64,000 nucleotides of DNA, from assembly GCF_016907055.1 (NCBI RefSeq), contig NZ_JAFBBG010000001.1, positions 1 through 64,000 on the forward strand. The letters run 5' to 3'. Of the stretch, positions 1-64,000 are shown one piece after another. Origin of the DNA: Paracholeplasma morum. GTDB taxonomy: Bacteria > Bacillota_I > Bacilli_A > Acholeplasmatales > UBA5453. Position numbers and translations under genes: made by a program. The notes under the pieces were generated by a model that saw nothing but the letters and a program-made list of their open reading frames with translations, made no database searches and had not been told where the DNA came from. How positions within the stretch are numbered: position 1 is the stretch's first letter; each line of letters opens with the position of its first letter.

Positions 1-33
1 AGAACCGTAGGGACTACGGGGATAGCCTATTGA
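1..33 (+). CDS. tnpB: C-terminal tail of a TnpB-type protein (5' end outside window)
   Basis: Frame 1 is open from the window edge and reads ten residues (RTVGTTGIAY) before a TGA at 31-33. The short tail alone proves nothing. It is followed directly by a GC-rich hairpin of the kind that ends IS200/IS605 and IS1341-type elements, where the tnpB 3' end overlaps the guide-RNA gene. TnpB is the RNA-guided nuclease ancestral to Cas12. The rest of the gene would lie to the left of the window. This could also be an unrelated reading-frame tail; the call rests on the context. Confidence 0.4.
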   Translation, partial: RTVGTTGIAY

Positions 34-100
34 GTCACTGGTGGGTACATCGGTTTGGATAGGAAGCCCCCACTTCTATTTAAGTGGTGGGTAGTTCACT
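34..100 (+). ncRNA. omega-RNA (reRNA) 3' scaffold and right end of an IS200/IS605-type element
   Basis: The stretch contains a stem formed by 67-75 (cccccactt) and 82-91 (aagtggtggg, one bulged t), closing with gtagttcac at 91-99. This arrangement, an aagcccccac stem followed by ggtgggtagttcac, is the usual right end of tnpB-carrying elements and forms the 3' part of the TnpB guide RNA. In such elements the bases just outside the right end (here from about 100, ttacaacatc...) serve as the guide. The exact boundary cannot be fixed without the left end. Confidence 0.6.
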
Positions 101-221
101 TACAACATCAATATCGAATCACTGGGATTGAACTATAAGTATAAACAAAAACAATAATTGATATTACATAATATAAAGACATTTATTTCATCATCACTAG
201 TTTTTTCTAGGAGGTACACTT

Positions 222-758
222 ATGCAAAACCCTTATATCTTTTGTCCTACTTATGAAACTGATTCTTTCATTATTAGGCTAGTTAAAGAATCCGATGCCG
301 TTGATTTACTCACCTGTTATTCTGATCCAAAAGCTCAAGAATTATTCAATTGTGATCGCTGTTTCGGTGACTTTAAAATGACGAAACTTGAGGATATGAA
401 ATCCTGTATTAAGGCTTGGTTAATGGCCTATGAAAATGGTGATTTTATCAGGTTTTCCGTTATAGACAAAACCGCTTTTAAAGCAGTAGGAACAATCGAA
501 ATGTTTGGCTCTGTTGGTAAGACAAATGTAACTGCTGGTATCTTAAGAGTGGATATCGCCTCAAGGTATGAAGAGCTCTCCTATCTAGATGAACTGTTTA
601 GAGTTACAAGCGAACACTTCTTTAATTTGTTTAAGGTTACTAAGATTTCTACCAAAGCGATTCCTTTAGCCAAAAATAGAATCGATTCTATAAAAAGACT
701 TGGTTATAAAGAGCGTGTTATTACTGAAGGAAACCACTACTACTCATTAACTAGATAA
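222..758 (+). CDS. GNAT-family N-acetyltransferase (RimJ/RimL-like)
   Basis: The product has 178 residues. It begins with a long N-terminal strand-helix unit typical of RimJ/RimL-type GNAT enzymes, has a central strand (AVGTIEMFG) and ends with the classic (A)KNRIDSIKRLGYKE stretch around 150-165, where the last helix meets the acetyl-CoA pocket. Such enzymes transfer acetyl from acetyl-CoA to an amine; the substrate cannot be told here. A strong Shine-Dalgarno (aggagg, about 210-215) fixes the start. It stands alone just downstream of the transposon end, as the first of four monocistronic accessory genes. Confidence 0.75.
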   Translation: MQNPYIFCPTYETDSFIIRLVKESDAVDLLTCYSDPKAQELFNCDRCFGDFKMTKLEDMKSCIKAWLMAYENGDFIRFSVIDKTAFKAVGTIEMFGSVGKTNVTAGILRVDIASRYEELSYLDELFRVTSEHFFNLFKVTKISTKAIPLAKNRIDSIKRLGYKERVITEGNHYYSLTR

Positions 759-825
759 GTATCCATCTTCAAAGTTGAAAACACATTATAAAAGAAGTAA
801 TTATCCCTACTGTAAGGAGTACTAA

Positions 826-1182
826 ATGACACATTCAATGAACTTAAATGAGTCGCCTTTTCAAATGATTATGATGGGTAAGAAAACCATTGAGCTTAGA
901 CTTAATGATGAAAAAAGACGTCTGATCCATATAGGAGACTACATCTTATTTACTAATACAAGCAATAAAACTGAAACACTCTTGGTTGAGGTCATTAATC
1001 TATATCATTTTGACAGCTTCAAAAAGCTATATGAATCATTACCACTAGATAAGTGCGGGTATGAACCTGATGAGTTATCATCTGCAAGTCCGGATGATAT
1101 GCTCTTGTATTATACAGAAAAAGAACAGCAATTATATGGTGTTCTAGGAATCGAACTAAAATGCTTAAAATCAGTCTATTAA
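826..1182 (+). CDS. ASCH-domain protein
   Basis: The product has 118 residues and is essentially one ASCH (PUA-like) domain. The N-terminal signature runs MNLNESPFQMI...KKTIELRLNDEKRR, followed by a GDYILF strand. ASCH domains bind RNA or modified nucleosides; a relative, E. coli YqfB, is an N4-acetylcytidine amidohydrolase. The sequence does not show whether this member is an enzyme. The ribosome binding site aaggag (about 814-819) lies just before the ATG. A hairpin at 1190-1211 probably ends the transcript. The gene is single and transcribed away from the transposon end. Confidence 0.75.
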   Translation: MTHSMNLNESPFQMIMMGKKTIELRLNDEKRRLIHIGDYILFTNTSNKTETLLVEVINLYHFDSFKKLYESLPLDKCGYEPDELSSASPDDMLLYYTEKEQQLYGVLGIELKCLKSVY

Positions 1183-1189
1183 GATAATA

Positions 1190-1216
1190 GCCTGATACAT
1201 CTGTATTAGGCCATTT
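1190..1216 (+). terminator. terminator-like hairpin after the ASCH gene
   Basis: GCCTGATAC (1190-1198) pairs with GTATTAGGC (1203-1211), with one G-T pair and a 4-nt loop, followed by cattttata. The U-run is weak. Confidence 0.55.
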
Positions 1217-1333
1217 TATATATCAGGCATTTGATAGTACTAGGAACGATTGTATAAAATATCTATTGATGATAGAATAACGGCATATAAACAACAACTT
1301 TTTTACTTAAGAAGCATGATATAAGGGGTCAGT

Positions 1334-1840
1334 ATGAAGATATGTATTATTGGACACTCCGGTAGCGGAAAAAGCACGCTTGCTAGAATACTATCCAAAC
1401 ACTACAATATACCAGTATTACACATGGACACCTTACAGTTTATGCCAGGATGGGTTGAAACAGACCGAAGGACATTCAATCATCAAATGAAATCATTCTT
1501 AGAGACTAATGAGTCTTGGGTAATTGACGGAAACTATAGGAAAATAGCTAAAGAACGTTTCGACTTAGCCGATAGGATTATTTATTTAGACTATAACAGA
1601 TGGGTATGTCTATGGAATGCATTTAAACGATACAGAGAATTTAATGGCAAGACAAGAATCGATATGGCAAACGGCTGTAAAGAAAAAATGGATTTAGAGT
1701 TTATCAAATGGATTTTATATAAAGGTAGAACCAAAGAAAAGAGAGCCTTTTATCACTCTTTAGTAACTCATTCTAAAGATGGACTGATCTTCAAAAACCA
1801 TAGGTCTCTAAATAAGTATCTTAAAAATAACAATTACTGA
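1334..1840 (+). CDS. P-loop kinase-like protein (adenylate-kinase/FlaR 'topology modulation' family)
   Basis: The product has 168 residues. A Walker A motif, GHSGSGKST, sits at 7-15, and a conserved LHMDTLQFMPGW follows around 29-40, where small nucleoside kinases place the acceptor lid. WVIDGNY (about 63-69) and DRIIYLDY (about 80) match the family annotated as adenylate kinase-like or FlaR topology modulation protein. The substrate is unknown. The ATG follows ggggtc at about 1324-1329. The gene is monocistronic, in the accessory strip between the transposon end and the nqr operon. Confidence 0.75.
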   Translation: MKICIIGHSGSGKSTLARILSKHYNIPVLHMDTLQFMPGWVETDRRTFNHQMKSFLETNESWVIDGNYRKIAKERFDLADRIIYLDYNRWVCLWNAFKRYREFNGKTRIDMANGCKEKMDLEFIKWILYKGRTKEKRAFYHSLVTHSKDGLIFKNHRSLNKYLKNNNY

Positions 1841-1933
1841 TCACTTAGGATGTGATTACCCTTATAGAATCATCCACGCTTACAGAGAAAGGAGTTACTC
1901 AGATAAGTATGACTATCTGAGTGCACAATCGAG

Positions 1934-2617
1934 ATGAAAAGAATAGCTGGATTATTTGTTATTACTGTTTTTGTTTTTCTATTATCTTCTTGTAAACTAC
2001 TGCTGCCTGATGTGCGATTACGATCAGAGAAAAAAGACATCGTTGAATCTAAGTATGGTAATTTGGAGTACGTTATTGAAGGCATTCTCGTATATAAGAA
2101 TCTAGAGAATCAATTTAAAGACATCGATGGTATTGACTATATCATAGAAAACGCTGGTGATAGAGGAAGCATCGCACCAAGACTTAAAGAAAACTTATTA
2201 CTATTCGTTGATATCGTTAAACAAGACGATACCTACAAACTCTTAGTATATAACGATGTGATGAAGCGTAACAAAGACAAAGAAAAAATGTTTATCTTAA
2301 CAGATTATATGCTTCCTGTCGATATGAATGAAGTAGAAACATATTTTAAGGATAAGGATGACGACTTTTCACTTATGGATTTGACAGTGGATTACTTTAA
2401 GAAAGACTCATCACTAGAAGGTAATATCTCTTACATGGATGAGATTATGATTGCTTTTTATAATAAACTTGCGGAAGGTGAAATCATGGTAACTTGTTAT
2501 CATGATGAATCTGGAAACATCCTTATTAAGAGTGGTACCTCACTTTTGTTTGGTAATTCAGAAGACAAAATCATCTATTTTCCTAGTGATATAATCTACG
2601 AAGATTACATCAACTAG
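1934..2617 (+). CDS. putative lipoprotein of unknown function
   Basis: The product has 227 residues. A basic start (MKR), a hydrophobic stretch and the lipobox LSSC give a predicted lipidated Cys20 on the outer face of the membrane. The mature part is acidic and lysine-rich with no motif I recognise. It is not in an operon: the lipoprotein ends before a bidirectional hairpin at 2663-2686. The start has only a weak purine-rich ribosome site (gag just upstream), so initiation at 1934 is inferred from the signal peptide. Confidence 0.6.
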   Translation: MKRIAGLFVITVFVFLLSSCKLLLPDVRLRSEKKDIVESKYGNLEYVIEGILVYKNLENQFKDIDGIDYIIENAGDRGSIAPRLKENLLLFVDIVKQDDTYKLLVYNDVMKRNKDKEKMFILTDYMLPVDMNEVETYFKDKDDDFSLMDLTVDYFKKDSSLEGNISYMDEIMIAFYNKLAEGEIMVTCYHDESGNILIKSGTSLLFGNSEDKIIYFPSDIIYEDYIN

Positions 2618-2660
2618 ACCTATTTGCCTTTATTAGATAGTATTATTCTAAAACATAAAC

Positions 2661-2692
2661 AAAAAACGGCTTATTAAAGCCGTTTTCTGTTT
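2661..2692. terminator. bidirectional terminator between the lipoprotein gene and nqrF
   Basis: AAAACGGCTT (2663-2672) and AAGCCGTTTT (2677-2686) form a 10-bp stem with a 4-nt loop. A-tracts and T-tracts on both sides allow termination of both convergent transcripts. Confidence 0.85.
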
Positions 2693-2695
2693 TTA

Positions 2696-3763
2696 TTAGA
2701 ATTTATCAAAGTAGATATTTTCTTCTTTCATACCTTTAGATTTTAACACTTTTACACACGCATCAATCATGCCAGGAGACCCGCAAAGATAAGCTTCATG
2801 TCCACTTAAATCATCGGTTAGTTTAGCAACCACTTCTGTGATTAAGCCTCTTTCACCTTTCCACGGACTATCCTTTAGTTCATGAGAGAGTGCTGGCACA
2901 TAAGAGAATTTTGGAAATCTATTTGAAACATCAAGGAAATAATCTGTTAAGTAAAGATCCGCTTCTGTTCGTGCCCCAAAGAAATAGGTAGCCTCACGTT
3001 TGAACCCTTGTTCCATAAGACGGTATATGATTGAACGAATCGGTGCTTTACCAGATCCCCCCGCAATCATGATGATTGGTTTTGTCGATTCTTCTTGTAA
3101 GTAGAAATCTCCGAATGGTCCTGTAAGTTTTACAGTATCTCCAATCCTTAGGGCTTGGTTAACAAAGGTTGAGGCTAATCCATTTGGCACTTGTCTAATG
3201 ATAAACTCAATTTCATAAGGGTTTGAAGAATCAGAGGCAATCGAATAAGCTCTAACCTCATCAAATCCAGGCACTTCAATTTGACCATACTGTCCAGGTT
3301 TAAAATACATAGGTTCGTCAAGTCTAAATCTAACCAGTTTGATGTCATAAGTCATTTTGTCCAATTTGATGACTTTTCCTTTAAAGCTTTTCGCGGTTAG
3401 TAACCCTTTAGGTAAAATGATTTTTAAGTCTGTAGAGACTTTAGTTTGGCAGGATAATCTAATTCCATTTTCCACTTCTTCTTTGGATAATAACCCAATT
3501 TCGGTCGGTTTTGGCGGTTCATGATAATCTATCAATCTAAATTTACAAGTCCCACAACTTCCTTTTCCGCCACAAGCAGACGGGATGTATATTTTATTTT
3601 TGGATAATGAATTGAGCGCTGTGTCATTGCCGAATACAGGGATCAATGTGTCTTCATTAATCGTAATCGTTCTTTCGCCGGATGAGCCTAATAGTTTTTC
3701 AAATACTAAGACAAATGCTGTGATTAAAATAAGGAGTCCCACTAATATGATAAATGTCCACAT
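2696..3763 (-). CDS. nqrF: Na+-NQR subunit F, NADH dehydrogenase (2Fe-2S and FAD)
   Basis: The product has 355 residues, somewhat shorter than the roughly 407 usual for NqrF. One N-terminal membrane helix (3-22) is followed by a plant-type ferredoxin domain with cluster ligands C64, C70, C73 and C105. Next come the FAD motif RAYSIAS (about 172) and the NADH-binding loop GGSGKAP (about 235), and the chain ends with the FDKF-type C-terminus of ferredoxin-NADP reductase folds. NqrF takes electrons from NADH to FAD and then 2Fe-2S on the cytoplasmic side. A ggagg site precedes the ATG. It is the last gene of the nqrBCDEF operon. Retention of every cofactor motif suggests an active NADH-oxidising module. 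Confidence 0.92.
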   Translation of the reverse strand: MWTFIILVGLLILITAFVLVFEKLLGSSGERTITINEDTLIPVFGNDTALNSLSKNKIYIPSACGGKGSCGTCKFRLIDYHEPPKPTEIGLLSKEEVENGIRLSCQTKVSTDLKIILPKGLLTAKSFKGKVIKLDKMTYDIKLVRFRLDEPMYFKPGQYGQIEVPGFDEVRAYSIASDSSNPYEIEFIIRQVPNGLASTFVNQALRIGDTVKLTGPFGDFYLQEESTKPIIMIAGGSGKAPIRSIIYRLMEQGFKREATYFFGARTEADLYLTDYFLDVSNRFPKFSYVPALSHELKDSPWKGERGLITEVVAKLTDDLSGHEAYLCGSPGMIDACVKVLKSKGMKEENIYFDKF

Positions 3764-3774
3764 AGTATTTCCTC

Positions 3775-4356
3775 CTATATCGCGCCAATGCCAGTAAAGG
3801 CAAAGAACGCTAATGCTAAAATACCAAGGATAATGAATGAGATTGCTTTTCCTTTTAATCCACGAGGAATGTTTGATATCTCTTTCATCTTAATTCTTAT
3901 ACCAGCTAATAACACTATCGCAAGCATCCATCCTAAGCCACTTCCAAACGCGAATACTGAGGTTTCTAAAAATGAGTATTCTCTATTCATAAAGAATAAA
4001 GAGATGGCTAATACAACACAGTTAACTGTAATCAAAGGTAAAAAGATACCAAATGAGTTATACACTCTTGGTAAGTATTTCTCGATTACCATTTCCAGTA
4101 ACTGAACGGTTGCTGCAATGGTAATCATAAAGACTAATAAGGCTAAATTGGTAGTATTGGTCTTTAACAATAATTGATAAATCGGCCAGTTAATCATGGC
4201 TGTAAGTGTGACTACTAAAACAACCGCAACCCCCATATTAAGTGCGTTTTTTATCGATGACGAAACCGCGATTAAAGAACACATCCCTAATATAAAGATT
4301 AGTGCGATATTTTGTGATAATATTGATGCAATAAAAATATCCCATAAACGTTCCAT
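3775..4356 (-). CDS. nqrE: Na+-NQR subunit E (NqrE/RnfA membrane subunit)
   Basis: The product has 193 residues and six predicted membrane helices, the usual length for NqrE. The inverted-topology signature LGMC places Cys26 in the first helix, and a second cysteine (ITVNCVV) sits near residue 113. In solved NQR structures these cysteines, with the matching pair in NqrD, hold a 2Fe-2S cluster in the middle of the membrane. Sequence start and loop structure resemble NqrE more than RnfA. It lies 11 bp upstream of nqrF and 8 bp downstream of nqrD. Confidence 0.9.
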   Translation of the reverse strand: MERLWDIFIASILSQNIALIFILGMCSLIAVSSSIKNALNMGVAVVLVVTLTAMINWPIYQLLLKTNTTNLALLVFMITIAATVQLLEMVIEKYLPRVYNSFGIFLPLITVNCVVLAISLFFMNREYSFLETSVFAFGSGLGWMLAIVLLAGIRIKMKEISNIPRGLKGKAISFIILGILALAFFAFTGIGAI

Positions 4357-4364
4357 ATACTCAC

Positions 4365-4985
4365 CTACTCCTCATAATTTTTGGTTAGACTTCTCATGCC
4401 CCAAGCGAGTAATCCGATTACGAAGAATCCGCCTGGTGCCATCGATAAGACAACCCAATTAATCCAACTTGATGGCATGACTTGCATGCCCAATAATGTG
4501 CCATAGCCTAATAGTTCTCTAATGCCTGCAACCACAACTAAAACAATCGTATAACCCATACCGTTTGCGAATCCGTCAATCAGTGTATACTTAACTGGAT
4601 TCTTTACGGCATAAGCCTCAGCTCTTCCCATGACGATACAGTTAGTAATGATTAACCCGACATAAGCACTTAAGTTTTTTTCAATGGTTGGGAAAAAGCC
4701 TTTTAAGAACATTTGAACAAGGATAACGAATGTCGATATAATGACCATATAGGCAACCATTCTCACTTTTGAAGGAATGAAGTTTCTTAGTAAAGATACG
4801 GTAGCCGATGAAGCCATTACTACGAATGTGACACCTAAGCCCATGGCAATTGCGTTAACGACTTGGTTCGTAACCGCAAGTGCACTACAAATCCCTAGTA
4901 CTGAAATCAAAATTGGATTTTGACTAGATACCCCATTTTTTAGAGTTTGAAACCACTTGGTGTATTTCATTCTTAAGTAGTTCAT
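4365..4985 (-). CDS. nqrD: Na+-NQR subunit D (NqrD/RnfE membrane subunit)
   Basis: The product has 206 residues with about six membrane helices. LGICSALAV carries Cys33, and IITNCIVMGRAEA carries the second cluster cysteine around 112. Both are the signature stretches of NqrD, and the ring of four cysteines with NqrE is therefore complete. The ATG overlaps the nqrC stop (ATGA), pointing to translational coupling. A gggagg site inside the end of nqrC supports the start. Confidence 0.92.
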   Translation of the reverse strand: MNYLRMKYTKWFQTLKNGVSSQNPILISVLGICSALAVTNQVVNAIAMGLGVTFVVMASSATVSLLRNFIPSKVRMVAYMVIISTFVILVQMFLKGFFPTIEKNLSAYVGLIITNCIVMGRAEAYAVKNPVKYTLIDGFANGMGYTIVLVVVAGIRELLGYGTLLGMQVMPSSWINWVVLSMAPGGFFVIGLLAWGMRSLTKNYEE

Positions 4986-5566
4986 AGTAACCCTCCCATT
5001 TTGATTTCATAGTTGTCATTTAACAGTAGGATGAACCGTCTTGAAGTCCCAGTAGCCCCTGTAATTTGATCGACTTGAACGGCTTTATCCAATGACAAAT
5101 CCGGATCAGAGAGTGCTAAACTTGGATCAAACTTCTTACCTACAAAATTATTAAGGTATTTTCTGGTAGAGACTAACCCACCAAGACCTGGGGTTTCTTG
5201 TTGATTTAAGACGGTGATTTTAACAATCGTCTTTAAATCGCTTTCTAAAGTAATAACGCCATTGATTTCACCCCATAAACCAGAGCCTGTAAAGTAATAA
5301 CTATATGTCCCCTCTGTTTTATGTTTGTATACAACTTCTCTTGGTGTAGAAGCTTCTACTTCTACTAAAAAATTCTCATCAAAAATACTCGCATGGTTCT
5401 CAACTGCAGAAGAGACTCCGTGATGATTTAACATCGCAGACTTCCATTCATAATTGGAATTGCGCAAGATTCTATTCTTAGTCAGTGCATCTACGCCTGT
5501 GATTAATCCAGCAGTTAAGACGCCTAATACTATCATAAAGATAAACGATTTCATTGAGTCTTTCAT
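4982..5566 (-). CDS. nqrC: Na+-NQR subunit C (FMN-binding, NqrC/RnfG)
   Basis: The product has 194 residues, short against the roughly 257 of typical NqrC. It has an N-terminal membrane helix (8-26) and a soluble domain on the outer side. The flavin-attachment motif TGAT at 169-172 is preceded by VDQI and followed by GTSRR, so Thr172 is the expected site of the phosphoester-linked FMN added by ApbE. ETPGLGG (about 128) is the other FMN-domain signature. It overlaps nqrB and nqrD by 4 bp each. No apbE gene is in the window. Confidence 0.9.
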   Translation of the reverse strand: MKDSMKSFIFMIVLGVLTAGLITGVDALTKNRILRNSNYEWKSAMLNHHGVSSAVENHASIFDENFLVEVEASTPREVVYKHKTEGTYSYYFTGSGLWGEINGVITLESDLKTIVKITVLNQQETPGLGGLVSTRKYLNNFVGKKFDPSLALSDPDLSLDKAVQVDQITGATGTSRRFILLLNDNYEIKMGGLL

Positions 5567-6375
5567 TCAATCACTTCCTTAATGGTTGGTTTGATAATAT
5601 AGGCTGAAACAAACTGATCAATAAGTGGTGATATAGCATTGACTAAAATGACTGCATATATACCCGCAAACTCTCTATTTGAAGATTTTGTATTAATCAA
5701 CCACATTAAAAACCCGAGAGTGATCCCATACATGAGTTTTCCAATATTCGTTTTTGATCCTGTTGAATGCTCACTGCCCATAAATAGACCAATGAAAACC
5801 ATATTCGTTGTTAATAAGATATCCATAGGGTTTGGATTGGCACCATTTGATAAAGAAGAAACAAAGTAGAATCCAAAGAGTGTGACTAGGAAACTGATAA
5901 CTGTATAAACCGATATTGCCTTAAGTGCCATTAACACAACAGCAAGCCCTAATGAAGTATAAATAAATAAATCCCCTACGACATTCCCAGACTTTTGATT
6001 AAGTAAGTAAGTTGGAAAAGACATAATGATGAATATTAACCCAAGTGCTTCAGCATTAAACACGTTCTTGTCTTGACCTCCAAAAAGGGCTTTGGCAAAA
6101 AACAGTCCAAACATTACACCTAACGAAACCATCCAGACATGATCTAGGATGTTGTATGGCACAATCAACGCGATTACCAGAGGGGTAATAAAATACGCCG
6201 TAAAATCGTAAGTCTCTTTTCGAAGATGCGTTGCCAAGAGTTCAACAACCAGTGAAGAAATGATTGCTACTAAAGCAATCCATAATACATTTAAACCATT
6301 CTCATAAATTGAGACGCCTAAAAGGACGGTTAATGCGCCAATAATCATTAACCGGTTTTTTTGATTGATACCCAT
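5563..6375 (-). CDS. nqrB: NqrB/RnfD-family membrane subunit, short and lacking the FMN-attachment motif
   Basis: The product has 270 residues, against about 410 for NqrB and 320-350 for RnfD. Membrane helices fill it. VFNAEALGL (about 102) and the C-terminal block FMGSEHSTGS...GKLMYG followed by VNAISPLIDQ identify the NqrB/RnfD family. Between them, where relatives carry S-G-A-T with the covalently bound FMN, this protein reads LLNQKSGNVVGD with no S/T-G-A-T. I see no other candidate site. It is first in the operon, with a strong aggagg site. The N-terminal extension of NqrB that contacts NqrA is also missing, in keeping with the absent nqrA. Confidence 0.85.
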   Translation of the reverse strand: MGINQKNRLMIIGALTVLLGVSIYENGLNVLWIALVAIISSLVVELLATHLRKETYDFTAYFITPLVIALIVPYNILDHVWMVSLGVMFGLFFAKALFGGQDKNVFNAEALGLIFIIMSFPTYLLNQKSGNVVGDLFIYTSLGLAVVLMALKAISVYTVISFLVTLFGFYFVSSLSNGANPNPMDILLTTNMVFIGLFMGSEHSTGSKTNIGKLMYGITLGFLMWLINTKSSNREFAGIYAVILVNAISPLIDQFVSAYIIKPTIKEVIE

Positions 6376-6400
6376 ATTTAAACCTCCTGTATTTTTTTTA

Positions 6401-6430
6401 ATTCTATCATGAAAGTGTTTTCATATACAA
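6401..6430 (-). promoter_or_regulatory. candidate nqr promoter with a palindromic operator in its spacer
   Basis: On the minus strand TTGTAT (6430-6425) and TAGAAT (6406-6401) are spaced by 18 bp. That spacer holds a perfect inverted repeat, ATGAAA (6409-6414), 4 nt, TTTCAT (6419-6424). The -35 is poor, so the promoter is tentative. The palindrome is a plausible repressor site, and the divergent XRE regulator is the obvious candidate to bind it (inference). Confidence 0.45.
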
Positions 6431-6510
6431 GCAAATTACTTTGAACGTTAAATCATTTAGTTTTGTCATTTTTGTGATTCGCACACCCTGGTTTCATTAC
6501 CAAACACTTA

Positions 6511-6557
6511 ATATCTACTTTGAGTAGGTATTATTGCTAGTAAAATTGAATTATAAT
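6511..6557 (+). promoter_or_regulatory. inverted repeat and -10 box upstream of the XRE regulator
   Basis: ATATCTAC (6511-6518) and GTAGGTAT (6524-6531) form an inverted repeat with 7 of 8 positions matched around a 5-nt spacer. A TATAAT box lies at 6552-6557, 20 bp before the regulator's start codon. No good -35 is visible at the right distance. The repeat may be an autoregulatory operator. Confidence 0.4.
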
Positions 6558-6577
6558 GAGATTGAAGAGGTGATTGT

Positions 6578-7192
6578 ATGGATCAATACATAACCGGACA
6601 GGTTATAAGACAATTAAGAGAAAAGTGTGGATTAACACAATTAGAACTGGCTATAAAGTTATCCATAAGTGATAAGACTGTCTCTAAATGGGAGACAGGC
6701 AAAGGATACCCTGATATCACGTTGTTAGAAGGACTATCGAAAGCTTTAAATGTCTCAATTACAGAGCTATTAATGGGTAATCCAGTCGATAATACTAACT
6801 TAGCATCAAACATGTTAAAAACGCATTTCTATGTTTGCCCAATATGTGGAAATGTCACTCATTCTATTGGTCAAATAGCACTTAGTTGTCATGGTATTAC
6901 ACTACCCGCTCTAGAGGCTGAAGATTATCAAGTTAAGTCAAACGACTTTATGAGCATTGTTGAGGATGATATGTATATTAGAATTGATCATCCAATGACA
7001 AAGATACACTATTTATCATTTATTGCAGGGGTATCTTTTGATAGAGTTGAACTCGTTAAGTTATATCCAGAAGGCCCCAGTGAAGCAAGACTAAAGCAAA
7101 GGGGTTTAAAACACATCTACTTTTATTGTAATAAGGATGGTTTATATCGAATAAAGGTAGAAAATAGCGCACTTGTAAAAAAAATACCTTAA
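6578..7192 (+). CDS. XRE-family regulator with a degenerate desulfoferrodoxin/superoxide-reductase-like domain
   Basis: The product has 204 residues. An HTH_3 domain at about 8-62 (GLTQLELAIKLSISDKTVSKWE) is followed by a linker and a domain that follows superoxide reductase. FYVCPICGN resembles the centre I CxxC, with a single C (SCHG) where desulfoferrodoxin has CC. HPMTKIHY keeps two His of centre II, and FYCNKDGL keeps the Cys ligand but has Asp where the last His (CNxHG) should be. The first centre II His is also missing. It is probably a transcription factor that senses iron or redox state, or has lost metal binding. It is divergent from nqrBCDEF. The ATG follows gaagaggtg. Confidence 0.7.
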   Translation: MDQYITGQVIRQLREKCGLTQLELAIKLSISDKTVSKWETGKGYPDITLLEGLSKALNVSITELLMGNPVDNTNLASNMLKTHFYVCPICGNVTHSIGQIALSCHGITLPALEAEDYQVKSNDFMSIVEDDMYIRIDHPMTKIHYLSFIAGVSFDRVELVKLYPEGPSEARLKQRGLKHIYFYCNKDGLYRIKVENSALVKKIP

Positions 7193-7262
7193 ATGATGCT
7201 GAATGCTTTCATAATTTGTTAAACTAGGTTCTTTTTGGTATGATAGTTTTGGATGTGATAAA

Positions 7263-8294
7263 ATGAACGCTGAAAAACCAAAAAGACGTGTTAGGTATAG
7301 TGGTAAGTACCCAAAACGCTTTGAAGAAAAATACAAAGAACAACAACCTGAGAAATACCAAGAACTCATTACCCATGTCATGAATAAAGGCAATACCCCT
7401 GCAGGAATGCACAGATCGATAATGGTCGATGAAATATTGGATTTCCTGGATATTAAACCTAACGAAATTGGTCTAGATGTTACCCTCGGATTTGGGGGTC
7501 ATACTAAAGCAATGCTAACTAAGCTCAATCACACTGGGCATATTCATGGCGTCGACCAAGATCCTATTGAATTACCAAAAACATTGGATAGGTTATTAGA
7601 TGCTGGATTCACTGAGAAAGACTTTAGTCTACACCAACTTAACTTTAAAGACATTGATCAAATCGGAGAAACCTTTGATTTCATTTTGGCTGATTTAGGC
7701 TTGTCTTCTATGCAAATCGATGATCCTAAAAGAGGCTTTACTTATAAGTTTGAAGGTCCACTTGACCTAAGAATGGACCCAACTACTGGCATTAGTGCAA
7801 AAGACCGTTTAATCAACATGACTTTAGAAGAAATCGAAGGTATGCTAATTGAAAATGCTGATGAACCTTATGCAAAAGAGATTTCAAAAGCGATTATCGA
7901 ATCTTATCGTAAAGGTCATGCTATTGAAACAACAAAAGATTTACACGAGGTTGTCAAAGAAGCTTTAAAATTCCTGCCTAAAGCATTATTCGACGAGGCA
8001 GTAAAGAAGTCCTCAACGAGAACATTTCAGGCACTAAGAATAGATGTTAATGCTGAATATGAGGTTTTGTTTGAACTTCTGGAGAAAATCCCACCTCTTT
8101 TAAATAAAAACGGTAGGGTAGCGGTACTTACTTTCCATTCTGGGGAAGACCGTTTGGTAAAGAAAGCATTTAAACATTATGAAAAACTTGGAATTTATCA
8201 AGAAACCTCTGGACCGATGTTACCGACTCAAGACGAAGTATTTTTGAATCCTAGGTCAAGATCAGCTAAATTAAGATGTGCTATAAAAGCTTAA
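7263..8294 (+). CDS. rsmH: RsmH/MraW-family 16S rRNA C1402 N4-methyltransferase, N-terminally extended variant
   Basis: The product has 343 residues, about 30 more than usual. A basic N-terminal extension of about 50 residues precedes the methyltransferase fold: MHRSIMVDEIL, then LDVTLGFGGHTKAML in place of the usual DGTLGGGGHS, FDFILADLGLSSMQID, and the C-terminal VAVLTFHSGEDRLVK and RSRSAKLR motifs. RsmH methylates N4 of C1402 in the decoding centre. The altered SAM loop, the tail and the absence of mraZ/ftsL/dcw neighbours suggest a second, divergent paralogue, although it could be the only copy. The start has a weak ggatgtgat site. Confidence 0.75.
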   Translation: MNAEKPKRRVRYSGKYPKRFEEKYKEQQPEKYQELITHVMNKGNTPAGMHRSIMVDEILDFLDIKPNEIGLDVTLGFGGHTKAMLTKLNHTGHIHGVDQDPIELPKTLDRLLDAGFTEKDFSLHQLNFKDIDQIGETFDFILADLGLSSMQIDDPKRGFTYKFEGPLDLRMDPTTGISAKDRLINMTLEEIEGMLIENADEPYAKEISKAIIESYRKGHAIETTKDLHEVVKEALKFLPKALFDEAVKKSSTRTFQALRIDVNAEYEVLFELLEKIPPLLNKNGRVAVLTFHSGEDRLVKKAFKHYEKLGIYQETSGPMLPTQDEVFLNPRSRSAKLRCAIKA

Positions 8295-8320
8295 GAAGAC
8301 AAGAATGTCTTCTTTTTTTG
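8293..8320 (+). terminator. terminator of the rsmH-type gene
   Basis: AGAAGACA (8294-8301) pairs with TGTCTTCT (8306-8313), followed by a T-run. The stem starts on the last base of the stop codon. Confidence 0.85.
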
Positions 8321-8323
8321 GCG

Positions 8324-8349
8324 AAAAAAAAGAGGCAATTTGCCTCTTT
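8324..8349 (-). terminator. terminator of the 34-codon gene
   Basis: On the minus strand AAAGAGGCA and TGCCTCTTT (8349-8341 and 8337-8329) form a 9-bp stem with a 3-nt loop, followed by eight T. It lies 13 bp beyond the stop codon of the small gene. Confidence 0.8.
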
Positions 8350-8361
8350 GGTTAAACGCCC

Positions 8362-8466
8362 TTATTTGCCTGTGATGAAATTAATCTTTAAGCCTTTTTT
8401 TCTAGCGTTTCTGACTTTGTTTTTCTTTAGGTGTGTTCCTCTAGAATCTTTGCCTTGAACTTGCAT
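8362..8466 (-). CDS. small highly basic protein, 34 residues, unknown function
   Basis: An ATG at 8466 is preceded by a good Shine-Dalgarno (AAGGAG, 7 nt upstream) and is followed by 34 sense codons, a TAA, and a dedicated terminator. The product has 12 Lys/Arg and one acidic residue, no cysteine and no membrane helix: MQVQGKDSRGTHL, then a KKNKVRNARKKG stretch and a short hydrophobic end. Its composition is like that of a small ribosomal or RNA-binding protein, but I do not recognise it. A TATGAT -10-like box lies about 45 bp upstream on the minus strand. It is convergent with the rsmH-type gene. Conservation of the peptide in relatives would settle it. Confidence 0.6.
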   Translation of the reverse strand: MQVQGKDSRGTHLKKNKVRNARKKGLKINFITGK

Positions 8467-8605
8467 ATATATGCTCCTTATAGTGGGATTTCTCCATACA
8501 TATCATACGCCTATTTTTTTCAATTTTCCACAAAAATATTTTGAAATTTATAATTTTTTTATATAATTTATCGGCGCTCATCCTTAGGTGCTGTTGGGAT
8601 AGAAA

Positions 8606-8635
8606 AAACGTCTATGGGTTGCCCCTTAGACGTTT
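8606..8635 (-). terminator. terminator of the lemA operon
   Basis: AAACGTCTA (8635-8627 on the minus strand) and TAGACGTTT (8614-8606) form a 9-bp stem with a 12-nt loop, followed by TTTC. Confidence 0.75.
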
Positions 8636-8653
8636 ACTTTTTTTAGTATTATC

Positions 8654-9319
8654 TTAGAAAAATTTTGATCTAGCTTGTTCTTTAACTTCTTTACTTGCAG
8701 TGAAAGGAATTCTAGTAGTGTATCCTGCTTTGGCAGCAACAATCATCTTAGTTGGCCATGCGAAAATATCAGAGTTCCATCTTAAAACTGTGTCGTTATA
8801 AACTTCTCTAGCAGCCGTAATTTCTTTTTGTAGATAACTATTTTGTTGCATAGCATCTGCAAGTGCACGGTGTGCTTTTAAGTCTGGGTAAGCTTCGAAA
8901 GCTACATTAATACTTCTCATAGCGGCATCTAATTGACCAGCAACTTCATTTCTGTTTGCTTCATCTGGATGTACGCCACCTCTAAACGCTGCCACAGATT
9001 TCATGACATCTTTGTCTAAATCTACGGATTTTTCAACAATACCAACCACGTTTTGAAGAATTTGAACTCTTTGTTCAAGATAGTTGTCAATTTGTGATGC
9101 GTTATGTTGAATTCTTTGTTGAAGTTGTCTTAAATATTTTTGTGCATTGATCTTCATGAATAAGAAGACAAGCCCTGGAATAATGAATAAAATCCACAAT
9201 ACAACTTCAAATATAATTGAACCAACACCTGTCTTAACAGGAATTTGCTTTTCAATTACATTTACATCTCGTCCGGCTTCGTTAACTGGACCATTCATTT
9301 CATCTAATTCGTTTGCCAT
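8654..9319 (-). CDS. lemA: LemA family membrane protein
   Basis: The product has 221 residues. One membrane helix (about 35-55) is followed by a long helical domain with the LemA signatures QLQQRIQHNASQID, LDKDVMKSVAAFRGG and ENPDLKA-like YPDLKAHRA, and a C-terminal YNDTVLRWNSDIFAWP (LemA family: YN..V..YN..i..fP). The function of LemA proteins is unknown; they are commonly paired with a large membrane partner. Here that partner is the 600-residue gene 35 bp upstream in the same operon. The ATG has a tggagg site. Confidence 0.9.
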   Translation of the reverse strand: MANELDEMNGPVNEAGRDVNVIEKQIPVKTGVGSIIFEVVLWILFIIPGLVFLFMKINAQKYLRQLQQRIQHNASQIDNYLEQRVQILQNVVGIVEKSVDLDKDVMKSVAAFRGGVHPDEANRNEVAGQLDAAMRSINVAFEAYPDLKAHRALADAMQQNSYLQKEITAAREVYNDTVLRWNSDIFAWPTKMIVAAKAGYTTRIPFTASKEVKEQARSKFF

Positions 9320-9354
9320 TTACATATCCTCCATGTATTATATTTTATCAGACA

Positions 9355-11157
9355 TTAGTCTTTGTTGATAACTGTTGCAATAAACGTACCCATCTTTAAG
9401 ATCTTGTCTTTGTCAACATTGGAATCTTTAAGATCTTCAAATAGTTTTCTAAACTTTTCTTGGTGCGTTGGTTCTTTTTCTTCTGTTAAGACATTGATCT
9501 CAACTTTAGAATCCTGTGAAACTGGAATATACTCAGTCCATGGAACTGTAATGGTATGCATTCTACCATCTCCACCCATCTTGTTGACATAATCCACTCT
9601 AGGTTCTGAACGGTAGCCATAAGCAGTAACTACCACGTGGTCTTTTTCATCATTACTTTTAACTACCCTTGTTTTCAAGATGTTTCTTGTAACACATAAT
9701 GGGTGTTTAAAGTTAGATTCATTCATACGGTTAACCACTTTCTCATGTTCATAAAATGATACATAGGAGTCGTATAACCCTTTATAAATATATTCGTGTG
9801 GTAATGTGTGTTGGTATAGCGGAATCGCTAGTATTGGGGCGAATGTGAAATACACATGTCTGAAGTATTCAACATTGTATTCTGTAAAACGTTTGATGAT
9901 ATCGTCAATGTCATACCCATGAAAGTAACTTGGAGCTATGTCTAGTTTTATTTCCTTTAGATGTTCTGGATAGACAATATTGATCTTTTTATGTTTTACA
10001 AAATCAAAGTCGTCACCAAATCCAATTTCTTTTTCCTTCATAAGTTCGAGTAATTGTTTTTGAGCGAGTGGGGTAAATAATAATCTAAACTGTACTTCGT
10101 TATTACGGTTTGTCGCACCGAATAAAACTTCAAACTCAGAGTTTCCCATTACGGTGTAGTTTTCACCTTTTGTAATACTCTTTTGAGATTTTTTCTCTAA
10201 GCGCTTAATCTCTTTATTAACCACTTTATCGATTTGTTTTTCAGAGAGATTTTCAGCATCTGAATCTTCTCTTGAGAAAATCAAATCTGGGGCTGCATCA
10301 TTCCCATAAATTAAATAAGGTTGTTCTGCATACATCGGAAATGGTTTTTCAACGGTTGCAGTTAATACTTGTGTATGATGTTGTGTCACTCTTTTACCAT
10401 TCACGGTTGTGCTAGTCGTCCAGTGAATCGTTTTCGAGCCTGAGTATTGTTTCACCCCTAAACGGTGAACTAAATCGTCACAAATGAAAAATGGATTGCC
10501 ATTGATTTCGCCTGATTGAACAAACAGAGTCGAACGATCTAAATCCGGCACACCGCTCAAACCGAAACGGTTAACCAAATAGTCAAATCTCTTTGAATCA
10601 AACATTCTATCGAGCTTAATGAGTGGAATGGTCTTTTGAAAGAGTTCTCTACTCATGCCTTCATAAAATAACTGATTAAGTGGTAACATTTGTTGGAAAG
10701 CTTCTTGCATCAATGTGTTAATCACTTCATCGAGCTTCTGCTTATCTTTTTTCATTGTTTTAATCTGTGGGTTTAACTTCTTAATGATTAGGAATAAAAA
10801 TAACCCAATAAATATAACTGATCCTACCATCACGAAAATCATGGTCATCTCTTCAGATAATGTAAACTGATTAATCGAAATGATAAGTGCTATCGCTAAA
10901 ACAATAATCAAGAAAATCAATAGTCCACGTAAAGTCGATTTCTTTCGAATCGCCTTAACGATGGTATCGCGTTTTTGTTCTTCTTTTCGAATGGTTTTAA
11001 TAGTTGATCTATTTGCTTCAACGTCTACATTAGATTTTTTGACTAAATCATCGATAAACTCCGTAACATTTTGGTGGTGTTTATCTTTATAGATTTGTTT
11101 ATACTCTCTTAATGGTTCATCGATATAGGGATTGGTTTCAAAAATGGAATCTGACAT
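9355..11157 (-). CDS. large membrane protein, DUF3137-like, LemA partner
   Basis: The product has 600 residues. Residues 1-70 are helical and charged, two membrane helices lie near 75-95 and 105-125, and a long soluble region follows with a repeated strand-rich fold. This layout resembles the DUF3137 proteins that accompany LemA, but the match is by layout more than by motif. It has no signal peptide and no catalytic signature that I can see. It starts with a good aaaggtg site and is followed by lemA after 35 bp, so the two are probably co-transcribed from the 11158-11407 divergent region. Confidence 0.55.
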   Translation of the reverse strand: MSDSIFETNPYIDEPLREYKQIYKDKHHQNVTEFIDDLVKKSNVDVEANRSTIKTIRKEEQKRDTIVKAIRKKSTLRGLLIFLIIVLAIALIISINQFTLSEEMTMIFVMVGSVIFIGLFLFLIIKKLNPQIKTMKKDKQKLDEVINTLMQEAFQQMLPLNQLFYEGMSRELFQKTIPLIKLDRMFDSKRFDYLVNRFGLSGVPDLDRSTLFVQSGEINGNPFFICDDLVHRLGVKQYSGSKTIHWTTSTTVNGKRVTQHHTQVLTATVEKPFPMYAEQPYLIYGNDAAPDLIFSREDSDAENLSEKQIDKVVNKEIKRLEKKSQKSITKGENYTVMGNSEFEVLFGATNRNNEVQFRLLFTPLAQKQLLELMKEKEIGFGDDFDFVKHKKINIVYPEHLKEIKLDIAPSYFHGYDIDDIIKRFTEYNVEYFRHVYFTFAPILAIPLYQHTLPHEYIYKGLYDSYVSFYEHEKVVNRMNESNFKHPLCVTRNILKTRVVKSNDEKDHVVVTAYGYRSEPRVDYVNKMGGDGRMHTITVPWTEYIPVSQDSKVEINVLTEEKEPTHQEKFRKLFEDLKDSNVDKDKILKMGTFIATVINKD

Positions 11158-11350
11158 CTATACACCTTTCTACCCTTCACGATAAAAAGACAAGGGTGAG
11201 TTTAATTGAATGTGTCCTTTAAAATTGTTCAAAGATATGATTTTTTTAACTCTAATTTAAGTTTACTACATAATCGCGTAATGTCAAGGTTTAATCGTAA
11301 TAATTTACATAAATTTGTCCTATTTTTTTGAGTAAGGTTCAACTATGAAC

Positions 11351-11389
11351 AAAAACCCTTAATTGAGGGTTTTTGTCCTATGATATAAT
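11351..11389 (+). promoter_or_regulatory. ltaE promoter (extended -10) preceded by a terminator-like hairpin
   Basis: AAAAACCCT (11351-11359) and AGGGTTTTT (11366-11374) form a 9-bp hairpin. Just after it, TGA-TATAAT (11381-11389) makes an extended -10 box 19 bp before the ltaE ATG. The hairpin lies between divergent genes, so it is not at the end of any gene seen here. It may insulate ltaE or overlap its -35 region. Confidence 0.5.
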
Positions 11390-11407
11390 ACAAATAGGTG
11401 ATAAAAC

Positions 11408-12442
11408 ATGATTAATTTCAAAAATGACTACAGCGATATCGCGCATCCAAACATCCTTAAAAAATTTGTAACCCATCAAAGTAAATCCTACACTGGATAT
11501 GGTCTAGATCAAGAAACCATTAAAGTTGTTTCACACATGAAAAGCATGTTTACTAACGATATAGATATACACTTTTTAACTGGAGGAACAATCACGAATA
11601 AAACGGTGATCTCCCATATACTAAAACCTTATGAGGCAGTTATATCTGCAGAGACTGGGCATATCTTTGTCCATGAGACCGGTGCGATTGAACACACAGG
11701 ACATAAGATTATCAGTGTCGCAACCAAGGATGGGAAACTCACTCCAGAAATGATTCAGAGTGTCTATCAATCCCATGTAGATGAACACATGGTTAAACCT
11801 AAATTAGTCTATATTTCTAACTCTACAGAGACCGGATTAATCTATTCTAAACAAGAACTCATGTTGTTGTATGATACTTCAAAATCCTTAGATTTGTGGC
11901 TTTATTTAGATGGAGCAAGATTAGGCGTTGCCTTAAATGCGAAAACAAATGACCTTACCTTAGATGAGATATCCAAATATACCGATTTATTTTACATAGG
12001 TGGGACTAAGAATGGTGCTTTGTTTGGTGAAGCACTCATCATTAAAAACAACACACTGAAACCTTTCTTTAGATACTCCATCAAACAAAATGGTGGATTG
12101 CTTGCCAAAGGCTTCTTAACCGCATTACAGTTTGATGCCCTGTTTGAGGATAACTTATTTAATGAGATTGCAATAAGTGCTAATGAGTCTTCTAGATATT
12201 TGATAGAGGGACTTCATAGCTTAGGGCTAGAACTTCATAGCACACCGACGAATCAACAGTTTGCGACCCTACCAAATGAGTGGATTAAAGCTTTAGAGAA
12301 CAAATATTTGTTTGAAGTATGGACTATGGGTGATAAGAAAAGCACCATCCGTTTAGTCACAACCTATCAAACGACTAAAGCGGATATTGATTCATTAATA
12401 AGAGACATAAGTCTACTTATGAATAAAGAAGGACTGGCTTAG
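11408..12442 (+). CDS. ltaE: low-specificity L-threonine aldolase
   Basis: The product has 344 residues, the normal length for this fold-type I PLP enzyme, which cleaves threonine (and allo-threonine) to glycine and acetaldehyde. ETGHIFVHETGAIEHTGHK (about 82-100) and LWLYLDGARLGVAL (about 165, the Asp that binds PLP) are family signatures. FYIGGTKNGALFGEALII (about 198) holds the PLP lysine in GGTKNG. An extended -10 promoter lies just upstream and a terminator overlaps its stop. The nearby aldehyde dehydrogenase and aldo/keto reductases could handle the acetaldehyde, but nothing links them directly. Confidence 0.9.
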   Translation: MINFKNDYSDIAHPNILKKFVTHQSKSYTGYGLDQETIKVVSHMKSMFTNDIDIHFLTGGTITNKTVISHILKPYEAVISAETGHIFVHETGAIEHTGHKIISVATKDGKLTPEMIQSVYQSHVDEHMVKPKLVYISNSTETGLIYSKQELMLLYDTSKSLDLWLYLDGARLGVALNAKTNDLTLDEISKYTDLFYIGGTKNGALFGEALIIKNNTLKPFFRYSIKQNGGLLAKGFLTALQFDALFEDNLFNEIAISANESSRYLIEGLHSLGLELHSTPTNQQFATLPNEWIKALENKYLFEVWTMGDKKSTIRLVTTYQTTKADIDSLIRDISLLMNKEGLA

Positions 12443-12456
12443 CCAATCCTCTTTTT
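12429..12456 (+). terminator. terminator overlapping the ltaE stop codon
   Basis: AGGA-C-TGGC and GCCA-A-TCCT pair around TTA, with one C-A mismatch, and a run of six T follows. The ltaE TAG lies in the loop. Confidence 0.7.
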
Positions 12457-13286
12457 TAGTCCCAGCGTCTTGGATCGCCTTTAATGGTATCCAAAACAGC
12501 CATATCTTCTGGTTTAATTGTAAAGTCGACTTCTTTATTCATGATGATACGATCTAAGTGTGTCGATTTTGGTAGTGGTGCTGTGTCTTTTTCTAAACAA
12601 AAACGAATGCAGATTTGTGCTGGGGATACATTGTATTTTTTAGCCATTTCAATAATGGTTTCATTTGTTAACAAATACCCAATTCCCAGTGGTGAGTACG
12701 CTTCTACTGTGATGTTATGTTTACGACAGTGTTCGATGGTTTCTTTTTGATCCATCCCAATGAAGTAGGCTATTTGATTCACTTGAGGCGTAATTTCACA
12801 GTGGGTTAATATATTGTCTATGTCTTCTTTATTGAAATTAGAGATTCCGATTGCGCGAATCTTTTTTTGTTTGTATAAGTCTTCCATTGCTTTATAAGCT
12901 AAGACGTTACCTTCTTTACAATCTTTTCCCATCTCACTCCATGGCCATGGGGCATGGATTAAGAATAAGTCTAGGTAATCAAAACCTAAAGCCTCTAAAG
13001 TCTTACTAAAGGCTTCGATGGCACCTTCATAAGTCTTGATGTGTGATTCTAATTTAGAGGTCACAAATATCTCTTCTCGTTTGATTTTAGAGTCTCTGAT
13101 GGCTCTGCCAACTGAGGCTTCGTTTTGATAGCCTTCTGCGGTATCGATGTGTCTATAACCGTTTTCGAGTGCCATTAACACCGAATGATAGGCTTCATCG
13201 CCGTCTTTGACTTGCCAAGTTCCAAGCCCGATTTTAGGTATTTTTACGCCATTGTTTAAAACAAAGTATTGATTGATTGCTTTCAT
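12456..13286 (-). CDS. aldo/keto reductase (AKR, 2,5-diketogluconate reductase-like)
   Basis: The product has 276 residues from the chosen start, where GGAGGG precedes ATGAAAGC; the longer open frame to 13346 has no ribosome site. The AKR order is complete: GLGTWQ (15-25), GYRHIDTAEGYQNE with catalytic Asp and Tyr (about 45-58), FVTSKL with the Lys (about 75), and LIHAPWPW with the His (about 108). The NADPH-binding end includes PLPKSTH. It reduces carbonyls with NAD(P)H; the natural substrate is not predictable. Confidence 0.85.
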   Translation of the reverse strand: MKAINQYFVLNNGVKIPKIGLGTWQVKDGDEAYHSVLMALENGYRHIDTAEGYQNEASVGRAIRDSKIKREEIFVTSKLESHIKTYEGAIEAFSKTLEALGFDYLDLFLIHAPWPWSEMGKDCKEGNVLAYKAMEDLYKQKKIRAIGISNFNKEDIDNILTHCEITPQVNQIAYFIGMDQKETIEHCRKHNITVEAYSPLGIGYLLTNETIIEMAKKYNVSPAQICIRFCLEKDTAPLPKSTHLDRIIMNKEVDFTIKPEDMAVLDTIKGDPRRWD

Positions 13287-13317
13287 GTATATACCCTCCA
13301 AATTCATTATACCACCC

Positions 13318-15618
13318 TTAAGATTCGATTTTTTTCCAGAAACCATCTAAAGATTCTTTAACTCTCAAAAAATCATAATGCGTCTCTATCGGTTTCCAAT
13401 GTTTAGGAATGAGTTTCGTATATCGATAACTTTGGTAACGATCATCCATCAGAATCGCAACCCCATAGTCTGAATCTCTACGAATGACCCTTCCTACAGC
13501 TTGAATGACTTTATTCAGCCCAGGATAAGTATAGGCATAATCAAACCCCTTGTTAAAGGTTTCCTCATAGTAGGCTTTTTGTTGTTCAGTCTCACTGTTA
13601 AATGCTGGCAATCCTACTCCAACAACGATAACACCATTGAGCATATCCCCTACATAATCAATGCCTTCTGAAAACATGCCTCCTAAGACAAAAAAGGCTA
13701 CTTGAGAATATGGTTTGATTTGTGTAAACTCATCAAGGATGTCAGCTTTATTAGATTGATCCGATTTTGTTTGAATGTAATACTTATAATCTCTATCTGC
13801 TTCTATTTCTTTTGTGACAAGGTCTAGATATTGATAAGATGGCAAGAAACAAATGTAGTTGCCTTTTTTAGAGGCTGTTAAGGTATCCACCATCTTTAGT
13901 ATTTCTTTTACCGTATAAATTCTGTTTTGATATCTGGTATCAATCGGATAATTAATGACTTTGAGCCTTTCTTTATCAAAAGGATTCTCGATCATAATGT
14001 GTTCACCAAGGTCATTAGATAGTAAAGTTTTATAGTATTCTAGTGGCATTAAGGTGGCAGAAAATAAGACAGAGCCATGAGCTTTATCTTTAAAAGTTTC
14101 TTTTAAGAACTTACTGGCATCCAGGCACCTCAACGTAATGGTGGTATCGGTATCCGAAGTCACAACATTCGTTTTGTAGTTAACTCCGTAAAGTTCATAG
14201 ATTTTTTCAAACTGTAAGAGTTTAAAATATTCATCCATGATTAAGGATTTTCTACTATCTTTGGAGATAGAATCCATCGATTTTTGCATTTTACGCAAAA
14301 GATTACTAATTAAATCTGTTAAATCCTTACTTGGTTTATCATATTCAGAAAAGCCTATTGCTTCATAATTTTCGAAATGATTAATCAGCTTGTTAACAGA
14401 GTTTGTTACAGAAGGTTTAATCTTTCTGGTATATTTTCTAAGGTTAATCAGGTCTGATTTATTAAGAGAGGCTGAATACATTTCTTTTGAACGAGATACT
14501 AAATTATGAGCTTCATCAATCAATAAGATTGGATTGTACTTATCGTCTTCAAAATACCTAATGAGTCTAGCCCTTGGGTCAAAGGCATAATTGTAGTCAC
14601 AAATAATGATATTAGAGATATTTGAAACCTCTAGTGAGAACTCAAATGGACAAACCATATGTTTTTTGGCATAGGATTCAATTGTCTCTCTATCAAAGAT
14701 GCTTTCATGTTCATAAATGTCTTTTAACGCATCTGTTAACCTGTCAAAGAATCCTTTTGAGAAAGGACATGCCACGGGATCACAGTTTCTAACAGGTAAA
14801 AAACAAATCGCGTCTTTAGAGGTTAGAATAAGGGTTTTTGCCTTTAATCCATTAGCCTCCAAAAGTTTAGTTGCTTCATATGCCACTTGTTTGGCTTCGG
14901 TCTTTGCCGTTAAGTAGAAGATTTTTTCATTAGGGTCTTTAAGGGTTTTAAGGGTAGAAAAAAGGCTTGCCAATGTTTTACCAATGCCTGTAGGTGCTAC
15001 GGCATAAAGTAAATCTTTCTGGTTAACGGTATGAAATACCCCCTTCATAAAGGCCCTTTGACCTTTACGATAATTTGGAAAAGGAAAGGTAATGCAAGCC
15101 AAGCTGTTGAAAAATAACGTCTCTTTCTCTTCAATCATTAATAGCCACCCTAAAAATACTTCTTTTGTATGATCGTAAAACTTTTTTAAGTCTTCTTTGG
15201 TAAATGTATAATAAAAAGCTTTTGTTTTGTAATCTACAATGGAAATATAAGTCAGTACGCCATCAATAGAATCGAGGTTTTCATTAATTATGTACATATA
15301 GGCATATAGTTTTAATTGAGCTAAATGCGTTATTTCAGGTTCAAAAAGGAAATCAAGAGACATGGTCGACTTGATTTCCTCAATAGAGGTCAAACTCATT
15401 AATCCATCCATTCGTCCTTCAATTAAAAAAGGATTGCCTTTAAAGGTATCTAGAAAGGTGATTACCACTTCTTTTTGTTTATCCGAACCATAATTTTTTT
15501 GAATGAGTTGATGGGCTTTAATGCCTTCTAGTTGGCGATTATTTTGAAATGTTTGACTGGACAGGTCACCATGCATATAGACATAGTTCACCATTTCTGT
15601 CACACTGACTTTAATCAT
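13318..15618 (-). CDS. RecB-like nuclease fused to a DinG/XPD-type Fe-S helicase
   Basis: The product has 766 residues, starting at ATG 15618 after GAAGGTGATCTC. Residues 1-110 carry a PD-(D/E)XK nuclease pattern: H36, D71 in GRMDGL, and E81-x-K83 in IEEIKST. The helicase follows with APTGIGKT (Walker A), four cysteines of an XPD-type iron-sulfur domain (in AICFLPVRNC, DPVACPF and HMVCPF), a DEAH box (LLIDEAHNL), and the C-terminal motifs FSATLMP, GGMFSEGIDY and QAVGRVIRR. Such fused enzymes unwind and trim damaged DNA; this architecture is known in Firmicutes. It is monocistronic. Confidence 0.85.
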   Translation of the reverse strand: MIKVSVTEMVNYVYMHGDLSSQTFQNNRQLEGIKAHQLIQKNYGSDKQKEVVITFLDTFKGNPFLIEGRMDGLMSLTSIEEIKSTMSLDFLFEPEITHLAQLKLYAYMYIINENLDSIDGVLTYISIVDYKTKAFYYTFTKEDLKKFYDHTKEVFLGWLLMIEEKETLFFNSLACITFPFPNYRKGQRAFMKGVFHTVNQKDLLYAVAPTGIGKTLASLFSTLKTLKDPNEKIFYLTAKTEAKQVAYEATKLLEANGLKAKTLILTSKDAICFLPVRNCDPVACPFSKGFFDRLTDALKDIYEHESIFDRETIESYAKKHMVCPFEFSLEVSNISNIIICDYNYAFDPRARLIRYFEDDKYNPILLIDEAHNLVSRSKEMYSASLNKSDLINLRKYTRKIKPSVTNSVNKLINHFENYEAIGFSEYDKPSKDLTDLISNLLRKMQKSMDSISKDSRKSLIMDEYFKLLQFEKIYELYGVNYKTNVVTSDTDTTITLRCLDASKFLKETFKDKAHGSVLFSATLMPLEYYKTLLSNDLGEHIMIENPFDKERLKVINYPIDTRYQNRIYTVKEILKMVDTLTASKKGNYICFLPSYQYLDLVTKEIEADRDYKYYIQTKSDQSNKADILDEFTQIKPYSQVAFFVLGGMFSEGIDYVGDMLNGVIVVGVGLPAFNSETEQQKAYYEETFNKGFDYAYTYPGLNKVIQAVGRVIRRDSDYGVAILMDDRYQSYRYTKLIPKHWKPIETHYDFLRVKESLDGFWKKIES

Positions 15619-15658
15619 GAGATCACCTTCAGTACCATTATAACGCAAAAAAAGACAC

Positions 15659-16114
15659 CTACAAAGTGTCTTTGAATTCTGATCTAATTAAGTGGCCTTT
15701 TTCATAGAATAAATCGAGTCTAGTAAAGGGTTCATTGGCAAGAATCTTTTTGAGAAACAGGATATCGCCTTCCCATAGTTCTAAATTTAGGATGTCATCT
15801 TTATGGATATAATCCAAAACCCCTTCAGAAGATTCGATTACTGTACCTTCATAATCCTCTGATACATACAAATACATGTGTTCATAATAATTATCATCAT
15901 GGAAGAAAACATGTCCGAAGAAGGTTTCATTTCTAAGTACTAACCCTGTTTCTTCTAATACCTCGCGGTATAGACATTCTTTTACCGTTTCGTTTTCGAT
16001 TTTCCCGCCAACCCCTATCCACTTATTATGGTTATAGTCATTGGGTTTTAAGATTCGGTGCATCATCAAGTAATAATCGCCTTTTTTTATATAACATAGA
16101 GTAGTTTCAGGCAT
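15659..16114 (-). CDS. Nudix hydrolase, 8-oxo-dGTP diphosphatase-like
   Basis: The product has 151 residues and a complete Nudix box, GGKIENETVKECLYREV followed by LEETG, at about 36-58. The family hydrolyses nucleoside diphosphates linked to other groups; MutT-type members remove oxidised nucleotides. Start context is aggaggtcacaaac. It lies directly downstream of a decayed acyltransferase gene, whose restored reading frame ends 6 bp inside its start, so the two were once translated in overlap. Confidence 0.85.
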   Translation of the reverse strand: MPETTLCYIKKGDYYLMMHRILKPNDYNHNKWIGVGGKIENETVKECLYREVLEETGLVLRNETFFGHVFFHDDNYYEHMYLYVSEDYEGTVIESSEGVLDYIHKDDILNLELWEGDILFLKKILANEPFTRLDLFYEKGHLIRSEFKDTL

Positions 16115-16868
16115 GTTTGTGACCTCCTAATTCGTATAAGTATCTGTCTTGATTGAGACTAATCGTACCAGAGCCAACAATTTTCATGATTTTGTCTTTG
16201 TACATGTATAAATCTACAGGGCTGACAATGTATAGCTTGGGTCTTTTTGGTGTTCGCGTTTTATGAGTTCTTTAGAGATATCTAAATAGTGTTTAATGCC
16301 TTTGTTATCGAGTTTCCCGCATGAACCAAAATGCATATTTTGATTACAAATAGTGCATATGAGTTTGTCATAACTGGATGTAATGGTTTCATTCTTACGA
16401 CTAGGACAAGTATACACGATATGTTCTAAGCCTTTTATGTCATTCATCTTATATTTGAGTTTTGCCGTTTCATTATAGAGGTATGGGTCATAATAGAGAT
16501 ATTCAATCACAGTTTGATAGATTACATCTAGACTCATCACTTTTAGTTCTTCTTTCTTAAGACATTCTATCGTCGTATTTATGCGTCCTTTGAAAGATCT
16601 CTTTGTCCAAGGTGGGTTAACCATATAGGCGTTATGATGCTTAATAAAATAAACATCCACATTGGCTTTTTTTAAGAGTTTAGCTAAAGAGAAACTGTGG
16701 TTCATAAAGACCCCACTCATTGAGATTTGGCATTCAGGGAAAATCGAGATAATACCTTTTCTTCTTAATACCGTGAACTACTCAACACCGAATATATCTG
16801 CTGAGGCAAAACCATCTTTTTTTTCATGTATGACATTGATTAAGTTGTCTATAACGATAGACTCTCCT
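16107..16868 (-). pseudogene. decayed PlsC-type lysophospholipid acyltransferase with zinc-ribbon C-terminal domain
   Basis: The remnant begins without a start codon after an in-frame TAA near 16867-16869. It reads SIVIDNLINVIHEKK and then hits TAG (about 16779) just before LRRKGIISIFPEC, which is the acyltransferase block III (FPEG). It continues through a CP-type zinc ribbon (TCPSRKNET...CTICNQ) to a TAG at 16214-16216. The frame shifts there and resumes as PVDLYMYKDKIMKI up to TGA at 16107-16109. Defects are therefore a lost N-terminal half, one nonsense codon and one frameshift. The larger intact piece could be made from an internal ATG as a 168-residue product, but it lacks the HX4D catalytic motif. 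Confidence 0.75.
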
Positions 16869-16875
16869 TATAGTA

Positions 16876-17223
16876 TTAAATAATGTGTCCTTCTTTAGGA
16901 ACGATGCAAATGAATTTAAATGGGGTATTTCCTGTGTTTCTAAATTGATGAAGTTTATTGCCTTCAATAAAGGCATAAGAACCTTCAAAAACCTTAGTAA
17001 TGACGCCATCTATCTCGATTTCGCCTTCACCCTCTAAGACATAATTGATGTGTGGCCAAGGGTGTTTGTGTAATGGGCTATAACCATTGACATCCAAAGT
17101 CAAGACTCTAAGGACATGTGAATCCCAACCTTCATTAGGACCGACAAGTGCCTTCATCGTTGCGTTTTTGACCAAGGGACTATTCATAACAATCACTTCG
17201 CTATTTTTTTCATGATTTACCAT
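16876..17223 (-). CDS. cupin-domain protein
   Basis: The product has 115 residues, a single cupin_2 barrel. The metal motif GYSPLHKHPWPHINYVLEGEGE (about 46-67) supplies His residues and a Glu, followed by the second motif HQFRNTGNTPFKF (about 91-103). Such small cupins bind a metal and a small molecule, or act as isomerase or dioxygenase subunits; the substrate is unknown. A tggaggt site precedes ATG 17223. Its stop lies a few bases from the start of the acyltransferase remnant, suggesting an old deletion joined the two. Confidence 0.8.
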   Translation of the reverse strand: MVNHEKNSEVIVMNSPLVKNATMKALVGPNEGWDSHVLRVLTLDVNGYSPLHKHPWPHINYVLEGEGEIEIDGVITKVFEGSYAFIEGNKLHQFRNTGNTPFKFICIVPKEGHII

Positions 17224-17275
17224 ACTAATACCTCCATATACTTATTTTACGTGATATTCTCACTTTAAGAAAGAA

Positions 17276-17296
17276 AAACTAGTCGGGTGACTAGTC
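17276..17296 (-). terminator. terminator overlapping the CorC-family stop codon
   Basis: ACTAGTC and GACTAGT (minus strand, about 17294-17278) pair around a 4-nt loop and are followed by a T-run. The stop TAG is part of the stem. Confidence 0.75.
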
Positions 17297-18547
17297 TTCT
17301 GTTATCTCTTGAGTTCGAATGTCCTTAATGAGAACTTTTTGGATACGTTTCCCATCTATTTCTTTGATTTCTATTTCAAAGTTGTCAGTGGTGAAGGATT
17401 CCCCTTTTCTTGGTAGATGTCCAAGTGTTTCAACAATCCACCCAGAAACTGTAAATACATCGACTTCGTGCTTATAGTTAATGAGTTCGAAGAATTTCTC
17501 TACATTAGCATGACCAGATACTAAGAACTCATGTTCACCGATTCTTTCGATTTCATGAATGACCTCATCATGTTCATCCCAAATCTCTCCAACTAACTCT
17601 TCTAATATGTCTTCCATGGTTACGATCCCTACGGTACCACCAAACTCGTCAAGGACAACAGCGATGTGTATCTTCTTACGTTGTAGTTCACGAAGTAATA
17701 CATCAATCTTCATGGATTTTGTGATGTATAGAGCAGGTTTGATGTATTCACTTACTAACGCGTCTGTACTATAGATATAGTTATGGAAGTCTTTATGGTG
17801 AATAATCCCAGTGATATGGTCGATTGTACCTTCATAAACTGGTAATCTCGAATACCCTGTTTCTGCAAAAACTTTCGCTATCTTCTCTTTATCTAAATCA
17901 GATGGAATAAACGTCACATCTGTACGAGGAGTTAAAATATCGGCTGCTTCAAGTTCAGTAAACTCGATTGCACTACGGATTAATGTGCCTTCATCTTTAT
18001 TGATTCCGCCAGCTTCTTCAGCTTCATCCACAATCGTTAATAATTCTTCTTCAGTGATGCTTCTATCATCACTTGATTTAAAAATCTTGGATAAGAGTTT
18101 TTTCCAATGGGTGAAAAAGTAATTAAATGGCGTAAATACCTTTAACAAAACATTGATAAACGGTGCAATCCATAAAGCAAATTTTTCAGGTGACTCCTTG
18201 GCAATGGTCTTAGGTGAAACTTCAGCGAAAATCAAGATTACGATTGTTAGAACAACTGTCGAAACGGTTGCACCAACTTCTTGACCAAGAAACCCAGCGA
18301 AAAACAATGTTCCCATTGAGGCTGCTAAAATATTTACAATGTTATTTCCAATTAAAATCGTAGAAAGTAACACATCGTAACGTTCCGATAGTTTGATTAC
18401 GAGTTTCGCTTTCTTATTTCCTTTTTCTGCAAGATTTTTCATTCTAATTCTATTGAGCGATGAAAAAGCGGTCTCAGTAGCTGAGAAAACCCCAGAAAGA
18501 ACTATCGAAAATAAGATAATTATTAAGTATATACTGTCACTGTCCAT
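17291..18547 (-). CDS. CNNM/CorC-HlyC family membrane protein with CBS domains
   Basis: The product has 418 residues starting at MDSDS (ATG 18547); the longer open frame adds 34 residues without a ribosome site. A DUF21 membrane domain (about 5-170, with LSGVFSATETAFSSL and GNNIVNILAAS) is followed by two CBS domains (about 205-330, ILTPRTDVTFIP, VVLDEFGGTVGIVTMEDILEE) and a CorC_HlyC domain. Relatives transport or regulate Mg2+/Co2+ and are often mislabelled haemolysins. A weak gggg site precedes the start. Confidence 0.88.
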   Translation of the reverse strand: MDSDSIYLIIILFSIVLSGVFSATETAFSSLNRIRMKNLAEKGNKKAKLVIKLSERYDVLLSTILIGNNIVNILAASMGTLFFAGFLGQEVGATVSTVVLTIVILIFAEVSPKTIAKESPEKFALWIAPFINVLLKVFTPFNYFFTHWKKLLSKIFKSSDDRSITEEELLTIVDEAEEAGGINKDEGTLIRSAIEFTELEAADILTPRTDVTFIPSDLDKEKIAKVFAETGYSRLPVYEGTIDHITGIIHHKDFHNYIYSTDALVSEYIKPALYITKSMKIDVLLRELQRKKIHIAVVLDEFGGTVGIVTMEDILEELVGEIWDEHDEVIHEIERIGEHEFLVSGHANVEKFFELINYKHEVDVFTVSGWIVETLGHLPRKGESFTTDNFEIEIKEIDGKRIQKVLIKDIRTQEITED

Positions 18548-18746
18548 ATTGTATTGTTTAGATCCCCTTATGTTTATAGTTTTGACCCATAGGTCATATG
18601 TAGATATTATTATATCACAGGTTATTTTATTTTTATAACGAATATACAAAATACCATATTTTTTTTAATAAGTAATCTACAATAAGCGACACAACAACTA
18701 TAGACATGGAAACATCCTATACAAAAGATAGTTATGATCGAAAAAA

Positions 18747-18770
18747 AAACCGAACAAGTCGGTGTTAATT
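18747..18770 (-). terminator. terminator of the HesB-like gene
   Basis: AACACCGA and TCGGTTTT pair on the minus strand around a short loop (acttgt region) and are followed by T-run 18748-18741. The stem begins next to the gene's stop codon. Confidence 0.65.
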
Positions 18771-18772
18771 AA

Positions 18773-19165
18773 TTACTCGTGATGATGACCACATTGACAT
18801 TCATGGTCTTCGTGATCGTGTTCACAGTCACAATCGTGTTCTTCATGATGGTGTCCGCCACAACCACATTCATGATCATGGTCATGATGGTGGTGCATAG
18901 ATGCATTTTCATCCATAAACATTAATTCATCATTCTCAACATAGATTGTAACGCCTTCTGCGTGTAAGTAAGTTTCTTCTTCCATAACGCATTTTATGCC
19001 GTTAATATCATAAACGGTGTCGCCGTCTTCGATATTACCTAATCCGAAAACAATTTGGGCTTCTCCACTGCAGCAGCCATATTCTAAACCAGCGATTACG
19101 CAGTTAAAGTTTTCTTGTTTTAACGCATTCTCTAATAGTACTTTTGCTTCATCTGTTATTTTCAT
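18773..19165 (-). CDS. HesB/IscA-like protein with a His/Cys-rich metal-binding tail
   Basis: The product has 130 residues. Residues 1-88 form a HesB/IscA-like fold: MKITDEAKVLLENAL, a GLEYGCCSGEAQIVFG stretch with a CC pair, and INGIKCVMEEETYL. It lacks the C-terminal GCGCG of true A-type iron-sulfur carriers, as in the short HesB-like family of Firmicutes. From about residue 89 the chain becomes a 41-residue tail with 16 His and 6 Cys plus many Asp/Glu, arranged in HHHH, CGCGG, CDC and CQCGHHH clusters. The tail suggests storage or delivery of Ni, Zn, Cu or Fe (inference). It is monocistronic with a strong aaggagat site. Confidence 0.7.
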   Translation of the reverse strand: MKITDEAKVLLENALKQENFNCVIAGLEYGCCSGEAQIVFGLGNIEDGDTVYDINGIKCVMEEETYLHAEGVTIYVENDELMFMDENASMHHHHDHDHECGCGGHHHEEHDCDCEHDHEDHECQCGHHHE

Positions 19166-19216
19166 TTATATTATCTCCTTATAATCAGTAACATTATACT
19201 CTTATTTTTCCTAAAC

Positions 19217-20065
19217 TCAAAGTAAAACATTCTCATAAAATGGAATGTCAGTTTGTATCGTTACAACATTCCCGTAAAGGTCTCTAAACTTAGTTTGATA
19301 GAAGTGTAAATAAAGTCTTTCATCTTTAGAACCATATAAAATATCGCCTTTTATAGGGTGTCCGATACTTGAAAGGTGTACCCTTATTTGATGTTTTCTA
19401 CCACCGGCAATCATAATCTTTAAATAGGTCTCATTCTCCATTTTTTTCAAAACTTTGTAAGAGGTATAAGCATCTTTGCCTGTTTCTGAGATACGCATTT
19501 TGTTGGAGTGTCTATCTAGAGCAATTCTTTTCTTAATAAATCCATCTTTAACAACAAGCCCTTCTACGATAGCTAAATAGGTTTTCTCAATGTCTTTCGA
19601 CTCAAATAGATTGGATAAGAAACTAATACTTAATGGGTTTTTGCCAAATAAAACAATCCCTGATGTATCGACATCAATCCTATGTGCTGGCAAAACACTA
19701 AAAGGATGATCATGCTTTTGATAATGAGCATTTACACGACTGGTTAGATTGTCTTTTTTATTTGAATCATCATAAACCAAAAGACCAATAGGTTTGTATA
19801 CTGCGCAGAAAAACGCATCTTCATAAATGATATCAATGGTTTTATCAATAAGATGAATAGTAGGTTCTTTCATAAAACTAAAATCGATTTGGACAAAATC
19901 ATTGGACTTAATGGGTACATCTTTTCTGATGATTTCTTGGTTTATCATTATTTTCTTACCAAAAATAAGTTCATTTACGTATGAACTTTTGATTTTGGTA
20001 TGGATTAGAAACGATTGAATTGTCCCTTGATAGCCTTCCGGTATCATAAACGATAAAATACTCAT
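19217..20065 (-). CDS. RluA-family pseudouridine synthase
   Basis: The product has 282 residues. An N-terminal S4-like region (about 10-65) precedes the catalytic domain with HRIDVDTSGIVLFGKN, which holds the catalytic Asp (about residue 135). Later motifs are AIVEGLV and the RNA-contact stretch GRKHQIRVHLSSIGHPIKGD (RluA motif). RluA-type enzymes isomerise uridines in 23S rRNA or tRNA; the target site cannot be told. It is divergent from the RsuA/RluF-type gene at 20195. Confidence 0.85.
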   Translation of the reverse strand: MSILSFMIPEGYQGTIQSFLIHTKIKSSYVNELIFGKKIMINQEIIRKDVPIKSNDFVQIDFSFMKEPTIHLIDKTIDIIYEDAFFCAVYKPIGLLVYDDSNKKDNLTSRVNAHYQKHDHPFSVLPAHRIDVDTSGIVLFGKNPLSISFLSNLFESKDIEKTYLAIVEGLVVKDGFIKKRIALDRHSNKMRISETGKDAYTSYKVLKKMENETYLKIMIAGGRKHQIRVHLSSIGHPIKGDILYGSKDERLYLHFYQTKFRDLYGNVVTIQTDIPFYENVLL

Positions 20066-20194
20066 ATGAAAAGTTCCTTTGAATCTCAGTCTGGTAGAAA
20101 ATAATCCTATAAACCATTATACCAATATTCCTAAAGAATGCGCATTTTAATAATACTTATGCCCTAGTTTTGGTATAATCTAACTGGTGATAAA

Positions 20195-20980
20195 ATGTAC
20201 GCAAAAAGAATATCTGAAATCCATAATGGCCAGGATGTAACAATAACTCATGAAAAAACGAAAGGCATTAGTATTAATAAATACTTAGCAGATGCTGAAA
20301 TTGCTTCAAGAAGAGGCGCAGAGACGCTCATTAAAGATGGCAGAGTCAAAATTGATCAAGTGGTAGCAAAACTGGGTGACCGTGTGCTCGAACATCAAGT
20401 TGTTACACTGGATAATAAAGAAATTACCCCAGTTACCACGAAGGTGTATTATATTCTAAATAAACCAAAGGGAATTGTTTGTACCACAGAACCTTTAGAC
20501 GGTAACATCGTAGATTACATGAATGTAGAAGAAAAAATCTTCCCAGTAGGAAGACTAGATAAAGATTCCACAGGATTAATCCTACTTACCAATGATGGTG
20601 ATATCGTGAATAAAATCCTTAGAAATGAATTTGGACATGAGAAAGAATATGTTGTAACAACCGATAAACCGCTCACTGAATCATTTTTAAACTATATGAG
20701 AAACGGTGTCGTTATCTATAATCAAAAACGCAATACTTACCAACAAACCTTGCCTTGTGAAATCAAGAAACTTTCAGACAATTCCTTCTCAATAATTTTA
20801 AAAGAAGGGATGAATCGTCAGATTAGACGAATGACTCAAGCGCTTGGATACCAAGTGGAATCTCTAACACGTATTAGAGTCATGAACTTCACTTTAGATG
20901 GTATCCAAGAAGGATACTACAGACATCTAACTCAAGCAGAACTGTTAGACTTAAAAAAACAATTAGTCGAAGTAAAATAA
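20195..20980 (+). CDS. RsuA/RluB/RluF-family pseudouridine synthase
   Basis: The product has 261 residues. An S4 domain (about 25-75, INKYLADAEIASRRGAE...DGRVKID) is followed by the catalytic core with GRLDKDSTGLILLTNDGD (catalytic Asp in the LDKDS triad, about residue 125) and the C-terminal EGMNRQIRRM. These motifs are complete. The order and length resemble E. coli RluF/RluB, enzymes of 23S rRNA. A 25-residue N-terminal extension precedes the S4 domain. The start has only a ggtgat site, and a terminator follows the stop. Confidence 0.85.
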   Translation: MYAKRISEIHNGQDVTITHEKTKGISINKYLADAEIASRRGAETLIKDGRVKIDQVVAKLGDRVLEHQVVTLDNKEITPVTTKVYYILNKPKGIVCTTEPLDGNIVDYMNVEEKIFPVGRLDKDSTGLILLTNDGDIVNKILRNEFGHEKEYVVTTDKPLTESFLNYMRNGVVIYNQKRNTYQQTLPCEIKKLSDNSFSIILKEGMNRQIRRMTQALGYQVESLTRIRVMNFTLDGIQEGYYRHLTQAELLDLKKQLVEVK

Positions 20981-21008
20981 AAACGGTCAGTCGACCGTTC
21001 TTTTTTTA
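20981..21008 (+). terminator. terminator of the pseudouridine synthase gene
   Basis: AACGGTC (20982-20988) and GACCGTT (20993-20999) form a 7-bp stem with a 4-nt loop, followed by seven T. It can also serve the convergent aldo/keto reductase gene. Confidence 0.8.
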
Positions 21009-21986
21009 CCATAAATGATGAACTGATGGTTTGATATACTTATCGTAGATGCGTTTAACCTCATCCATTTCTTCAATAGATAAAGGCTTCAAATCGCTTG
21101 CTCTAACATTTTTGTATACTTGCTCAGGTTTGGATGCCCCAGGAATTACGACAGAGACTTCATCAAACATGAGAATATACTTAAGGGCAAATAACGTTAA
21201 GTCATTTGTATTGAAGACTTTCTTTAGTTCTTCTACAGCCCTTAACCCTAACTCATAATCCACACCGGAGAATGTCTCACCCTTATCAAAGGATTTACCC
21301 TCACGGTTATAAAAACGGTGGTCTTTCTCCTCAAATTTCTTTTGGTTATCAAATTTACCTGTTAAAAGACCACTTGCTAGAGGAACTCTAACGATAATTC
21401 CAACATCTTTCTTCTTAGCTTCCTCAAAGAAACGTTCGAGAGGCTTAAGACGAAACATATTAAAGATGACTTCAATAGCAGCAACCCCTTCATATTCGAG
21501 TGCTTTAAACCCTTCTTCTAGCGTTTCAATAGAAACCCCATAATTACGAATTAACCCTTCTTGTTTAAAGGATTCTAAAGCATCAAATACTGCTTTATCC
21601 TCATAGACACTTGAAGGTGGACAGTGAAGTAAAACCAAATCCAATTGGTCTTGTCTTAAATTCGCTCTAGAGTCGTTAACATACCCTAATAGTGTATCTT
21701 TGGTATAAGATTTAGCATCATGAGGATTAGATCGTCGCCCTATTTTTGTAATAATGTAAGGTTTTTCTTTGTTGATGAAGAAACTCCCGATGGTTTTTTC
21801 AGCAACCCCTCCTGAATAGACATCTGCTGTATCAATACAGTTAATTCCAGTATCAATGGATGCACATAGAGTCTCGTTTGCAAGATCAATATTAAATGGT
21901 TTGCCCCACGCATTCCCTAGTTGCCAAGTTCCTAAGGCAATTTCTGACACGAATACATTTGTTTTACCCAATCTTCTTTTCTTCAT
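21006..21986 (-). CDS. aldo/keto reductase (YhdN/Tas-type)
   Basis: The product has 326 residues. It begins MKKRRLGKTNVFVSEIALGTWQLG and has the AKR catalytic set: CIDTADVYSGG (Asp and Tyr), IITKIGRR (Lys) and LVLLHCPPSS (His). The C-terminal VVIPGASKPEQVYKN binds the NADP adenosine phosphate. It belongs to the larger Tas/YhdN branch, distinct from the AKR at 12456. It starts 1 bp after the upstream flavoprotein stop, so the two form an operon. Confidence 0.85.
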   Translation of the reverse strand: MKKRRLGKTNVFVSEIALGTWQLGNAWGKPFNIDLANETLCASIDTGINCIDTADVYSGGVAEKTIGSFFINKEKPYIITKIGRRSNPHDAKSYTKDTLLGYVNDSRANLRQDQLDLVLLHCPPSSVYEDKAVFDALESFKQEGLIRNYGVSIETLEEGFKALEYEGVAAIEVIFNMFRLKPLERFFEEAKKKDVGIIVRVPLASGLLTGKFDNQKKFEEKDHRFYNREGKSFDKGETFSGVDYELGLRAVEELKKVFNTNDLTLFALKYILMFDEVSVVIPGASKPEQVYKNVRASDLKPLSIEEMDEVKRIYDKYIKPSVHHLW

Positions 21987-21987
21987 A

Positions 21988-23190
21988 TTAAGCTCCCTTT
22001 AGTTTTTGTTTAACAGACTGTCCGGCTAAATGACCTGTAGATAGTGCGATGGTAATGTTAAATCCTCCAATTGGACCAGCTAAATCCATGGATTCACCTG
22101 CAATATATAATCCATCATGGTTTTTTAATGCCATGGTATTTGGGTCTATTTCTTCTAGAAGAATACCGCCTGCATTAACAAAAGATTTCTCTTTTACCTC
22201 AACATGGGATACCTCTACTGTAAACTTAAGAATCCTATCTTTAATTGCATTTAGTTTCTTACTTGATAGTTCCTTCAAACTGACATTTTCGATTTGAAGT
22301 GCATCTAGGACATACTTAGCTAATCGTTTTTGGACTAAGGATTCCAATAAAGCTAGTACTGATGAGTTCTTAGCCACTGTTTCATTAAGAACTTTATCAA
22401 AGTCTAAAGTAGTCAAACTAAAACTTAAACTGACTGGCCCTTTAGCTAAATCTTCATAAATCAGCTCAGATATGTGTAAAATCAGTGGCCCAGACAACCC
22501 AAAATGGGTAAAGATGACATCGCCTTTAAACGTCTGTTTACGTGTACTCATCTTCAGTTCAGTTGATAATGAAATGCCTTGAAGGTCTTTATAGACTTCA
22601 TTATTCTTCAAATAGATAGGTGCCTCTGCTGGAGAAAACTGCTTGAATCCAACATTAAAAGGTTCTAACAATTTAAGGATGTCACCACTCGAACCCGTTG
22701 AAGGGTAAGCGTTCGATCCTACACATAAGATGACATTTTTTGCATAATAAGTGTCTGTCTTTGTTTTAATGACATAATAGTCTTCTTTTTGAATCTCTCT
22801 AACTGCTTGATTATAAAGAATTCTACCTGGTTCTATATCTCTTAATAAACTATTTAAGACATCTCTACTTTTTTCAGTTTCAGGAAAGAACTTGAAGTCT
22901 TGTTCAAGTTTAAGATTTAGTGCCCTATCCCTGAAAAAACCTATAATATCTTCCCGACCAAATTGGGTTAATGCCTTATATAAAAACTTACTTTTCTTAC
23001 TGTTTAATGAGGCCATAAAAGCTTCTTTTGATAATACATTGGTTATATTACAACGCTTACCACCTGTAAGCATTAATTTCTTACCTACTTGTTCATTTTT
23101 TTCTAATAGAAGGAAATCGGTTCCTTTTAACTGGTTTGCAGCCATAAGACCAGCTGGTCCACCACCAACGATGATGACATCTTTAATCAA
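21988..23190 (-). CDS. HI0933/BaiN-family NAD(P)/FAD-dependent oxidoreductase
   Basis: The product has about 400 residues. The dinucleotide-binding motif VGGGPAGLMAA follows the start, then EKNEQVGKKLMLTGGKRCNITN, VLCVGSNAYPSTGSSGD, THFGLSGP and the C-terminal GLYIAGESMDLAGPIGGFN, all signatures of the BaiN-like flavoproteins. The exact reaction is unknown for most members. I place the start at the TTG at 23190 because AGGGGTGAG precedes it at the right distance; the upstream ATG at 23205 has no ribosome site. It heads an operon with the aldo/keto reductase. Confidence 0.85.
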   Translation of the reverse strand: MIKDVIIVGGGPAGLMAANQLKGTDFLLLEKNEQVGKKLMLTGGKRCNITNVLSKEAFMASLNSKKSKFLYKALTQFGREDIIGFFRDRALNLKLEQDFKFFPETEKSRDVLNSLLRDIEPGRILYNQAVREIQKEDYYVIKTKTDTYYAKNVILCVGSNAYPSTGSSGDILKLLEPFNVGFKQFSPAEAPIYLKNNEVYKDLQGISLSTELKMSTRKQTFKGDVIFTHFGLSGPLILHISELIYEDLAKGPVSLSFSLTTLDFDKVLNETVAKNSSVLALLESLVQKRLAKYVLDALQIENVSLKELSSKKLNAIKDRILKFTVEVSHVEVKEKSFVNAGGILLEEIDPNTMALKNHDGLYIAGESMDLAGPIGGFNITIALSTGHLAGQSVKQKLKGA

Positions 23191-23236
23191 ATTCTCACCC
23201 CTCATCTCTATTATATCTTCTCATATAACTATAAAC

Positions 23237-23267
23237 AAAGAAAACCATCAAAGGATGGTTTTCTTTT
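23237..23267 (-). terminator. terminator-like hairpin downstream of the zinc-ribbon gene
   Basis: AAAGAAAACCATC and GATGGTTTTCTTT form a 13-bp stem with a short loop (aaag). On the minus strand it is followed by GTTT. It lies about 60 bp past the stop of the zinc-ribbon gene. Confidence 0.65.
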
Positions 23268-23327
23268 CCTGAAAAAGGGATTTCTGTTGTATACATGGGA
23301 GGTATACATAGAGTATACGCCCCACAA

Positions 23328-23675
23328 TTATTTTTTATTGGTAAAAATATTTGGTTCTCCACAATTTTTACAAAATTTATCTTCTTGGGCTATTCTCTCA
23401 CCGCAATAAGCACAAAGAAGCGATGTTTTAACAGAACTAACAAATGGATCTTCATCCCTTTCATTCTTCCTAGCCTGATTTTTCATCCGTTTAATACTTT
23501 GTGATCCCACAATAGAAATAATTACAAAAAACACAAAGAATCCAGCAAATACAAAGATAAATGCATCTGCACCAGTTTGAGTCATCATCCCAAAATCCCC
23601 CAATCCAAAAACTATGAAAAACATTATAAAGAATAAAGCCATATAGGCTATCGGAGCCCCTTTTTTCTTATTCAT
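23328..23675 (-). CDS. small membrane protein with C-terminal zinc ribbon
   Basis: The product has 115 residues. Two membrane helices (about 8-28 and 38-60) are followed by a basic linker and a zinc ribbon with CxxC pairs (LLCAYCGERI and FCKNCGEPN) at the end. Such zinc-ribbon membrane proteins are common and of unknown role. ATG 23675 follows ggtggtga. It is flanked by short GTATAC repeats downstream, which may be regulatory. The gene is divergent from the aldehyde dehydrogenase. Confidence 0.6.
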   Translation of the reverse strand: MNKKKGAPIAYMALFFIMFFIVFGLGDFGMMTQTGADAFIFVFAGFFVFFVIISIVGSQSIKRMKNQARKNERDEDPFVSSVKTSLLCAYCGERIAQEDKFCKNCGEPNIFTNKK

Positions 23676-23768
23676 CTAGTCACCACCTATCTATAGTATA
23701 ATCTAAAAGCTTCTATTAATAAAATAATATTTATTTCGTATATAATATAATTATCCAAGGAGGTATTT

Positions 23769-25106
23769 ATGCAAACACTTCTATCTTTACAACAAACCTA
23801 TTTTAAAACCCAAACAACTAAATCCTATGAATTCCGTATCGAGGCGCTAAAACGATTAAAAAGATCGATTCAGAAACACGAGACAGAAATTCTAGAGGCT
23901 CTATATAAAGATTTAGGAAAAAATGAGATGGAGGCCTACTCTACTGAGGTAGGGTATGTCCTACATTCGATTAACTTTATGATGAAAAGACTCAAAAAAT
24001 GGATGCGTGTCAAAAAGGTAAAAACCCCTCTATACATGCTGAATACTAAATCCTACATTCTTCATGAACCCCTTGGATCTGTACTCATAATCGGACCCTA
24101 TAATTATCCTTTTCAATTAGTTATAGAACCACTCATCGGCGCAATATCAGCAGGTAATACCGCGATTGTTAAAGTTAGCGAGTTCGCACCTCATACAGAA
24201 AACATCCTTGAAATAATCCTTGGGGAGGCTTTTGAAAAGTCATATGTTACCCTAGTGAAGGGCGATTACCGAGTCAATCAACAACTTGTTAGTATGAAGT
24301 TTGATCACATCTTCTTTACTGGTTCAACGCATGTTGGGAAACTAATCTACCAAGAAGCCGCTAAAAACCTAGTCCCTGTTACGCTTGAATTAGGGGGTAA
24401 GAGTCCAACTATCGTCTGCAAAGACTCAGATATCCAAGAGGCCGCTACAAGAATCGCATTCGGCAAATTCACAAATGCAGGTCAAACTTGTATCGCACCG
24501 GATTATATCTATGTGGATAAGCATATTGAACAACCATTCGTTGAAGCTTTAAAAATGGCCATAAGAAAAATGTATCCAAATGAAGCAGATTTCACAAATG
24601 TAATTCCAAGACATGTTAAAAGAGTGAGTAGCCTAATTGATAAAGAAAAAGTGACTTTCCAACCTCATTTTGAATCAAAAATAGCTCCAACTATTATCCA
24701 AAATGTAACTTGGCAAGATGACGTGATGCAAGAAGAGATATTTGGACCTATCTTACCTATCTTAACGTTTGATCATATCGATGAAGTCATTGAGGTATTA
24801 ATAAGCAAAGAGAAGCCTTTGGCTTTATACTTATTCACAAAAGATAAAGCTCTGCAAAAAAAAATTCTTAAAACCCTATCGTTTGGTGGTGGCGCGATTA
24901 ATGACACATTGATGCATGTAGCCAATCCGTATTTACCGTTTGGTGGCATAGGGTTTAGTGGCATCGGACATTATCATGGGTATTACTCCTTTGAACTCTT
25001 TTCAAAGAAAAAAGGCTATATCAAGAAGGGTAAATGGGATTTAGGTATCCAGTATCCGCCTTATTCTTCTTTCAAGAAACGTCTAATCAAGTTTTTTCTT
25101 AAATAG
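23769..25106 (+). CDS. aldehyde dehydrogenase
   Basis: The product has 445 residues, the class 3-like size. NYPFQLVIEPLIGAISAGNT (about 115) is followed by VTLELGGKSPTIV with the catalytic Glu, NAGQTCIAPD with the catalytic Cys (about 240), and EEIFGPILPI. NAD(P)+ oxidation of aldehydes to acids is expected. The C-terminal half ends in LFLTKKGYIKKG-like basic residues. A strong aaggagg site lies 7 nt before the ATG. Its terminator is shared with the response regulator gene. Confidence 0.88.
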   Translation: MQTLLSLQQTYFKTQTTKSYEFRIEALKRLKRSIQKHETEILEALYKDLGKNEMEAYSTEVGYVLHSINFMMKRLKKWMRVKKVKTPLYMLNTKSYILHEPLGSVLIIGPYNYPFQLVIEPLIGAISAGNTAIVKVSEFAPHTENILEIILGEAFEKSYVTLVKGDYRVNQQLVSMKFDHIFFTGSTHVGKLIYQEAAKNLVPVTLELGGKSPTIVCKDSDIQEAATRIAFGKFTNAGQTCIAPDYIYVDKHIEQPFVEALKMAIRKMYPNEADFTNVIPRHVKRVSSLIDKEKVTFQPHFESKIAPTIIQNVTWQDDVMQEEIFGPILPILTFDHIDEVIEVLISKEKPLALYLFTKDKALQKKILKTLSFGGGAINDTLMHVANPYLPFGGIGFSGIGHYHGYYSFELFSKKKGYIKKGKWDLGIQYPPYSSFKKRLIKFFLK

Positions 25107-25120
25107 ATACGTTTACAAAA

Positions 25121-25146
25121 AAAACGAGCTCAGGGGCTCGTTTTAA
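25121..25146. terminator. bidirectional terminator after the aldehyde dehydrogenase
   Basis: AAAACGAGC (25121-25129) and GCTCGTTTT (25136-25144) form a 9-bp stem with a 6-nt loop. It overlaps the stop codon of the convergent regulator gene. Confidence 0.8.
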
Positions 25147-25832
25147 TCTAGTATGGGCTTGTTGAATCGATATCCTATCCCCCAGATTGTGTCAATCACG
25201 GGTGAATTTGGGTCGTACTCAACTTTTTGTCTAAGACGCGTTATATGTATACCAAGCGCATTATCGGTTGCAGACTCATCGTCATTCCATGCGTGTTGAA
25301 TAACAGAATCTTTATCGACAACTGTATTTGCATTCTTAATCAATATACGTAAGATTTTTGATTCTGCATTGGTAAGTTTAATCTTTTCTCCCTCTTTGAT
25401 AATTAACCTATTGTTTAAGTCGATTTCAACAGGACCAATTACAATTCGATTACTGACTCTGCTGGTTTTGATTAACAACTCAGTGATTGCATTAATCCTT
25501 AAAGCGGTCACTTTAGGGTTGGTCGCGGTTCTAATGACCCCACAAACCCCAGCTTTGTATATTTCACACTCTTCAGCATCTGATAAGCTTTTACCACAAG
25601 CATACACAGGAACCAGCGCATTACTCACTAAAACTCGAAGACGGTATAAGTCCTCTGAAAAATCGGATGACAAATCGTAAATAACGAAATCATAATTAAA
25701 ACCGCTAGGCATCTTTGAATCAAACACAGAATACCGTTTTACGAGTACCTGAAATCCGGTTATTTCTATCTCAGAAACTAACTCTGAGAGTCTTTTCGCC
25801 CTCTCAGAAATGATCAGCACATTTCCCATTCT
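25143..25832 (-). CDS. orphan OmpR/PhoB-type regulator with a degenerate receiver domain
   Basis: The product has about 229 residues from MGNVLIISER. A receiver-like domain (1-115) keeps the Asp after strand 3 (FVIYDL) but lacks the acidic pair of strand 1 (IISER instead of VDDD-type) and the conserved Lys of strand 5. The winged-helix domain (about 130-229) is intact: LTNAESKILRILIKN, DNALGIHITRLRQKVE and DTIWGIGYRF. No histidine kinase gene is nearby. It may act without phosphorylation. The start choice is tentative; the open frame extends 5 residues further upstream. Confidence 0.7.
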   Translation of the reverse strand, partial: RMGNVLIISERAKRLSELVSEIEITGFQVLVKRYSVFDSKMPSGFNYDFVIYDLSSDFSEDLYRLRVLVSNALVPVYACGKSLSDAEECEIYKAGVCGVIRTATNPKVTALRINAITELLIKTSRVSNRIVIGPVEIDLNNRLIIKEGEKIKLTNAESKILRILIKNANTVVDKDSVIQHAWNDDESATDNALGIHITRLRQKVEYDPNSPVIDTIWGIGYRFNKPILD

Positions 25833-25847
25833 CTTTCCTTCTTTCAT

Positions 25848-26250
25848 TTTTAAGCTTAATAATATGAAAAAGTATCAGATAGATTTTCACATCCTACCAA
25901 TTCTAGTATATCAAATAAAGAACTTCGAATTCACTTCTTTTTTTACAATTTTGCATTTTTTGCATAAATATGTAAGCGTTTGTATTAAACTGCTTTATTT
26001 GTCTTAATAAAGGCTTAAATGAATTGAGCGTTTCTTTTTTTTATGAATACAAATTTTATGAAAGACATATTATCGCATACCTAACAGATAATCTAATAAG
26101 TTAATAATTATTCTTTTAATGTAAAATAAAGAAAAAGCCACTGTAATTAGAGTGAACCCATAATAGTAGACACAAAATAAAAAGTGCCTATTTTTTTTGG
26201 TTCATATCAGTAATAGCGTGCTTTTTCTGAATGAGATTTTTTATATGTCT
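25848..26250. other. gene-poor region: promoters, a cre-like site and a MITE-like palindrome
   Basis: No credible gene was found. TGTAAGCGTTTGTA at 25971-25984 resembles a CcpA (cre) site with two mismatches. A TATACT-type -10 box on the minus strand probably serves the regulator gene. The 97-bp palindrome at 26131-26227 is listed separately. Confidence 0.6.
26131..26227. repeat. 97-bp MITE-like imperfect inverted repeat
   Basis: GAAAAAGC (26131-26138) pairs with GCTTTTTC (26220-26227). TGAACC (26153-26158) pairs with GGTTCA (26199-26204), and the 21-nt arms from there inward match at 16 of 21 positions to CAC/GTG at 26171-26186, around an A-rich loop. The inner arm tgaacccataatagtagac resembles the ends of IS3-type elements. 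No transposase is left, so it is either a MITE or a solo pair of ends. It also sits where a glutathione peroxidase terminator would be expected. Confidence 0.5.
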
Positions 26251-26763
26251 TTAATTTGACTGAATGAGTTCTTTTATGAACGGTTCGATTTCTTCAGGTC
26301 TAAATGACGGAGAGAATCTGTACACTACCTCACCCTTTTGATTAACTAAGAACTTTGTAAAATTCCATTTAATTCTGCCTTTATACAAAAACTTAAAGGC
26401 GCCTTTCTTACCATAGTCAACTGGTTTGGCCTTTTTTAAGTGTCTAAACAGGTCAGATTGATTCTTACCATTTACATCTATTTTCGCATACGTTTCAAAC
26501 TTGGTATTAAATTTGAGCTTGCAGAAGTTAGATACTTCTTCGTCAGATCCTGGTGCTTGATTCATAAACTGATTAGAAGGAAAGTCTAAGACTTCAAGGC
26601 CTTGTGACTTATACGTTTCATATAAAGCTTCAATTGCTTCATACTGATTTGTATAGCCACACTTTGTTGCTGAGTTGAAGATCAGCATAACTTTGCCTTT
26701 ATACGCCGATAAATCCGTTGTTTCATGATTCGCTTTTTGAACTTTGATTTGGTATATACTCAT
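26251..26763 (-). CDS. glutathione/thioredoxin peroxidase (GPx family)
   Basis: The product has about 170 residues from MSIYQI; GGAGG lies just before this ATG. The catalytic set is present: Cys in NSATKCGYTNQ (about 35), Gln in FPSNQF (about 70), and Trp-Asn in IKWNFTKFLV (about 130). The residue at the active site is Cys, as usual for bacterial thioredoxin-dependent GPx. It reduces peroxides in the cytosol. A second cysteine (FCKLKFNTKF) could be the resolving residue. It is monocistronic. Confidence 0.9.
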   Translation of the reverse strand: MSIYQIKVQKANHETTDLSAYKGKVMLIFNSATKCGYTNQYEAIEALYETYKSQGLEVLDFPSNQFMNQAPGSDEEVSNFCKLKFNTKFETYAKIDVNGKNQSDLFRHLKKAKPVDYGKKGAFKFLYKGRIKWNFTKFLVNQKGEVVYRFSPSFRPEEIEPFIKELIQSN

Positions 26764-26846
26764 ATGTACCTCCATTTATTATCTATATATTATATAATGT
26801 TTCATTCACAATTTTTATATAAATGCTTTGTTAATATATAAGAAAA

Positions 26847-26869
26847 AAGCTCACCGAAGTGAGCTTCTT
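26847..26869 (-). terminator. terminator of the giant lipoprotein gene
   Basis: AAGCTCAC (26847-26854) pairs with GTGAGCTT (26859-26866) around cgaa, and a T-run follows on the minus strand. It overlaps the end of the coding region by nothing but lies 4 bp past the stop. Confidence 0.85.
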
Positions 26870-26870
26870 G

Positions 26871-29800
26871 CTATAAAGTTGGTAATGCTTCTTCATACAC
26901 GATTAAGCACACGTGTGGATATCCATCAAAGCTAGAACCCACTTGTCCTAAAATGAATCCTTGGACTGTGACTTCGGTACCGGTGACTTGTAATTCCTGG
27001 AATTTAGGCGATTGATTCGAAATGATTTCAATTGTATCCGCTCCAGAATTAATACTTAGATAAATAATCCCCTGATCATTAACGATTGTACCAGTGGTTT
27101 CTACATACGCATGTGTATATTCACTCATGTATTCGCCATCAACTATCAAAGCATCAAGATCAATTACGGTAGCTGTTTCATTGATGCCTACATAATTACC
27201 AACTTTCAAATATTCGGTATTATAGATACCATAAACATCTCCGTACATGTTTCCTACACTACCAAATAATGTAACTTCATGGCCAATCATCGTGCTTGCA
27301 TCGACTTCGAATTCAAAATACTGAACAATACCTGTACCATCGTAAACATAAACGATACCATCAAAGTTATAGTCTATGCCAATGATTACACCAGATATTG
27401 CTACACCTTCAACTTCAGATTGGAGCTCAAGCATTTCGATGATTTCACCAATGGATATGATATTCATTGGATTAACTGTAATCATAATAGGAACAACCAC
27501 GCTTAGATTTTCAAAGGAGATAGTCATATCCAATTCATAAGTTGTTTGAACGAGAACATCCGAAATGAATAGATTATAACCATCATAAGTGAATATGTCT
27601 GATACTTCTGAGAAATCTACTGAGAATTCTCCGCCATATTCTGGATGAGTAGACTCTAATTCATAGGATTGTGTTCCTAAGAAGACTTGATTGAATTGAT
27701 TGATTGCATATTCTTGAATGATCGTCAATTTTTGTTCAGCAGTTAACTCTCCAACAACGATGTTATCTTCGCCACTTGGAACTATTAAGATTATTACTGG
27801 TTCAATGTAGTTCTCTACACCTGATATGTAACCCTTGATTGTGACATTTTGTCCATTATACGGGAACAAGTATTCATCTGAGATCAACATGATACTGTAA
27901 GTGCCATCTGTAATCATGTAATTCGCATAATTAAAGGTCACAGTTCCTGTAAGCGTGACGTATGTCATAGGGATGACATCTTCCTTTAGTAAAGGTTGTA
28001 GTTCTTCAATTGTGGTTGAAACTGGATTATTAATGATTTGATTGTCACTAGATACGATATTAATTAAAGGTTTTTCAAAGTCACTTCTGAGTGTGATCCT
28101 TGAGTTATAATTATCTACAGAAGCAATTACTTCAATAAAATCGCCAATTTCTAGTTTGTAATAGGTGTTTAGAAGCACATAACCAGAATCATCCATAATG
28201 ATGTATTCATAGTAATTACTAGCTTCGACTACTAACCCTTCGACATAAACATAGTCCTGTTGTCCATAATGAATCAAATCAGCGATACGGGTTAAGTTAT
28301 ATGGTTCAACATGAATTGTAAAGGTCTTTGTTCTACTGTAATCATTAATCGTAATTACTACTGAAAGTTCAATTGTTCCTGGCTGTTCAAGTTCAACGAC
28401 ATTGTTATCGATATCTAGTAGGTCAGCACCAGATAATAATGTAAACTCTAATGTAGCATCGAAAATAGGGTAACTATCTGGGAAATCGATTTGTTGGTAA
28501 GGTCTAAATGTTTGACTGTAATAGTAAGTGCCTTGCGCGACAATCTCATCGACCATTTCAGCTTCATCAGCATAGCCAAGTAGAACTGAGTAGGTATCAC
28601 CACTAAACAATAAGATGTTTCCATCAAGCTCGTCATAGACCATGAAGCCTCTAACCTTAACTTTAATGTTTTGATACCACGATAAAACGTGAGCTCCAAA
28701 TTGGTCTACTCTAACATGGTTTAAACCATCTGGTGACTCAATGACATAGGAGTAGTTCATTTCATCGAATCTAATCACACCTGAAACCTCTACATATCGA
28801 TAATCAAATGGATCTGTTGTCGTGAATGCATTAAAATCATTAATCGATATTGGGGTTGCTGTAAGTGGATTGTCATGACCATAACTTAATTCTACTCCAT
28901 AATAAGGAACACTTAATATTGGTGTTTCTCCAACAAGTACTAGACTGCCATATAAAGACAACTTAGTACCTTGACCGAACCCTAAGAAACCTTCTAACAT
29001 CATAAATCCGGTTTCATCGGCAATAATTGTGTAATGGGATTGATACGAGTTTCCAACCACAATAACCTCAGTGAAGAACGAATCTCCTTCTTCACCTAAT
29101 AGAATTTCTTCAATGGTTGAAATGGCCTTATTAACAATAAAGACTTCAAATGGATACTCTTGAATGATGTCTTCATAAGTTAAAACAAGTTTAAACTCAA
29201 TAAGGGTTTCATTTGGCGTATCCAGATGGATGACGTGAGTAACGGCATCATAATATAGTGCATTCTCACCAATTGCTTCAATTTCATAAGTTAATCCATC
29301 GAATGTTGCTACGACAGGTTCAAATAAGTTCCCTGGCATAAAGAACGTTGGCAAGTATTGAGAAGCCTCATCAGCAACTTCATCCATTTGAGATTCAATG
29401 GACTTAGGAATTTCAATATCTCTAAAACCGTTCATAATCATAAACATATTGCCTTCAGGATTAACGACACCATGTCCATGAAGGATTACTTCATAAGAAA
29501 CATAGTCATCGATCATGTCTACATAGTCTGCATGATTGATGTTAACAGATAAACGATTTGTTCCATCACTTAGATAATAATCGGATATTAACTCATCATA
29601 TAATAATGTACCTCTGATATTTAGATTGAGATATCCTGTACCATATTGACTTAAATCGGCATTTAAAAATGTCTCAATTGACATAGTGATTTCATCTGGT
29701 ACATTTCCATATCCATCATACGAGACCACTGGATCATAATTTTGGTTGATTACTCTAGGCGTGTGTAGGGCTTCTAAATACCCTTCGACAGTGACGATAT

Positions 29801-32800
29801 CACCAATGCTAAGATAACTATTGGAGTACACTAACACGGTTCCTGTTTCATCCGCTATTAACACCATTCCCTTATCGTTGTAGTCAACGACAACACCAGT
29901 GAACTGTCTTAAATATATCTGTTCATCTTGAAGAATACTATAAATCGTGGTTGGTTCAAGCTTAACAAAAATATTAAGAGCTATAGATATTGTTTCTGAA
30001 TAGATCTTGTAATTAATAGTAACGAATAATTCGATTTCTGTCGTAAATCCAATCTCATCGCTAATCTGTCCTGTTGTTATATCAATGAGTGTTGGATCAA
30101 CAGCTTGATATACAATCTCTGCCCCAGGAATCAATGGATAAGAAGTAATTAACTCGACGATATCACCTTTTTCATATTGATTAAAATGGTATACCGTTTG
30201 AAGATGATTAGAAATCATGTCAATGACATTTTCATCTTTAAGAGTAACTGATATCTCAGCTTGATTGCCTGTAAATAGTAATGATAGTCCTAAATGAAAT
30301 GGGAATATCAATCCACTGATTGTGATTTCATTTCCGACAAACAGAGACAACATTAAGTTAGCTTCTGCCGTTGGATTGATTAGCGGTACGCAACCATCTA
30401 CATTACAAATACCATACCAACCATCTGAGCCCATTGAACCAACAACACCAGTGATATTTACATATTTAAACCACTCACTCATCAGTTCGATTTCTAGGAA
30501 TTCTTGGATGGTGATGATTTCACTGATTTGAGGCATTGGGTTATCAGAAGAAATAACTTTAGGCATTGAATCATCTGATGCAAACAGAACCACAATACCA
30601 TCTTGTGTAAATTTATACCCGCTGATTTCAATGATATCGCCAAAAGTAAGATCTTTCATAATCATAATAGGCACTACGCCATACTCATCCATGATGATTC
30701 CAAGACTAGCTTCCTCTTCATAAAAGTAGACAAAGCCTCTTAAGGTAACGAACGTTTCATCTGGAACATTAGAAAGTGTTGATGGTGTAACTACCAATTC
30801 TGTTTTTAAATTAATATAGAAAGTCTTTTGAACTGTCGTTTCATTAAGCGTCACTGTACAACGGAGTTCGATGACTCTATCAACATCAGTTTCTAGGAAC
30901 TCGCCTGTTTCAACGTTGAAGTAATCCTTATTGTCACCTATGGTTTCAAAGGATAGTTCAACATTAAAGTATGGGTCATATGTCGGAAGCTCAATTATCA
31001 TACCAGCATAGAAGTTCATTTCATTGAGCATATCACCTGATTGGAGAACTAAGTTAATTTTCTCTTCATCAGTCAAAACGATTTCTTCATATGAATCTAT
31101 ATCGATACGAACAACATATTCCTCGTACTCATGATCAATACTTTCAATATAGAATTCTATTTGGACGTATTTTCCAAGGTATGGTTCCATATCTTTATTT
31201 GGATAGGATATTGGTGAGACGACAAGTGCGATATCATCCATCATATCTGTTAAGAAGTAATCATAACCATCTGAATAGATGAATGCTAATGTAGAATACT
31301 TAATTGTATAGATTAACACCTCATATGAATTAAACTCACGGAAGTCTATTAATTCAATTGGCGTTGCTTCTGGAATTAGAATCGTTTCAGAAACCTCTTG
31401 TTCATCTGTAACATCAACGATTGTTGGTATATCAAATATGAAGTCAAATGTTCCTGATACTTCTAATGTGTCTCCAACTTCTACTAACCCATTCACGCTA
31501 GAGACGACAATAGCTATGTCACCATCTGATAAGTAGTAACCTGATTTATCAGGAAATACATATGTGACGATTCCTTTAACCTTCACTGAAGTTAAGCGTG
31601 GCATTAACAACATTACATCGAAGTTAACATAACCATCATCGATGACGAAATGAGCGTAGATAATTAAATCTGCACTTGGCATAACATATGAGTTTACCTT
31701 CGTATCAAATGTAGGTTCTAAATACCAACCTTCAAACTTGAATCCTTCTTTAGTTGGAATGCTAGGTTGATAAGTTTCTAGGTATTCTACAGTTTGTTCG
31801 GATGTAACACCATCTACACTAAGTGTAAGTGTATACGAATTAATTTCAAATTTAGCATAAACTGTGATATCCCTAGCAGGCATTGGATCGTTACCTACGG
31901 CAACTTCATATTGATTATCATAGTACCAACCTTTAAATGTATACCCTTCTTGGGTTGGGGCTGTAAGTTCGATTAATTCACCATACTGAACGTTAATTGG
32001 ATCTAATGTAACCCCAACAAACGTAATCTTATAGGATATCGCTTCAAACTTAGGAACAATAATGATATTTCGAGCAGGCATGCTTGTAAGTATAAATGCC
32101 ACATCCCCTTCAAAATACCCTTCAAATGTATATCCTGCAGGAATTACCGGTTCTGGTAATGTAATCGATGCTCCAAATACGACATCAATAACAACATCCG
32201 TTTCTAAATCAATTGTGATTGAATAAGTGTTTGGGGACCATTTAGCATACACCCTAACAGTATCCATTGGCATATTTGTTAATGCGAATGCCGTTTCAAG
32301 TGTGCTATCAAAAAACCAACCTTCAAACTTGTAACCATCTTTAGTTGGGGTAGTAAGCGTTGGAATGACTTGATTATAAGTTAACTTAAGTGTTGCAATC
32401 GCGTTACCACCATTGGTTTCGAAGATAAAATCGTATTTGATTGGTTCCCATTTCGCATATATAACAACATTTCTAGAAGGCATTGTAGTAAAGCTAAATG
32501 CGGTTTCTAACGTTTGATCGGAATACCAATTTACAAATGTGAATCCATCTTTAGTTGGATTAGCTGGTGCTGCCGTTGCTTGTCCAAATGTATAGGATGC
32601 CATAGCAACTTCTGAGCCACCATTTGTATTATATGTAATTGTATAAGTCTTAGGTGTCCATTTGGCATATAGTGTGACGTTATTAGCAGGCATTGTTTGG
32701 AAAACATAAGCCGTTGTAAGTAATTCATCACTATACCAACCTACAAAGTCGAAACCGTCTTTCGTAGGAGCTGTTGGCGCTGTAATGGTGCTACCATAAG

Positions 32801-33569
32801 CATATGAGACTGATGTAATTTCCGTTCCACCATTCGTTACAAATGATAAACTGAAATTCTTAGGAGTCCATTTGGCATATAGATTTACATTGTTTGCAGG
32901 CATGGATGTAAATACATATGCTGTAGTTAGAAGTTCATCTGCATACCAGCCACCAAAATCATAACCAGCTTTGGTTGGGTCAGTTGGTTCTGTAATCACT
33001 GAAGCGTATGCATGAGTAGTGACATCTATCGCTGTACCACCATTAACGTTATATGTTATTGTGTAGTCATTTACTGTCCATTTAGCGTATAGAACCAAAT
33101 CGTTGTTTGGCATTTTAGAGAATGTATACGCAGTTTCTAACAAAGCATCTATATACCATCCTTGGAATGTATGCCCTGTCTTAGTCGGAGCGGTTGGCGC
33201 CACTATGTTTTCATCGGCCTCATATGTAAGTGTAGCAATCTCACTACCTCCATTTGTATTAAAGGTGATTGTATGACTTGATGCAAGCGGTAACCATTTA
33301 GCATATAAAGTAAGGCCACCAGTATTACTTAACAAGTCTGCGATTGAGAAAGGTTTGCTCAATAATTCATCTGTAAACCAACCACCAAATTCAAACCCTG
33401 TTCTAGTTGGTTCAGGCAATGTGATGTTTGAGTCGGTTGTTTTAATGGTTTGTTCGGCAATATCGTTGCCTCCATTAGAAACGAACGTGACTTTAATGGT
33501 TTTATCTCCTGTACAAGCAGACAAAAAACCTAGTAATAGAACGACAATTACTAAAAATCTCTTTCGCAT
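26871..33569 (-). CDS. giant modular surface lipoprotein: nine InlB B-repeats and tandem OB/Ig-like domains
   Basis: The product has 2232 residues. A lipoprotein signal ends in LSAC (Cys19). Residues about 25-641 hold nine InlB/Listeria-Bacteroides repeats of 64-72 residues, each with a G(W/Y) turn and ending LYAKW or a variant. The rest repeats a cycle of two OB-fold-like units (VxGxV..., GDxVxVxG) and one beta-sandwich unit of about 90 residues. I count about twelve OB-like and five Ig-like units, with a period near 280 residues. There is no LPXTG or C-terminal anchor. It must be attached by lipid outside the cell, where it may bind host, polymer or DNA ligands (inference). No antisense gene is likely despite long shadow frames. 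Confidence 0.85.
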   Translation of the reverse strand: MRKRFLVIVVLLLGFLSACTGDKTIKVTFVSNGGNDIAEQTIKTTDSNITLPEPTRTGFEFGGWFTDELLSKPFSIADLLSNTGGLTLYAKWLPLASSHTITFNTNGGSEIATLTYEADENIVAPTAPTKTGHTFQGWYIDALLETAYTFSKMPNNDLVLYAKWTVNDYTITYNVNGGTAIDVTTHAYASVITEPTDPTKAGYDFGGWYADELLTTAYVFTSMPANNVNLYAKWTPKNFSLSFVTNGGTEITSVSYAYGSTITAPTAPTKDGFDFVGWYSDELLTTAYVFQTMPANNVTLYAKWTPKTYTITYNTNGGSEVAMASYTFGQATAAPANPTKDGFTFVNWYSDQTLETAFSFTTMPSRNVVIYAKWEPIKYDFIFETNGGNAIATLKLTYNQVIPTLTTPTKDGYKFEGWFFDSTLETAFALTNMPMDTVRVYAKWSPNTYSITIDLETDVVIDVVFGASITLPEPVIPAGYTFEGYFEGDVAFILTSMPARNIIIVPKFEAISYKITFVGVTLDPINVQYGELIELTAPTQEGYTFKGWYYDNQYEVAVGNDPMPARDITVYAKFEINSYTLTLSVDGVTSEQTVEYLETYQPSIPTKEGFKFEGWYLEPTFDTKVNSYVMPSADLIIYAHFVIDDGYVNFDVMLLMPRLTSVKVKGIVTYVFPDKSGYYLSDGDIAIVVSSVNGLVEVGDTLEVSGTFDFIFDIPTIVDVTDEQEVSETILIPEATPIELIDFREFNSYEVLIYTIKYSTLAFIYSDGYDYFLTDMMDDIALVVSPISYPNKDMEPYLGKYVQIEFYIESIDHEYEEYVVRIDIDSYEEIVLTDEEKINLVLQSGDMLNEMNFYAGMIIELPTYDPYFNVELSFETIGDNKDYFNVETGEFLETDVDRVIELRCTVTLNETTVQKTFYINLKTELVVTPSTLSNVPDETFVTLRGFVYFYEEEASLGIIMDEYGVVPIMIMKDLTFGDIIEISGYKFTQDGIVVLFASDDSMPKVISSDNPMPQISEIITIQEFLEIELMSEWFKYVNITGVVGSMGSDGWYGICNVDGCVPLINPTAEANLMLSLFVGNEITISGLIFPFHLGLSLLFTGNQAEISVTLKDENVIDMISNHLQTVYHFNQYEKGDIVELITSYPLIPGAEIVYQAVDPTLIDITTGQISDEIGFTTEIELFVTINYKIYSETISIALNIFVKLEPTTIYSILQDEQIYLRQFTGVVVDYNDKGMVLIADETGTVLVYSNSYLSIGDIVTVEGYLEALHTPRVINQNYDPVVSYDGYGNVPDEITMSIETFLNADLSQYGTGYLNLNIRGTLLYDELISDYYLSDGTNRLSVNINHADYVDMIDDYVSYEVILHGHGVVNPEGNMFMIMNGFRDIEIPKSIESQMDEVADEASQYLPTFFMPGNLFEPVVATFDGLTYEIEAIGENALYYDAVTHVIHLDTPNETLIEFKLVLTYEDIIQEYPFEVFIVNKAISTIEEILLGEEGDSFFTEVIVVGNSYQSHYTIIADETGFMMLEGFLGFGQGTKLSLYGSLVLVGETPILSVPYYGVELSYGHDNPLTATPISINDFNAFTTTDPFDYRYVEVSGVIRFDEMNYSYVIESPDGLNHVRVDQFGAHVLSWYQNIKVKVRGFMVYDELDGNILLFSGDTYSVLLGYADEAEMVDEIVAQGTYYYSQTFRPYQQIDFPDSYPIFDATLEFTLLSGADLLDIDNNVVELEQPGTIELSVVITINDYSRTKTFTIHVEPYNLTRIADLIHYGQQDYVYVEGLVVEASNYYEYIIMDDSGYVLLNTYYKLEIGDFIEVIASVDNYNSRITLRSDFEKPLINIVSSDNQIINNPVSTTIEELQPLLKEDVIPMTYVTLTGTVTFNYANYMITDGTYSIMLISDEYLFPYNGQNVTIKGYISGVENYIEPVIILIVPSGEDNIVVGELTAEQKLTIIQEYAINQFNQVFLGTQSYELESTHPEYGGEFSVDFSEVSDIFTYDGYNLFISDVLVQTTYELDMTISFENLSVVVPIMITVNPMNIISIGEIIEMLELQSEVEGVAISGVIIGIDYNFDGIVYVYDGTGIVQYFEFEVDASTMIGHEVTLFGSVGNMYGDVYGIYNTEYLKVGNYVGINETATVIDLDALIVDGEYMSEYTHAYVETTGTIVNDQGIIYLSINSGADTIEIISNQSPKFQELQVTGTEVTVQGFILGQVGSSFDGYPHVCLIVYEEALPTL

Positions 33570-33760
33570 ATAAAAGTCTCCCCCTTTTTAAATGCTTTCG
33601 GACAGAAACTAGCTCCATCTAGTTCTCTTCTTAACTTCAATATATCTCATATAAACTGTATATACAACAGAATTTCCAATATATTAAATGTATTTCACTG
33701 TTTTAGGCTATTTTTAGTCTGTTTTATTCAAAAAACTACCATTTTTTCTACTTTACTAAG

Positions 33761-33790
33761 AAAAAAACCGGCTGTCTATAGACAATCGGT
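33761..33790 (-). terminator. terminator of the GGDEF gene
   Basis: ACCG-GC-TGTC (33767-33776) pairs with GACA-AT-CGGT (33781-33790), with a 2x2 internal mismatch and a TATA loop, followed by a T-run on the minus strand. Confidence 0.7.
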
Positions 33791-33792
33791 CA

Positions 33793-35310
33793 TTACTTAT
33801 GATGTTTTTTAGTTTTTTCTTCATACATTTTTTTATCTGCTTCATGAATTAGTTCTTCAAGTAACTTACCTTCTTGTGGGTATTTAGAATAACCTAAACT
33901 TGCCCCCATATTGATGGTATTCCCGTCGAGTTCTTTAAATCCTTCAATGGCTTTTCGTGTTCGATTTATTTTCTCAATGACGTCTTTTTCTGTACTGTCA
34001 CTTCTTAAAAGAACGATAAACTCGTCCCCACCTAATCTTGCAACAAAGTGATTATTGAACACGGTTTTAAGAATTCTCGCAACCTCAATTAATACTAGAT
34101 CTCCAAAGTCATGACCATAGGTATCATTAACTGGTTTGAATCTATCTAAATCCATAAACACTAGGGTAAATCCCTTCTTGGTTTTTAAGAACTCCATAAC
34201 AAGTTCATTAAAGTGATTATTAAGCTGATGTCTATTCAACAATCCTGTTAATGAGTCATGTGTAGCAAAATAAGTGAGTTCTTCTTTTGCTTTGTAAAGC
34301 TCTGTTACATCACTCACTAGAGAAATAATTGTTTTTTCTCCTAATAAAGCCATTTCACTGGATGAGAAGATGACATCAATTACTTTGCCTGACTTAGTGT
34401 TTAGTTTGACTTCCAGTGGTGCTACTTTTTCACGACTGAAAAGTTTTCTATAAGTTTCCGCTCTGTAACTTTCAGACTCCCATATACCTAACTCTACACT
34501 GGTTCTTCCAACAGCTTCTTCTTTTGTAAATCCCGTAATTAGTTCAAATGATTTATTAACATCTAGAATTAACCCATCATCATATTTAGAGATGATCATT
34601 ACGGTTGGTGACTCATAAAATGCACTTTCAAACTTGACCTCTTCAACTAAAATTTCTGCTTGAGCACGATTGTGAATGAGAACCAAAAGTGAAATAGGCA
34701 ATAGTGTCATATAAACGATAATAGCAATCCCACTCACCGTACCATTTAACTGGTTATCAAATAGGTCTTTGAATACGATTCCAAACGAAACTAAATAAAT
34801 GAGTCTCACAATGTTCACTGCAATAAAAGACAATGAGACTGCCATTAAAAACCTTGTCGTTTTGACGTAGTATGCAGGCATCTTGTATAAAATCATGTAA
34901 CTCAAGTATCCGAAGAAATAGATGCTAACTAATGAAATAATCACAAACCTCATTTGTAAGGAAGGGTATACGTATAGGAAATATAGAAATGTCAATATCA
35001 TTATAAAGACAATAATCCCATGCTGAGCTTTTCGATTAGGGATAATCATAAACCTACAAAACCCTCTAATTAACAAGACATAACTCGAAAAAATAAGCAT
35101 GTTAGAAATGAATATGGTTAAAAACTCATTTGAGTCCGTTCGATATATCGTCAAATTAACCCCAATAGCCTGAATAAACAAACTCAAAATCCATTCGAAT
35201 AATCCCTTATAACGATATTTATTGATGTACCACACTTCAATGAGTGCAATCGCAAAAATAAAAGCGACAACACTACCACCGAGATAAAGCGTTCTAACAT
35301 CTAATTGCAT
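33793..35310 (-). CDS. membrane diguanylate cyclase with PAS domain
   Basis: The product has 505 residues from MQLDVRTL (ATG 35310 after AGAGGGTG). About seven membrane helices (1-225) form a 7TM-like sensor region. A PAS domain (about 240-340, FESAFYESPTVMIIS) and a GGDEF domain (about 350-505) follow. The active-site motif is intact (ARLGGDEFIVLL). The inhibitory RxxD site upstream is absent (FNNH at that place), so feedback inhibition by c-di-GMP is unlikely. It makes c-di-GMP from two GTP at the membrane. It is monocistronic. Confidence 0.85.
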   Translation of the reverse strand: MQLDVRTLYLGGSVVAFIFAIALIEVWYINKYRYKGLFEWILSLFIQAIGVNLTIYRTDSNEFLTIFISNMLIFSSYVLLIRGFCRFMIIPNRKAQHGIIVFIMILTFLYFLYVYPSLQMRFVIISLVSIYFFGYLSYMILYKMPAYYVKTTRFLMAVSLSFIAVNIVRLIYLVSFGIVFKDLFDNQLNGTVSGIAIIVYMTLLPISLLVLIHNRAQAEILVEEVKFESAFYESPTVMIISKYDDGLILDVNKSFELITGFTKEEAVGRTSVELGIWESESYRAETYRKLFSREKVAPLEVKLNTKSGKVIDVIFSSSEMALLGEKTIISLVSDVTELYKAKEELTYFATHDSLTGLLNRHQLNNHFNELVMEFLKTKKGFTLVFMDLDRFKPVNDTYGHDFGDLVLIEVARILKTVFNNHFVARLGGDEFIVLLRSDSTEKDVIEKINRTRKAIEGFKELDGNTINMGASLGYSKYPQEGKLLEELIHEADKKMYEEKTKKHHK

Positions 35311-35515
35311 AAGAACACCCTCTTTCACTATTATCATATCAAATCTTTACCGTTTCTACATAATCTATTGATTATTATTTGCCTAAAACATATCAAATTT
35401 TGCCGTGTATATCAAATCCAAACGTATTAATTATCAAGCATTATAACTCTATGTAGTTACTATTCTTATAAAATCTGATTTAGAGGATATTTTCTATCAA
35501 AAAAATCCAGTGCTT

Positions 35516-35583
35516 GTGTTATAATACACTCATGAAAGGAGTAGATTTAACGTAATTAGATTGGTCGTTAAATCCGTATAAAT
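35516..35583 (+). promoter_or_regulatory. mscS promoter and leader with a hairpin between Shine-Dalgarno and start codon
   Basis: TGT-TATAAT at 35517-35525 is an extended -10, so transcription should begin near 35531. The leader then has AAAGGAG (35535-35541), a perfect 9-bp hairpin GATTTAACG (35544-35552) with CGTTAAATC (35566-35574) around 13 nt, and finally the mscS ATG at 35584. Linear spacing from the ribosome site to ATG is 42 nt. Folding the hairpin cuts it to about 11 nt. No other ribosome site precedes the ATG, and in-frame stops at 35548, 35557 and 35569 rule out an upstream start. A 7-codon frame starts at 35532 near the transcript end. Confidence 0.55.
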
Positions 35584-36630
35584 ATGTCAAATATACTATC
35601 ATTATTCACGAACAATATTTGGAATGCAGCATTAACAATCGCTGTTATTGTCTTCGTTGTAAGTCTCTTCATTCTTGAGAACAAACTTATGAAGAGATAT
35701 GAAAACAAATGGCACAAAGTAGTCCTTCTTCTAATGTTTATCGTATCCGCAATCGTATTACTTGCAGGAATTGGGTTTATCCTCTTTATTTGGGGATATG
35801 ACTTCAGCCATTACTTTGAAGATACATCAGTCATCATTCTCGAGTTTATCGAAAAGAGCCTTGGGATGATTATTGGATCTGTTATTGTTATCGCGTTATC
35901 AATGTTCATCATTAAAATTGCAAAACTTGGGTTTAAAAGCGTTGGCAAAAAACAAGGTCCGCTTCAAAAAAGAAAGAGAACCATTGCGAAAGTGTCTTTA
36001 AGCATTGTTAGATACTTTGTGGGTATCTTAGCAATTCTAATCATCCTATCGATTTGGGGCGTCAATGTTCTTCCAGCCTTAGCAGGTCTTGGGATATTAG
36101 GATTGGTCATCGGGCTTGGTGCACAAAAATTCATCAATGACTTAATTGCTGGATTCTTCATCATATTTGAACACCATTTTGATGTAGGAGACAAGATCGA
36201 GGTAGGCGGCTTCAAAGGTGAAGTAACCGACATCGGTTTAAAAACTACTAGAATTAAAAACTGGAAAGGTGAAATTAAAATCCTTGCCAACGGGCAAATC
36301 AATGAACTTATAAATTTCTCCAAAAACCCTTCAGTCGCTGAAGTTTACTTCACGATTGCATATGAGGAAGATGCCCAAAAAGTCATTGATTTATTGACCA
36401 AAGAGCTTAAAACATTTATGTCCCGCTTTCCTCAAATTATCGAAGACCCACAAGTATTAGGGGTTACAAACCTTAATACAAGCGGAATCGACTTACGAGT
36501 TATTGCAAAAACAGAAAATGAAACACATTACCCAGTTGAACGTGCAATGAGATTGTTTATCAAAGAAGTTCTTGATCAAAACAATATTGAAATTCCATTC
36601 CAACAAGTGGTTGTCAGAAACAAAGATTAA
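35584..36630 (+). CDS. mscS: small-conductance mechanosensitive channel MscS
   Basis: The product has 348 residues. Two N-terminal membrane helices (about 12-32 and 45-68), a third (about 90-112) and the pore helix region (about 140-205) carry the MscS pattern ILGLVIGLGAQKFINDLIAGFFIIFEHHFDVGD. The cytoplasmic beta/C-terminal domains follow with GEVTDIGLKTTRIKNWKGEI. It opens on membrane tension and releases solutes on osmotic downshift. The start codon has no nearby ribosome site; see the leader feature. A terminator follows. Confidence 0.9.
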   Translation: MSNILSLFTNNIWNAALTIAVIVFVVSLFILENKLMKRYENKWHKVVLLLMFIVSAIVLLAGIGFILFIWGYDFSHYFEDTSVIILEFIEKSLGMIIGSVIVIALSMFIIKIAKLGFKSVGKKQGPLQKRKRTIAKVSLSIVRYFVGILAILIILSIWGVNVLPALAGLGILGLVIGLGAQKFINDLIAGFFIIFEHHFDVGDKIEVGGFKGEVTDIGLKTTRIKNWKGEIKILANGQINELINFSKNPSVAEVYFTIAYEEDAQKVIDLLTKELKTFMSRFPQIIEDPQVLGVTNLNTSGIDLRVIAKTENETHYPVERAMRLFIKEVLDQNNIEIPFQQVVVRNKD

Positions 36631-36638
36631 CCCAGATA

Positions 36639-36666
36639 AACTGTCCTTTAGCCGACAGTTTTTTTC
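36639..36666 (+). terminator. terminator of mscS
   Basis: AAACTGTC (36639-36646) and GACAGTTT (36655-36662) pair around an 8-nt loop, followed by a T-run. Confidence 0.8.
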
Positions 36667-36710
36667 TTTTTTGTGATTTTGGTATAATACTATCGTAGGG
36701 AGGTGTTCTT

Positions 36711-37442
36711 ATGAAAGTTATAATCACCGGAATGAATGGTACCGTAGCACCAGTAGTTGCAGAAGTATATCGACAAAAAGGTTATGATGTTGTTGCCTAT
36801 GACCGCTCTATTACTTCTATTGATAATGAGACAGAAATAAAGGCGTTTATTAAAGAGCACAATCCAAAAATAATCCTTCACTTGGCATTAGGTCCTATAT
36901 CTTGGTCAGAAATACTATCTAGCATCACCAAAGAGCTCGAAATTACATTTGTATATATCTCTAGCGTATCAGTTTACAGCAACGATCAAAAAGGACCGTT
37001 TGTTGCTACAGATACCCCTTGTCCTGTGGAAGACTATGGGATCTATAAGAAGGCTTCTGAAGAAGCGATAAAGGCAATCAATCCAGATGCATTCATTCTT
37101 CGAATTGGTTGGCAAATCGGACACGAATCCGGGTCTAATAACATGATTGATTTCTTTCAAAAACAAATGGATCGAGATGGGATTATAAAAGCTTCATCCA
37201 AGTTTTATCCTAGCTGTTCATTTATTGAAGATACTGCTTTAGCGATTTATGAAGTTGTTTTAAATCATATACCGGATACCTATTTAGTTAACTCAAATCA
37301 CAACTATAACCTCTTTGAAATCGCAACTTATTTAAAGCGACTTCATCCCTTATTTAAGATCAAAGAAACAACGGATTTCTCTTATGACAATAGAATGTTT
37401 GACATTAGGGTACCTATTAAGAAATTATCAATCATTCCTTAA
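36711..37442 (+). CDS. NAD(P)-dependent sugar epimerase/dehydratase-like SDR
   Basis: The product has 243 residues. The N-terminal dinucleotide motif is ITGMNGTVAPVVAE (about 3-18). SSVSVYSND (about 85) and YGIYKKASEEAI (about 118) follow with the extended-SDR YxxxK (Y118, K122), and RIGWQIG lies at about 139. The C-terminal substrate domain is short (about 80 residues) compared with typical 290-330-residue sugar epimerases. The relation to dTDP-rhamnose reductase types is loose, and the substrate is unknown. A gggaggt site fixes the start. Confidence 0.7.
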   Translation: MKVIITGMNGTVAPVVAEVYRQKGYDVVAYDRSITSIDNETEIKAFIKEHNPKIILHLALGPISWSEILSSITKELEITFVYISSVSVYSNDQKGPFVATDTPCPVEDYGIYKKASEEAIKAINPDAFILRIGWQIGHESGSNNMIDFFQKQMDRDGIIKASSKFYPSCSFIEDTALAIYEVVLNHIPDTYLVNSNHNYNLFEIATYLKRLHPLFKIKETTDFSYDNRMFDIRVPIKKLSIIP

Positions 37443-37511
37443 GGTTAATCTTGAATATCAATTGAATAACTGGTCTATTTACGATATAATTTTTACATAT
37501 GGAGGGCTTAT

Positions 37512-38171
37512 ATGAAATACGGATATGGATGGGTATTAAAATTTATTTTAGCAGCAATTCTACTAGGAGTAGGTATCTACTTACAGTTTGCAGATGAAGT
37601 TGTCTACACGATCACTGGTGTAATTATCGTGATTTTCTCTTTATTACGTGTGATTCCTCTAATGAAATCACTGAATAAAGAAGTCTTAAGAACCGTTAAC
37701 TTAATAGAAATAATCGCAGATACCCTTATTGGTAGCGTGATGATATATATTGCATTATCAGGCAAATTCGATGGCGGCAATGTTTGGGCACAAATCTACC
37801 GTTATGGTTTAGCATTCTTCTTCTATGCAAGAGCACTCGTATTCTTTAACAGTGTTACGTTCCTTGGAGAAAAAACCGAGATTCCTAAGTTTTGGGTTCA
37901 TATTGGTTCAATCACTATCGGGACTTATATCGCAACCAATCAAGATTTCTCATATGAAACTGTTGCAATCTTCTTATTAATCGTTGCCCTTATAGGTACA
38001 CTTTATCTAAGCTATGATGGTTATAAAGGATATACCCATTATAGAAAATTCCAACTAGAGATGAATAGTGGTGAAGGTAAAGGCAAGTCAAAAGAAACGA
38101 CTAAAGAGATTGAAAAGAGAAAAGAAGTCATCTTGGATGAACAAAAAGATGACAGACCTTACGTAAACTAA
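37512..38171 (+). CDS. predicted membrane protein of unknown function
   Basis: The product has 219 residues with about six membrane helices (10-28, 35-52, 63-85, 94-112, 123-142 and 150-170). It ends in a hydrophilic tail rich in Lys and Glu (GKGKSKETTKEIEKRKE). I do not recognise a motif. A tggaggg site precedes the start. It is probably alone: a terminator follows directly. The neighbouring SDR ends 69 bp upstream and may share transcription. Confidence 0.6.
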   Translation: MKYGYGWVLKFILAAILLGVGIYLQFADEVVYTITGVIIVIFSLLRVIPLMKSLNKEVLRTVNLIEIIADTLIGSVMIYIALSGKFDGGNVWAQIYRYGLAFFFYARALVFFNSVTFLGEKTEIPKFWVHIGSITIGTYIATNQDFSYETVAIFLLIVALIGTLYLSYDGYKGYTHYRKFQLEMNSGEGKGKSKETTKEIEKRKEVILDEQKDDRPYVN

Positions 38172-38176
38172 TTAAG

Positions 38177-38203
38177 AGCACTCCAAGTGAGTGCTTTTTT
38201 TAT
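38177..38203 (+). terminator. terminator after the membrane protein gene
   Basis: AGCACTC (38177-38183) and GAGTGCT (38189-38195) pair around caagt and precede seven T. Confidence 0.85.
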
Positions 38204-38357
38204 GCATATAACATGAATCTATTTATTTGAGAATCATCACATAATCCACACACTTTATTTCACTAAAGCAAAACACTGGAAAAGTAATTTAGAAAATTGA
38301 TAACATACTATAGACTCCATTTTTATGATAATATAAAGATAACTAAGAGGTGAGATT

Positions 38358-38999
38358 ATGGAGAAAATGTATCAAGATTTTTTACATTATTTGGAACATG
38401 AACAAAAAGATGAAGCATTGCTTTTCATACTTGGCCTTTTACAAGACAAAAAGGTCACGCTTTTCGATGTATACGATCGTTTTATTAGACCATCATTAAC
38501 GAAATTTACTTGTAAGAGTGATGATGAAGACTACTGCATTTGGAAAGAACACACAAGAACTTCCATCATCCGCACGATTCTAGAATCAACTTACCCGTAC
38601 TTAATTGAATTAAAAAAAGATGTAAAACCTAGAAATGAAAAGATTGTTGTCGTATGCCCAAGTGAAGAATACCATGAGGTAGGTGCACTAATCATTACGA
38701 ATTATTTCACACTATCCGGATATGATGCGATGTTTATTGGGGCAAACACTCCAAAAGACGAAATTTTAACAGCAGTCAAGGCATTAAGACCTGATTATTT
38801 AGCCCTATCAGTGACCAACTACTATAACTTAGTGATAACAAAGAAAATAACCGATGAGATTAAAGAAAAGTATCCTGAAGTTGGAATCATCGTCGGTGGA
38901 CAAGCTTTCCTAAACTCTGGTGCTTTAAACACAATCAAATACGATTACCACCTTAACTCTAAGGAAGATATCCTGAAGTTTGGAGGTAAGTCTAAATGA
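38358..38999 (+). CDS. CarH/MerR-type cobalamin-binding protein without DNA-binding domain
   Basis: The product has 213 residues. An N-terminal four-helix cap (about 1-85) includes WKEHTRTSII, whose E64-H65 corresponds to the E-H pair (His supplies the light-state axial ligand) of CarH-like photoreceptors. The B12-binding Rossmann domain (about 95-205) has YHEVG with H106 as lower ligand, LRPDYLALSVTN and IIVGGQAF, all closest to CarH. The MerR DNA-binding head of CarH is absent. It is therefore a stand-alone adenosyl- or methylcobalamin sensor. It is the first gene of an operon with an ABC permease (ATGA overlap) and ATPase. Light sensing is inference. Confidence 0.8.
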   Translation: MEKMYQDFLHYLEHEQKDEALLFILGLLQDKKVTLFDVYDRFIRPSLTKFTCKSDDEDYCIWKEHTRTSIIRTILESTYPYLIELKKDVKPRNEKIVVVCPSEEYHEVGALIITNYFTLSGYDAMFIGANTPKDEILTAVKALRPDYLALSVTNYYNLVITKKITDEIKEKYPEVGIIVGGQAFLNSGALNTIKYDYHLNSKEDILKFGGKSK

Positions 39000-40162
39000 A
39001 ACTAGCATTTAATATTGCCGTTAGATTTTTGAAATCCGGTAAGCTTCAAACTTTATTTATCATTCTTGGTATTGGGGTTGGGATTTCTGTTCAAGTCTTT
39101 ATTGGGGCATTAATTTCAGGGCTTCAAAAAGACTTAGTAAATACGACGATTGGTAACACGTCTCAAATCACATTTACTAAAGTGGATGATTCAGACATCA
39201 TAAATTATGACGACTTAATGAATGACATTTTAGATAGTGATTCTAGGCTTAGTGTCGCAACCCCGAACCTTAACGTAGCTGGGACATTCTTTTCAAAAAA
39301 CAATACAAATCTTCCTGTTTTAGTCAGAGGATTTGAACTTGAAAGTGGCGATGAGATTTATGATTTTGAGTCCAAGTTAACTAAAGGTAGAATGCCAATT
39401 AATAATAACGAAGTCATTTTAGGAAGTTTCTTTGAAACTGAATTAGGGCTTGTTCTGGATGAAACTTATGTAATGAACGTCCCTGTATATGGGAATCGAA
39501 ACCTTAAAGTGGTTGGCTTCTTCGATTTTCAAGTCAAAGCCATTAACGAAGGTTGGGCAGTATCAAATTTAACCACTGCTCAAGACTTAAAGGATGGCTC
39601 TAGAGTAGCTATGCAAATCGAAGCACAAATCAAAGGAGCGTATTATTTTGATGCAGTTGAGATTAGAGATAACGTGATTACCAAAATCGGTACTACCTAT
39701 GAAGGTGCAGACTGGGTATCTAACAATGCCTCACTACTATCTGGTCTACAAGGCCAAAGCATTTCTTCATTAATGATTCAAGTATTTGTATTAATCTCAG
39801 TAGTATTAGGGATTGCTTCTATTCTTGCCATTATCGTATTACAAAAATCCAAACAAATTGGTATTTTAAAAGCGATGGGTATTAAGAACCTAGATGCTTC
39901 TTTCATCTTCTTATTTGAAGGGTTAATTCTAGGCATCTTCGGAGCCATCACTGGTATTGCTCTTGGGTTTGGATTATTGGTAAGCTTCCAAACATTTGCG
40001 ATTGATGCTTCAACTGGGGAACCAGTCATCCCATTATTCATTGACTATGGATTCATTGGACTGTCTGCACTCATTGCTGTAGGTGTCTCGACATTAGCAG
40101 CACTGATTCCTGCAAGAAAATCTTCTAAATTATCAGTAATCGAGGTGATTAGAAATGCCTAA
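38996..40162 (+). CDS. MacB/LolC-type ABC transporter permease
   Basis: The product has 388 residues. A signal-anchor helix (about 18-40) is followed by a large extracytoplasmic MacB-PCD domain (about 45-250) and three C-terminal helices with the FtsX signature (SIFASILAIIVLQKSKQIGILKAMG; about 255-290). FtsX-type ABC proteins do not move cargo through the membrane; they use ATP to pull on outer proteins, lipoproteins or peptides. It overlaps the B12 gene by ATGA and the ATPase gene by 8 bp. Confidence 0.85.
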   Translation: MKLAFNIAVRFLKSGKLQTLFIILGIGVGISVQVFIGALISGLQKDLVNTTIGNTSQITFTKVDDSDIINYDDLMNDILDSDSRLSVATPNLNVAGTFFSKNNTNLPVLVRGFELESGDEIYDFESKLTKGRMPINNNEVILGSFFETELGLVLDETYVMNVPVYGNRNLKVVGFFDFQVKAINEGWAVSNLTTAQDLKDGSRVAMQIEAQIKGAYYFDAVEIRDNVITKIGTTYEGADWVSNNASLLSGLQGQSISSLMIQVFVLISVVLGIASILAIIVLQKSKQIGILKAMGIKNLDASFIFLFEGLILGIFGAITGIALGFGLLVSFQTFAIDASTGEPVIPLFIDYGFIGLSALIAVGVSTLAALIPARKSSKLSVIEVIRNA

Positions 40163-40850
40163 TGTTATGGAATTAAAAGGTATCACCAAAGTATATGGTG
40201 AAAAGATCAAAACGCAAGTATTATTCGGGATTGATTTGGCTTTCGAAGAAGGCTCATTTAATGCCATCATTGGTCAAAGCGGATCTGGCAAGTCAACTTT
40301 AATGAACATTTTAGGTACACTAGACTATCCAACCGATGGTGACATCTTCATCAACAATATCAACACTAAGAATTTAAAGAAAAATCAGATTTCTGAAGTA
40401 AGAAATCAAAATATAGGATTCATCTTCCAGTTTCACTACTTATTACCAGAGTTTACAGCGCTGGAAAACGTATTGATGCCACATAAAATCTCCAAAAAAC
40501 CAATTACTAAAGAGATATTGGATAGAGCCAACGAACTATTAGACTTTGTTGGTCTTTCAAAAGTAAAGAATAACTTAGCTGTAAATATGTCAGGTGGTCA
40601 GCAACAAAGGGTTGCGATTGCGAGAAGTCTAATCAATAACCCAAAAATCATCTTAGCCGATGAACCAACTGGTAACCTTGACTCTGATTCTACTGAACAA
40701 GTATACGGCTTACTAAGAGACATCAATAGACAATATAAAACGACATTCATCATCATTACACATGACCGAAAGATTGCTGAAAAAGCAGATCGTATTATTG
40801 AAATCAAAGACGGCAGAATTAACCTAGATGTCATGAATCAACTTGCATAA
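40155..40850 (+). CDS. MacB/LolD-type ABC ATPase
   Basis: The product has 231 residues with every ABC motif: GQSGSGKST (Walker A, about 39-47), QFHYLLPEFTALENV (Q-loop), NMSGGQQQRVAIARSL (signature), ILADEPTGNLD (Walker B), and THD (H-loop). The D/N pattern fits MacB/LolD/FtsE. The GAGGTG site lies within the permease end. A UUCG-loop terminator follows the stop. The operon is B12 sensor, permease, ATPase. Confidence 0.92.
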   Translation: MPNVMELKGITKVYGEKIKTQVLFGIDLAFEEGSFNAIIGQSGSGKSTLMNILGTLDYPTDGDIFINNINTKNLKKNQISEVRNQNIGFIFQFHYLLPEFTALENVLMPHKISKKPITKEILDRANELLDFVGLSKVKNNLAVNMSGGQQQRVAIARSLINNPKIILADEPTGNLDSDSTEQVYGLLRDINRQYKTTFIIITHDRKIAEKADRIIEIKDGRINLDVMNQLA

Positions 40851-40876
40851 AAGAGGCTTCGGTCTCTTTTTTTATA
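40851..40876 (+). terminator. UUCG-loop terminator of the B12-ABC operon
   Basis: AAAGAGGC-TTCG-GTCTCTTT is followed by a T-run. The stem is 8 bp including one G-T pair and the loop is a stable UUCG. Confidence 0.85.
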
Positions 40877-40882
40877 TCTTTT

Positions 40883-40925
40883 TTGGCACTCTATACTTGA
40901 CAGTGCCAAAATAGTGTGTTATACT
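40883..40925 (+). promoter_or_regulatory. hsp20 promoter with CIRCE (HrcA) operator
   Basis: TTGACA (40897-40902), a 17-bp spacer and TATACT (40920-40925) form a strong sigma-A promoter. Overlapping it, TTGGCACTC (40883-40891), 9 nt, CAGTGCCAA (40901-40909) match the CIRCE consensus TTAGCACTC-N9-GAGTGCTAA at 15 of 18 positions. HrcA should therefore repress hsp20 by covering the -35 box. The leader then forms a small hairpin (TGTACT...AGTACA, 40931-40948). Confidence 0.85.
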
Positions 40926-40976
40926 ATAGCTGTACTTGGAAGAGTACACAAAATAATAAAAAAGGAGTTGAGTTTT

Positions 40977-41384
40977 ATGATGAGTTTATTTAAAAGAGAC
41001 AGAGATTTCTTTGATAGCCTTTTTGATGATTTCAACTTCACACCTTTCGTGAAAGCTGAAACAATGAAGACTGATATCAAAGAATCCGAAAAAGCCTATG
41101 AAGTACACGTAGAATTGCCAGGTTTTGACAAGAAGGATGTCAAAGTTAGCGTTGATAACGGCTATCTAGTCGTTGAAGCTGAACGTAAATTTGAACCTGA
41201 GGAAGAAAAGTCAGGTAAATACATCAAACGTGAACGTCATTATGGAATGATGAAACGTAGTTTCTATATTGGAGATGTTTCAATGGATACTATCGAAGGC
41301 AGTTTCAATCAAGGTGTATTGAAACTTACCATTCCAAAAGAAATCAAACGCATTGAAACCAAGAAATATCTAGAACTTAAATAG
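40977..41384 (+). CDS. hsp20: Hsp20/alpha-crystallin small heat shock protein
   Basis: The product has 135 residues, starting at the first of two tandem ATGs after AAAAAGGAG. The alpha-crystallin domain covers about 25-125: MKTDIKESEKAYEVHVELPGF, KKDVKVSVDNGYLVVEAER, and the conserved GVLKLTIPKE near the end. The IXI-type tail (IKRIETKKYLE) is short. It holds unfolded proteins in a refoldable state. A CIRCE operator precedes it, and a bidirectional terminator follows. Confidence 0.9.
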   Translation: MMSLFKRDRDFFDSLFDDFNFTPFVKAETMKTDIKESEKAYEVHVELPGFDKKDVKVSVDNGYLVVEAERKFEPEEEKSGKYIKRERHYGMMKRSFYIGDVSMDTIEGSFNQGVLKLTIPKEIKRIETKKYLELK

Positions 41385-41412
41385 AAAAAGAGTAGCCGAG
41401 GCTACTCTTTTC
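41385..41412. terminator. bidirectional terminator between hsp20 and the ABC permease gene
   Basis: AAAGAGTAGCC (41387-41397) and GGCTACTCTTT (41400-41410) form an 11-bp stem with a 2-nt loop flanked by A and T tracts. Confidence 0.85.
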
Positions 41413-41414
41413 AT

Positions 41415-42158
41415 TTATTGTAATTCTAACTTCTTCTCGATAATAAAGTATGACGATACAAAGAATGCTATAGAAAATACTAAGTTCAACAGCGAGGATT
41501 GCCAAAACATCTCACTTGAAGTAATCCCGAGTATTGACGCATTAGAAACACTTCCGAATATGAGTTTCGATATGACATTCATCAAAATAGATAACCCTAG
41601 ATAAAGCATAACGCCAACGACTATTTTTCTTTCTCCTTTGTAGATTAGATTTAATAGAGAAAACAAAAATAATATGAAGGTAACCGAGTATAATCCGGTC
41701 ATCAATAAACTAATTAGTACTCTTATAAAATCTTGAGGTTGGTCAGCGATATTTCGCCAAATAGACTCTACCGCTACAAAGAAATCATTTTCTAAGAACA
41801 CCGCTAAGAACACGACCCCACTTATAACACCAGCTATAAAGGATAGTATAAGCCACATCAAGTTAATAATCACTTTACTACTGATAATTTGTAGTGTTGT
41901 GGATGGTGTAGTAAATAGTAAATACCCTGGCTTACCAAACATTCTTTGACCGAAATTGATCATAATGGTATATAGTGTAAAAATAGCTAAAAGAATCATA
42001 ATTAATCCGATCATGGAAACTGACAGTGCTAATAGTAAATCCGATTCAATTTCTACCGAAACAGCCAATAGTCCACTTCCGATAATGCTTACGATATACA
42101 GAGGTATAAATAGACGATAACTTGATAAAATCTCATGTTTCATTAACTTAAACAACAT
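41415..42158 (-). CDS. ABC-2 type transporter permease-like membrane protein
   Basis: The product has 247 residues with about six membrane helices (18-38, 45-70, 100-130, 145-175, 185-205 and 220-240). The hydrophobic pattern and position right after an ABC ATPase gene, with 11 bp overlap, identify it as the permease of a drug or lantibiotic type ABC-2 system; no conserved motif names the cargo. GGAGGCG precedes the ATG inside the ATPase gene. It shares a terminator with hsp20. Confidence 0.7.
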   Translation of the reverse strand: MLFKLMKHEILSSYRLFIPLYIVSIIGSGLLAVSVEIESDLLLALSVSMIGLIMILLAIFTLYTIMINFGQRMFGKPGYLLFTTPSTTLQIISSKVIINLMWLILSFIAGVISGVVFLAVFLENDFFVAVESIWRNIADQPQDFIRVLISLLMTGLYSVTFILFLFSLLNLIYKGERKIVVGVMLYLGLSILMNVISKLIFGSVSNASILGITSSEMFWQSSLLNLVFSIAFFVSSYFIIEKKLELQ

Positions 42159-42852
42159 ATTTGAACGCCTCCTTAAACACTTCTAACAGTGACTTTCCTG
42201 CCTCACTGACAAGTTCATCTGTATTTCGGTGTAATAACACTTGTCCGGATTTTAAGAAGACCACTTCATCGAATAAGGATTCAACATCGTATATTTGATG
42301 CGTAGAAAGTAACACAGTTGCATCTTGATTTCGATAAGACATAATGGTTTCTAAGATGATTTCTCTTAAGGCTGGGTCCACACCGCCAATTGGCTCATCA
42401 AAAATGTAGATTTTCGCATTTCTTGACAAAACAAGGGCTAGTTGGAGTTTTTCTTGATTTCCTTTAGATAGTTTTTTAATGAGATGTCTATCTTCAATTT
42501 TAAACTTTCTCGTTAACTCTTCGAATTTATTTTCATCAAAATCCTCGAACATATCTTTAAAATACTTTTTCAAGTCCTTGATTCGCATCCATGAATCAAA
42601 ATAAAGTTGGTCTGGTAAGTATGCCACACTCGCCTTGGATTCATTTGATATATTCTTTCCATCAACCAACACTTCACCCTCATATGTTTTTATCAAACCT
42701 GTGATGATCTTAATTAATGTGGTTTTTCCTGATCCATTTGGGCCTAAAATCCCAATTATTTTCCCGCGTTCGAGTGTTAAGTTGATATTATCTATCGCAT
42801 TAAGCGTCCCATATCGCTTCGTTAAGTTTGAAATCTTAATCATTTCTTCCAT
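42148..42852 (-). CDS. ABC transporter ATP-binding protein
   Basis: The product has 234 residues with Walker A GPNGSGKT (about 38-45), signature LSKGNQEKLQLALVLSRNA (SKGNQ in place of SGGQ, as in YtrB/antibiotic-type exporters) and Walker B IYIFDEPIGGVD. The H-loop is LLSTHQ. It feeds the downstream membrane protein. AAGGAG precedes the start. No regulator gene (such as a GntR YtrA) sits beside it. The cargo is unknown. Confidence 0.88.
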   Translation of the reverse strand: MEEMIKISNLTKRYGTLNAIDNINLTLERGKIIGILGPNGSGKTTLIKIITGLIKTYEGEVLVDGKNISNESKASVAYLPDQLYFDSWMRIKDLKKYFKDMFEDFDENKFEELTRKFKIEDRHLIKKLSKGNQEKLQLALVLSRNAKIYIFDEPIGGVDPALREIILETIMSYRNQDATVLLSTHQIYDVESLFDEVVFLKSGQVLLHRNTDELVSEAGKSLLEVFKEAFKYVV

Positions 42853-42945
42853 AATAACTCTCCTTATTTAATTAAATCGTAATTTTATGTTAATTATATC
42901 AAATCACTACAGAAAAGTACATCTTTTCCGGTTAGACAGTAATAA

Positions 42946-43410
42946 CTAATCCATTTCTAAATCAAAGTTTCCCGATACCCATTTTCTAATACACTTTAAA
43001 TCGGTAGGTGTAATGTTAATTGGAATCGCATTTTTAGGAAAAAATTCTAAGGCTAGCGACTCTTCATTTAGTGAAAGTTTCGGTGTTGGAATCCGCTCAT
43101 AAAATACAAATGAAACATAAAAGGTAATGTCTCCATTTGGATAACAAAATGCTTGTTCATTACCTGAGTATATCCCTATTAATCTAGGGTTATTAACACG
43201 AATACCTGTTTCTTCAAATACTTCTCTTTTGAGTCCATCTATGATTTTTTCATCTAGTTCTAACGACCCTCCAGGAATACCATATAAACCATTATCACTC
43301 CGCTTTTGAAGTAGGATTTCTCCTAGCTCATTTTCTATAATAATTCCTGTACTAACGCTTCTAATTGGTTCGTGTCCGACAATGGAACGAATCGTTTTAA
43401 TGTAGTCCAT
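42946..43410 (-). CDS. Nudix hydrolase
   Basis: The product has 154 residues. The Nudix box GGSLELDEKIIDGLKREVFE with EETGI lies at about 47-70 with normal spacing. The N-terminal strand is VSTGIIIENELGEILLQKRS. Substrate is unknown; the box is typical of ADP-ribose or MutT-like clades. ATG 43410 follows AGGAGGG. It stands alone between the ABC pair and the 2-oxoacid oxidoreductase operon. Confidence 0.85.
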   Translation of the reverse strand: MDYIKTIRSIVGHEPIRSVSTGIIIENELGEILLQKRSDNGLYGIPGGSLELDEKIIDGLKREVFEETGIRVNNPRLIGIYSGNEQAFCYPNGDITFYVSFVFYERIPTPKLSLNEESLALEFFPKNAIPINITPTDLKCIRKWVSGNFDLEMD

Positions 43411-43426
43411 TTTCCCTCCTATAATA

Positions 43427-43453
43427 AAACCTACACGAATAACCGTGTAGGTT
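43427..43453 (-). terminator. terminator of the leucine dehydrogenase-VOR operon
   Basis: AACCTACACG and CGTGTAGGTT form a 10-bp stem with a 6-nt loop (43428-43453). On the minus strand it is followed by TTATTAT. Confidence 0.75.
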
Positions 43454-43459
43454 CGATCT

Positions 43460-43987
43460 CTATGCCTCGAAGCCGAGGTCTATTGCTTTTTTATTAATTT
43501 CAATTAAGTGTTCTTTTTTTGAACCAAAGTAATACTTGAGTGCCTCAATCACATCTTCCTTTTTAAAGAGATTAGTATCTTTGAGGTATTTACCCAATAG
43601 AATCATATTGATGGTTTTAGGTTCATTTAGCTCTTTTGCCAGATCGTTGGCTTTAATCCCAGCTACCGTGATTGAGTTGGGGTTTTGAAGATGGATTAAT
43701 GACTCATTATAAAGCATGTAACCCTTGTTTTTAAGGGTGTTTTTGAACTTTAAGTAACTTGGTTCGTTTAGTACGATTAAGTCGTCAGAATCCTTAAATA
43801 CTGGTGAGTAGATGGGTTCATCTGAGATTGTAACCATACAATTCGCAGTCCCGCCTCTCGTTTCTGGTCCATAGGTTGGAACCCAAATTGCGTTTAACCC
43901 TTTTAGGGTTGCACTGTAAGCTAATACTTGACCTAATAACATAACGCCTTGCCCGCCGAATCCAGCGATTCGAATGGTCTTAGTCAT
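43460..43987 (-). CDS. 2-oxoacid:ferredoxin oxidoreductase, gamma subunit (VorC/KorC-like)
   Basis: The product has 175 residues from the ATG at 43987, which overlaps the beta-subunit stop. IRIAGFGGQGVMLLGQVLAY (about 5-25) and GPETRGGTANCMVTISDEPI (about 45-65) are the POR gamma-domain signatures. It closes the four-subunit enzyme that converts 2-oxoacid plus CoA to acyl-CoA, CO2 and reduced ferredoxin. It is the last gene of the operon and is followed by a terminator. Confidence 0.88.
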   Translation of the reverse strand: MTKTIRIAGFGGQGVMLLGQVLAYSATLKGLNAIWVPTYGPETRGGTANCMVTISDEPIYSPVFKDSDDLIVLNEPSYLKFKNTLKNKGYMLYNESLIHLQNPNSITVAGIKANDLAKELNEPKTINMILLGKYLKDTNLFKKEDVIEALKYYFGSKKEHLIEINKKAIDLGFEA

Positions 43988-44723
43988 TTTTGCCCACATC
44001 CTTATACACGCCAAGAGGGAATTCTGGAACCATATTATCAGTAACCCATTTCATGGCTTCAGCTGCCCCCATACCCCAGTTAACTGGACAGGTTGATAAC
44101 ACCTCTATCATTGTGAATCCGCGGCCTTCTAATTGATATTGAAAAGCTTTTTTGATTGATTTTTTAACTTTATTAACACTTTGTGCCCCAGTCAACGAAA
44201 CCCTTTCAACATAGGCAACGCCTTCTAAATGTTGAAGCATCTCAGATACCTTAATAGGATATCCTTGAGTTTTCGGGTCTCTTCCAGTTTGTGAAGTCGT
44301 TGTTTTTTGACCTACCAAAGTGGTTGGAGCCATTTGTCCACCTGTCATGCCATAGGTTGCGTTATTTGCGAAGATTACAGTAATGTTTTCACCACGGTTA
44401 GCCGCATGAATGGTTTCTGCGATTCCAATAGATGCTAAATCACCATCTCCTTGATAGGTAAACACCACATTATCTGGCAAGACGCGTTTAATACCTGTTG
44501 CGGTTGCACAAGCTCTGCCATGTGGGGCTTGTTGCATATCACAGTTGAAGTATTCATAAGAATATACGGAGCATCCTACAGAAGCAATCCCAACAGTTTT
44601 TTCTAAAATACCTAGTTCAACCATGACTTCTGCGACAATTTTGTGCAAAATACCGTGAGTACAGCCAGGACAATAGTGAGTTTTTTTATCTGTTAGACCA
44701 GTTGTCTTTTCGTATCTAATCAT
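43980..44723 (-). CDS. 2-oxoacid:ferredoxin oxidoreductase, beta (TPP-binding) subunit (VorA/KorB-like)
   Basis: The product has 247 residues from ATG 44723 (ATGA overlap with alpha). CPGCTHGILHKIVAE (about 22) and GRACATATGIKR, QGDGDLASIG (TPP-Mg2+ motif GDGD, about 92-105), NATYGMTGGQMAPTT and CPVNWG are the TPP-subunit signatures. It binds thiamine diphosphate and couples decarboxylation to Fe-S clusters. Cysteine pairs near the start (CPGC) and further down hold the cluster. Confidence 0.9.
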   Translation of the reverse strand: MIRYEKTTGLTDKKTHYCPGCTHGILHKIVAEVMVELGILEKTVGIASVGCSVYSYEYFNCDMQQAPHGRACATATGIKRVLPDNVVFTYQGDGDLASIGIAETIHAANRGENITVIFANNATYGMTGGQMAPTTLVGQKTTTSQTGRDPKTQGYPIKVSEMLQHLEGVAYVERVSLTGAQSVNKVKKSIKKAFQYQLEGRGFTMIEVLSTCPVNWGMGAAEAMKWVTDNMVPEFPLGVYKDVGKND

Positions 44724-45787
44724 TCTCTCACCCACTTTTTAAAGTTTATGATGGCATCACGAATTTCTGTTGGATCGATGACAACACCACCGGTTCTACC
44801 ATAAAATGCCACTTCGAATCTGCCCTTGTTCGCAATTTCAACGTCATCCACCATTTGGCCTAAGGACATTTCGGTTACAAGTATGCCTTTACAAGTATTT
44901 GGAATAAGATCAAATGCTTTTTTAGGAAATGGCCATACCGTAATAGGTCTAATCATGCCTACATTAATGCCAGCATCTTTAAGCATTTCAATGGCACTTC
45001 TAGCGATACGAGCCGTTGTCCCATAGGCAACGATAACGTAATCTGGATTGTCCATATTAATGAGTTCGTAACGAGCCTCATGTTGTTTCATTAGATCATA
45101 TTTCGCTTTAAGTTTTAAGTTATGTTCTTCTAAGGCTTGAGGGTCTAAGAATAAACTAGAGATAACATTTCTACCTGGATGGTTTTGTGTTCCAGTGGTT
45201 GCCCAAGGTTTAGATACCATGTCTCTTGTTGGCACTGGTTTATCCAAATCTACGGATTCCATCATTTGACCAATTAACCCATCGACCAATATCATTACAG
45301 GGTTTCGATATTGATCTGCAATATCAAACCCTTCTTTAATACTGTCTACGGTTTCTTGAATCGATTCCGGCGCAATTACCAATAAGTGATAATCCCCGTT
45401 TCCACCTCCGCGTGTTGCCTGATAGTAATCGGCTTGAGATGGCTGAATACCACCTAGTCCTGGTCCACCTCTCATAACAGAAACAATTAAACACGGCAAT
45501 TCTGCCCCAGCAATATAAGAAATCGCTTCTTGTTTTAAAGCAATCCCTACACTAGAACTCGAAGTCATTACACGTTTTCCTGCACCAGCTGCGCCATAAA
45601 CCATGTTGATGGCTGCTACTTCAGATTCAGCTTGTAAAAACACTTTCCCAGCTTCTGGTAAGTATTTCGATAAGTACTCAGGCACTTCATTTTGTGGTGT
45701 TATTGGGTATCCGAAAAACGCATCAACACCTGCTTTAACAGCAGCTAAAGCGATGGCTTCATTTCCTTTTATTAGTTTCTTAGACAT
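44720..45787 (-). CDS. vorB: 2-oxoacid:ferredoxin oxidoreductase, alpha subunit (VorB, 3-methyl-2-oxobutanoate type)
   Basis: The product has 355 residues. GNEAIALAAVKAGVDAFFGYPITPQNEVPEYL, SVGIALKQEAISY, MRGGPGLGGIQPSQADYYQ and GGNGDYHLLVIAPES are the signatures of VorB-type alpha subunits. VorB handles 2-oxo-isovalerate and the other branched-chain 2-oxoacids; related KorA acts on 2-oxoglutarate. The neighbouring leucine dehydrogenase favours the branched-chain reading. It overlaps the ferredoxin-like gene by 8 bp and the beta gene by 4 bp. Confidence 0.88.
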   Translation of the reverse strand: MSKKLIKGNEAIALAAVKAGVDAFFGYPITPQNEVPEYLSKYLPEAGKVFLQAESEVAAINMVYGAAGAGKRVMTSSSSVGIALKQEAISYIAGAELPCLIVSVMRGGPGLGGIQPSQADYYQATRGGGNGDYHLLVIAPESIQETVDSIKEGFDIADQYRNPVMILVDGLIGQMMESVDLDKPVPTRDMVSKPWATTGTQNHPGRNVISSLFLDPQALEEHNLKLKAKYDLMKQHEARYELINMDNPDYVIVAYGTTARIARSAIEMLKDAGINVGMIRPITVWPFPKKAFDLIPNTCKGILVTEMSLGQMVDDVEIANKGRFEVAFYGRTGGVVIDPTEIRDAIINFKKWVRE

Positions 45788-46004
45788 CTCTCGTTTCCAC
45801 CTTAATGACAGAATCTGGGCAAATCATTGCGCAAAATGCACAACCAATACATTTATCAATATCAGTGACATCTACTAGTTGATAACCCGATTGGTTTATT
45901 CTTGTTGTAGACATTTCTAGTATTTTGACTGGACAGTTATTTACACATAACTCACAGCCCTTACAAAACTCATTGTTAAAATCCAAAGAGTAATACTTTT
46001 TCAA
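45780..46004 (-). CDS. 2-oxoacid:ferredoxin oxidoreductase, delta subunit (2[4Fe-4S] ferredoxin)
   Basis: The product has 74 residues and two [4Fe-4S] motifs, FCKGCELCVNNCP and KCIGCAFCAMICP, i.e. two CxxCxxCxxxCP sets. Such small proteins are the delta subunit (VorD/KorD) passing electrons out to ferredoxin. It starts 11 bp after leucine dehydrogenase and overlaps vorB by 8 bp. AGGAGGAACC precedes it. Confidence 0.9.
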   Translation of the reverse strand: MKKYYSLDFNNEFCKGCELCVNNCPVKILEMSTTRINQSGYQLVDVTDIDKCIGCAFCAMICPDSVIKVETRDV

Positions 46005-46015
46005 AGGGGTTCCTC

Positions 46016-47095
46016 CTATCTTGGAATATAGTTATCGTGTAAATTCTTAATAGTCTGAATACGTTTTTTAGCAAATACTTTTGCTGCTAATTGTGTGTGA
46101 ATGTTCTCTTGTTCAGAGATTTGATAGATTTCCAATAAACGATCATATATCAACTTAATGTCAGCCAATACTTTTTCTTTTGGCTGATTCATTAACTCAT
46201 AATACACGTTAATGAGTCCACCTGCATTTATGACAAAGTCTGGGGCATATAAAATACCTCTTTCTTTGATCATATTTCCATGTGTATCTTCATCTAATAA
46301 GACATTGTTCGCTGTACCAGCGATGATTTTAGCTTTAATTTGAGGAATGGTATCTGAATTTAAGACGCCACCTAAAGCACACGGTGACAATACATCAACA
46401 TCTAGACCAAATAATTTGTCTGGATCAACAAATTCTACTTCTGGATGTTCTTGTTTCATACGTTCTATGTGTTTTGGATTTATTTCTGAAAAATAGATTT
46501 TTTTAGCATTTTCTTCTAATAAGTACTCGGTTAAATAATAGCCAGTTTGTCCTGCTCCTTGTATCGCAAATGTATACTTAGAAATATCTTCACAACCGAA
46601 TTTCTGTTTTAATGCTGACTTAATGCCATAAAAAGCACCTAGCGCAGTAATTGGAGATGGGTTGCCTGATTTGCCTTCAAGACCTACAACATAATCAGTT
46701 TCCATGTGGATATAGTTCATATCTTTAGTGTTTGTGTTTACGTCTTCTGCCGTAATGTATCTACCATTTAATGATTGAACATATCTTCCAAGTGCTCTAA
46801 AATAGGCTTCACTTTTGACTTTGGTTGCATCACCGATTAAAACCGTTTTGCCACCACCAAGATTCAACCCTGCAGCTGCGGCTTTATAAGTCATACCTCT
46901 TGCTAGTCTCAAACAGTCAAGAACAGCATCATCTTCTGACTCATAATTCCATAATCTAGTACCACCAAGGGCTGGCCCTAATGTTGTATTATGAATCACT
47001 GTTACCCCTTTTAAACCTGTCGTACGATCGTAAAAATAAACCACTTGTTCAAACTCATGCTTTGCCATGTAATCAAATACTTTAAAATCACTCAT
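46016..47095 (-). CDS. leucine (branched-chain amino acid) dehydrogenase
   Basis: The product has 359 residues from MSDFKVF; AAGGGAG precedes the ATG at 47095. The N-terminal catalytic domain carries TTLGPALGGTR and AAAAGLNLGGGKTVL (Lys catalysis), and GRYITAEDVNT. The Rossmann domain has AIQGAGQTGYYL. Near the C-terminus are CALGGVLN and DFVINAGGLINV. It deaminates leucine, isoleucine and valine to 2-oxoacids with NAD+. It heads the operon with the VOR subunits, giving a complete route from amino acid to acyl-CoA, useful for branched fatty acid precursors or ATP (inference). Confidence 0.92.
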   Translation of the reverse strand: MSDFKVFDYMAKHEFEQVVYFYDRTTGLKGVTVIHNTTLGPALGGTRLWNYESEDDAVLDCLRLARGMTYKAAAAGLNLGGGKTVLIGDATKVKSEAYFRALGRYVQSLNGRYITAEDVNTNTKDMNYIHMETDYVVGLEGKSGNPSPITALGAFYGIKSALKQKFGCEDISKYTFAIQGAGQTGYYLTEYLLEENAKKIYFSEINPKHIERMKQEHPEVEFVDPDKLFGLDVDVLSPCALGGVLNSDTIPQIKAKIIAGTANNVLLDEDTHGNMIKERGILYAPDFVINAGGLINVYYELMNQPKEKVLADIKLIYDRLLEIYQISEQENIHTQLAAKVFAKKRIQTIKNLHDNYIPR

Positions 47096-47114
47096 ATTAT
47101 TCTCCCTTCGCAAA

Positions 47115-47139
47115 TAAAAGCGTTTACATTTGTATTATA
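47115..47139 (-). promoter_or_regulatory. leucine dehydrogenase promoter with a cre-like site
   Basis: On the minus strand TGT-TATAAT is an extended -10 (47139-47134 for TATAAT). TAAAAGCGTTTACA (plus strand, 47115-47128) matches the CcpA consensus TGWNANCGNTNWCA with one mismatch and covers the expected start point. It would repress the operon when sugar is plentiful. No CcpA gene is in this window. Confidence 0.45.
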
Positions 47140-47225
47140 ACATAAGTTATAACGCTTCTCTTAGTGGTTTTTATCTTATTCAAAAAATTTACACATAGAA
47201 TATTTTTATACATCTTTATAATCAA

Positions 47226-47265
47226 ATAAAGTCCATTTTCGTTGTTATACGAAATTGGACTTTAC
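47226..47265 (-). terminator. terminator-like hairpin after the 142-residue membrane protein gene
   Basis: AAAGTCCA and TGGACTTT with inner TTTTCGT/ACGAAAT pair over about 15 bp around a 6-nt loop (47227-47264), followed on the minus strand by ATTTG. It could be a bidirectional spacer. Confidence 0.55.
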
Positions 47266-47278
47266 AAAAAGATATATC

Positions 47279-47707
47279 TTATGCGTTTTTCTTAGAAAAT
47301 ATCGTCTTAAAGAAATCTACATTCACAATAAAGACAAATGGTAATAAATAGACAGACGCCGCCAATACAGATTCGAAATATTCTGTGAAAGCAACCAGTT
47401 CAGCAGGGGTAAAACCTACTTTAATAACGAAATAATACATATCAATTCCTAGCGTGATAAAAGGGCCATCAGGTTTACTAGTGAAGAACACGATGCTATA
47501 CCAAATGAAATACCCAACTTGACTCCCTAAGGCAATATCATTTGGTTTATCCTTTGAGATTACTATGAATACCACATTAAACACAATCATTGATAGTAAG
47601 AATGGATAGGGTCCATTAATGCCATCTAAAAGTAGAAATTGAATCAACTGTAGCAAGTAAAATACTGAAAATAGACTATAAAGTACTAAATGAATATTTT
47701 TTCTCAT
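47279..47707 (-). CDS. small integral membrane protein of unknown function
   Basis: The product has 142 residues with four predicted helices (about 5-25, 32-50, 60-80 and 112-132). I recognise no motif and no signature of transport. ATG 47707 follows AGGAGGG. It lies 27 bp downstream of the GGDEF gene and may be co-transcribed with the two c-di-GMP genes, but the proteins share no motif. Confidence 0.5.
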   Translation of the reverse strand: MRKNIHLVLYSLFSVFYLLQLIQFLLLDGINGPYPFLLSMIVFNVVFIVISKDKPNDIALGSQVGYFIWYSIVFFTSKPDGPFITLGIDMYYFVIKVGFTPAELVAFTEYFESVLAASVYLLPFVFIVNVDFFKTIFSKKNA

Positions 47708-47734
47708 ATCATCCCTCCTACTTCTATTTTACAA

Positions 47735-49111
47735 CTATTCGATGCTAAAGAGGTCGTATTTCTTCTCTTGGTTCCTATTTTTGTTTTTATACATCATCTT
47801 GTCTGCTTCATTAATGACAGTCATAATCTCCGAATCATACATTAAAAGACTTATCCCATAAGAGATGGCAATTGGGTAATTGGATGAGTCGTTTTCCCTA
47901 GATATCTCTGAAATAATTCTTGAGACAATCTTCTTAGCTAATACAAGATCACAATCTTCTAGGATTAAGACAAACTCATCTCCACCGAATCTAAACAACA
48001 AGTCATTTTTTCTCAAACTATCAAGGATAATCTTTGAAGTAATCTTTAATACGGTATCCCCCGCAATATGCCCAAATTGGTCATTGATTAGTTTTAAGTT
48101 ATCAAAGTCAATCATAACTAAAGAAGCGCTCCAGTTAGAATCATACATGGCATGAAAATTCTCAACATATCGATCAAAATAACTGCGAGAATAGGCTTTA
48201 GTCATCGAGTCATAATCCGCTATTTTCATAATGGCATCACTTTGAACTTTGTGTTTCTTTAATAACGTAGCCATCTTTTTGAAAACTGATGCATTCAGTA
48301 ATAAGAATGCTACTAATGTAATTGAGATAATTGTTAGCAAACTAAATTTTACGCTTGTATCAATCACACCATACAAGGCCTTACTATTAATGCTAATCGC
48401 ATAGTAGATGTTTGCATACTCAAACTTTCCTAGATAATAAAGTCTATCTCCTGTCAAGTATAGTGTGGATCCATTACTACGAATATCACTAGACTTATTT
48501 ATGATGTAATCATTATGGCTTCTTTGATTACTAAGGGCGAAGCTATACTGAGATATAAATAAACTAGACATCGATTGAGTTAAGTCATATTCCATGATTA
48601 GTCTTCCCGTCATCGATGAATCCACAGGTGAATAGATTGGATAGACGATGATTGCATTGTATTTATCTTCATTTTGAATAATGCCTATTTCATAATAATC
48701 GATTTCAAGAGAATCTAGATAATCATCATTGACTGATCCGTAGGCAATGATTGAGGTATCTCCTGATACTATTTCAGCATAAGATAGATTGGAAATATTC
48801 GACATAGTAACAGAAAAAGCCGTCTCGAATAGAGCGGTTGTTTCTTGGTTTGTGAGCTCGCCATCCTTAAAGGATCTCAATGTATTTTTGGTGTAATAGT
48901 CACTGGTTATGAGATTGGCTTTTTCATGAGCATTTTTGAAGAATGCATCAAGCGTATCTTTGTAGATTCTAGCTGTTGTACTAAAGTTCTTTTGTTTTTC
49001 ACGTTGAATCGTGCGCTGAAGTGGACTATAGATTCCAAACATTGATAAAAGGGTGAGGCCAACAGTGAAAATAACTATGATTACAATCATGCGTTTCAAT
49101 AGTTTTTCCAT
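47735..49111 (-). CDS. membrane diguanylate cyclase with extracellular sensor domain
   Basis: The product has 458 residues. Two membrane helices (about 10-32 and 255-275) bracket an extracellular domain of about 220 residues, probably of Cache/CHASE type. The GGDEF domain (about 295-450) has an intact FRFGGDEFVLI motif, and RKND five residues upstream matches the inhibitory RxxD site. It should make c-di-GMP with product feedback. It lies 14 bp after the HD-GYP gene, so the synthase and hydrolase of one messenger are in one operon. Confidence 0.85.
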   Translation of the reverse strand: MEKLLKRMIVIIVIFTVGLTLLSMFGIYSPLQRTIQREKQKNFSTTARIYKDTLDAFFKNAHEKANLITSDYYTKNTLRSFKDGELTNQETTALFETAFSVTMSNISNLSYAEIVSGDTSIIAYGSVNDDYLDSLEIDYYEIGIIQNEDKYNAIIVYPIYSPVDSSMTGRLIMEYDLTQSMSSLFISQYSFALSNQRSHNDYIINKSSDIRSNGSTLYLTGDRLYYLGKFEYANIYYAISINSKALYGVIDTSVKFSLLTIISITLVAFLLLNASVFKKMATLLKKHKVQSDAIMKIADYDSMTKAYSRSYFDRYVENFHAMYDSNWSASLVMIDFDNLKLINDQFGHIAGDTVLKITSKIILDSLRKNDLLFRFGGDEFVLILEDCDLVLAKKIVSRIISEISRENDSSNYPIAISYGISLLMYDSEIMTVINEADKMMYKNKNRNQEKKYDLFSIE

Positions 49112-49124
49112 AAAAGCACCTCAT

Positions 49125-51287
49125 TTATGCAAATATGCCGATAAATGCCTCGACGATATCTGGATCAAACTGTGTACCTGAACATTTCTTTATTTCTAAT
49201 ATCGCCTCTTCATGACTTCTTGCTTTGCGATAAGGTCTATCTTGAGTTATCGCATCATAAGTATCAATGACTGAGATGATTCTTGAAATCAATGGAATTT
49301 CCTTGCCTTTTAACCCATCAGGATACCCTGTGCCATCAAATCTTTCATGATGTGAGAGTATGCCTTCTGCGATGGATTTGAGATCAATGCTGCTCATTGC
49401 TATTTGATATCCGATGGAAGGGTGGGTTTTCATTATTTTCCACTCTTCATCTGTTAATTTCCCTGGTTTATTGATGATATTTGATGGAACGCCCACTTTA
49501 CCAATATCATGAAGCAAAGCGAGTAGATATAAATCATCCATCGTGTTTTGTTTTAAGCCTAACTTATCGCCAACTTGGAGTGCAATACTGCCCATTCGCT
49601 CCATGTGATCTTGTGTTTCTTGCGAGTTTGCCATCATCGTTGCTTTTATAGATGACAATGAATCGCGATTATTTTGAGCTCTGGCAATCAGCTTTCTTCT
49701 ATGCATGTAATCCTCAGCTGACTTAATAATGGTTTGCATGTCCTCTGAATCATTCACTTTAGTTTCAAATCCCATTGAAACCGAGAGTTGAAAGTCTTTT
49801 ATATCAGACTTATAGATAAACTGTTTGGCATCTTCCTGGATGTTTATCATGACTTCATAGGTGTTAGAAGCTTCGCTATGAGGTAGTATTAATGAAAACT
49901 CATCTCCACCAGATCTAGCTACAACCACACCATCTTTTTCGTATTTTTTTAAGACATTAGCAAACTCTTCAATGACTTTATCGCCAAATTGTCTTCCAAA
50001 AACATCATTGATAAATTTCATGCCATCTAAGTCCGCTACCATGATTCCGATTGGGTATCTAGCTTCCTCAACATATTTATTTAGCATATGGTCGAAATAT
50101 AACCTGTTTTTAAGTCCAGACAATCGGTCATGATACATTAAGTGCTCAATCTCTATGTCTTTTTGACGACGCTTATCTAAATCAATAATGATCCCTTCAA
50201 TGGCAACGACTTCATTACTTTGACTATAAATTGGTTTACCTTTTTCGTAAACCCATTTTGATTTTCCTTCTTTAGTTACAATCATATACTCTTTCTCAAA
50301 CTCATTACCAGTTTGAATTGAGTTTTGCCAATCGGTCCAAATTTCTTGTTGATAGTCTTGATGAACGATTCGGGAATAATTAAATGGCGCTTCGTTTTCC
50401 ATTTCAAGTTTAGTATAACCTGTTAACTCATATACCCCATGAGACACAAATGTAATTGTTCTCGATTCATCTGGAAGCGATTGATAAATTAGACCTGGTA
50501 AATGATTTAATGCAATAGATTTGATGTCTTCGGATATTTTAAGTTGGTTTTCTAATTCTTTTTCTTTACTGACATCTTGGAAAGACATCACATAGCCTAT
50601 GGTAGCATTCCCTTTAGTTCTTCTAGTGACACTAAACGTAACATCAATCCACGTCCCATCACTCTTAATGAACTTCGTGGTTTGATTGTAAAATGGCACC
50701 CTATCGAGCAAAGCACTGAACTTTGATCTGATTATGTTTTTTAAATGTGCAAACAATAAATTGAAAATATTAACGCCAATAACACTAGACTCAGAAATAT
50801 AGCCTAGAATAGACAATGCGCTTTGATTTAGTGAGACAACTTTGTGTTCTTGGGACACAACCATAATGCCTTCTGCAATCGAATTCATAATCAAATGATG
50901 CTCTTCTTGTAAATGTTTATAGGCATCTTCAAAAGGTTCGCATTGCTCTGCCACTAACACAAACTCATTTCCTTTGTGTCCAATGATATTCACTTTAAAC
51001 GTTTGCTCAAATTGCTTATGATAATAGTTAAACTCTTTTAAGTCCTTCTTGGATACCTCAAAAATCTGTTCGATGAAACCATCTACTTCTTTTGGGTCTT
51101 TGTGCTTTAAACTCTTCATGCTTTGTCCAATTAGTTCTGATTCAGATGTTCTCAACAGGTTATAAAATGCCTGATTAGCCTCTAAATAACGGTAATCAAT
51201 TGGTTTATCTTCAGAATAGACCATTTCGCATCTAGCGTAGGCTATCTGACACTCGTTAATAATTCTTTCAAATACGAAATCATCCAC
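49125..51287 (-). CDS. PAS-PAS-PAS-GGDEF-HD-GYP signalling protein
   Basis: The product has 720 residues, soluble. About three PAS units (1-120, 125-245 and 255-370) are followed by a GGDEF domain (about 375-530, ARSGGDEFSLI) and a HD-GYP domain (about 545-720) with LLHDIGK, HHERFDGTGYPDGLKG and DTYDAIT. HD-GYP hydrolyses c-di-GMP and GGDEF makes it, so the net activity depends on signal. The I-site RxxD is not present. It is the first gene of the pair with the membrane cyclase. Confidence 0.88.
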   Translation of the reverse strand: MDDFVFERIINECQIAYARCEMVYSEDKPIDYRYLEANQAFYNLLRTSESELIGQSMKSLKHKDPKEVDGFIEQIFEVSKKDLKEFNYYHKQFEQTFKVNIIGHKGNEFVLVAEQCEPFEDAYKHLQEEHHLIMNSIAEGIMVVSQEHKVVSLNQSALSILGYISESSVIGVNIFNLLFAHLKNIIRSKFSALLDRVPFYNQTTKFIKSDGTWIDVTFSVTRRTKGNATIGYVMSFQDVSKEKELENQLKISEDIKSIALNHLPGLIYQSLPDESRTITFVSHGVYELTGYTKLEMENEAPFNYSRIVHQDYQQEIWTDWQNSIQTGNEFEKEYMIVTKEGKSKWVYEKGKPIYSQSNEVVAIEGIIIDLDKRRQKDIEIEHLMYHDRLSGLKNRLYFDHMLNKYVEEARYPIGIMVADLDGMKFINDVFGRQFGDKVIEEFANVLKKYEKDGVVVARSGGDEFSLILPHSEASNTYEVMINIQEDAKQFIYKSDIKDFQLSVSMGFETKVNDSEDMQTIIKSAEDYMHRRKLIARAQNNRDSLSSIKATMMANSQETQDHMERMGSIALQVGDKLGLKQNTMDDLYLLALLHDIGKVGVPSNIINKPGKLTDEEWKIMKTHPSIGYQIAMSSIDLKSIAEGILSHHERFDGTGYPDGLKGKEIPLISRIISVIDTYDAITQDRPYRKARSHEEAILEIKKCSGTQFDPDIVEAFIGIFA

Positions 51288-51438
51288 TATATTGATCCTC
51301 TTTATCCTATATTGTAGTCTAACAAATTCATTATAAGTTAAACAAAGCGTTTTTACAACATGAATTTCTTTAATATGGCTTTGTTATCTATCGAAATCCA
51401 TTTGTTTTTGGTAAAATAGAGATGGAGGATTTATCTAT

Positions 51439-51939
51439 ATGAGAGCACTTTTCTGTCCACATTGTGGAACAAGACTGACTGAAAAACGGATCGGCGATGA
51501 AGGCCTCGTCCCTTATTGTGATTCTTGTAAAAAGCCAATATTCGAATCATCTAGTGTATGTATTTTGACCATGGTTATCAATGAACTAAATGAAGTAGCT
51601 TTGCTGAAACAAAATTATGTTTCTAAAGATTTTTATGTGTTTGTTGCTGGATATTACAAACCAGGTGAATCTGCAGAAGATACCGTTAAACGTGAAGTGT
51701 TTGAAGAAATTGGTCAAACCGTTAATGAGTTGAAGTTCATAAAGAGTGAATACCATGAACGATTGGATACTTTGTTTTTATTGTATGTTTCAAAAGTCAT
51801 CAAAGAACCCTTTGTGTTATCTTTTGAAGTGGATGATGCTTTTTGGGTGAAATTGCCTTTAGATGAATCATTACTTAATCAAAAAGGAGTGGCTTTAATG
51901 TTATATAAAGCCTATTTATCTTATGATGAGACTCGATAA
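51439..51939 (+). CDS. Nudix hydrolase with N-terminal zinc ribbon (NudC/NADH pyrophosphatase-like)
   Basis: The product has 166 residues. A zinc ribbon (FCPHCGTRL at about 5-13 with YCDSCKKPI at 31-39) precedes the Nudix box, GYYKPGESAEDTVKREVFEE with IGQTV at about 72-97. The order is that of NADH pyrophosphatase (NudC), but it is shorter and lacks the C-terminal SQPWPFPxS motif, so NADH specificity is uncertain. GGAGG lies 9 nt before the ATG. Its stop overlaps the pseudouridine synthase gene. Confidence 0.8.
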   Translation: MRALFCPHCGTRLTEKRIGDEGLVPYCDSCKKPIFESSSVCILTMVINELNEVALLKQNYVSKDFYVFVAGYYKPGESAEDTVKREVFEEIGQTVNELKFIKSEYHERLDTLFLLYVSKVIKEPFVLSFEVDDAFWVKLPLDESLLNQKGVALMLYKAYLSYDETR

Positions 51940-52639
51940 ATACCTTGCCCATGCTGGTTATGGCACACGTACTGAAGTAAAACAACTTATAAAAAAAGGC
52001 CTTGTAAGTGTAAATGGTGAAATTATACTAAAAGAAGACAAAAAGATTGATGAGGCGTTAGACGAAATCCTATTAGAAGGCTCTTTAACCAATTACAGAC
52101 AATATGTCTATTTAATGTTACATAAACCTGATGGCGTCATCAGCTCGAACTATGACCCTTACCATAAAACTACAAAGTCTTTATTGGTAGGCTATGAAGC
52201 CTTTCAAACATTTCCAGTAGGAAGACTAGACATTGATACTGAAGGTCTTCTAATCGTGACCAATGATGGTCTATTAGCACATCAACTCTTATCGCCTAGA
52301 TACCATGTTGAGAAAACCTATTATGTCGAATTTGAAGGCGACTATAAACAAATCTACCAATCTTTATTTGAGACTGGAATAACGTTAGACGATGGGTATT
52401 TATGCATGCCTTCAAAAATAGAAAAACTTGAAGGTAACAAGGCTTACTTAACCATCAAAGAAGGTAAGTTTCATCAAGTCAAAAGAATGTTTCAAAGTTT
52501 AGACATGAAAGTAACCTATTTAAAGAGGGTGACCTTTGGGCCAATCAAACTGGATGAAACACTAAAAAAGGGGTCCTTTAGAGAATTAACTCTTGAAGAA
52601 GTTAACTTACTAAGAGCATCCTGCAATAAACCGATTTAA
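51923..52639 (+). CDS. RsuA/RluB-family 16S/23S rRNA pseudouridine synthase
   Basis: The product has 238 residues. An S4 domain (about 2-60, RLDKYLAHAGYGTRTEVKQLI) precedes the catalytic domain: GRLDIDTEGLLIVTNDG, VGLAVGR type VGRLDID and EGKFHQVKRMFQ at about 180. The catalytic Asp is in the LDIDT triad. It starts with ATGATG inside the upstream stop region (17 bp overlap), with no ribosome site of its own, so it is translated by coupling to the Nudix gene. Confidence 0.85.
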   Translation: MMRLDKYLAHAGYGTRTEVKQLIKKGLVSVNGEIILKEDKKIDEALDEILLEGSLTNYRQYVYLMLHKPDGVISSNYDPYHKTTKSLLVGYEAFQTFPVGRLDIDTEGLLIVTNDGLLAHQLLSPRYHVEKTYYVEFEGDYKQIYQSLFETGITLDDGYLCMPSKIEKLEGNKAYLTIKEGKFHQVKRMFQSLDMKVTYLKRVTFGPIKLDETLKKGSFRELTLEEVNLLRASCNKPI

Positions 52640-52699
52640 CCAAATTATTACAAATTAAATAATCTCTTATGTTACAATTATATAAGGTGGGTGAGACAC

Positions 52700-53263
52700 A
52701 TGTGGGATAACTTTATACACATATTAACAGTGACTTCAATTTGGGAACTGTTGTTGATTTTTTTAGCAAAAATTATAGAAGTATCAATAGGTACAATGCG
52801 CATTATTTTAATCTCAAAAGGATACCGTAAGTTAGGAACTATACTTGCGTTAATCGAGATTATCTTATGGGTATTTATTGCCAGCGGAGTCATAACTGGA
52901 ATAAGTGAATCGCCTATGAAGGGTATTGTTTATAGCTTTGGATTTGCTGCTGGGGTTTTTGTTGGATCACTTATAGAACAAAAACTTGCCTTTGGTAAAG
53001 TTCAAATTCAAACGATTACAGATTTCGGTCATGGGAAGAAAATTGCGAATCATCTAAGGAATCTAGGGTATGGTGTTACAACCATTGATGCCATTGGGAA
53101 AGATGAGAAACGAATGGTGTTAATCACATTTGCGAATCGTAAGAGCGTTGTCTCAGTCATTGACAGCATCAGAGAAATACACCCAAATGCAATGGTTGTG
53201 TCCAATGACATATCCAATGTAACTGGTGGCTACATTATGCCACTTAGAAAACTTTTCAAATAA
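52700..53263 (+). CDS. UPF0316/DUF2179 membrane protein (DUF5698-YitT-like)
   Basis: The product has about 187 residues from MWDNF, where GGTGGGTG precedes the ATG. Three membrane helices (about 12-32, 38-60 and 65-85) and the motif LAKIIEVSIGTMRIILISKGYR identify the UPF0316 family. The C-terminal half is a DUF2179 soluble domain (VTTIDAIGKDEKRMVLITF). The role of the family is unknown. A terminator follows. The start is set by the ribosome site; GTG 52691 is an alternative three codons earlier. Confidence 0.8.
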   Translation: MWDNFIHILTVTSIWELLLIFLAKIIEVSIGTMRIILISKGYRKLGTILALIEIILWVFIASGVITGISESPMKGIVYSFGFAAGVFVGSLIEQKLAFGKVQIQTITDFGHGKKIANHLRNLGYGVTTIDAIGKDEKRMVLITFANRKSVVSVIDSIREIHPNAMVVSNDISNVTGGYIMPLRKLFK

Positions 53264-53265
53264 CC

Positions 53266-53294
53266 ACTAAGGCTAAATGCCTTAGTTTTTTTTA
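53266..53294 (+). terminator. terminator after the UPF0316 gene
   Basis: ACTAAGGC (53266-53273) and GCCTTAGT (53279-53286) form an 8-bp stem with a 5-nt loop, followed by a T-run. Confidence 0.85.
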
Positions 53295-53413
53295 CGTTTA
53301 TTCTGTTTTAAATAGATAGATATCCTATTTTTTGAATTATTTCCCCGCCTTAAGCACTTAGATTGAAAAGCTAGTTGTGCTGTGCTAGAATGCTCATAAA
53401 GGAGATTAAAAAA

Positions 53414-54082
53414 ATGAAATTATATCAAAAACTATTTGCAGAATTTTTAGGTACATTTGTACTTGTATTATTCGGTACAGGTGTCGCAGTGACAACAGGT
53501 CACTTAGGTGGATTAAATATTCTATTCACAGCTTTAGCATTTGGCTTATCCGTAGTTGTTATGGCAAATGCAGTAGGACACGTGTCTGGTGGGCACTTTA
53601 ACCCTGCAGTATCGCTTGCTGCATTCTTAGAAAAGCGTATTACAGGTATAGAATTCTTATACTATGTTGTTAGCCAATTGGTTGGGGCATTACTGGCTTC
53701 AACAATGGTACTAGTGATTGTTGGATCAAATTCAAACTTAGGTTCAAACCTAGTTTCAACTGCACTTCCTAATACAGGATTTGCTGAACTACTAGTTGGA
53801 CTATTGGTTGAAGTATTCTTAACATTCATCTTCATTACAGTCATTCTACAAGTTACATCCAAAGAAAAATCGTCTGTTGTTTCCGGTTTAATTATTGGGT
53901 TAACATTAACACTAATCATTATTTTCGGATTCCAATTAACCGGTTTAGGTGTTAACCCTGCAAGATCACTTGCACCAGCGATACTACAAGCTGGTAAAGC
54001 ACTCGAACAAGTTTGGATATTCATCGTTGGACCACTAATTGGTGGCTATTTAGCACATCTGGTTCAAAAAATTCTTAAGTAA
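53414..54082 (+). CDS. MIP-family aquaporin/glycerol channel
   Basis: The product has 222 residues and six membrane helices. The two half-helix motifs are present: NPA in GGHFNPAVSLA (about 63) and GLGVNPARSL (about 186). The constriction pattern is that of aquaporins rather than GlpF: the residue after the second NPAR is Ser-Leu and no Asp follows, as in AqpZ. ATG 53414 follows AAAGGAG. A bidirectional terminator follows. Confidence 0.85.
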   Translation: MKLYQKLFAEFLGTFVLVLFGTGVAVTTGHLGGLNILFTALAFGLSVVVMANAVGHVSGGHFNPAVSLAAFLEKRITGIEFLYYVVSQLVGALLASTMVLVIVGSNSNLGSNLVSTALPNTGFAELLVGLLVEVFLTFIFITVILQVTSKEKSSVVSGLIIGLTLTLIIIFGFQLTGLGVNPARSLAPAILQAGKALEQVWIFIVGPLIGGYLAHLVQKILK

Positions 54083-54089
54083 TTATATA

Positions 54090-54122
54090 GAAAAATGAGC
54101 ACTTTATCGAGTGCTCATTTTT
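54090..54122. terminator. bidirectional terminator between aquaporin and recD2
   Basis: AAAAATGAGCACT (54091-54103) and AGTGCTCATTTTT (54110-54122) form a perfect 13-bp stem with a 6-nt loop. Confidence 0.85.
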
Positions 54123-56326
54123 CATAAGAAATCATAAGGGGATAATACTTTATCCTCTTTTTTATTGGTCGATAAGAATTCATCAAGCGTTGTTTGACGT
54201 TTTTCATTGAGTACTTTAGACGCTTTTTCTATCAAAGATAAATCCCCCACCAGAGTTAAGTGTGTCTTGGTTCTAGTTATGCCAGTATAAAGAAGTTCTT
54301 TTCTAAGCATTCTCTGATAGCCTCTTACAAGTGGCATGATAACAACTTTGTATTCGCTACCTTGAGATTTATGAATGCTGATTGCATAAGCTAGATTAAT
54401 ATCATCTAGTTCCGCTCTTGAAACTGTCACAACATGATCGTCGAAATCAATGTATAAAATATCTTGATCATTAGGGTCTTTTGAAATGTCTTTGATGATA
54501 CCGATATCCCCATTCATAATGCCTTTTTCAGGATTATTGGAAAGTTGAATGACTTTATCGCCAATAACATAAGTTTTATCACCATAAGTAATCTTCTTTT
54601 TAGTTAAATCAGCATATCGTCTTTGTAAGGCAAGGTTAACGGCATCAATTCCCAATGGTCCTTTATACATTGGGATTAATACTTGAATATCTTCCTTCAA
54701 CGAATACCCCATATCAAGTGCTTCATCAATGGTTCCGATGATAATGTCTAATACACCAGACTCCCCTTTTGAAACAAATTTTATATCTTCTTTCGACTCA
54801 TAATCTAAGTCCGATACCGACTGGTTATTCACTTTTAGAGCTAAATCGATGATGCCGGAGTTTTTTGCTTGTCTATGGATTTCTTTTAACGCAATGACTG
54901 GCATGAACTTTGATGAAATTATGTCTGCAAGTATTTGACCAGGGCCAACAGATGGCAACTGATCTTCATCCCCAACTATGACAACCTGTGCACCAGATTT
55001 TATTGCCTTAAAGAGGTTTTCTGCTAGAAATATATCAATCATTGATGCCTCATCGATAATGATTAATTGATGTGGCAATTGAATGATCTCGTTATAGTAA
55101 AATACACCTTCATAGTTATACCCTAACGCTCTATGGATTGTAAGTGCCTTCATCGACATTACAGACTGCATACGTCTTGCGGCTCTTCCTGTTGGAGCTA
55201 TTAGTAAAATGGATTCACTGGCTGATTCTAATTCTAAATCAATATCATTTTTAATCGCATAGATTTCTAGCAATCCATGGATAATTGTAGTTTTACCTGT
55301 ACCAGGTCCGCCTGTAATTACAGAAATCGAACTGGATAGTGCGCTTTTAATCGCTTCTTTTTGCTTCTCTGAATACGTAATTCCTAGCTTTTGTTCTGTT
55401 AGCCAAACCAGGTTATCTGCTTCTGTTTCATCAATGGCTTCAATGTCCGTTTTTAGACGTTTAAGTTCATTGGCAAGCGAGGATTCACTGTTATAGATAG
55501 ATTCTAAATAATATTTATCCTTATCCTTAATGATTCTATCAGAATCTATCAAAGATTTAAGTGCCTCTAATAGATTATTTTCATCTATGGTTTCATCAAT
55601 CATATCCTTAGCAGCGTCAACGAGTTGATGGTCTTTAATATAGGTATCTCCTTTTTGTAAGGAAACGGTTTTAATCCCAAATAGTAATAAAGCTTCGATT
55701 CTTCGAGAATCTGTAGGGTTCATACCAAAGGTCATTGCAAGTTGGTCAGCCCGTTTAAATCCAATCCCCTCAATATCGTCAATTAGTCGATAAGGATTTT
55801 CTTTAATGACATCTAAGGCATCACTTCCATACTTAGAATAGAGCTTCATAGCCATTTTTGATGTCAAGCCAAACCCATATAACGATACTAGGGTCTGTTC
55901 AACTACTTGATTGTCATAAAGTTGTTTATAGAAACGTTCAATTTGAAGACGGTTTAACCCCATATTAAGAAGAGTTGTTTTATCATTCAAGATTTTCTTA
56001 ATGGCATCATCACCAAGCGTATCGACTATTTTCTTTGCTCTAGTAGGGCCGATTCCAGTAAATAAATCACTGGATAAATAGCTGATTAGTCCTTGTTTGT
56101 TTTGGACTTCTGCCTTATTGAAAGAAACCACTTTGTACTGGATACCATACTTAGGATGACTGGTTTCTTCACAAACAAATGTATAAGTCACTTCTTTAGA
56201 CAGTTCTGGGTAGTAACCAGTAATAATGACTTCATCCATGTTCTCAAGGACAATTTTAGCAATACTAAAACCGTTGTCTTCATTTCTGAATAAGTAATGT
56301 GTAATGTTGCCTGTAAGTGTAATCAT
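54122..56326 (-). CDS. recD2: RecD2-type ATP-dependent DNA helicase
   Basis: The product has 734 residues. An N-terminal OB-like region with a helix-hairpin-helix pair (about 90-185, FTGIGPTRAKKI and LIDDIEGIGFKRADQ) precedes the SF1 helicase. Walker A is GGPGTGKTTIIHG (about 340), Walker B IIDEASMIDI, then VGDEDQLPSVGPGQIL, VIALKEIHRQ, and the C-terminal AYAISIHKSQGSEYK with YTGITRTK. It unwinds DNA 5'-3' in repair and lacks RecBC partners, as in most Firmicutes. It ends the nad-mnmA operon. Confidence 0.9.
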   Translation of the reverse strand: MITLTGNITHYLFRNEDNGFSIAKIVLENMDEVIITGYYPELSKEVTYTFVCEETSHPKYGIQYKVVSFNKAEVQNKQGLISYLSSDLFTGIGPTRAKKIVDTLGDDAIKKILNDKTTLLNMGLNRLQIERFYKQLYDNQVVEQTLVSLYGFGLTSKMAMKLYSKYGSDALDVIKENPYRLIDDIEGIGFKRADQLAMTFGMNPTDSRRIEALLLFGIKTVSLQKGDTYIKDHQLVDAAKDMIDETIDENNLLEALKSLIDSDRIIKDKDKYYLESIYNSESSLANELKRLKTDIEAIDETEADNLVWLTEQKLGITYSEKQKEAIKSALSSSISVITGGPGTGKTTIIHGLLEIYAIKNDIDLELESASESILLIAPTGRAARRMQSVMSMKALTIHRALGYNYEGVFYYNEIIQLPHQLIIIDEASMIDIFLAENLFKAIKSGAQVVIVGDEDQLPSVGPGQILADIISSKFMPVIALKEIHRQAKNSGIIDLALKVNNQSVSDLDYESKEDIKFVSKGESGVLDIIIGTIDEALDMGYSLKEDIQVLIPMYKGPLGIDAVNLALQRRYADLTKKKITYGDKTYVIGDKVIQLSNNPEKGIMNGDIGIIKDISKDPNDQDILYIDFDDHVVTVSRAELDDINLAYAISIHKSQGSEYKVVIMPLVRGYQRMLRKELLYTGITRTKTHLTLVGDLSLIEKASKVLNEKRQTTLDEFLSTNKKEDKVLSPYDFL

Positions 56327-57489
56327 GTTCGTCTCCTTTGATAAAAGTAAAGTACGACACTAGACATCAACAATAGTATCGATAAAATCATGAACATATA
56401 ATGACCTAAATCATCGTAAAAGAATCCTGCCAAAACAGGTCCAATAATCGCACCAAGCGCAATTGAACTGGTTCTCGCACCCATCAAAATGCCTGGGGAT
56501 ACATCTTTGTATGTAGATAAATGATATGCAACAGTTGGTTCATAAACGGCTTTACCAGCTATGTATATGAGGTAGAAACTATAGGCAAATATCAAGAAGT
56601 AACTTTGATCAAATGCAAACGTCAAAAATGAGAAAATTGCTTGTACAAGTACTGAAAATACAAGGATATGTGTGTCTTTAAATCGAGAGGATAGTCTTGG
56701 AACAACTAGAAAACTAACAATTAATACAACCACACCTGTAACGAATACAATCGAACCAATATCGCTAGATTTATAGCCAATATCTGTCATGTATAAATCA
56801 ACATACTTCGAGAAATTCGTTTGAGCAATTGAAATAATTGACATCATAATAACAAGCAAAAACAGGGGTTTAGAGAGTTTTCTTAATTGAGCTAACTGTT
56901 TAAACGCACTTTGTCTTGCTGAGGCTATTTTGACAGGTTCATGCACATTAACCAGTTTAATAGAAACAATCGCTAATAGAATGTTAAATGCCCCTTGAAT
57001 ATACATCAAGACATATTCTTTTCCTACGAAGAAATCGCCAATAAAACCGCCAATATAGTAGCCTAATGTCGATCCAATAACATTAAAGGCAACTATCAAA
57101 GATATGATTTTGGATTTACTGTCTTTAAAGTCATCATTTACACTAATGTGAGCAAGCACATTAGATATGACCGCACTTGCAAAGACACCGGCTGTAAAAC
57201 GAACCAAAATAATTAAATAGATATTAACAAACAAACCAAAGAGTGCCTGACTAATTCCGTATCCCATAAGGCCGATAATTAAAACGGCTTTTCTATTTCT
57301 AGAATCGCCATAATTGCCCCAAAATGGAGCCATAATAAATTGTCCTAAATTCATACTCGCGAATATAATACCAAACAAACTCGAATCAACATTAATCGAT
57401 CTTAGATGTGCTGGCGTTACAGGATGGGCAAGATTCATGCTTAATCCAACGAGCATGGAAAACCCAAACAGTATCCAAACTTTACGCAT
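56323..57489 (-). CDS. MFS transporter
   Basis: The product has 388 residues with about 12 membrane helices. GNYGDSRNRKAVLI (about 60-72) and the loop after it hold the classic MFS signature (GxLaDrxGrk-like) in the second loop. A second similar loop occurs around 255 (LSSRFKDTHIL). The drug or sugar carried is not predictable. The start overlaps mnmA's stop by one base and the stop overlaps recD2's ATG. Confidence 0.75.
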   Translation of the reverse strand: MRKVWILFGFSMLVGLSMNLAHPVTPAHLRSINVDSSLFGIIFASMNLGQFIMAPFWGNYGDSRNRKAVLIIGLMGYGISQALFGLFVNIYLIILVRFTAGVFASAVISNVLAHISVNDDFKDSKSKIISLIVAFNVIGSTLGYYIGGFIGDFFVGKEYVLMYIQGAFNILLAIVSIKLVNVHEPVKIASARQSAFKQLAQLRKLSKPLFLLVIMMSIISIAQTNFSKYVDLYMTDIGYKSSDIGSIVFVTGVVVLIVSFLVVPRLSSRFKDTHILVFSVLVQAIFSFLTFAFDQSYFLIFAYSFYLIYIAGKAVYEPTVAYHLSTYKDVSPGILMGARTSSIALGAIIGPVLAGFFYDDLGHYMFMILSILLLMSSVVLYFYQRRRT

Positions 57490-58619
57490 TAATAATTTCT
57501 CTTTTCACTATTTCTATAGACGGTATCAATAAATCCGCCGCCCACACAAACGTCACCTTCATAGATTGCGCAAGCTTGCCCAGGGGTTACAGCTCTTACA
57601 GTTTGTGGGTATCTAACCTCTAGGGTTTTATCATCAATAAATCTTAATTCGATATCGTTATCTTCTTGACGATATCTGAACTTAGCTGTGAATTTTCTTC
57701 CTTCTAAAGAACGGTCTCCACGCCAAGTTACATCGGTTACGATACAAGCATCGCTGTATAGATAATCATGGTGAAAGCCTTGTTCAACAAACAAAACGTT
57801 GTTAACAACATCCTTACCAACCACAAACCATGGTTCTAAATCGTATTCTTTAAGCCCACCAATACCTAGACCTTTTCGTTGTCCGATTGTGTAATTCATT
57901 AATCCATCGTGCTTTTTAATAAATGTCCCATCTAAACGTCTCATGTCGCCAGATTTCTTATAGATATAATTGCTTAAAAAGGCGTTAAAATGACGTTCTC
58001 CGATAAAACATATACCTGTAGAATCTTTCTTGATTGCAGTTGCTAGATTATGTTTTTTCGCAATCTCACGAACGTCTTTCTTATCAATATCTCCTAATGG
58101 GAACAGAGCTTTTTCGATTTGACTCTCTGTTAATTGTGATAGAAAATACGTTTGATCCTTGTTTTGATCTTTGGATCTTGCAAGTACGGTATGACCATTT
58201 CTAACTTCAGTTTTGGCATAGTGTCCCATTGCTATATAGTCTGCATCTAGGCGTTTCGCATAGTCTAAAAAAGCCTTAAACTTAATTTCTGTGTTACATA
58301 ATATATCTGGATTTGGTGTTCTACCACGTTCATATTCATTTAAAAAATAGGTGAAGACTTGTTTCCAATACTCCTCAGTAAAATCCACTTTATGTAGTTT
58401 GATACCAAGTTGGTCTGCCACTTTTTTGGCATCCATATAATCCACTTCTTGAGCACATATTTCATCATTAACGGTAGGATTCCCGTAAACATCTTGATTG
58501 GCTGCGCTGTCCCAATTACGCATAAAAACCGCTTCAACATCATACCCTTGTTCGAGTAAAATGACTGCGGCTACGCTTGAATCAACACCACCACTTAATC
58601 CTAATATAACTTTCTTCAT
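57489..58619 (-). CDS. mnmA: tRNA-specific 2-thiouridylase MnmA
   Basis: The product has 376 residues. The pyrophosphatase loop SGGVDSSVAA (7-16) and the catalytic cysteine motifs ILCNTEIKFKAF and STGICFIGER (about 200) are complete. MnmA uses a persulfide sulfur donor to thiolate U34 of tRNA-Lys, Glu and Gln. Position just after nadE, with 4 bp overlap, may reflect operon shuffling more than function. The C-terminal beta domain (about 290-370, GQACAIYEGD) is typical. Confidence 0.95.
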   Translation of the reverse strand: MKKVILGLSGGVDSSVAAVILLEQGYDVEAVFMRNWDSAANQDVYGNPTVNDEICAQEVDYMDAKKVADQLGIKLHKVDFTEEYWKQVFTYFLNEYERGRTPNPDILCNTEIKFKAFLDYAKRLDADYIAMGHYAKTEVRNGHTVLARSKDQNKDQTYFLSQLTESQIEKALFPLGDIDKKDVREIAKKHNLATAIKKDSTGICFIGERHFNAFLSNYIYKKSGDMRRLDGTFIKKHDGLMNYTIGQRKGLGIGGLKEYDLEPWFVVGKDVVNNVLFVEQGFHHDYLYSDACIVTDVTWRGDRSLEGRKFTAKFRYRQEDNDIELRFIDDKTLEVRYPQTVRAVTPGQACAIYEGDVCVGGGFIDTVYRNSEKRNY

Positions 58620-60475
58620 TTAATCACAACCTTTATGTCTGAAGGCAATCTAAAATCGCCCCTTGGGGATAAGGAAATATCCAGTACTTTTGGCCCGTCA
58701 GGTAGTACTTGTCGTTTAAACTGTTGAGCGTAAAAACGGTTCATGAACGCCTTGGATTTATCAATAGCGGTCACGGAATCAAGCCCAAACACTTCTTCTA
58801 ACAAGAAAGCCATTTTAGTATGGTCATCTCCACATTTTAATAATCGATATAACAGAAAATCATTGATCATGTATTTTCCAATAATGTCTTCTGTGACCTG
58901 ATCTTTAATAAGTTCAGGTGAAACTGGTGTATCAACAATATCTAATAATATTTCTTTAAGTTCTTTATACTCATTCGCATACTCACTAACCATAAATTTG
59001 ACCAATGTCTTTGGCAATCCGGCATTAATGCCATACATACTCATTTGGTCACCACTATAAGTCATAAATCCTAAAGCGATTTCTGACAAATCACCCGTAC
59101 CTAGTACAATGCCATTTTCCTTATTTGCAAGGTTCATTAAAAGCATTGTTCTTATTCTTGCTTGGGTGTTTTCATAGGTAATATCCGTTTTGTTTTCATC
59201 TTGTTCAATCATTTTAAAATGAGTTAAGGTTTCTTCAACAATGGATTTCTCTAATTGGGTAATTCCTAATTTATCCATCAATAGAATCGCATTTTGCTTG
59301 GTTCTACTGGATGTACCTAGTCCTGGCATAGTTACCCCAATGATATTGGTCGCTGGTCTGTTTAAAAACTTCATTGTATCTGAAGCAATCAATAAAGCCA
59401 ATGTAGAATCTAAACCTCCAGAAACACCAATAATGAGCTTTTGATTGCCTAAATGCAATAATCGTTTAGCAAGTGCTTGGGTCTGAATGCGTTTAATGTC
59501 ATTGAATGCTCTTATTGGATGTTCACTTGGAACAAAAGGATAAGGATTTAGTTTTTTATGAAAGTGAAAAACTTCTGTTATAGGAAACGAAATGGATACT
59601 CTAATGATATCAAATTGTTCTCTATGTAAAGAATCTTTAAGATTGTTATCATGTCTACGTTTGAAGTTTATTTCACCGAAATCAATCTCAGTTATTAAAA
59701 CTTGTGTTTCTGGTGTATTGAAAAAAGCTTCTTCTCTCAAATCACCATTGATAGCGACCATATTATGTCCAGAAAACACCGTGTCACTTGACGATTCTAA
59801 CATTCCTGATGAAACATATAAATATACTCCTGAATTACGTCTAGAGTTTTCCACAACTACCATTCTTCTAGTCTCGTTTTTGTATAAATACTCTGTAGAG
59901 GCAGAAAGATTTAAAATCATGTTCGCACCCATAAGCGATAAGGCATTACCTGGTGAGAAGTTTGTCCACATATCTTCACAAATCTCAACACCAAAACGAA
60001 TGTCTTTATCTTTATCTTCAAACAAAATGTCTCCGAATGGTATGCGCTTATTGAAAAGCGTGACTTCCTTTAGTCTAATGTCTAAGCCTGAATTAAACCA
60101 TCTTTTTTCATAGTATTCATTGGTGTTAGGTAAGTACTTTTTAGGGATAATCCCAAGAATTTCGTTGCCTCTAATTACACAAGCAACATTGTATAGTACA
60201 CCTTCAATATCTAGAGGTAATCCAACGGCGACAATCCCATTAAAACTATTCTCTTTTAAAAATCTTTGAAGTTCTCTTTTGGTTTGGATAATCAACTCTT
60301 CTTGATAAAAAAGATCACCACAAGAATAGCCAGTAATCGATAATTCTGGAAACAAAACAAGTCCTGCTTTAATCTCTTTTAAAGCAAGAAGCATTTCATC
60401 TACATTAAATTTTGGATGTCCTACTTCTAGTTTTGGCGTCACTAAAGCAACTTTTAAAAATCCGTTTTTATACAT
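58616..60475 (-). CDS. nadE: glutamine-dependent NAD+ synthetase
   Basis: The product has 619 residues. An N-terminal nitrilase-type glutaminase domain (about 1-270) has Glu in LFPELSITGYSCGDLF, Lys in KYLPN, and Cys in GVEICEDMW. The C-terminal NAD synthetase domain (about 330-619) has the P-loop SGGLDSTLAL and GTGDLSEIALG. It converts nicotinate adenine dinucleotide, glutamine and ATP to NAD+. It follows nadD by 3 bp and overlaps mnmA by 4 bp. Confidence 0.93.
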   Translation of the reverse strand: MYKNGFLKVALVTPKLEVGHPKFNVDEMLLALKEIKAGLVLFPELSITGYSCGDLFYQEELIIQTKRELQRFLKENSFNGIVAVGLPLDIEGVLYNVACVIRGNEILGIIPKKYLPNTNEYYEKRWFNSGLDIRLKEVTLFNKRIPFGDILFEDKDKDIRFGVEICEDMWTNFSPGNALSLMGANMILNLSASTEYLYKNETRRMVVVENSRRNSGVYLYVSSGMLESSSDTVFSGHNMVAINGDLREEAFFNTPETQVLITEIDFGEINFKRRHDNNLKDSLHREQFDIIRVSISFPITEVFHFHKKLNPYPFVPSEHPIRAFNDIKRIQTQALAKRLLHLGNQKLIIGVSGGLDSTLALLIASDTMKFLNRPATNIIGVTMPGLGTSSRTKQNAILLMDKLGITQLEKSIVEETLTHFKMIEQDENKTDITYENTQARIRTMLLMNLANKENGIVLGTGDLSEIALGFMTYSGDQMSMYGINAGLPKTLVKFMVSEYANEYKELKEILLDIVDTPVSPELIKDQVTEDIIGKYMINDFLLYRLLKCGDDHTKMAFLLEEVFGLDSVTAIDKSKAFMNRFYAQQFKRQVLPDGPKVLDISLSPRGDFRLPSDIKVVIK

Positions 60476-60478
60476 AGT

Positions 60479-61036
60479 TTATACCTCATATAGATGATGT
60501 TTTTTGATATAGTTTAAGACACTTTCATCAAGTTCTTGTGTGTTTTCTTTTGGATTCTCTCTGAATCTAGATGATTTTTCTTTTAAATCTAAGTTTTCAA
60601 TACTGAACCTTTCTAAAGGCAAATTAAGGTCTTTAATCATATCTTTAATTTGATGATCACGATCAATCGCAATAAATCGATAAGTAGAGATTAAACGATC
60701 GTTTTCTATCCAAGTTCCGATGTTTTTTAGATTATCAGCGCCTAATACGAAGAAAACCTCCTCATTGTATAACTTGGAGAAGTGATCCAATGCCGATACT
60801 GTTCCAGTAAATGTCTCTGTCTGTTCAAAGTCTGAGACAACAACACTAGTTTCCTCACTAATCAGTTTTAGCATCGCTTTTCGGTGCTCATAACTAACCA
60901 AACCCGATTTAGGATACTTATTGCCTACTGGCAAGAATATAAACAGAGATGGTGAGTATTTTTTCATTAAATAATCTTTAATTGTCTTATGAGCTTTAGT
61001 TGGGGGATTAAACGATCCACCATAGATTATTATCAT
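60479..61036 (-). CDS. nadD: nicotinate-nucleotide adenylyltransferase NadD
   Basis: The product has 185 residues. IYGGSFNPPTKAHKTI (4-19) is the nucleotidyltransferase GxFxPxHxgH motif (with TKAHK in place of HxGH), and the ISTYRFIAIDRD and SSRFREN (motif S/TSTxxR) stretches follow. It transfers adenylate from ATP to nicotinate mononucleotide. It heads the operon nadD-nadE-mnmA-MFS-recD2. The divergent acyltransferase gene starts 104 bp away, so promoters lie in 61037-61140. Confidence 0.88.
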   Translation of the reverse strand: MIIIYGGSFNPPTKAHKTIKDYLMKKYSPSLFIFLPVGNKYPKSGLVSYEHRKAMLKLISEETSVVVSDFEQTETFTGTVSALDHFSKLYNEEVFFVLGADNLKNIGTWIENDRLISTYRFIAIDRDHQIKDMIKDLNLPLERFSIENLDLKEKSSRFRENPKENTQELDESVLNYIKKHHLYEV

Positions 61037-61140
61037 ATCATCACCAAAACAATTATATCATATCTATAGATATAATTATCTTAAGTAGACTTAATATTTG
61101 TGCTATAATAAAGATAAATCTAACACCCTAGAGGTAACCA

Positions 61141-61911
61141 ATGATAAATGAACCAAATCAAAAACCAGATGAAAATGAACATACGTTTAAAACGATAGAA
61201 GCAAAACCTGTTACTTTAGACGAAAATTTCGATTATTTTGGTCAAAAACTCCATAGAAAAATACTATCAAAAATCTTGGTTTTAATAATTAAGATTCTTT
61301 TTGTCTACATTTATGGGTTCTTCTTCATTGGTTTTAGAGTGAAACATAAAGAAAACTATAAAAAACATAAGAAAAAAGGTGCTGTGATTGTCTCTAATCA
61401 CGTACACCAATTTGACGCATTCTTACTAGGTTCATACTTTTGGCCAAAACGTTTATACTTCACCATGCTTAAAACCAATCTCGGACTTCCATTTGTTGGA
61501 AAGCTCTTTTATCTTGTTGGTGGTGCGCCAATTCCGGATACAAAAGATCAACTCATACGCTTCCAGGAGCAATTAAACGATAGGCTTCATCACAACTCGA
61601 TGGTGGCTGTTTTTCCTTGAGCGTCACTTAGACCATACTGTGATCACATTAGACCTTTCAAAAAAGGTGCATTTCGTTTTGCATTCAATGCGAATGTTGA
61701 TATAATACCTATGGTATTCGTTTTTAAGAAGCCAAAAGGTCTATTCAAACTCTTAAAAAAGAAACCATGTGTTCATTTGCATATTTTAGAACCCTATACA
61801 TTGGTTCAAAAAGAAACTAAATATGAAACATTATCTTATAATACAGACGTTTTATATGAAATGATGAAATCATACTTTAATGCAAACAGTGATTACCTAG
61901 GAGGCGATTAA
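61141..61911 (+). pseudogene. plsC: PlsC-type acyltransferase broken by an in-frame TGA at the FPE motif
   Basis: The frame would encode about 256 residues. HVHQFDAFLLG (about 88-98) gives the catalytic HX4D. The conserved block III FPE reads VAVFP and then TGA at 61618-61620, then ASLRPYCDHIRPFKKGAFRFAFN in the same frame, and continues in good family sequence to TAA at 61909. So the conserved Glu codon is replaced by TGA. The N-terminal 159-residue product lacks block III and IV. A +1 slip reads GAG at that spot but leaves the homologous frame. TGA is a normal stop elsewhere in the window. Sequencing error remains possible. Confidence 0.75.
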
Positions 61912-62337
61912 ATGGACTCACGCGAGAGCTATTTTAATAAATTACGTAAAAATAATTTACGCATTACCAATAGCCGAAGAGCAATGATTGATGTGTTAGA
62001 AAATAACCATCTAACATTTAAAGAAATTCAAAATGCCTTGGCTAAAAAGGGATTTACAAATATTTCTACAATCTACAACAACCTTGATTTTTTAATTGAA
62101 CAAAAAATAGTAGTTGAGTTATACATTAACGACACAAAGTATTATGACCTAGCTATTGATAATCCTATGCACAATGCAGACAGCCATGTTCACGTTGTTG
62201 TAAAAGATACCAATAAGATTACTGAGATTAACAACACTGATATATTTGATTATATCAAGCAAATTCCCGAACTGAAAGATTTACATTTAGACTACATTCG
62301 CATTACTATTGGTGCAAGAAAAAAGAAAACATACTAA
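61912..62337 (+). CDS. Fur-family transcriptional regulator
   Basis: The product has 141 residues. The winged helix (about 10-80, LRITNSRRAMIDVLENN, GFTNISTIYNNLDFL) is typical, and the C-terminal half has HVHVVV (metal-site HxH) and an acidic hinge. There are no CxxC pairs for the structural zinc, as in PerR/Fur variants that lack it. The metal sensed is not clear. The ATG overlaps the TAA of the broken plsC gene and has aggagg 9 nt upstream. A bidirectional terminator follows. Confidence 0.85.
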   Translation: MDSRESYFNKLRKNNLRITNSRRAMIDVLENNHLTFKEIQNALAKKGFTNISTIYNNLDFLIEQKIVVELYINDTKYYDLAIDNPMHNADSHVHVVVKDTNKITEINNTDIFDYIKQIPELKDLHLDYIRITIGARKKKTY

Positions 62338-62341
62338 AAAA

Positions 62342-62399
62342 CAAACCGCTATATGACTGCCCTTGACTGAATAAGGACGTTCTATAGCGGTTTTTTTTA
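62342..62399. terminator. bidirectional terminator between fur and DUF2804
   Basis: AAACCGCTATA (62343-62353) pairs with TATAGCGGTTT (62383-62393) over 11 bp, with a 29-nt loop that has an inner CCTT/AAGG stem. T-runs flank both sides. Confidence 0.8.
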
Positions 62400-63416
62400 C
62401 CAGTTATTAACAACTTTTTCAGCAAATCCAAATAAATTATTCACTTCTACTTTTGTCCCACTAGGTAATATAAAATATCCATTAAAATACCCAAATACCT
62501 GGTGTTGAATCGACTTGATAACCAATACATTCGAGTTTGAGTTCCTATCCACTACAGGTGAGAAGTCCAAATATATATCTTCTGTTTTTGACTTAAGAAC
62601 CCATGGCATCATAAATTTGTCTTTGCCTGAATCCTTCGGAATAACAAACTCGATATCTTGGAATTTATAGTTTATCGAATCATAGTAAAACATGTTTTCA
62701 GATGCGTTTTTTGTATCGCCAAAGCCATAGCCTAAGTTAAAGCCAATTGGTTTGCCATTTTGTGTACCCGAAGCACTTGACCAATACCAAGTATTCTTAT
62801 AGGTCCATACCCCTCTTCCCCAGTCCAATGTCCCATAAGCATTGTCTAATGGGTATATGGATGTTCCGATTCTAAATGAACCTTCTACTGTCATTAGGTT
62901 AATCTTATGATTATAGTAGAAATGTTTTGGTTTATCGAATGGCGTAGCAATCACAATGGATGTGTTCGGGTTTTCTTTTAGTACGACATCTAGACTAAAC
63001 TTAGATCCTTGAAACTTGTTCACGTCGACTAATAACCTACGATGCCCGTTTTCATGTAAAAACTTAAATGAGAAGCCTTTTCTAGTAAAAACCAAATCCC
63101 CCATTTTAGAACTGTTTGGTAAGTTGAGTTTCTTAAATGGTATGCCCATTTTAGAAAATGTATGGTAGGTCTTTTTCTCAAAATCGAGTACGGTTACAGA
63201 AGCAAGCCACATATAACTGTTATCCGCAACCGTTAATGCAACCCCATGTTTGTTGTTGCCGATGTAGTAATAGTCCCATTCCTTAAGTCTTAGACCCTTG
63301 ACATTTACATCCTTTTTATCATAGGTACGGATTAGGTCTTCATTATAGCCTTTTTCAATCAGTTCACCATTTTCATCAAGTAACATGCCTTTGGTCAATC
63401 TAACCTCTTGTTCCAT
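62397..63416 (-). CDS. DUF2804 family protein
   Basis: The product has 339 residues without membrane helices. The DUF2804 family is recognised by the start (EVRLTKGMLLDENG, GLRLKEWDYYYIGN), the ALDWGRG-like YGTLDWGRGVWTYKN block (about 200) and WYWSSASGTQNGKPIGFNLGYGFGD. The fold is predicted as a two-domain beta barrel of unknown activity. AGAGGTG precedes the ATG. It shares a terminator with fur and may be regulated on its own. Confidence 0.75.
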   Translation of the reverse strand: MEQEVRLTKGMLLDENGELIEKGYNEDLIRTYDKKDVNVKGLRLKEWDYYYIGNNKHGVALTVADNSYMWLASVTVLDFEKKTYHTFSKMGIPFKKLNLPNSSKMGDLVFTRKGFSFKFLHENGHRRLLVDVNKFQGSKFSLDVVLKENPNTSIVIATPFDKPKHFYYNHKINLMTVEGSFRIGTSIYPLDNAYGTLDWGRGVWTYKNTWYWSSASGTQNGKPIGFNLGYGFGDTKNASENMFYYDSINYKFQDIEFVIPKDSGKDKFMMPWVLKSKTEDIYLDFSPVVDRNSNSNVLVIKSIQHQVFGYFNGYFILPSGTKVEVNNLFGFAEKVVNNW

Positions 63417-63475
63417 AGTAACACCTCTTAAGTCTAGTATATCATAGAAGAAAAAAGAAACACAGTTCGTGTTTC

Positions 63476-64000
63476 TTAACTAACTAATTTTTCCAACAAA
63501 GCCAGAATTTTACTATATTTTATATCAGAATAATGAGTTATTGTGGTGGATTTTGCCACCATTTTCTTATGTTCATCTAAAAAATCATCGACCACGGTTT
63601 GATCTTTAATCACTAAAGAACATTCCCCTAATTTATAAAATGCAGCGTTATTTAAGTTCGTAGATCCAACAATAAAAGTATCATCTACAACCATTGCTTT
63701 TGCATGAACCAACCCTTCATAAAGGTAAATGAATGCCCCTTTTCGATAGAGTTTTTTCAACAACATTAAGTTGAAGTGGGTTTGAAGATTGGAAACCTTG
63801 GAAGTCAATATTTCCACTTTAATGCCCTTTTTAAGTGCATTCAAAATTGCTTTAGTTGACGTCTTTGCTCCAAAATAGGCCATATGCATAACAATCTTTG
63901 ACTCTGCTTGATTAAACATTTTTGGGATTAGAATGCTCGCCTCAGGTTCATGTGCGTTTGTTACAACCTCAAGTACTCTAGTTGAATCAAAAGCTTTTCC
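63476..64000 (-). CDS. phospholipase D-like protein (cardiolipin synthase type), truncated by the window edge
   Basis: The reading frame is open from the right edge of the window to the stop at 63476. It gives at least 174 residues of the C-terminal part: ASILIPKMFNQAESKIVMHMAYFGAK and the HKD motif HAKAMVVDDTFIVGSTNLNNAAF (His, Lys and Asp spaced as HxKxxxxD). The N-terminal half with the first HKD motif lies beyond the window. Cardiolipin synthases of this family join two phosphatidylglycerol molecules. Confidence 0.75.
   Translation of the reverse strand, partial: GKAFDSTRVLEVVTNAHEPEASILIPKMFNQAESKIVMHMAYFGAKTSTKAILNALKKGIKVEILTSKVSNLQTHFNLMLLKKLYRKGAFIYLYEGLVHAKAMVVDDTFIVGSTNLNNAAFYKLGECSLVIKDQTVVDDFLDEHKKMVAKSTTITHYSDIKYSKILALLEKLVS

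Follow-up and report, generated by a model that had tools for sequence, protein, structure and literature searches.

Within the 64,000-nucleotide stretch of Paracholeplasma morum DNA analysed here (the window), five open reading frames on the minus strand, at positions 2696 to 6375, follow the order nqrB-C-D-E-F (Table 1). The first-pass annotation of this DNA had described the same operon, with the same order and coordinates, and had listed every NADH, FAD, Fe-S and NqrC FMN site together with all four intramembrane cysteines, each of which we also find. NqrF carries the [2Fe-2S] cysteines C64, C70, C73 and C105 as well as FAD and NADH motifs. Pfam and NCBIfam place all five proteins in the NQR/Rnf family, with most NCBIfam equivalog cut-offs not reached. 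A frame or genetic-code artefact is ruled out, as translation with table 11 yields five clean reading frames that overlap slightly or are separated by small gaps, and a ribosome-binding site is present. The hairpin downstream of nqrF is a consensus match only, and terminator-like hairpins in the region number three, against 2.1 expected by chance. A search of the window for known RNA families, such as the FMN riboswitch, gave no match.

Table 1. Features of the nqr operon, in window coordinates
Feature	Position	Strand	Description or basis
nqrB-like gene	5563..6375	-	270 aa, ten predicted TM helices; PF03116 in two stretches
nqrC-like gene	4982..5566	-	194 aa, N-terminal TM helix and FMN_bind domain; PF04205
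nqrD	4365..4985	-	206 aa, Cys33 and Cys116 for intramembrane [2Fe-2S]; PF02508
nqrE	3775..4356	-	193 aa, Cys26 and Cys113 for intramembrane [2Fe-2S]; PF02508
nqrF	2696..3763	-	355 aa, TM anchor, [2Fe-2S], FAD and NADH domains; PF00111, PF00970, PF00175
NqrC TGAT motif, residues 169-172, predicted FMN attachment site	5051..5062	-	within DQITGAT
TM5-TM6 linker remnant, NqrB residues 126-134	5974..6000	-	alignments with orthologues and own RnfD
AGGAGG ribosome-binding site 5' of nqrB	6383..6388	-	sequence
Terminator-like hairpin 3' of nqrF	2657..2692	-	consensus match only

The short NqrB has no S/T-G-A-T motif, as had been noticed at first pass, and alignment locates the loss: the TM5-TM6 linker, which bears the FMN threonine, is shortened by about 40 residues relative to orthologues and to the RnfD of the same genome. 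Relocation of the FMN site within NqrB is ruled out, as there is no [ST]GA[ST] anywhere across the 270 residues. AF2 renders the linker remnant as coil, with pLDDT below 50 at residues 128-132, in a single-chain prediction (as were all models) with an NqrB pLDDT of 79.5 and with RnfD and NqrB chains as its best PDB matches (TM-score 0.74-0.82 by query length). PF03116 is the only domain, and both an NqrA-type N-terminal extension and a fused NAD-binding domain are absent. In the riboflavin pocket, T64, N104 and N107 are retained and E202 stands at the D346 position, leaving all four hydrogen-bonding side chains kept or conservatively changed, while three neighbours, the equivalents of G198, P204 and A205, are replaced by D, A and E. 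The gate phenylalanine equivalents, F194 and F198, are retained. A literature search for a V. cholerae NqrB-T236Y mutant found nothing.

This pocket bears on a reading in which loss of the linker lets the NqrC FMN dock directly on NqrB and reduce its riboflavin, so that electrons still come back to the cytoplasmic side and reach a cytosolic or membrane acceptor. Such a short circuit would suit the kept polar residues and acid, the preserved fold and the gate phenylalanines, and direct sampling has been proposed for the two-subunit NQR/RNF-like complex, in which the NqrB-type threonine is lost as well (Huang et al., PMC10979944). We nevertheless regard it as unlikely, given the three replaced neighbours, the variation of the riboflavin residues among other wall-less NqrB proteins, and the absence of both an output module and quinone synthesis.

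The five-gene order, which the first-pass annotation had proposed seeking in relatives, was followed through 32 wall-less operons for outward-path residues and 38 wall-less NqrB proteins for return-path sites, with a comparison set of twelve operons of other phyla plus two controls (n = 14). Thirteen NqrF residues and all four NqrD/E cysteines are the same in 32/32 wall-less operons, and the NqrC FMN motif is present in 31 of the 32. In contrast, the FMN motif of wall-less NqrB has drifted, been lost or been deleted, the loop being deleted in 7/38, the threonine missing in 6/38 and the threonine alone remaining in 13/38; mapped on a tree, these states amount to three loop-deletion changes and five threonine-state changes. 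The riboflavin-site asparagines vary in many wall-less lineages (N200 retained in 19/38, N203 in 29/38) but are intact in the window protein, as they are in 14/14 of the comparison set, all of which keep the FMN and riboflavin sites of NqrB. In several relatives NqrC is enlarged with repeated FMN_bind domains. A membrane NADH oxidase of A. laidlawii, purified around 1981, was reportedly a flavoprotein containing iron-sulfur, its subunits measuring about 65, 40 and 19 kDa; it may correspond to the Nqr of the relative genome G032, which encodes an NqrC of 72 kDa, an NqrF of 40 kDa and an NqrE of 21.5 kDa.

NqrB is the fastest-diverging subunit, with 57% identity to its nearest orthologue versus 77-87% for NqrD, E and F, and its cofactor site is lost, as might be expected of a functionless, decaying relic of an NQR operon. 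We consider this highly improbable: all five frames are open, the outward-path residues are invariant, the loop deletion is common to the window and G009/G012, and pairs of loop-deleted NqrB among the relatives give dN/dS of ~0.09-0.10 (YN00), indicative of purifying selection. Selection was assessed on closer pairs of relatives, dS between the window and L036 being saturated or undefined.

The host genome is Paracholeplasma-like and 99% complete. It has no match to nqrA (NQRA_2nd, PF24836), nor do 150/150 Acholeplasmatales relatives, in keeping with the first-pass annotation. The companion claim that RnfB and RnfC are missing holds for the operon and fails for the genome, where contig C2 carries a separate, complete rnfC-D-G-G-E-A-B-apbE cluster. 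ApbE is required for attaching FMN to NqrC, and a supposition that the genome lacks it is wrong, as the search for apbE proposed at first pass found one. With a full Rnf and ApbE encoded, the nqr operon is therefore a second machine and not the cell's sole reduced one; the suggested ferredoxin-driven operation also falls, since NqrF makes the operon NADH-driven.

The separate cluster raises an alternative that turns on its RnfC. A full Rnf is present here, RnfC is also encoded in most nqrBCDEF-carrying genomes of the order, and RnfC-NqrBCDEF operons occur in other phyla, with G095 having one as a second cluster. However, among the clusters examined, those linked to RnfC retain both NqrB flavin sites, whereas the wall-less operons without RnfC do not, and G109 (85% complete) has nqrBCDEF with a sole RnfC_N-type match that is ruled out as RnfC, being a lipoyl-domain protein adjoining dehydrogenase-complex genes. 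We judge this alternative quite unlikely.

UbiA, the quinone prenyltransferase, had no match in the genome by a search that detected 14/14 controls, and only 1/150 relatives has one above the cut-off. Because UbiA is absent, quinone synthesis in the host seems unlikely; cytochrome bd was likewise not found in the host genome, so the host is expected to have neither a quinone of its own making nor that quinol oxidase. An ordinary NADH:quinone reductase might still work on scavenged quinone, with non-covalent FMN in NqrB and NqrA perhaps dispensable, in line with solved structures that show no redox cofactor in NqrA (PMC12174285) and with a quinone site located in NqrB (PMC10643135). Deletion of the NqrB FMN loop and the lack of UbiA and cytochrome bd make this very unlikely.

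In Na+-NQR and Rnf, the FMN and riboflavin of NqrB/RnfD lead electrons back to quinone or RnfC. We think it fairly probable that the operon instead encodes an "open-circuit" NQR, in which NADH electrons run to the NqrC FMN at the outer face and from there pass to an extracellular acceptor. NqrF would take electrons from NADH via FAD and then [2Fe-2S]; they would next cross the membrane by way of the intramembrane [2Fe-2S] of NqrD/E and arrive at the covalent FMN of NqrC. The return path appears to be cut, with the NqrB FMN loop deleted, NqrA absent and the prenyltransferase missing, so the NqrC FMN would most likely reduce an outside acceptor: free flavin, exogenous quinone or humic, Fe(III) or O2. 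NqrB may be kept as a membrane scaffold, possibly an ion channel. We infer the direction of flow, the acceptor and any ion pumping. The first-pass suggestion that electrons stop at the NqrC FMN gains comparative backing from the one-sided decay. Against an open circuit, the riboflavin residues T64, N104 and N107 (plus E202) are kept in the window NqrB, which makes a residual return step possible, and NqrA-less operons of other phyla retain both NqrB flavin sites, so that NqrA loss alone does not explain the decay. The genome also encodes neither cytochrome bd nor a separate secreted FMN_bind acceptor protein, its FMN_bind proteins being NqrC and two RnfG only. Peloplasma, a cultured relative compared through its Rnf complex only, showed no stimulation by ferrihydrite or AQDS (PMC11122141).

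Absence of NqrA is in itself neither unique nor new. NqrA-less nqrBCDEF operons are known in Thermotoga/Pseudothermotoga, Clostridium ultunense, Izimaplasma ZiA1 and A. palmae, in reports that name no acceptor (PMC4148951, PMC5924567, PMC6256511), and they match the window operon in their five genes, gene order and missing NqrA. In those examined outside wall-less bacteria (C. ultunense and L114) the FMN motif and riboflavin residues of NqrB are intact, whereas the window NqrB has lost the FMN loop. What is new is the one-sidedness of the decay, the outward limb being conserved and the NqrB return limb decaying. Na+-NQR (NqrABCDEF, e.g. Vibrio cholerae) has homologous B, C, D, E and F subunits in identical order, and its NADH, FAD, [2Fe-2S], intramembrane [2Fe-2S] and NqrC FMN sites are retained here, but the window system is without NqrA, the covalent FMN site of NqrB and a UbiA-type prenyltransferase. 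Rnf (RnfABCDGE) shares the D, G, E and A core and is encoded separately in the same genome; unlike it, the window operon has NADH-oxidising NqrF rather than ferredoxin-oxidising RnfB, and no RnfC. The two-subunit NQR/RNF-like complex also lost the NqrB-type FMN threonine and kept the NqrC-type FMN (Meheust 2021, PMC8238504; Huang 2024, PMC10979944), and it has been proposed to move electrons in one direction, from NAD(P)H to the exterior; its NqrB carries a fused NAD-binding domain and it has no NqrD/E, whereas NqrD/E and a separate NqrF make up the outward path here. Listeria-type flavin-based extracellular electron transfer works alike in passing electrons from NADH to an ApbE-flavinylated extracytosolic protein, but the membrane NADH dehydrogenase in its cluster belongs to a different family (K03885; PMC8238504). 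In the window system NqrD/E provide the membrane crossing, and a search of the genome gave no separate FMN lipoprotein.

In some relatives, cydAB belongs to the same operon as an Nqr or Rnf core, and CydA is without the quinol-binding Q-loop. Two wall-less lineages carry such arrangements, cydAB-rnfDGEAB and cydAB-RnfD/FMN fusion-rnfE'A'-nqrBCDEF, and cydAB-rnf operons occur in Izemoplasma-like genomes. A search for further RnfD-fusion clusters returned mostly ordinary RnfD, with the top matches leading to cydAB-rnf operons. Gene content here suggests quinone-free respiration. A broader reading, which we hold tentatively and rate somewhat below an even chance, is that Rnf/Nqr cores without NqrA/RnfC run open circuit, handing over electrons on the outer side of the membrane while their return cofactors decay, that the two wall-less lineages wire the outward limb directly to Q-loop-less cytochrome bd for aerobic respiration without quinones, and that the operon in the window represents this same machine, working with an external acceptor.

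One-sided return-path decay in apparently quinone-less wall-less bacteria offers a specific, testable answer, namely an acceptor reached from the outer face. As the outward and return limbs of the NQR/Rnf pump would here be separated in nature, one can ask if the outward limb by itself is enough for ion transport or if the NqrB flavins are required. Operons of relatives that include cytochrome bd point towards respiration without quinones, and in the wall-less host of the window operon an intact outward route beside a damaged return route suggests that electrons are passed to something outside the cell.

The loss of the FMN-attachment site from NqrB, claimed in the first-pass annotation, was borne out when NqrB from wall-less loci was aligned with NqrB from other phyla. 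An NqrB query matched in 100 of 150 Acholeplasmatales relatives, many of the weaker matches being ordinary RnfD, and the identical A-less five-gene order was found in 20/20 of the relatives' loci first inspected. Among 38 wall-less NqrB proteins, the FMN loop is deleted in 7 and the Thr is absent without loop deletion in 6. Another 13 retain only the Thr of the motif, where flavinylation may still be possible; 6 read xxA[ST], counting locus L039, whose pattern match lies off the aligned motif position and is better placed in the Thr-only class, and another 6 read [ST]xA[ST]. Parsimony on a concatenated NqrD-E-F tree gives three loop-deletion and five Thr-state changes. Loop-deleted NqrB in relatives has a dN/dS of ~0.09 to 0.10, and the window NqrB, with ten predicted helices, matches solved RnfD/NqrB chains with TM-scores of 0.73 to 0.82 by query length.

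The riboflavin site of Vibrio cholerae NqrB comprises T162, N200, N203, and D346 (PMC9325719, PMC10643135). N200 is kept in 19/38 wall-less proteins and N203 in 29/38, versus 14/14 for each in a comparison set of 12 operons (Clostridia, Spirochaetota, Cloacimonadota, Omnitrophota, Planctomycetota, and Tissierellales), the RnfD of this organism, and a single cluster linked to RnfC (L172). Both NqrB sites are kept throughout this set, two of its members having ST in place of AT at the end of the motif. As NqrA-less operons of other phyla keep these sites, the missing NqrA alone does not explain NqrB decay. The window protein itself mostly keeps its riboflavin residues (T64, N104, and N107, with E202 in place of D346), which would suit a short circuit in which the NqrC FMN docks on NqrB and electrons still return through its riboflavin; we regard this as unlikely.

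The loss is one-sided: the first, outward limb is conserved, and the second, return limb is not. Four NqrD/E cysteines are invariant in 32/32 wall-less operons, as are 13 NqrF residues; because similarity to NqrB and NqrF was part of how the loci were collected, conservation is overstated for NqrF but not for NqrC, -D, or -E. The [TV]G[AGV]T motif is present in 31/32 NqrC proteins (exception, L066). In the Acholeplasma laidlawii/A. oculi group, NqrC is enlarged to 656 to 821 aa with repeated FMN_bind domains, which is suggestive only, because RnfG of intact Rnf also has extra FMN domains.

NqrA-less nqrBCDEF operons have been reported (PMC4148951, PMC5924567, PMC6256511). Loss of the NqrB Thr is likewise known, from a two-subunit NQR/RNF-like complex (PMC10979944), whereas the window NqrB has lost its site in a complex that keeps NqrC to -F. 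In the part of the literature covered, we found no published report of such loss with NqrC to -F kept, of its recurrence, or of Q-loop-less cytochrome bd operons linked to Nqr/Rnf.

Locations of the features described (L numbers, loci compared)
Feature	Location	Strand	Remarks
nqrB, nqrC, nqrD, nqrE, nqrF	2696-6375	-	five ORFs, overlapping or nearly overlapping
Ribosome-binding site	upstream of window nqr operon		
Hairpin	downstream of window nqr operon		
2-Oxoacid:ferredoxin oxidoreductase	window 43460-47113		three subunits
Predicted lipoprotein	window 26871-33569		2232 aa; at least 8 InlB-type (Flg_new) repeats
Short RnfB	L004:4320-4631; L050:7874-8185		own genome and G005
~150-aa post-nqrF protein	L079:4116-4571; L085:8013-8468; L126:8093-8542; L127:8106-8567		27 more loci
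cydAB-fusion-rnfE'-rnfA'-nqrBCDEF	L188:1086-10765; L189:1502-11608; L178 with L171		
cydAB-rnfDGEAB without rnfC	L220:3241-8664; L222:6500-11951; L223:6285-11839		

The genome (1.56 Mb, 99% complete) presumably belongs to a wall-less, Acholeplasmataceae-type cell; relatives G003 and G005 fall in the same genus group. The earlier statement that RnfB and RnfC are missing proved wrong for this genome, which carries a full rnfC-D-G-G-E-A-B cluster, followed by apbE, on another contig, C2; the Nqr operon is therefore a second, distinct machine. The SSAT motif is kept in RnfD. RnfB of this intact cluster has only 103 aa, an Fe-S domain without the dicluster ferredoxin domain, and is unlikely to reflect a frameshift because G005 shares it. 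The window 2-oxoacid:ferredoxin oxidoreductase, which adjoins a Glu/Leu/Phe/Val dehydrogenase, is a likely supplier of reduced ferredoxin to Rnf. The window also encodes a large repeat-bearing lipoprotein.

NqrA was found neither in this genome nor in the 150 relatives, most of them drafts, where absence of a gene is weaker evidence than presence. A UbiA-type prenyltransferase search of this genome and the same 150 relatives gave no match in P. morum and only one relative above the cut-off, with 14/14 control genomes positive. Quinone synthesis would thus not be expected in this cell.

Beyond the wall-less clade, a ~150-aa protein directly follows nqrF in 31 NqrA-less loci (Clostridia, Spirochaetes, Cloacimonadota, Planctomycetes, and others) and was not seen beside wall-less-clade operons. 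It has no Pfam match, no NCBIfam family above cut-off, and, despite a confident AF2 model (pLDDT 95.5), no PDB match at E < 0.1. RnfC lies directly upstream of nqrBCDEF at L075, L081, L082, L089, and L095, and of nqrBCDE only at L172, a contig end. These operons are hybrids: NqrF serves as input and RnfC is the likely output. The NqrB proteins examined from them have intact flavin sites.

Cytochrome bd (PF01654) occurs in 3/150 genomes of the order, none with a UbiA match. In all three, one apparent operon reads cydA-cydB-[RnfD-FMN_bind fusion]-rnfE'-rnfA'-nqrB-C-D-E-F, with a fusion of 496 to 947 aa and the cluster cysteines missing from rnfE' and rnfA'. Three loci in Izemoplasma-like genomes read cydA-cydB-rnfD-rnfG-rnfE-rnfA-rnfB without rnfC; a further cluster (L221) is traceable only to rnfG with the ORF calls used, and at L224 rnfB was not seen at the expected place. 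Where read, these loci keep the four RnfE/A cysteines and the RnfG motif; in their RnfD the FMN motif is missing and the riboflavin Asn residues are mostly replaced. The Q-loop of cytochrome bd binds quinol. In both kinds of operon CydA has 380 to 402 aa, and by phmmer alignment to Escherichia coli CydA the Q-loop is cut to ~10 to 15 residues and heme-ligand-aligned residues are kept, at positions we take from general knowledge of the enzyme. We infer from these sequences that in these relatives the flavoprotein would hand its electrons directly to cytochrome bd, with no quinone in between. As P. morum has no cytochrome bd, the cyd operons show a possible partner of the core, not the window operon's own acceptor.

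In Na+-NQR, electrons cross the membrane through NqrF and NqrD/E to the NqrC FMN and return via the NqrB FMN and riboflavin (PMC12174285). Here, they would reach the outer face by the conserved NqrF, NqrD/E, and NqrC limb, with the NqrB return limb not conserved, and the simplest reading of this pattern is that NqrC would deliver them to an acceptor outside the cell.
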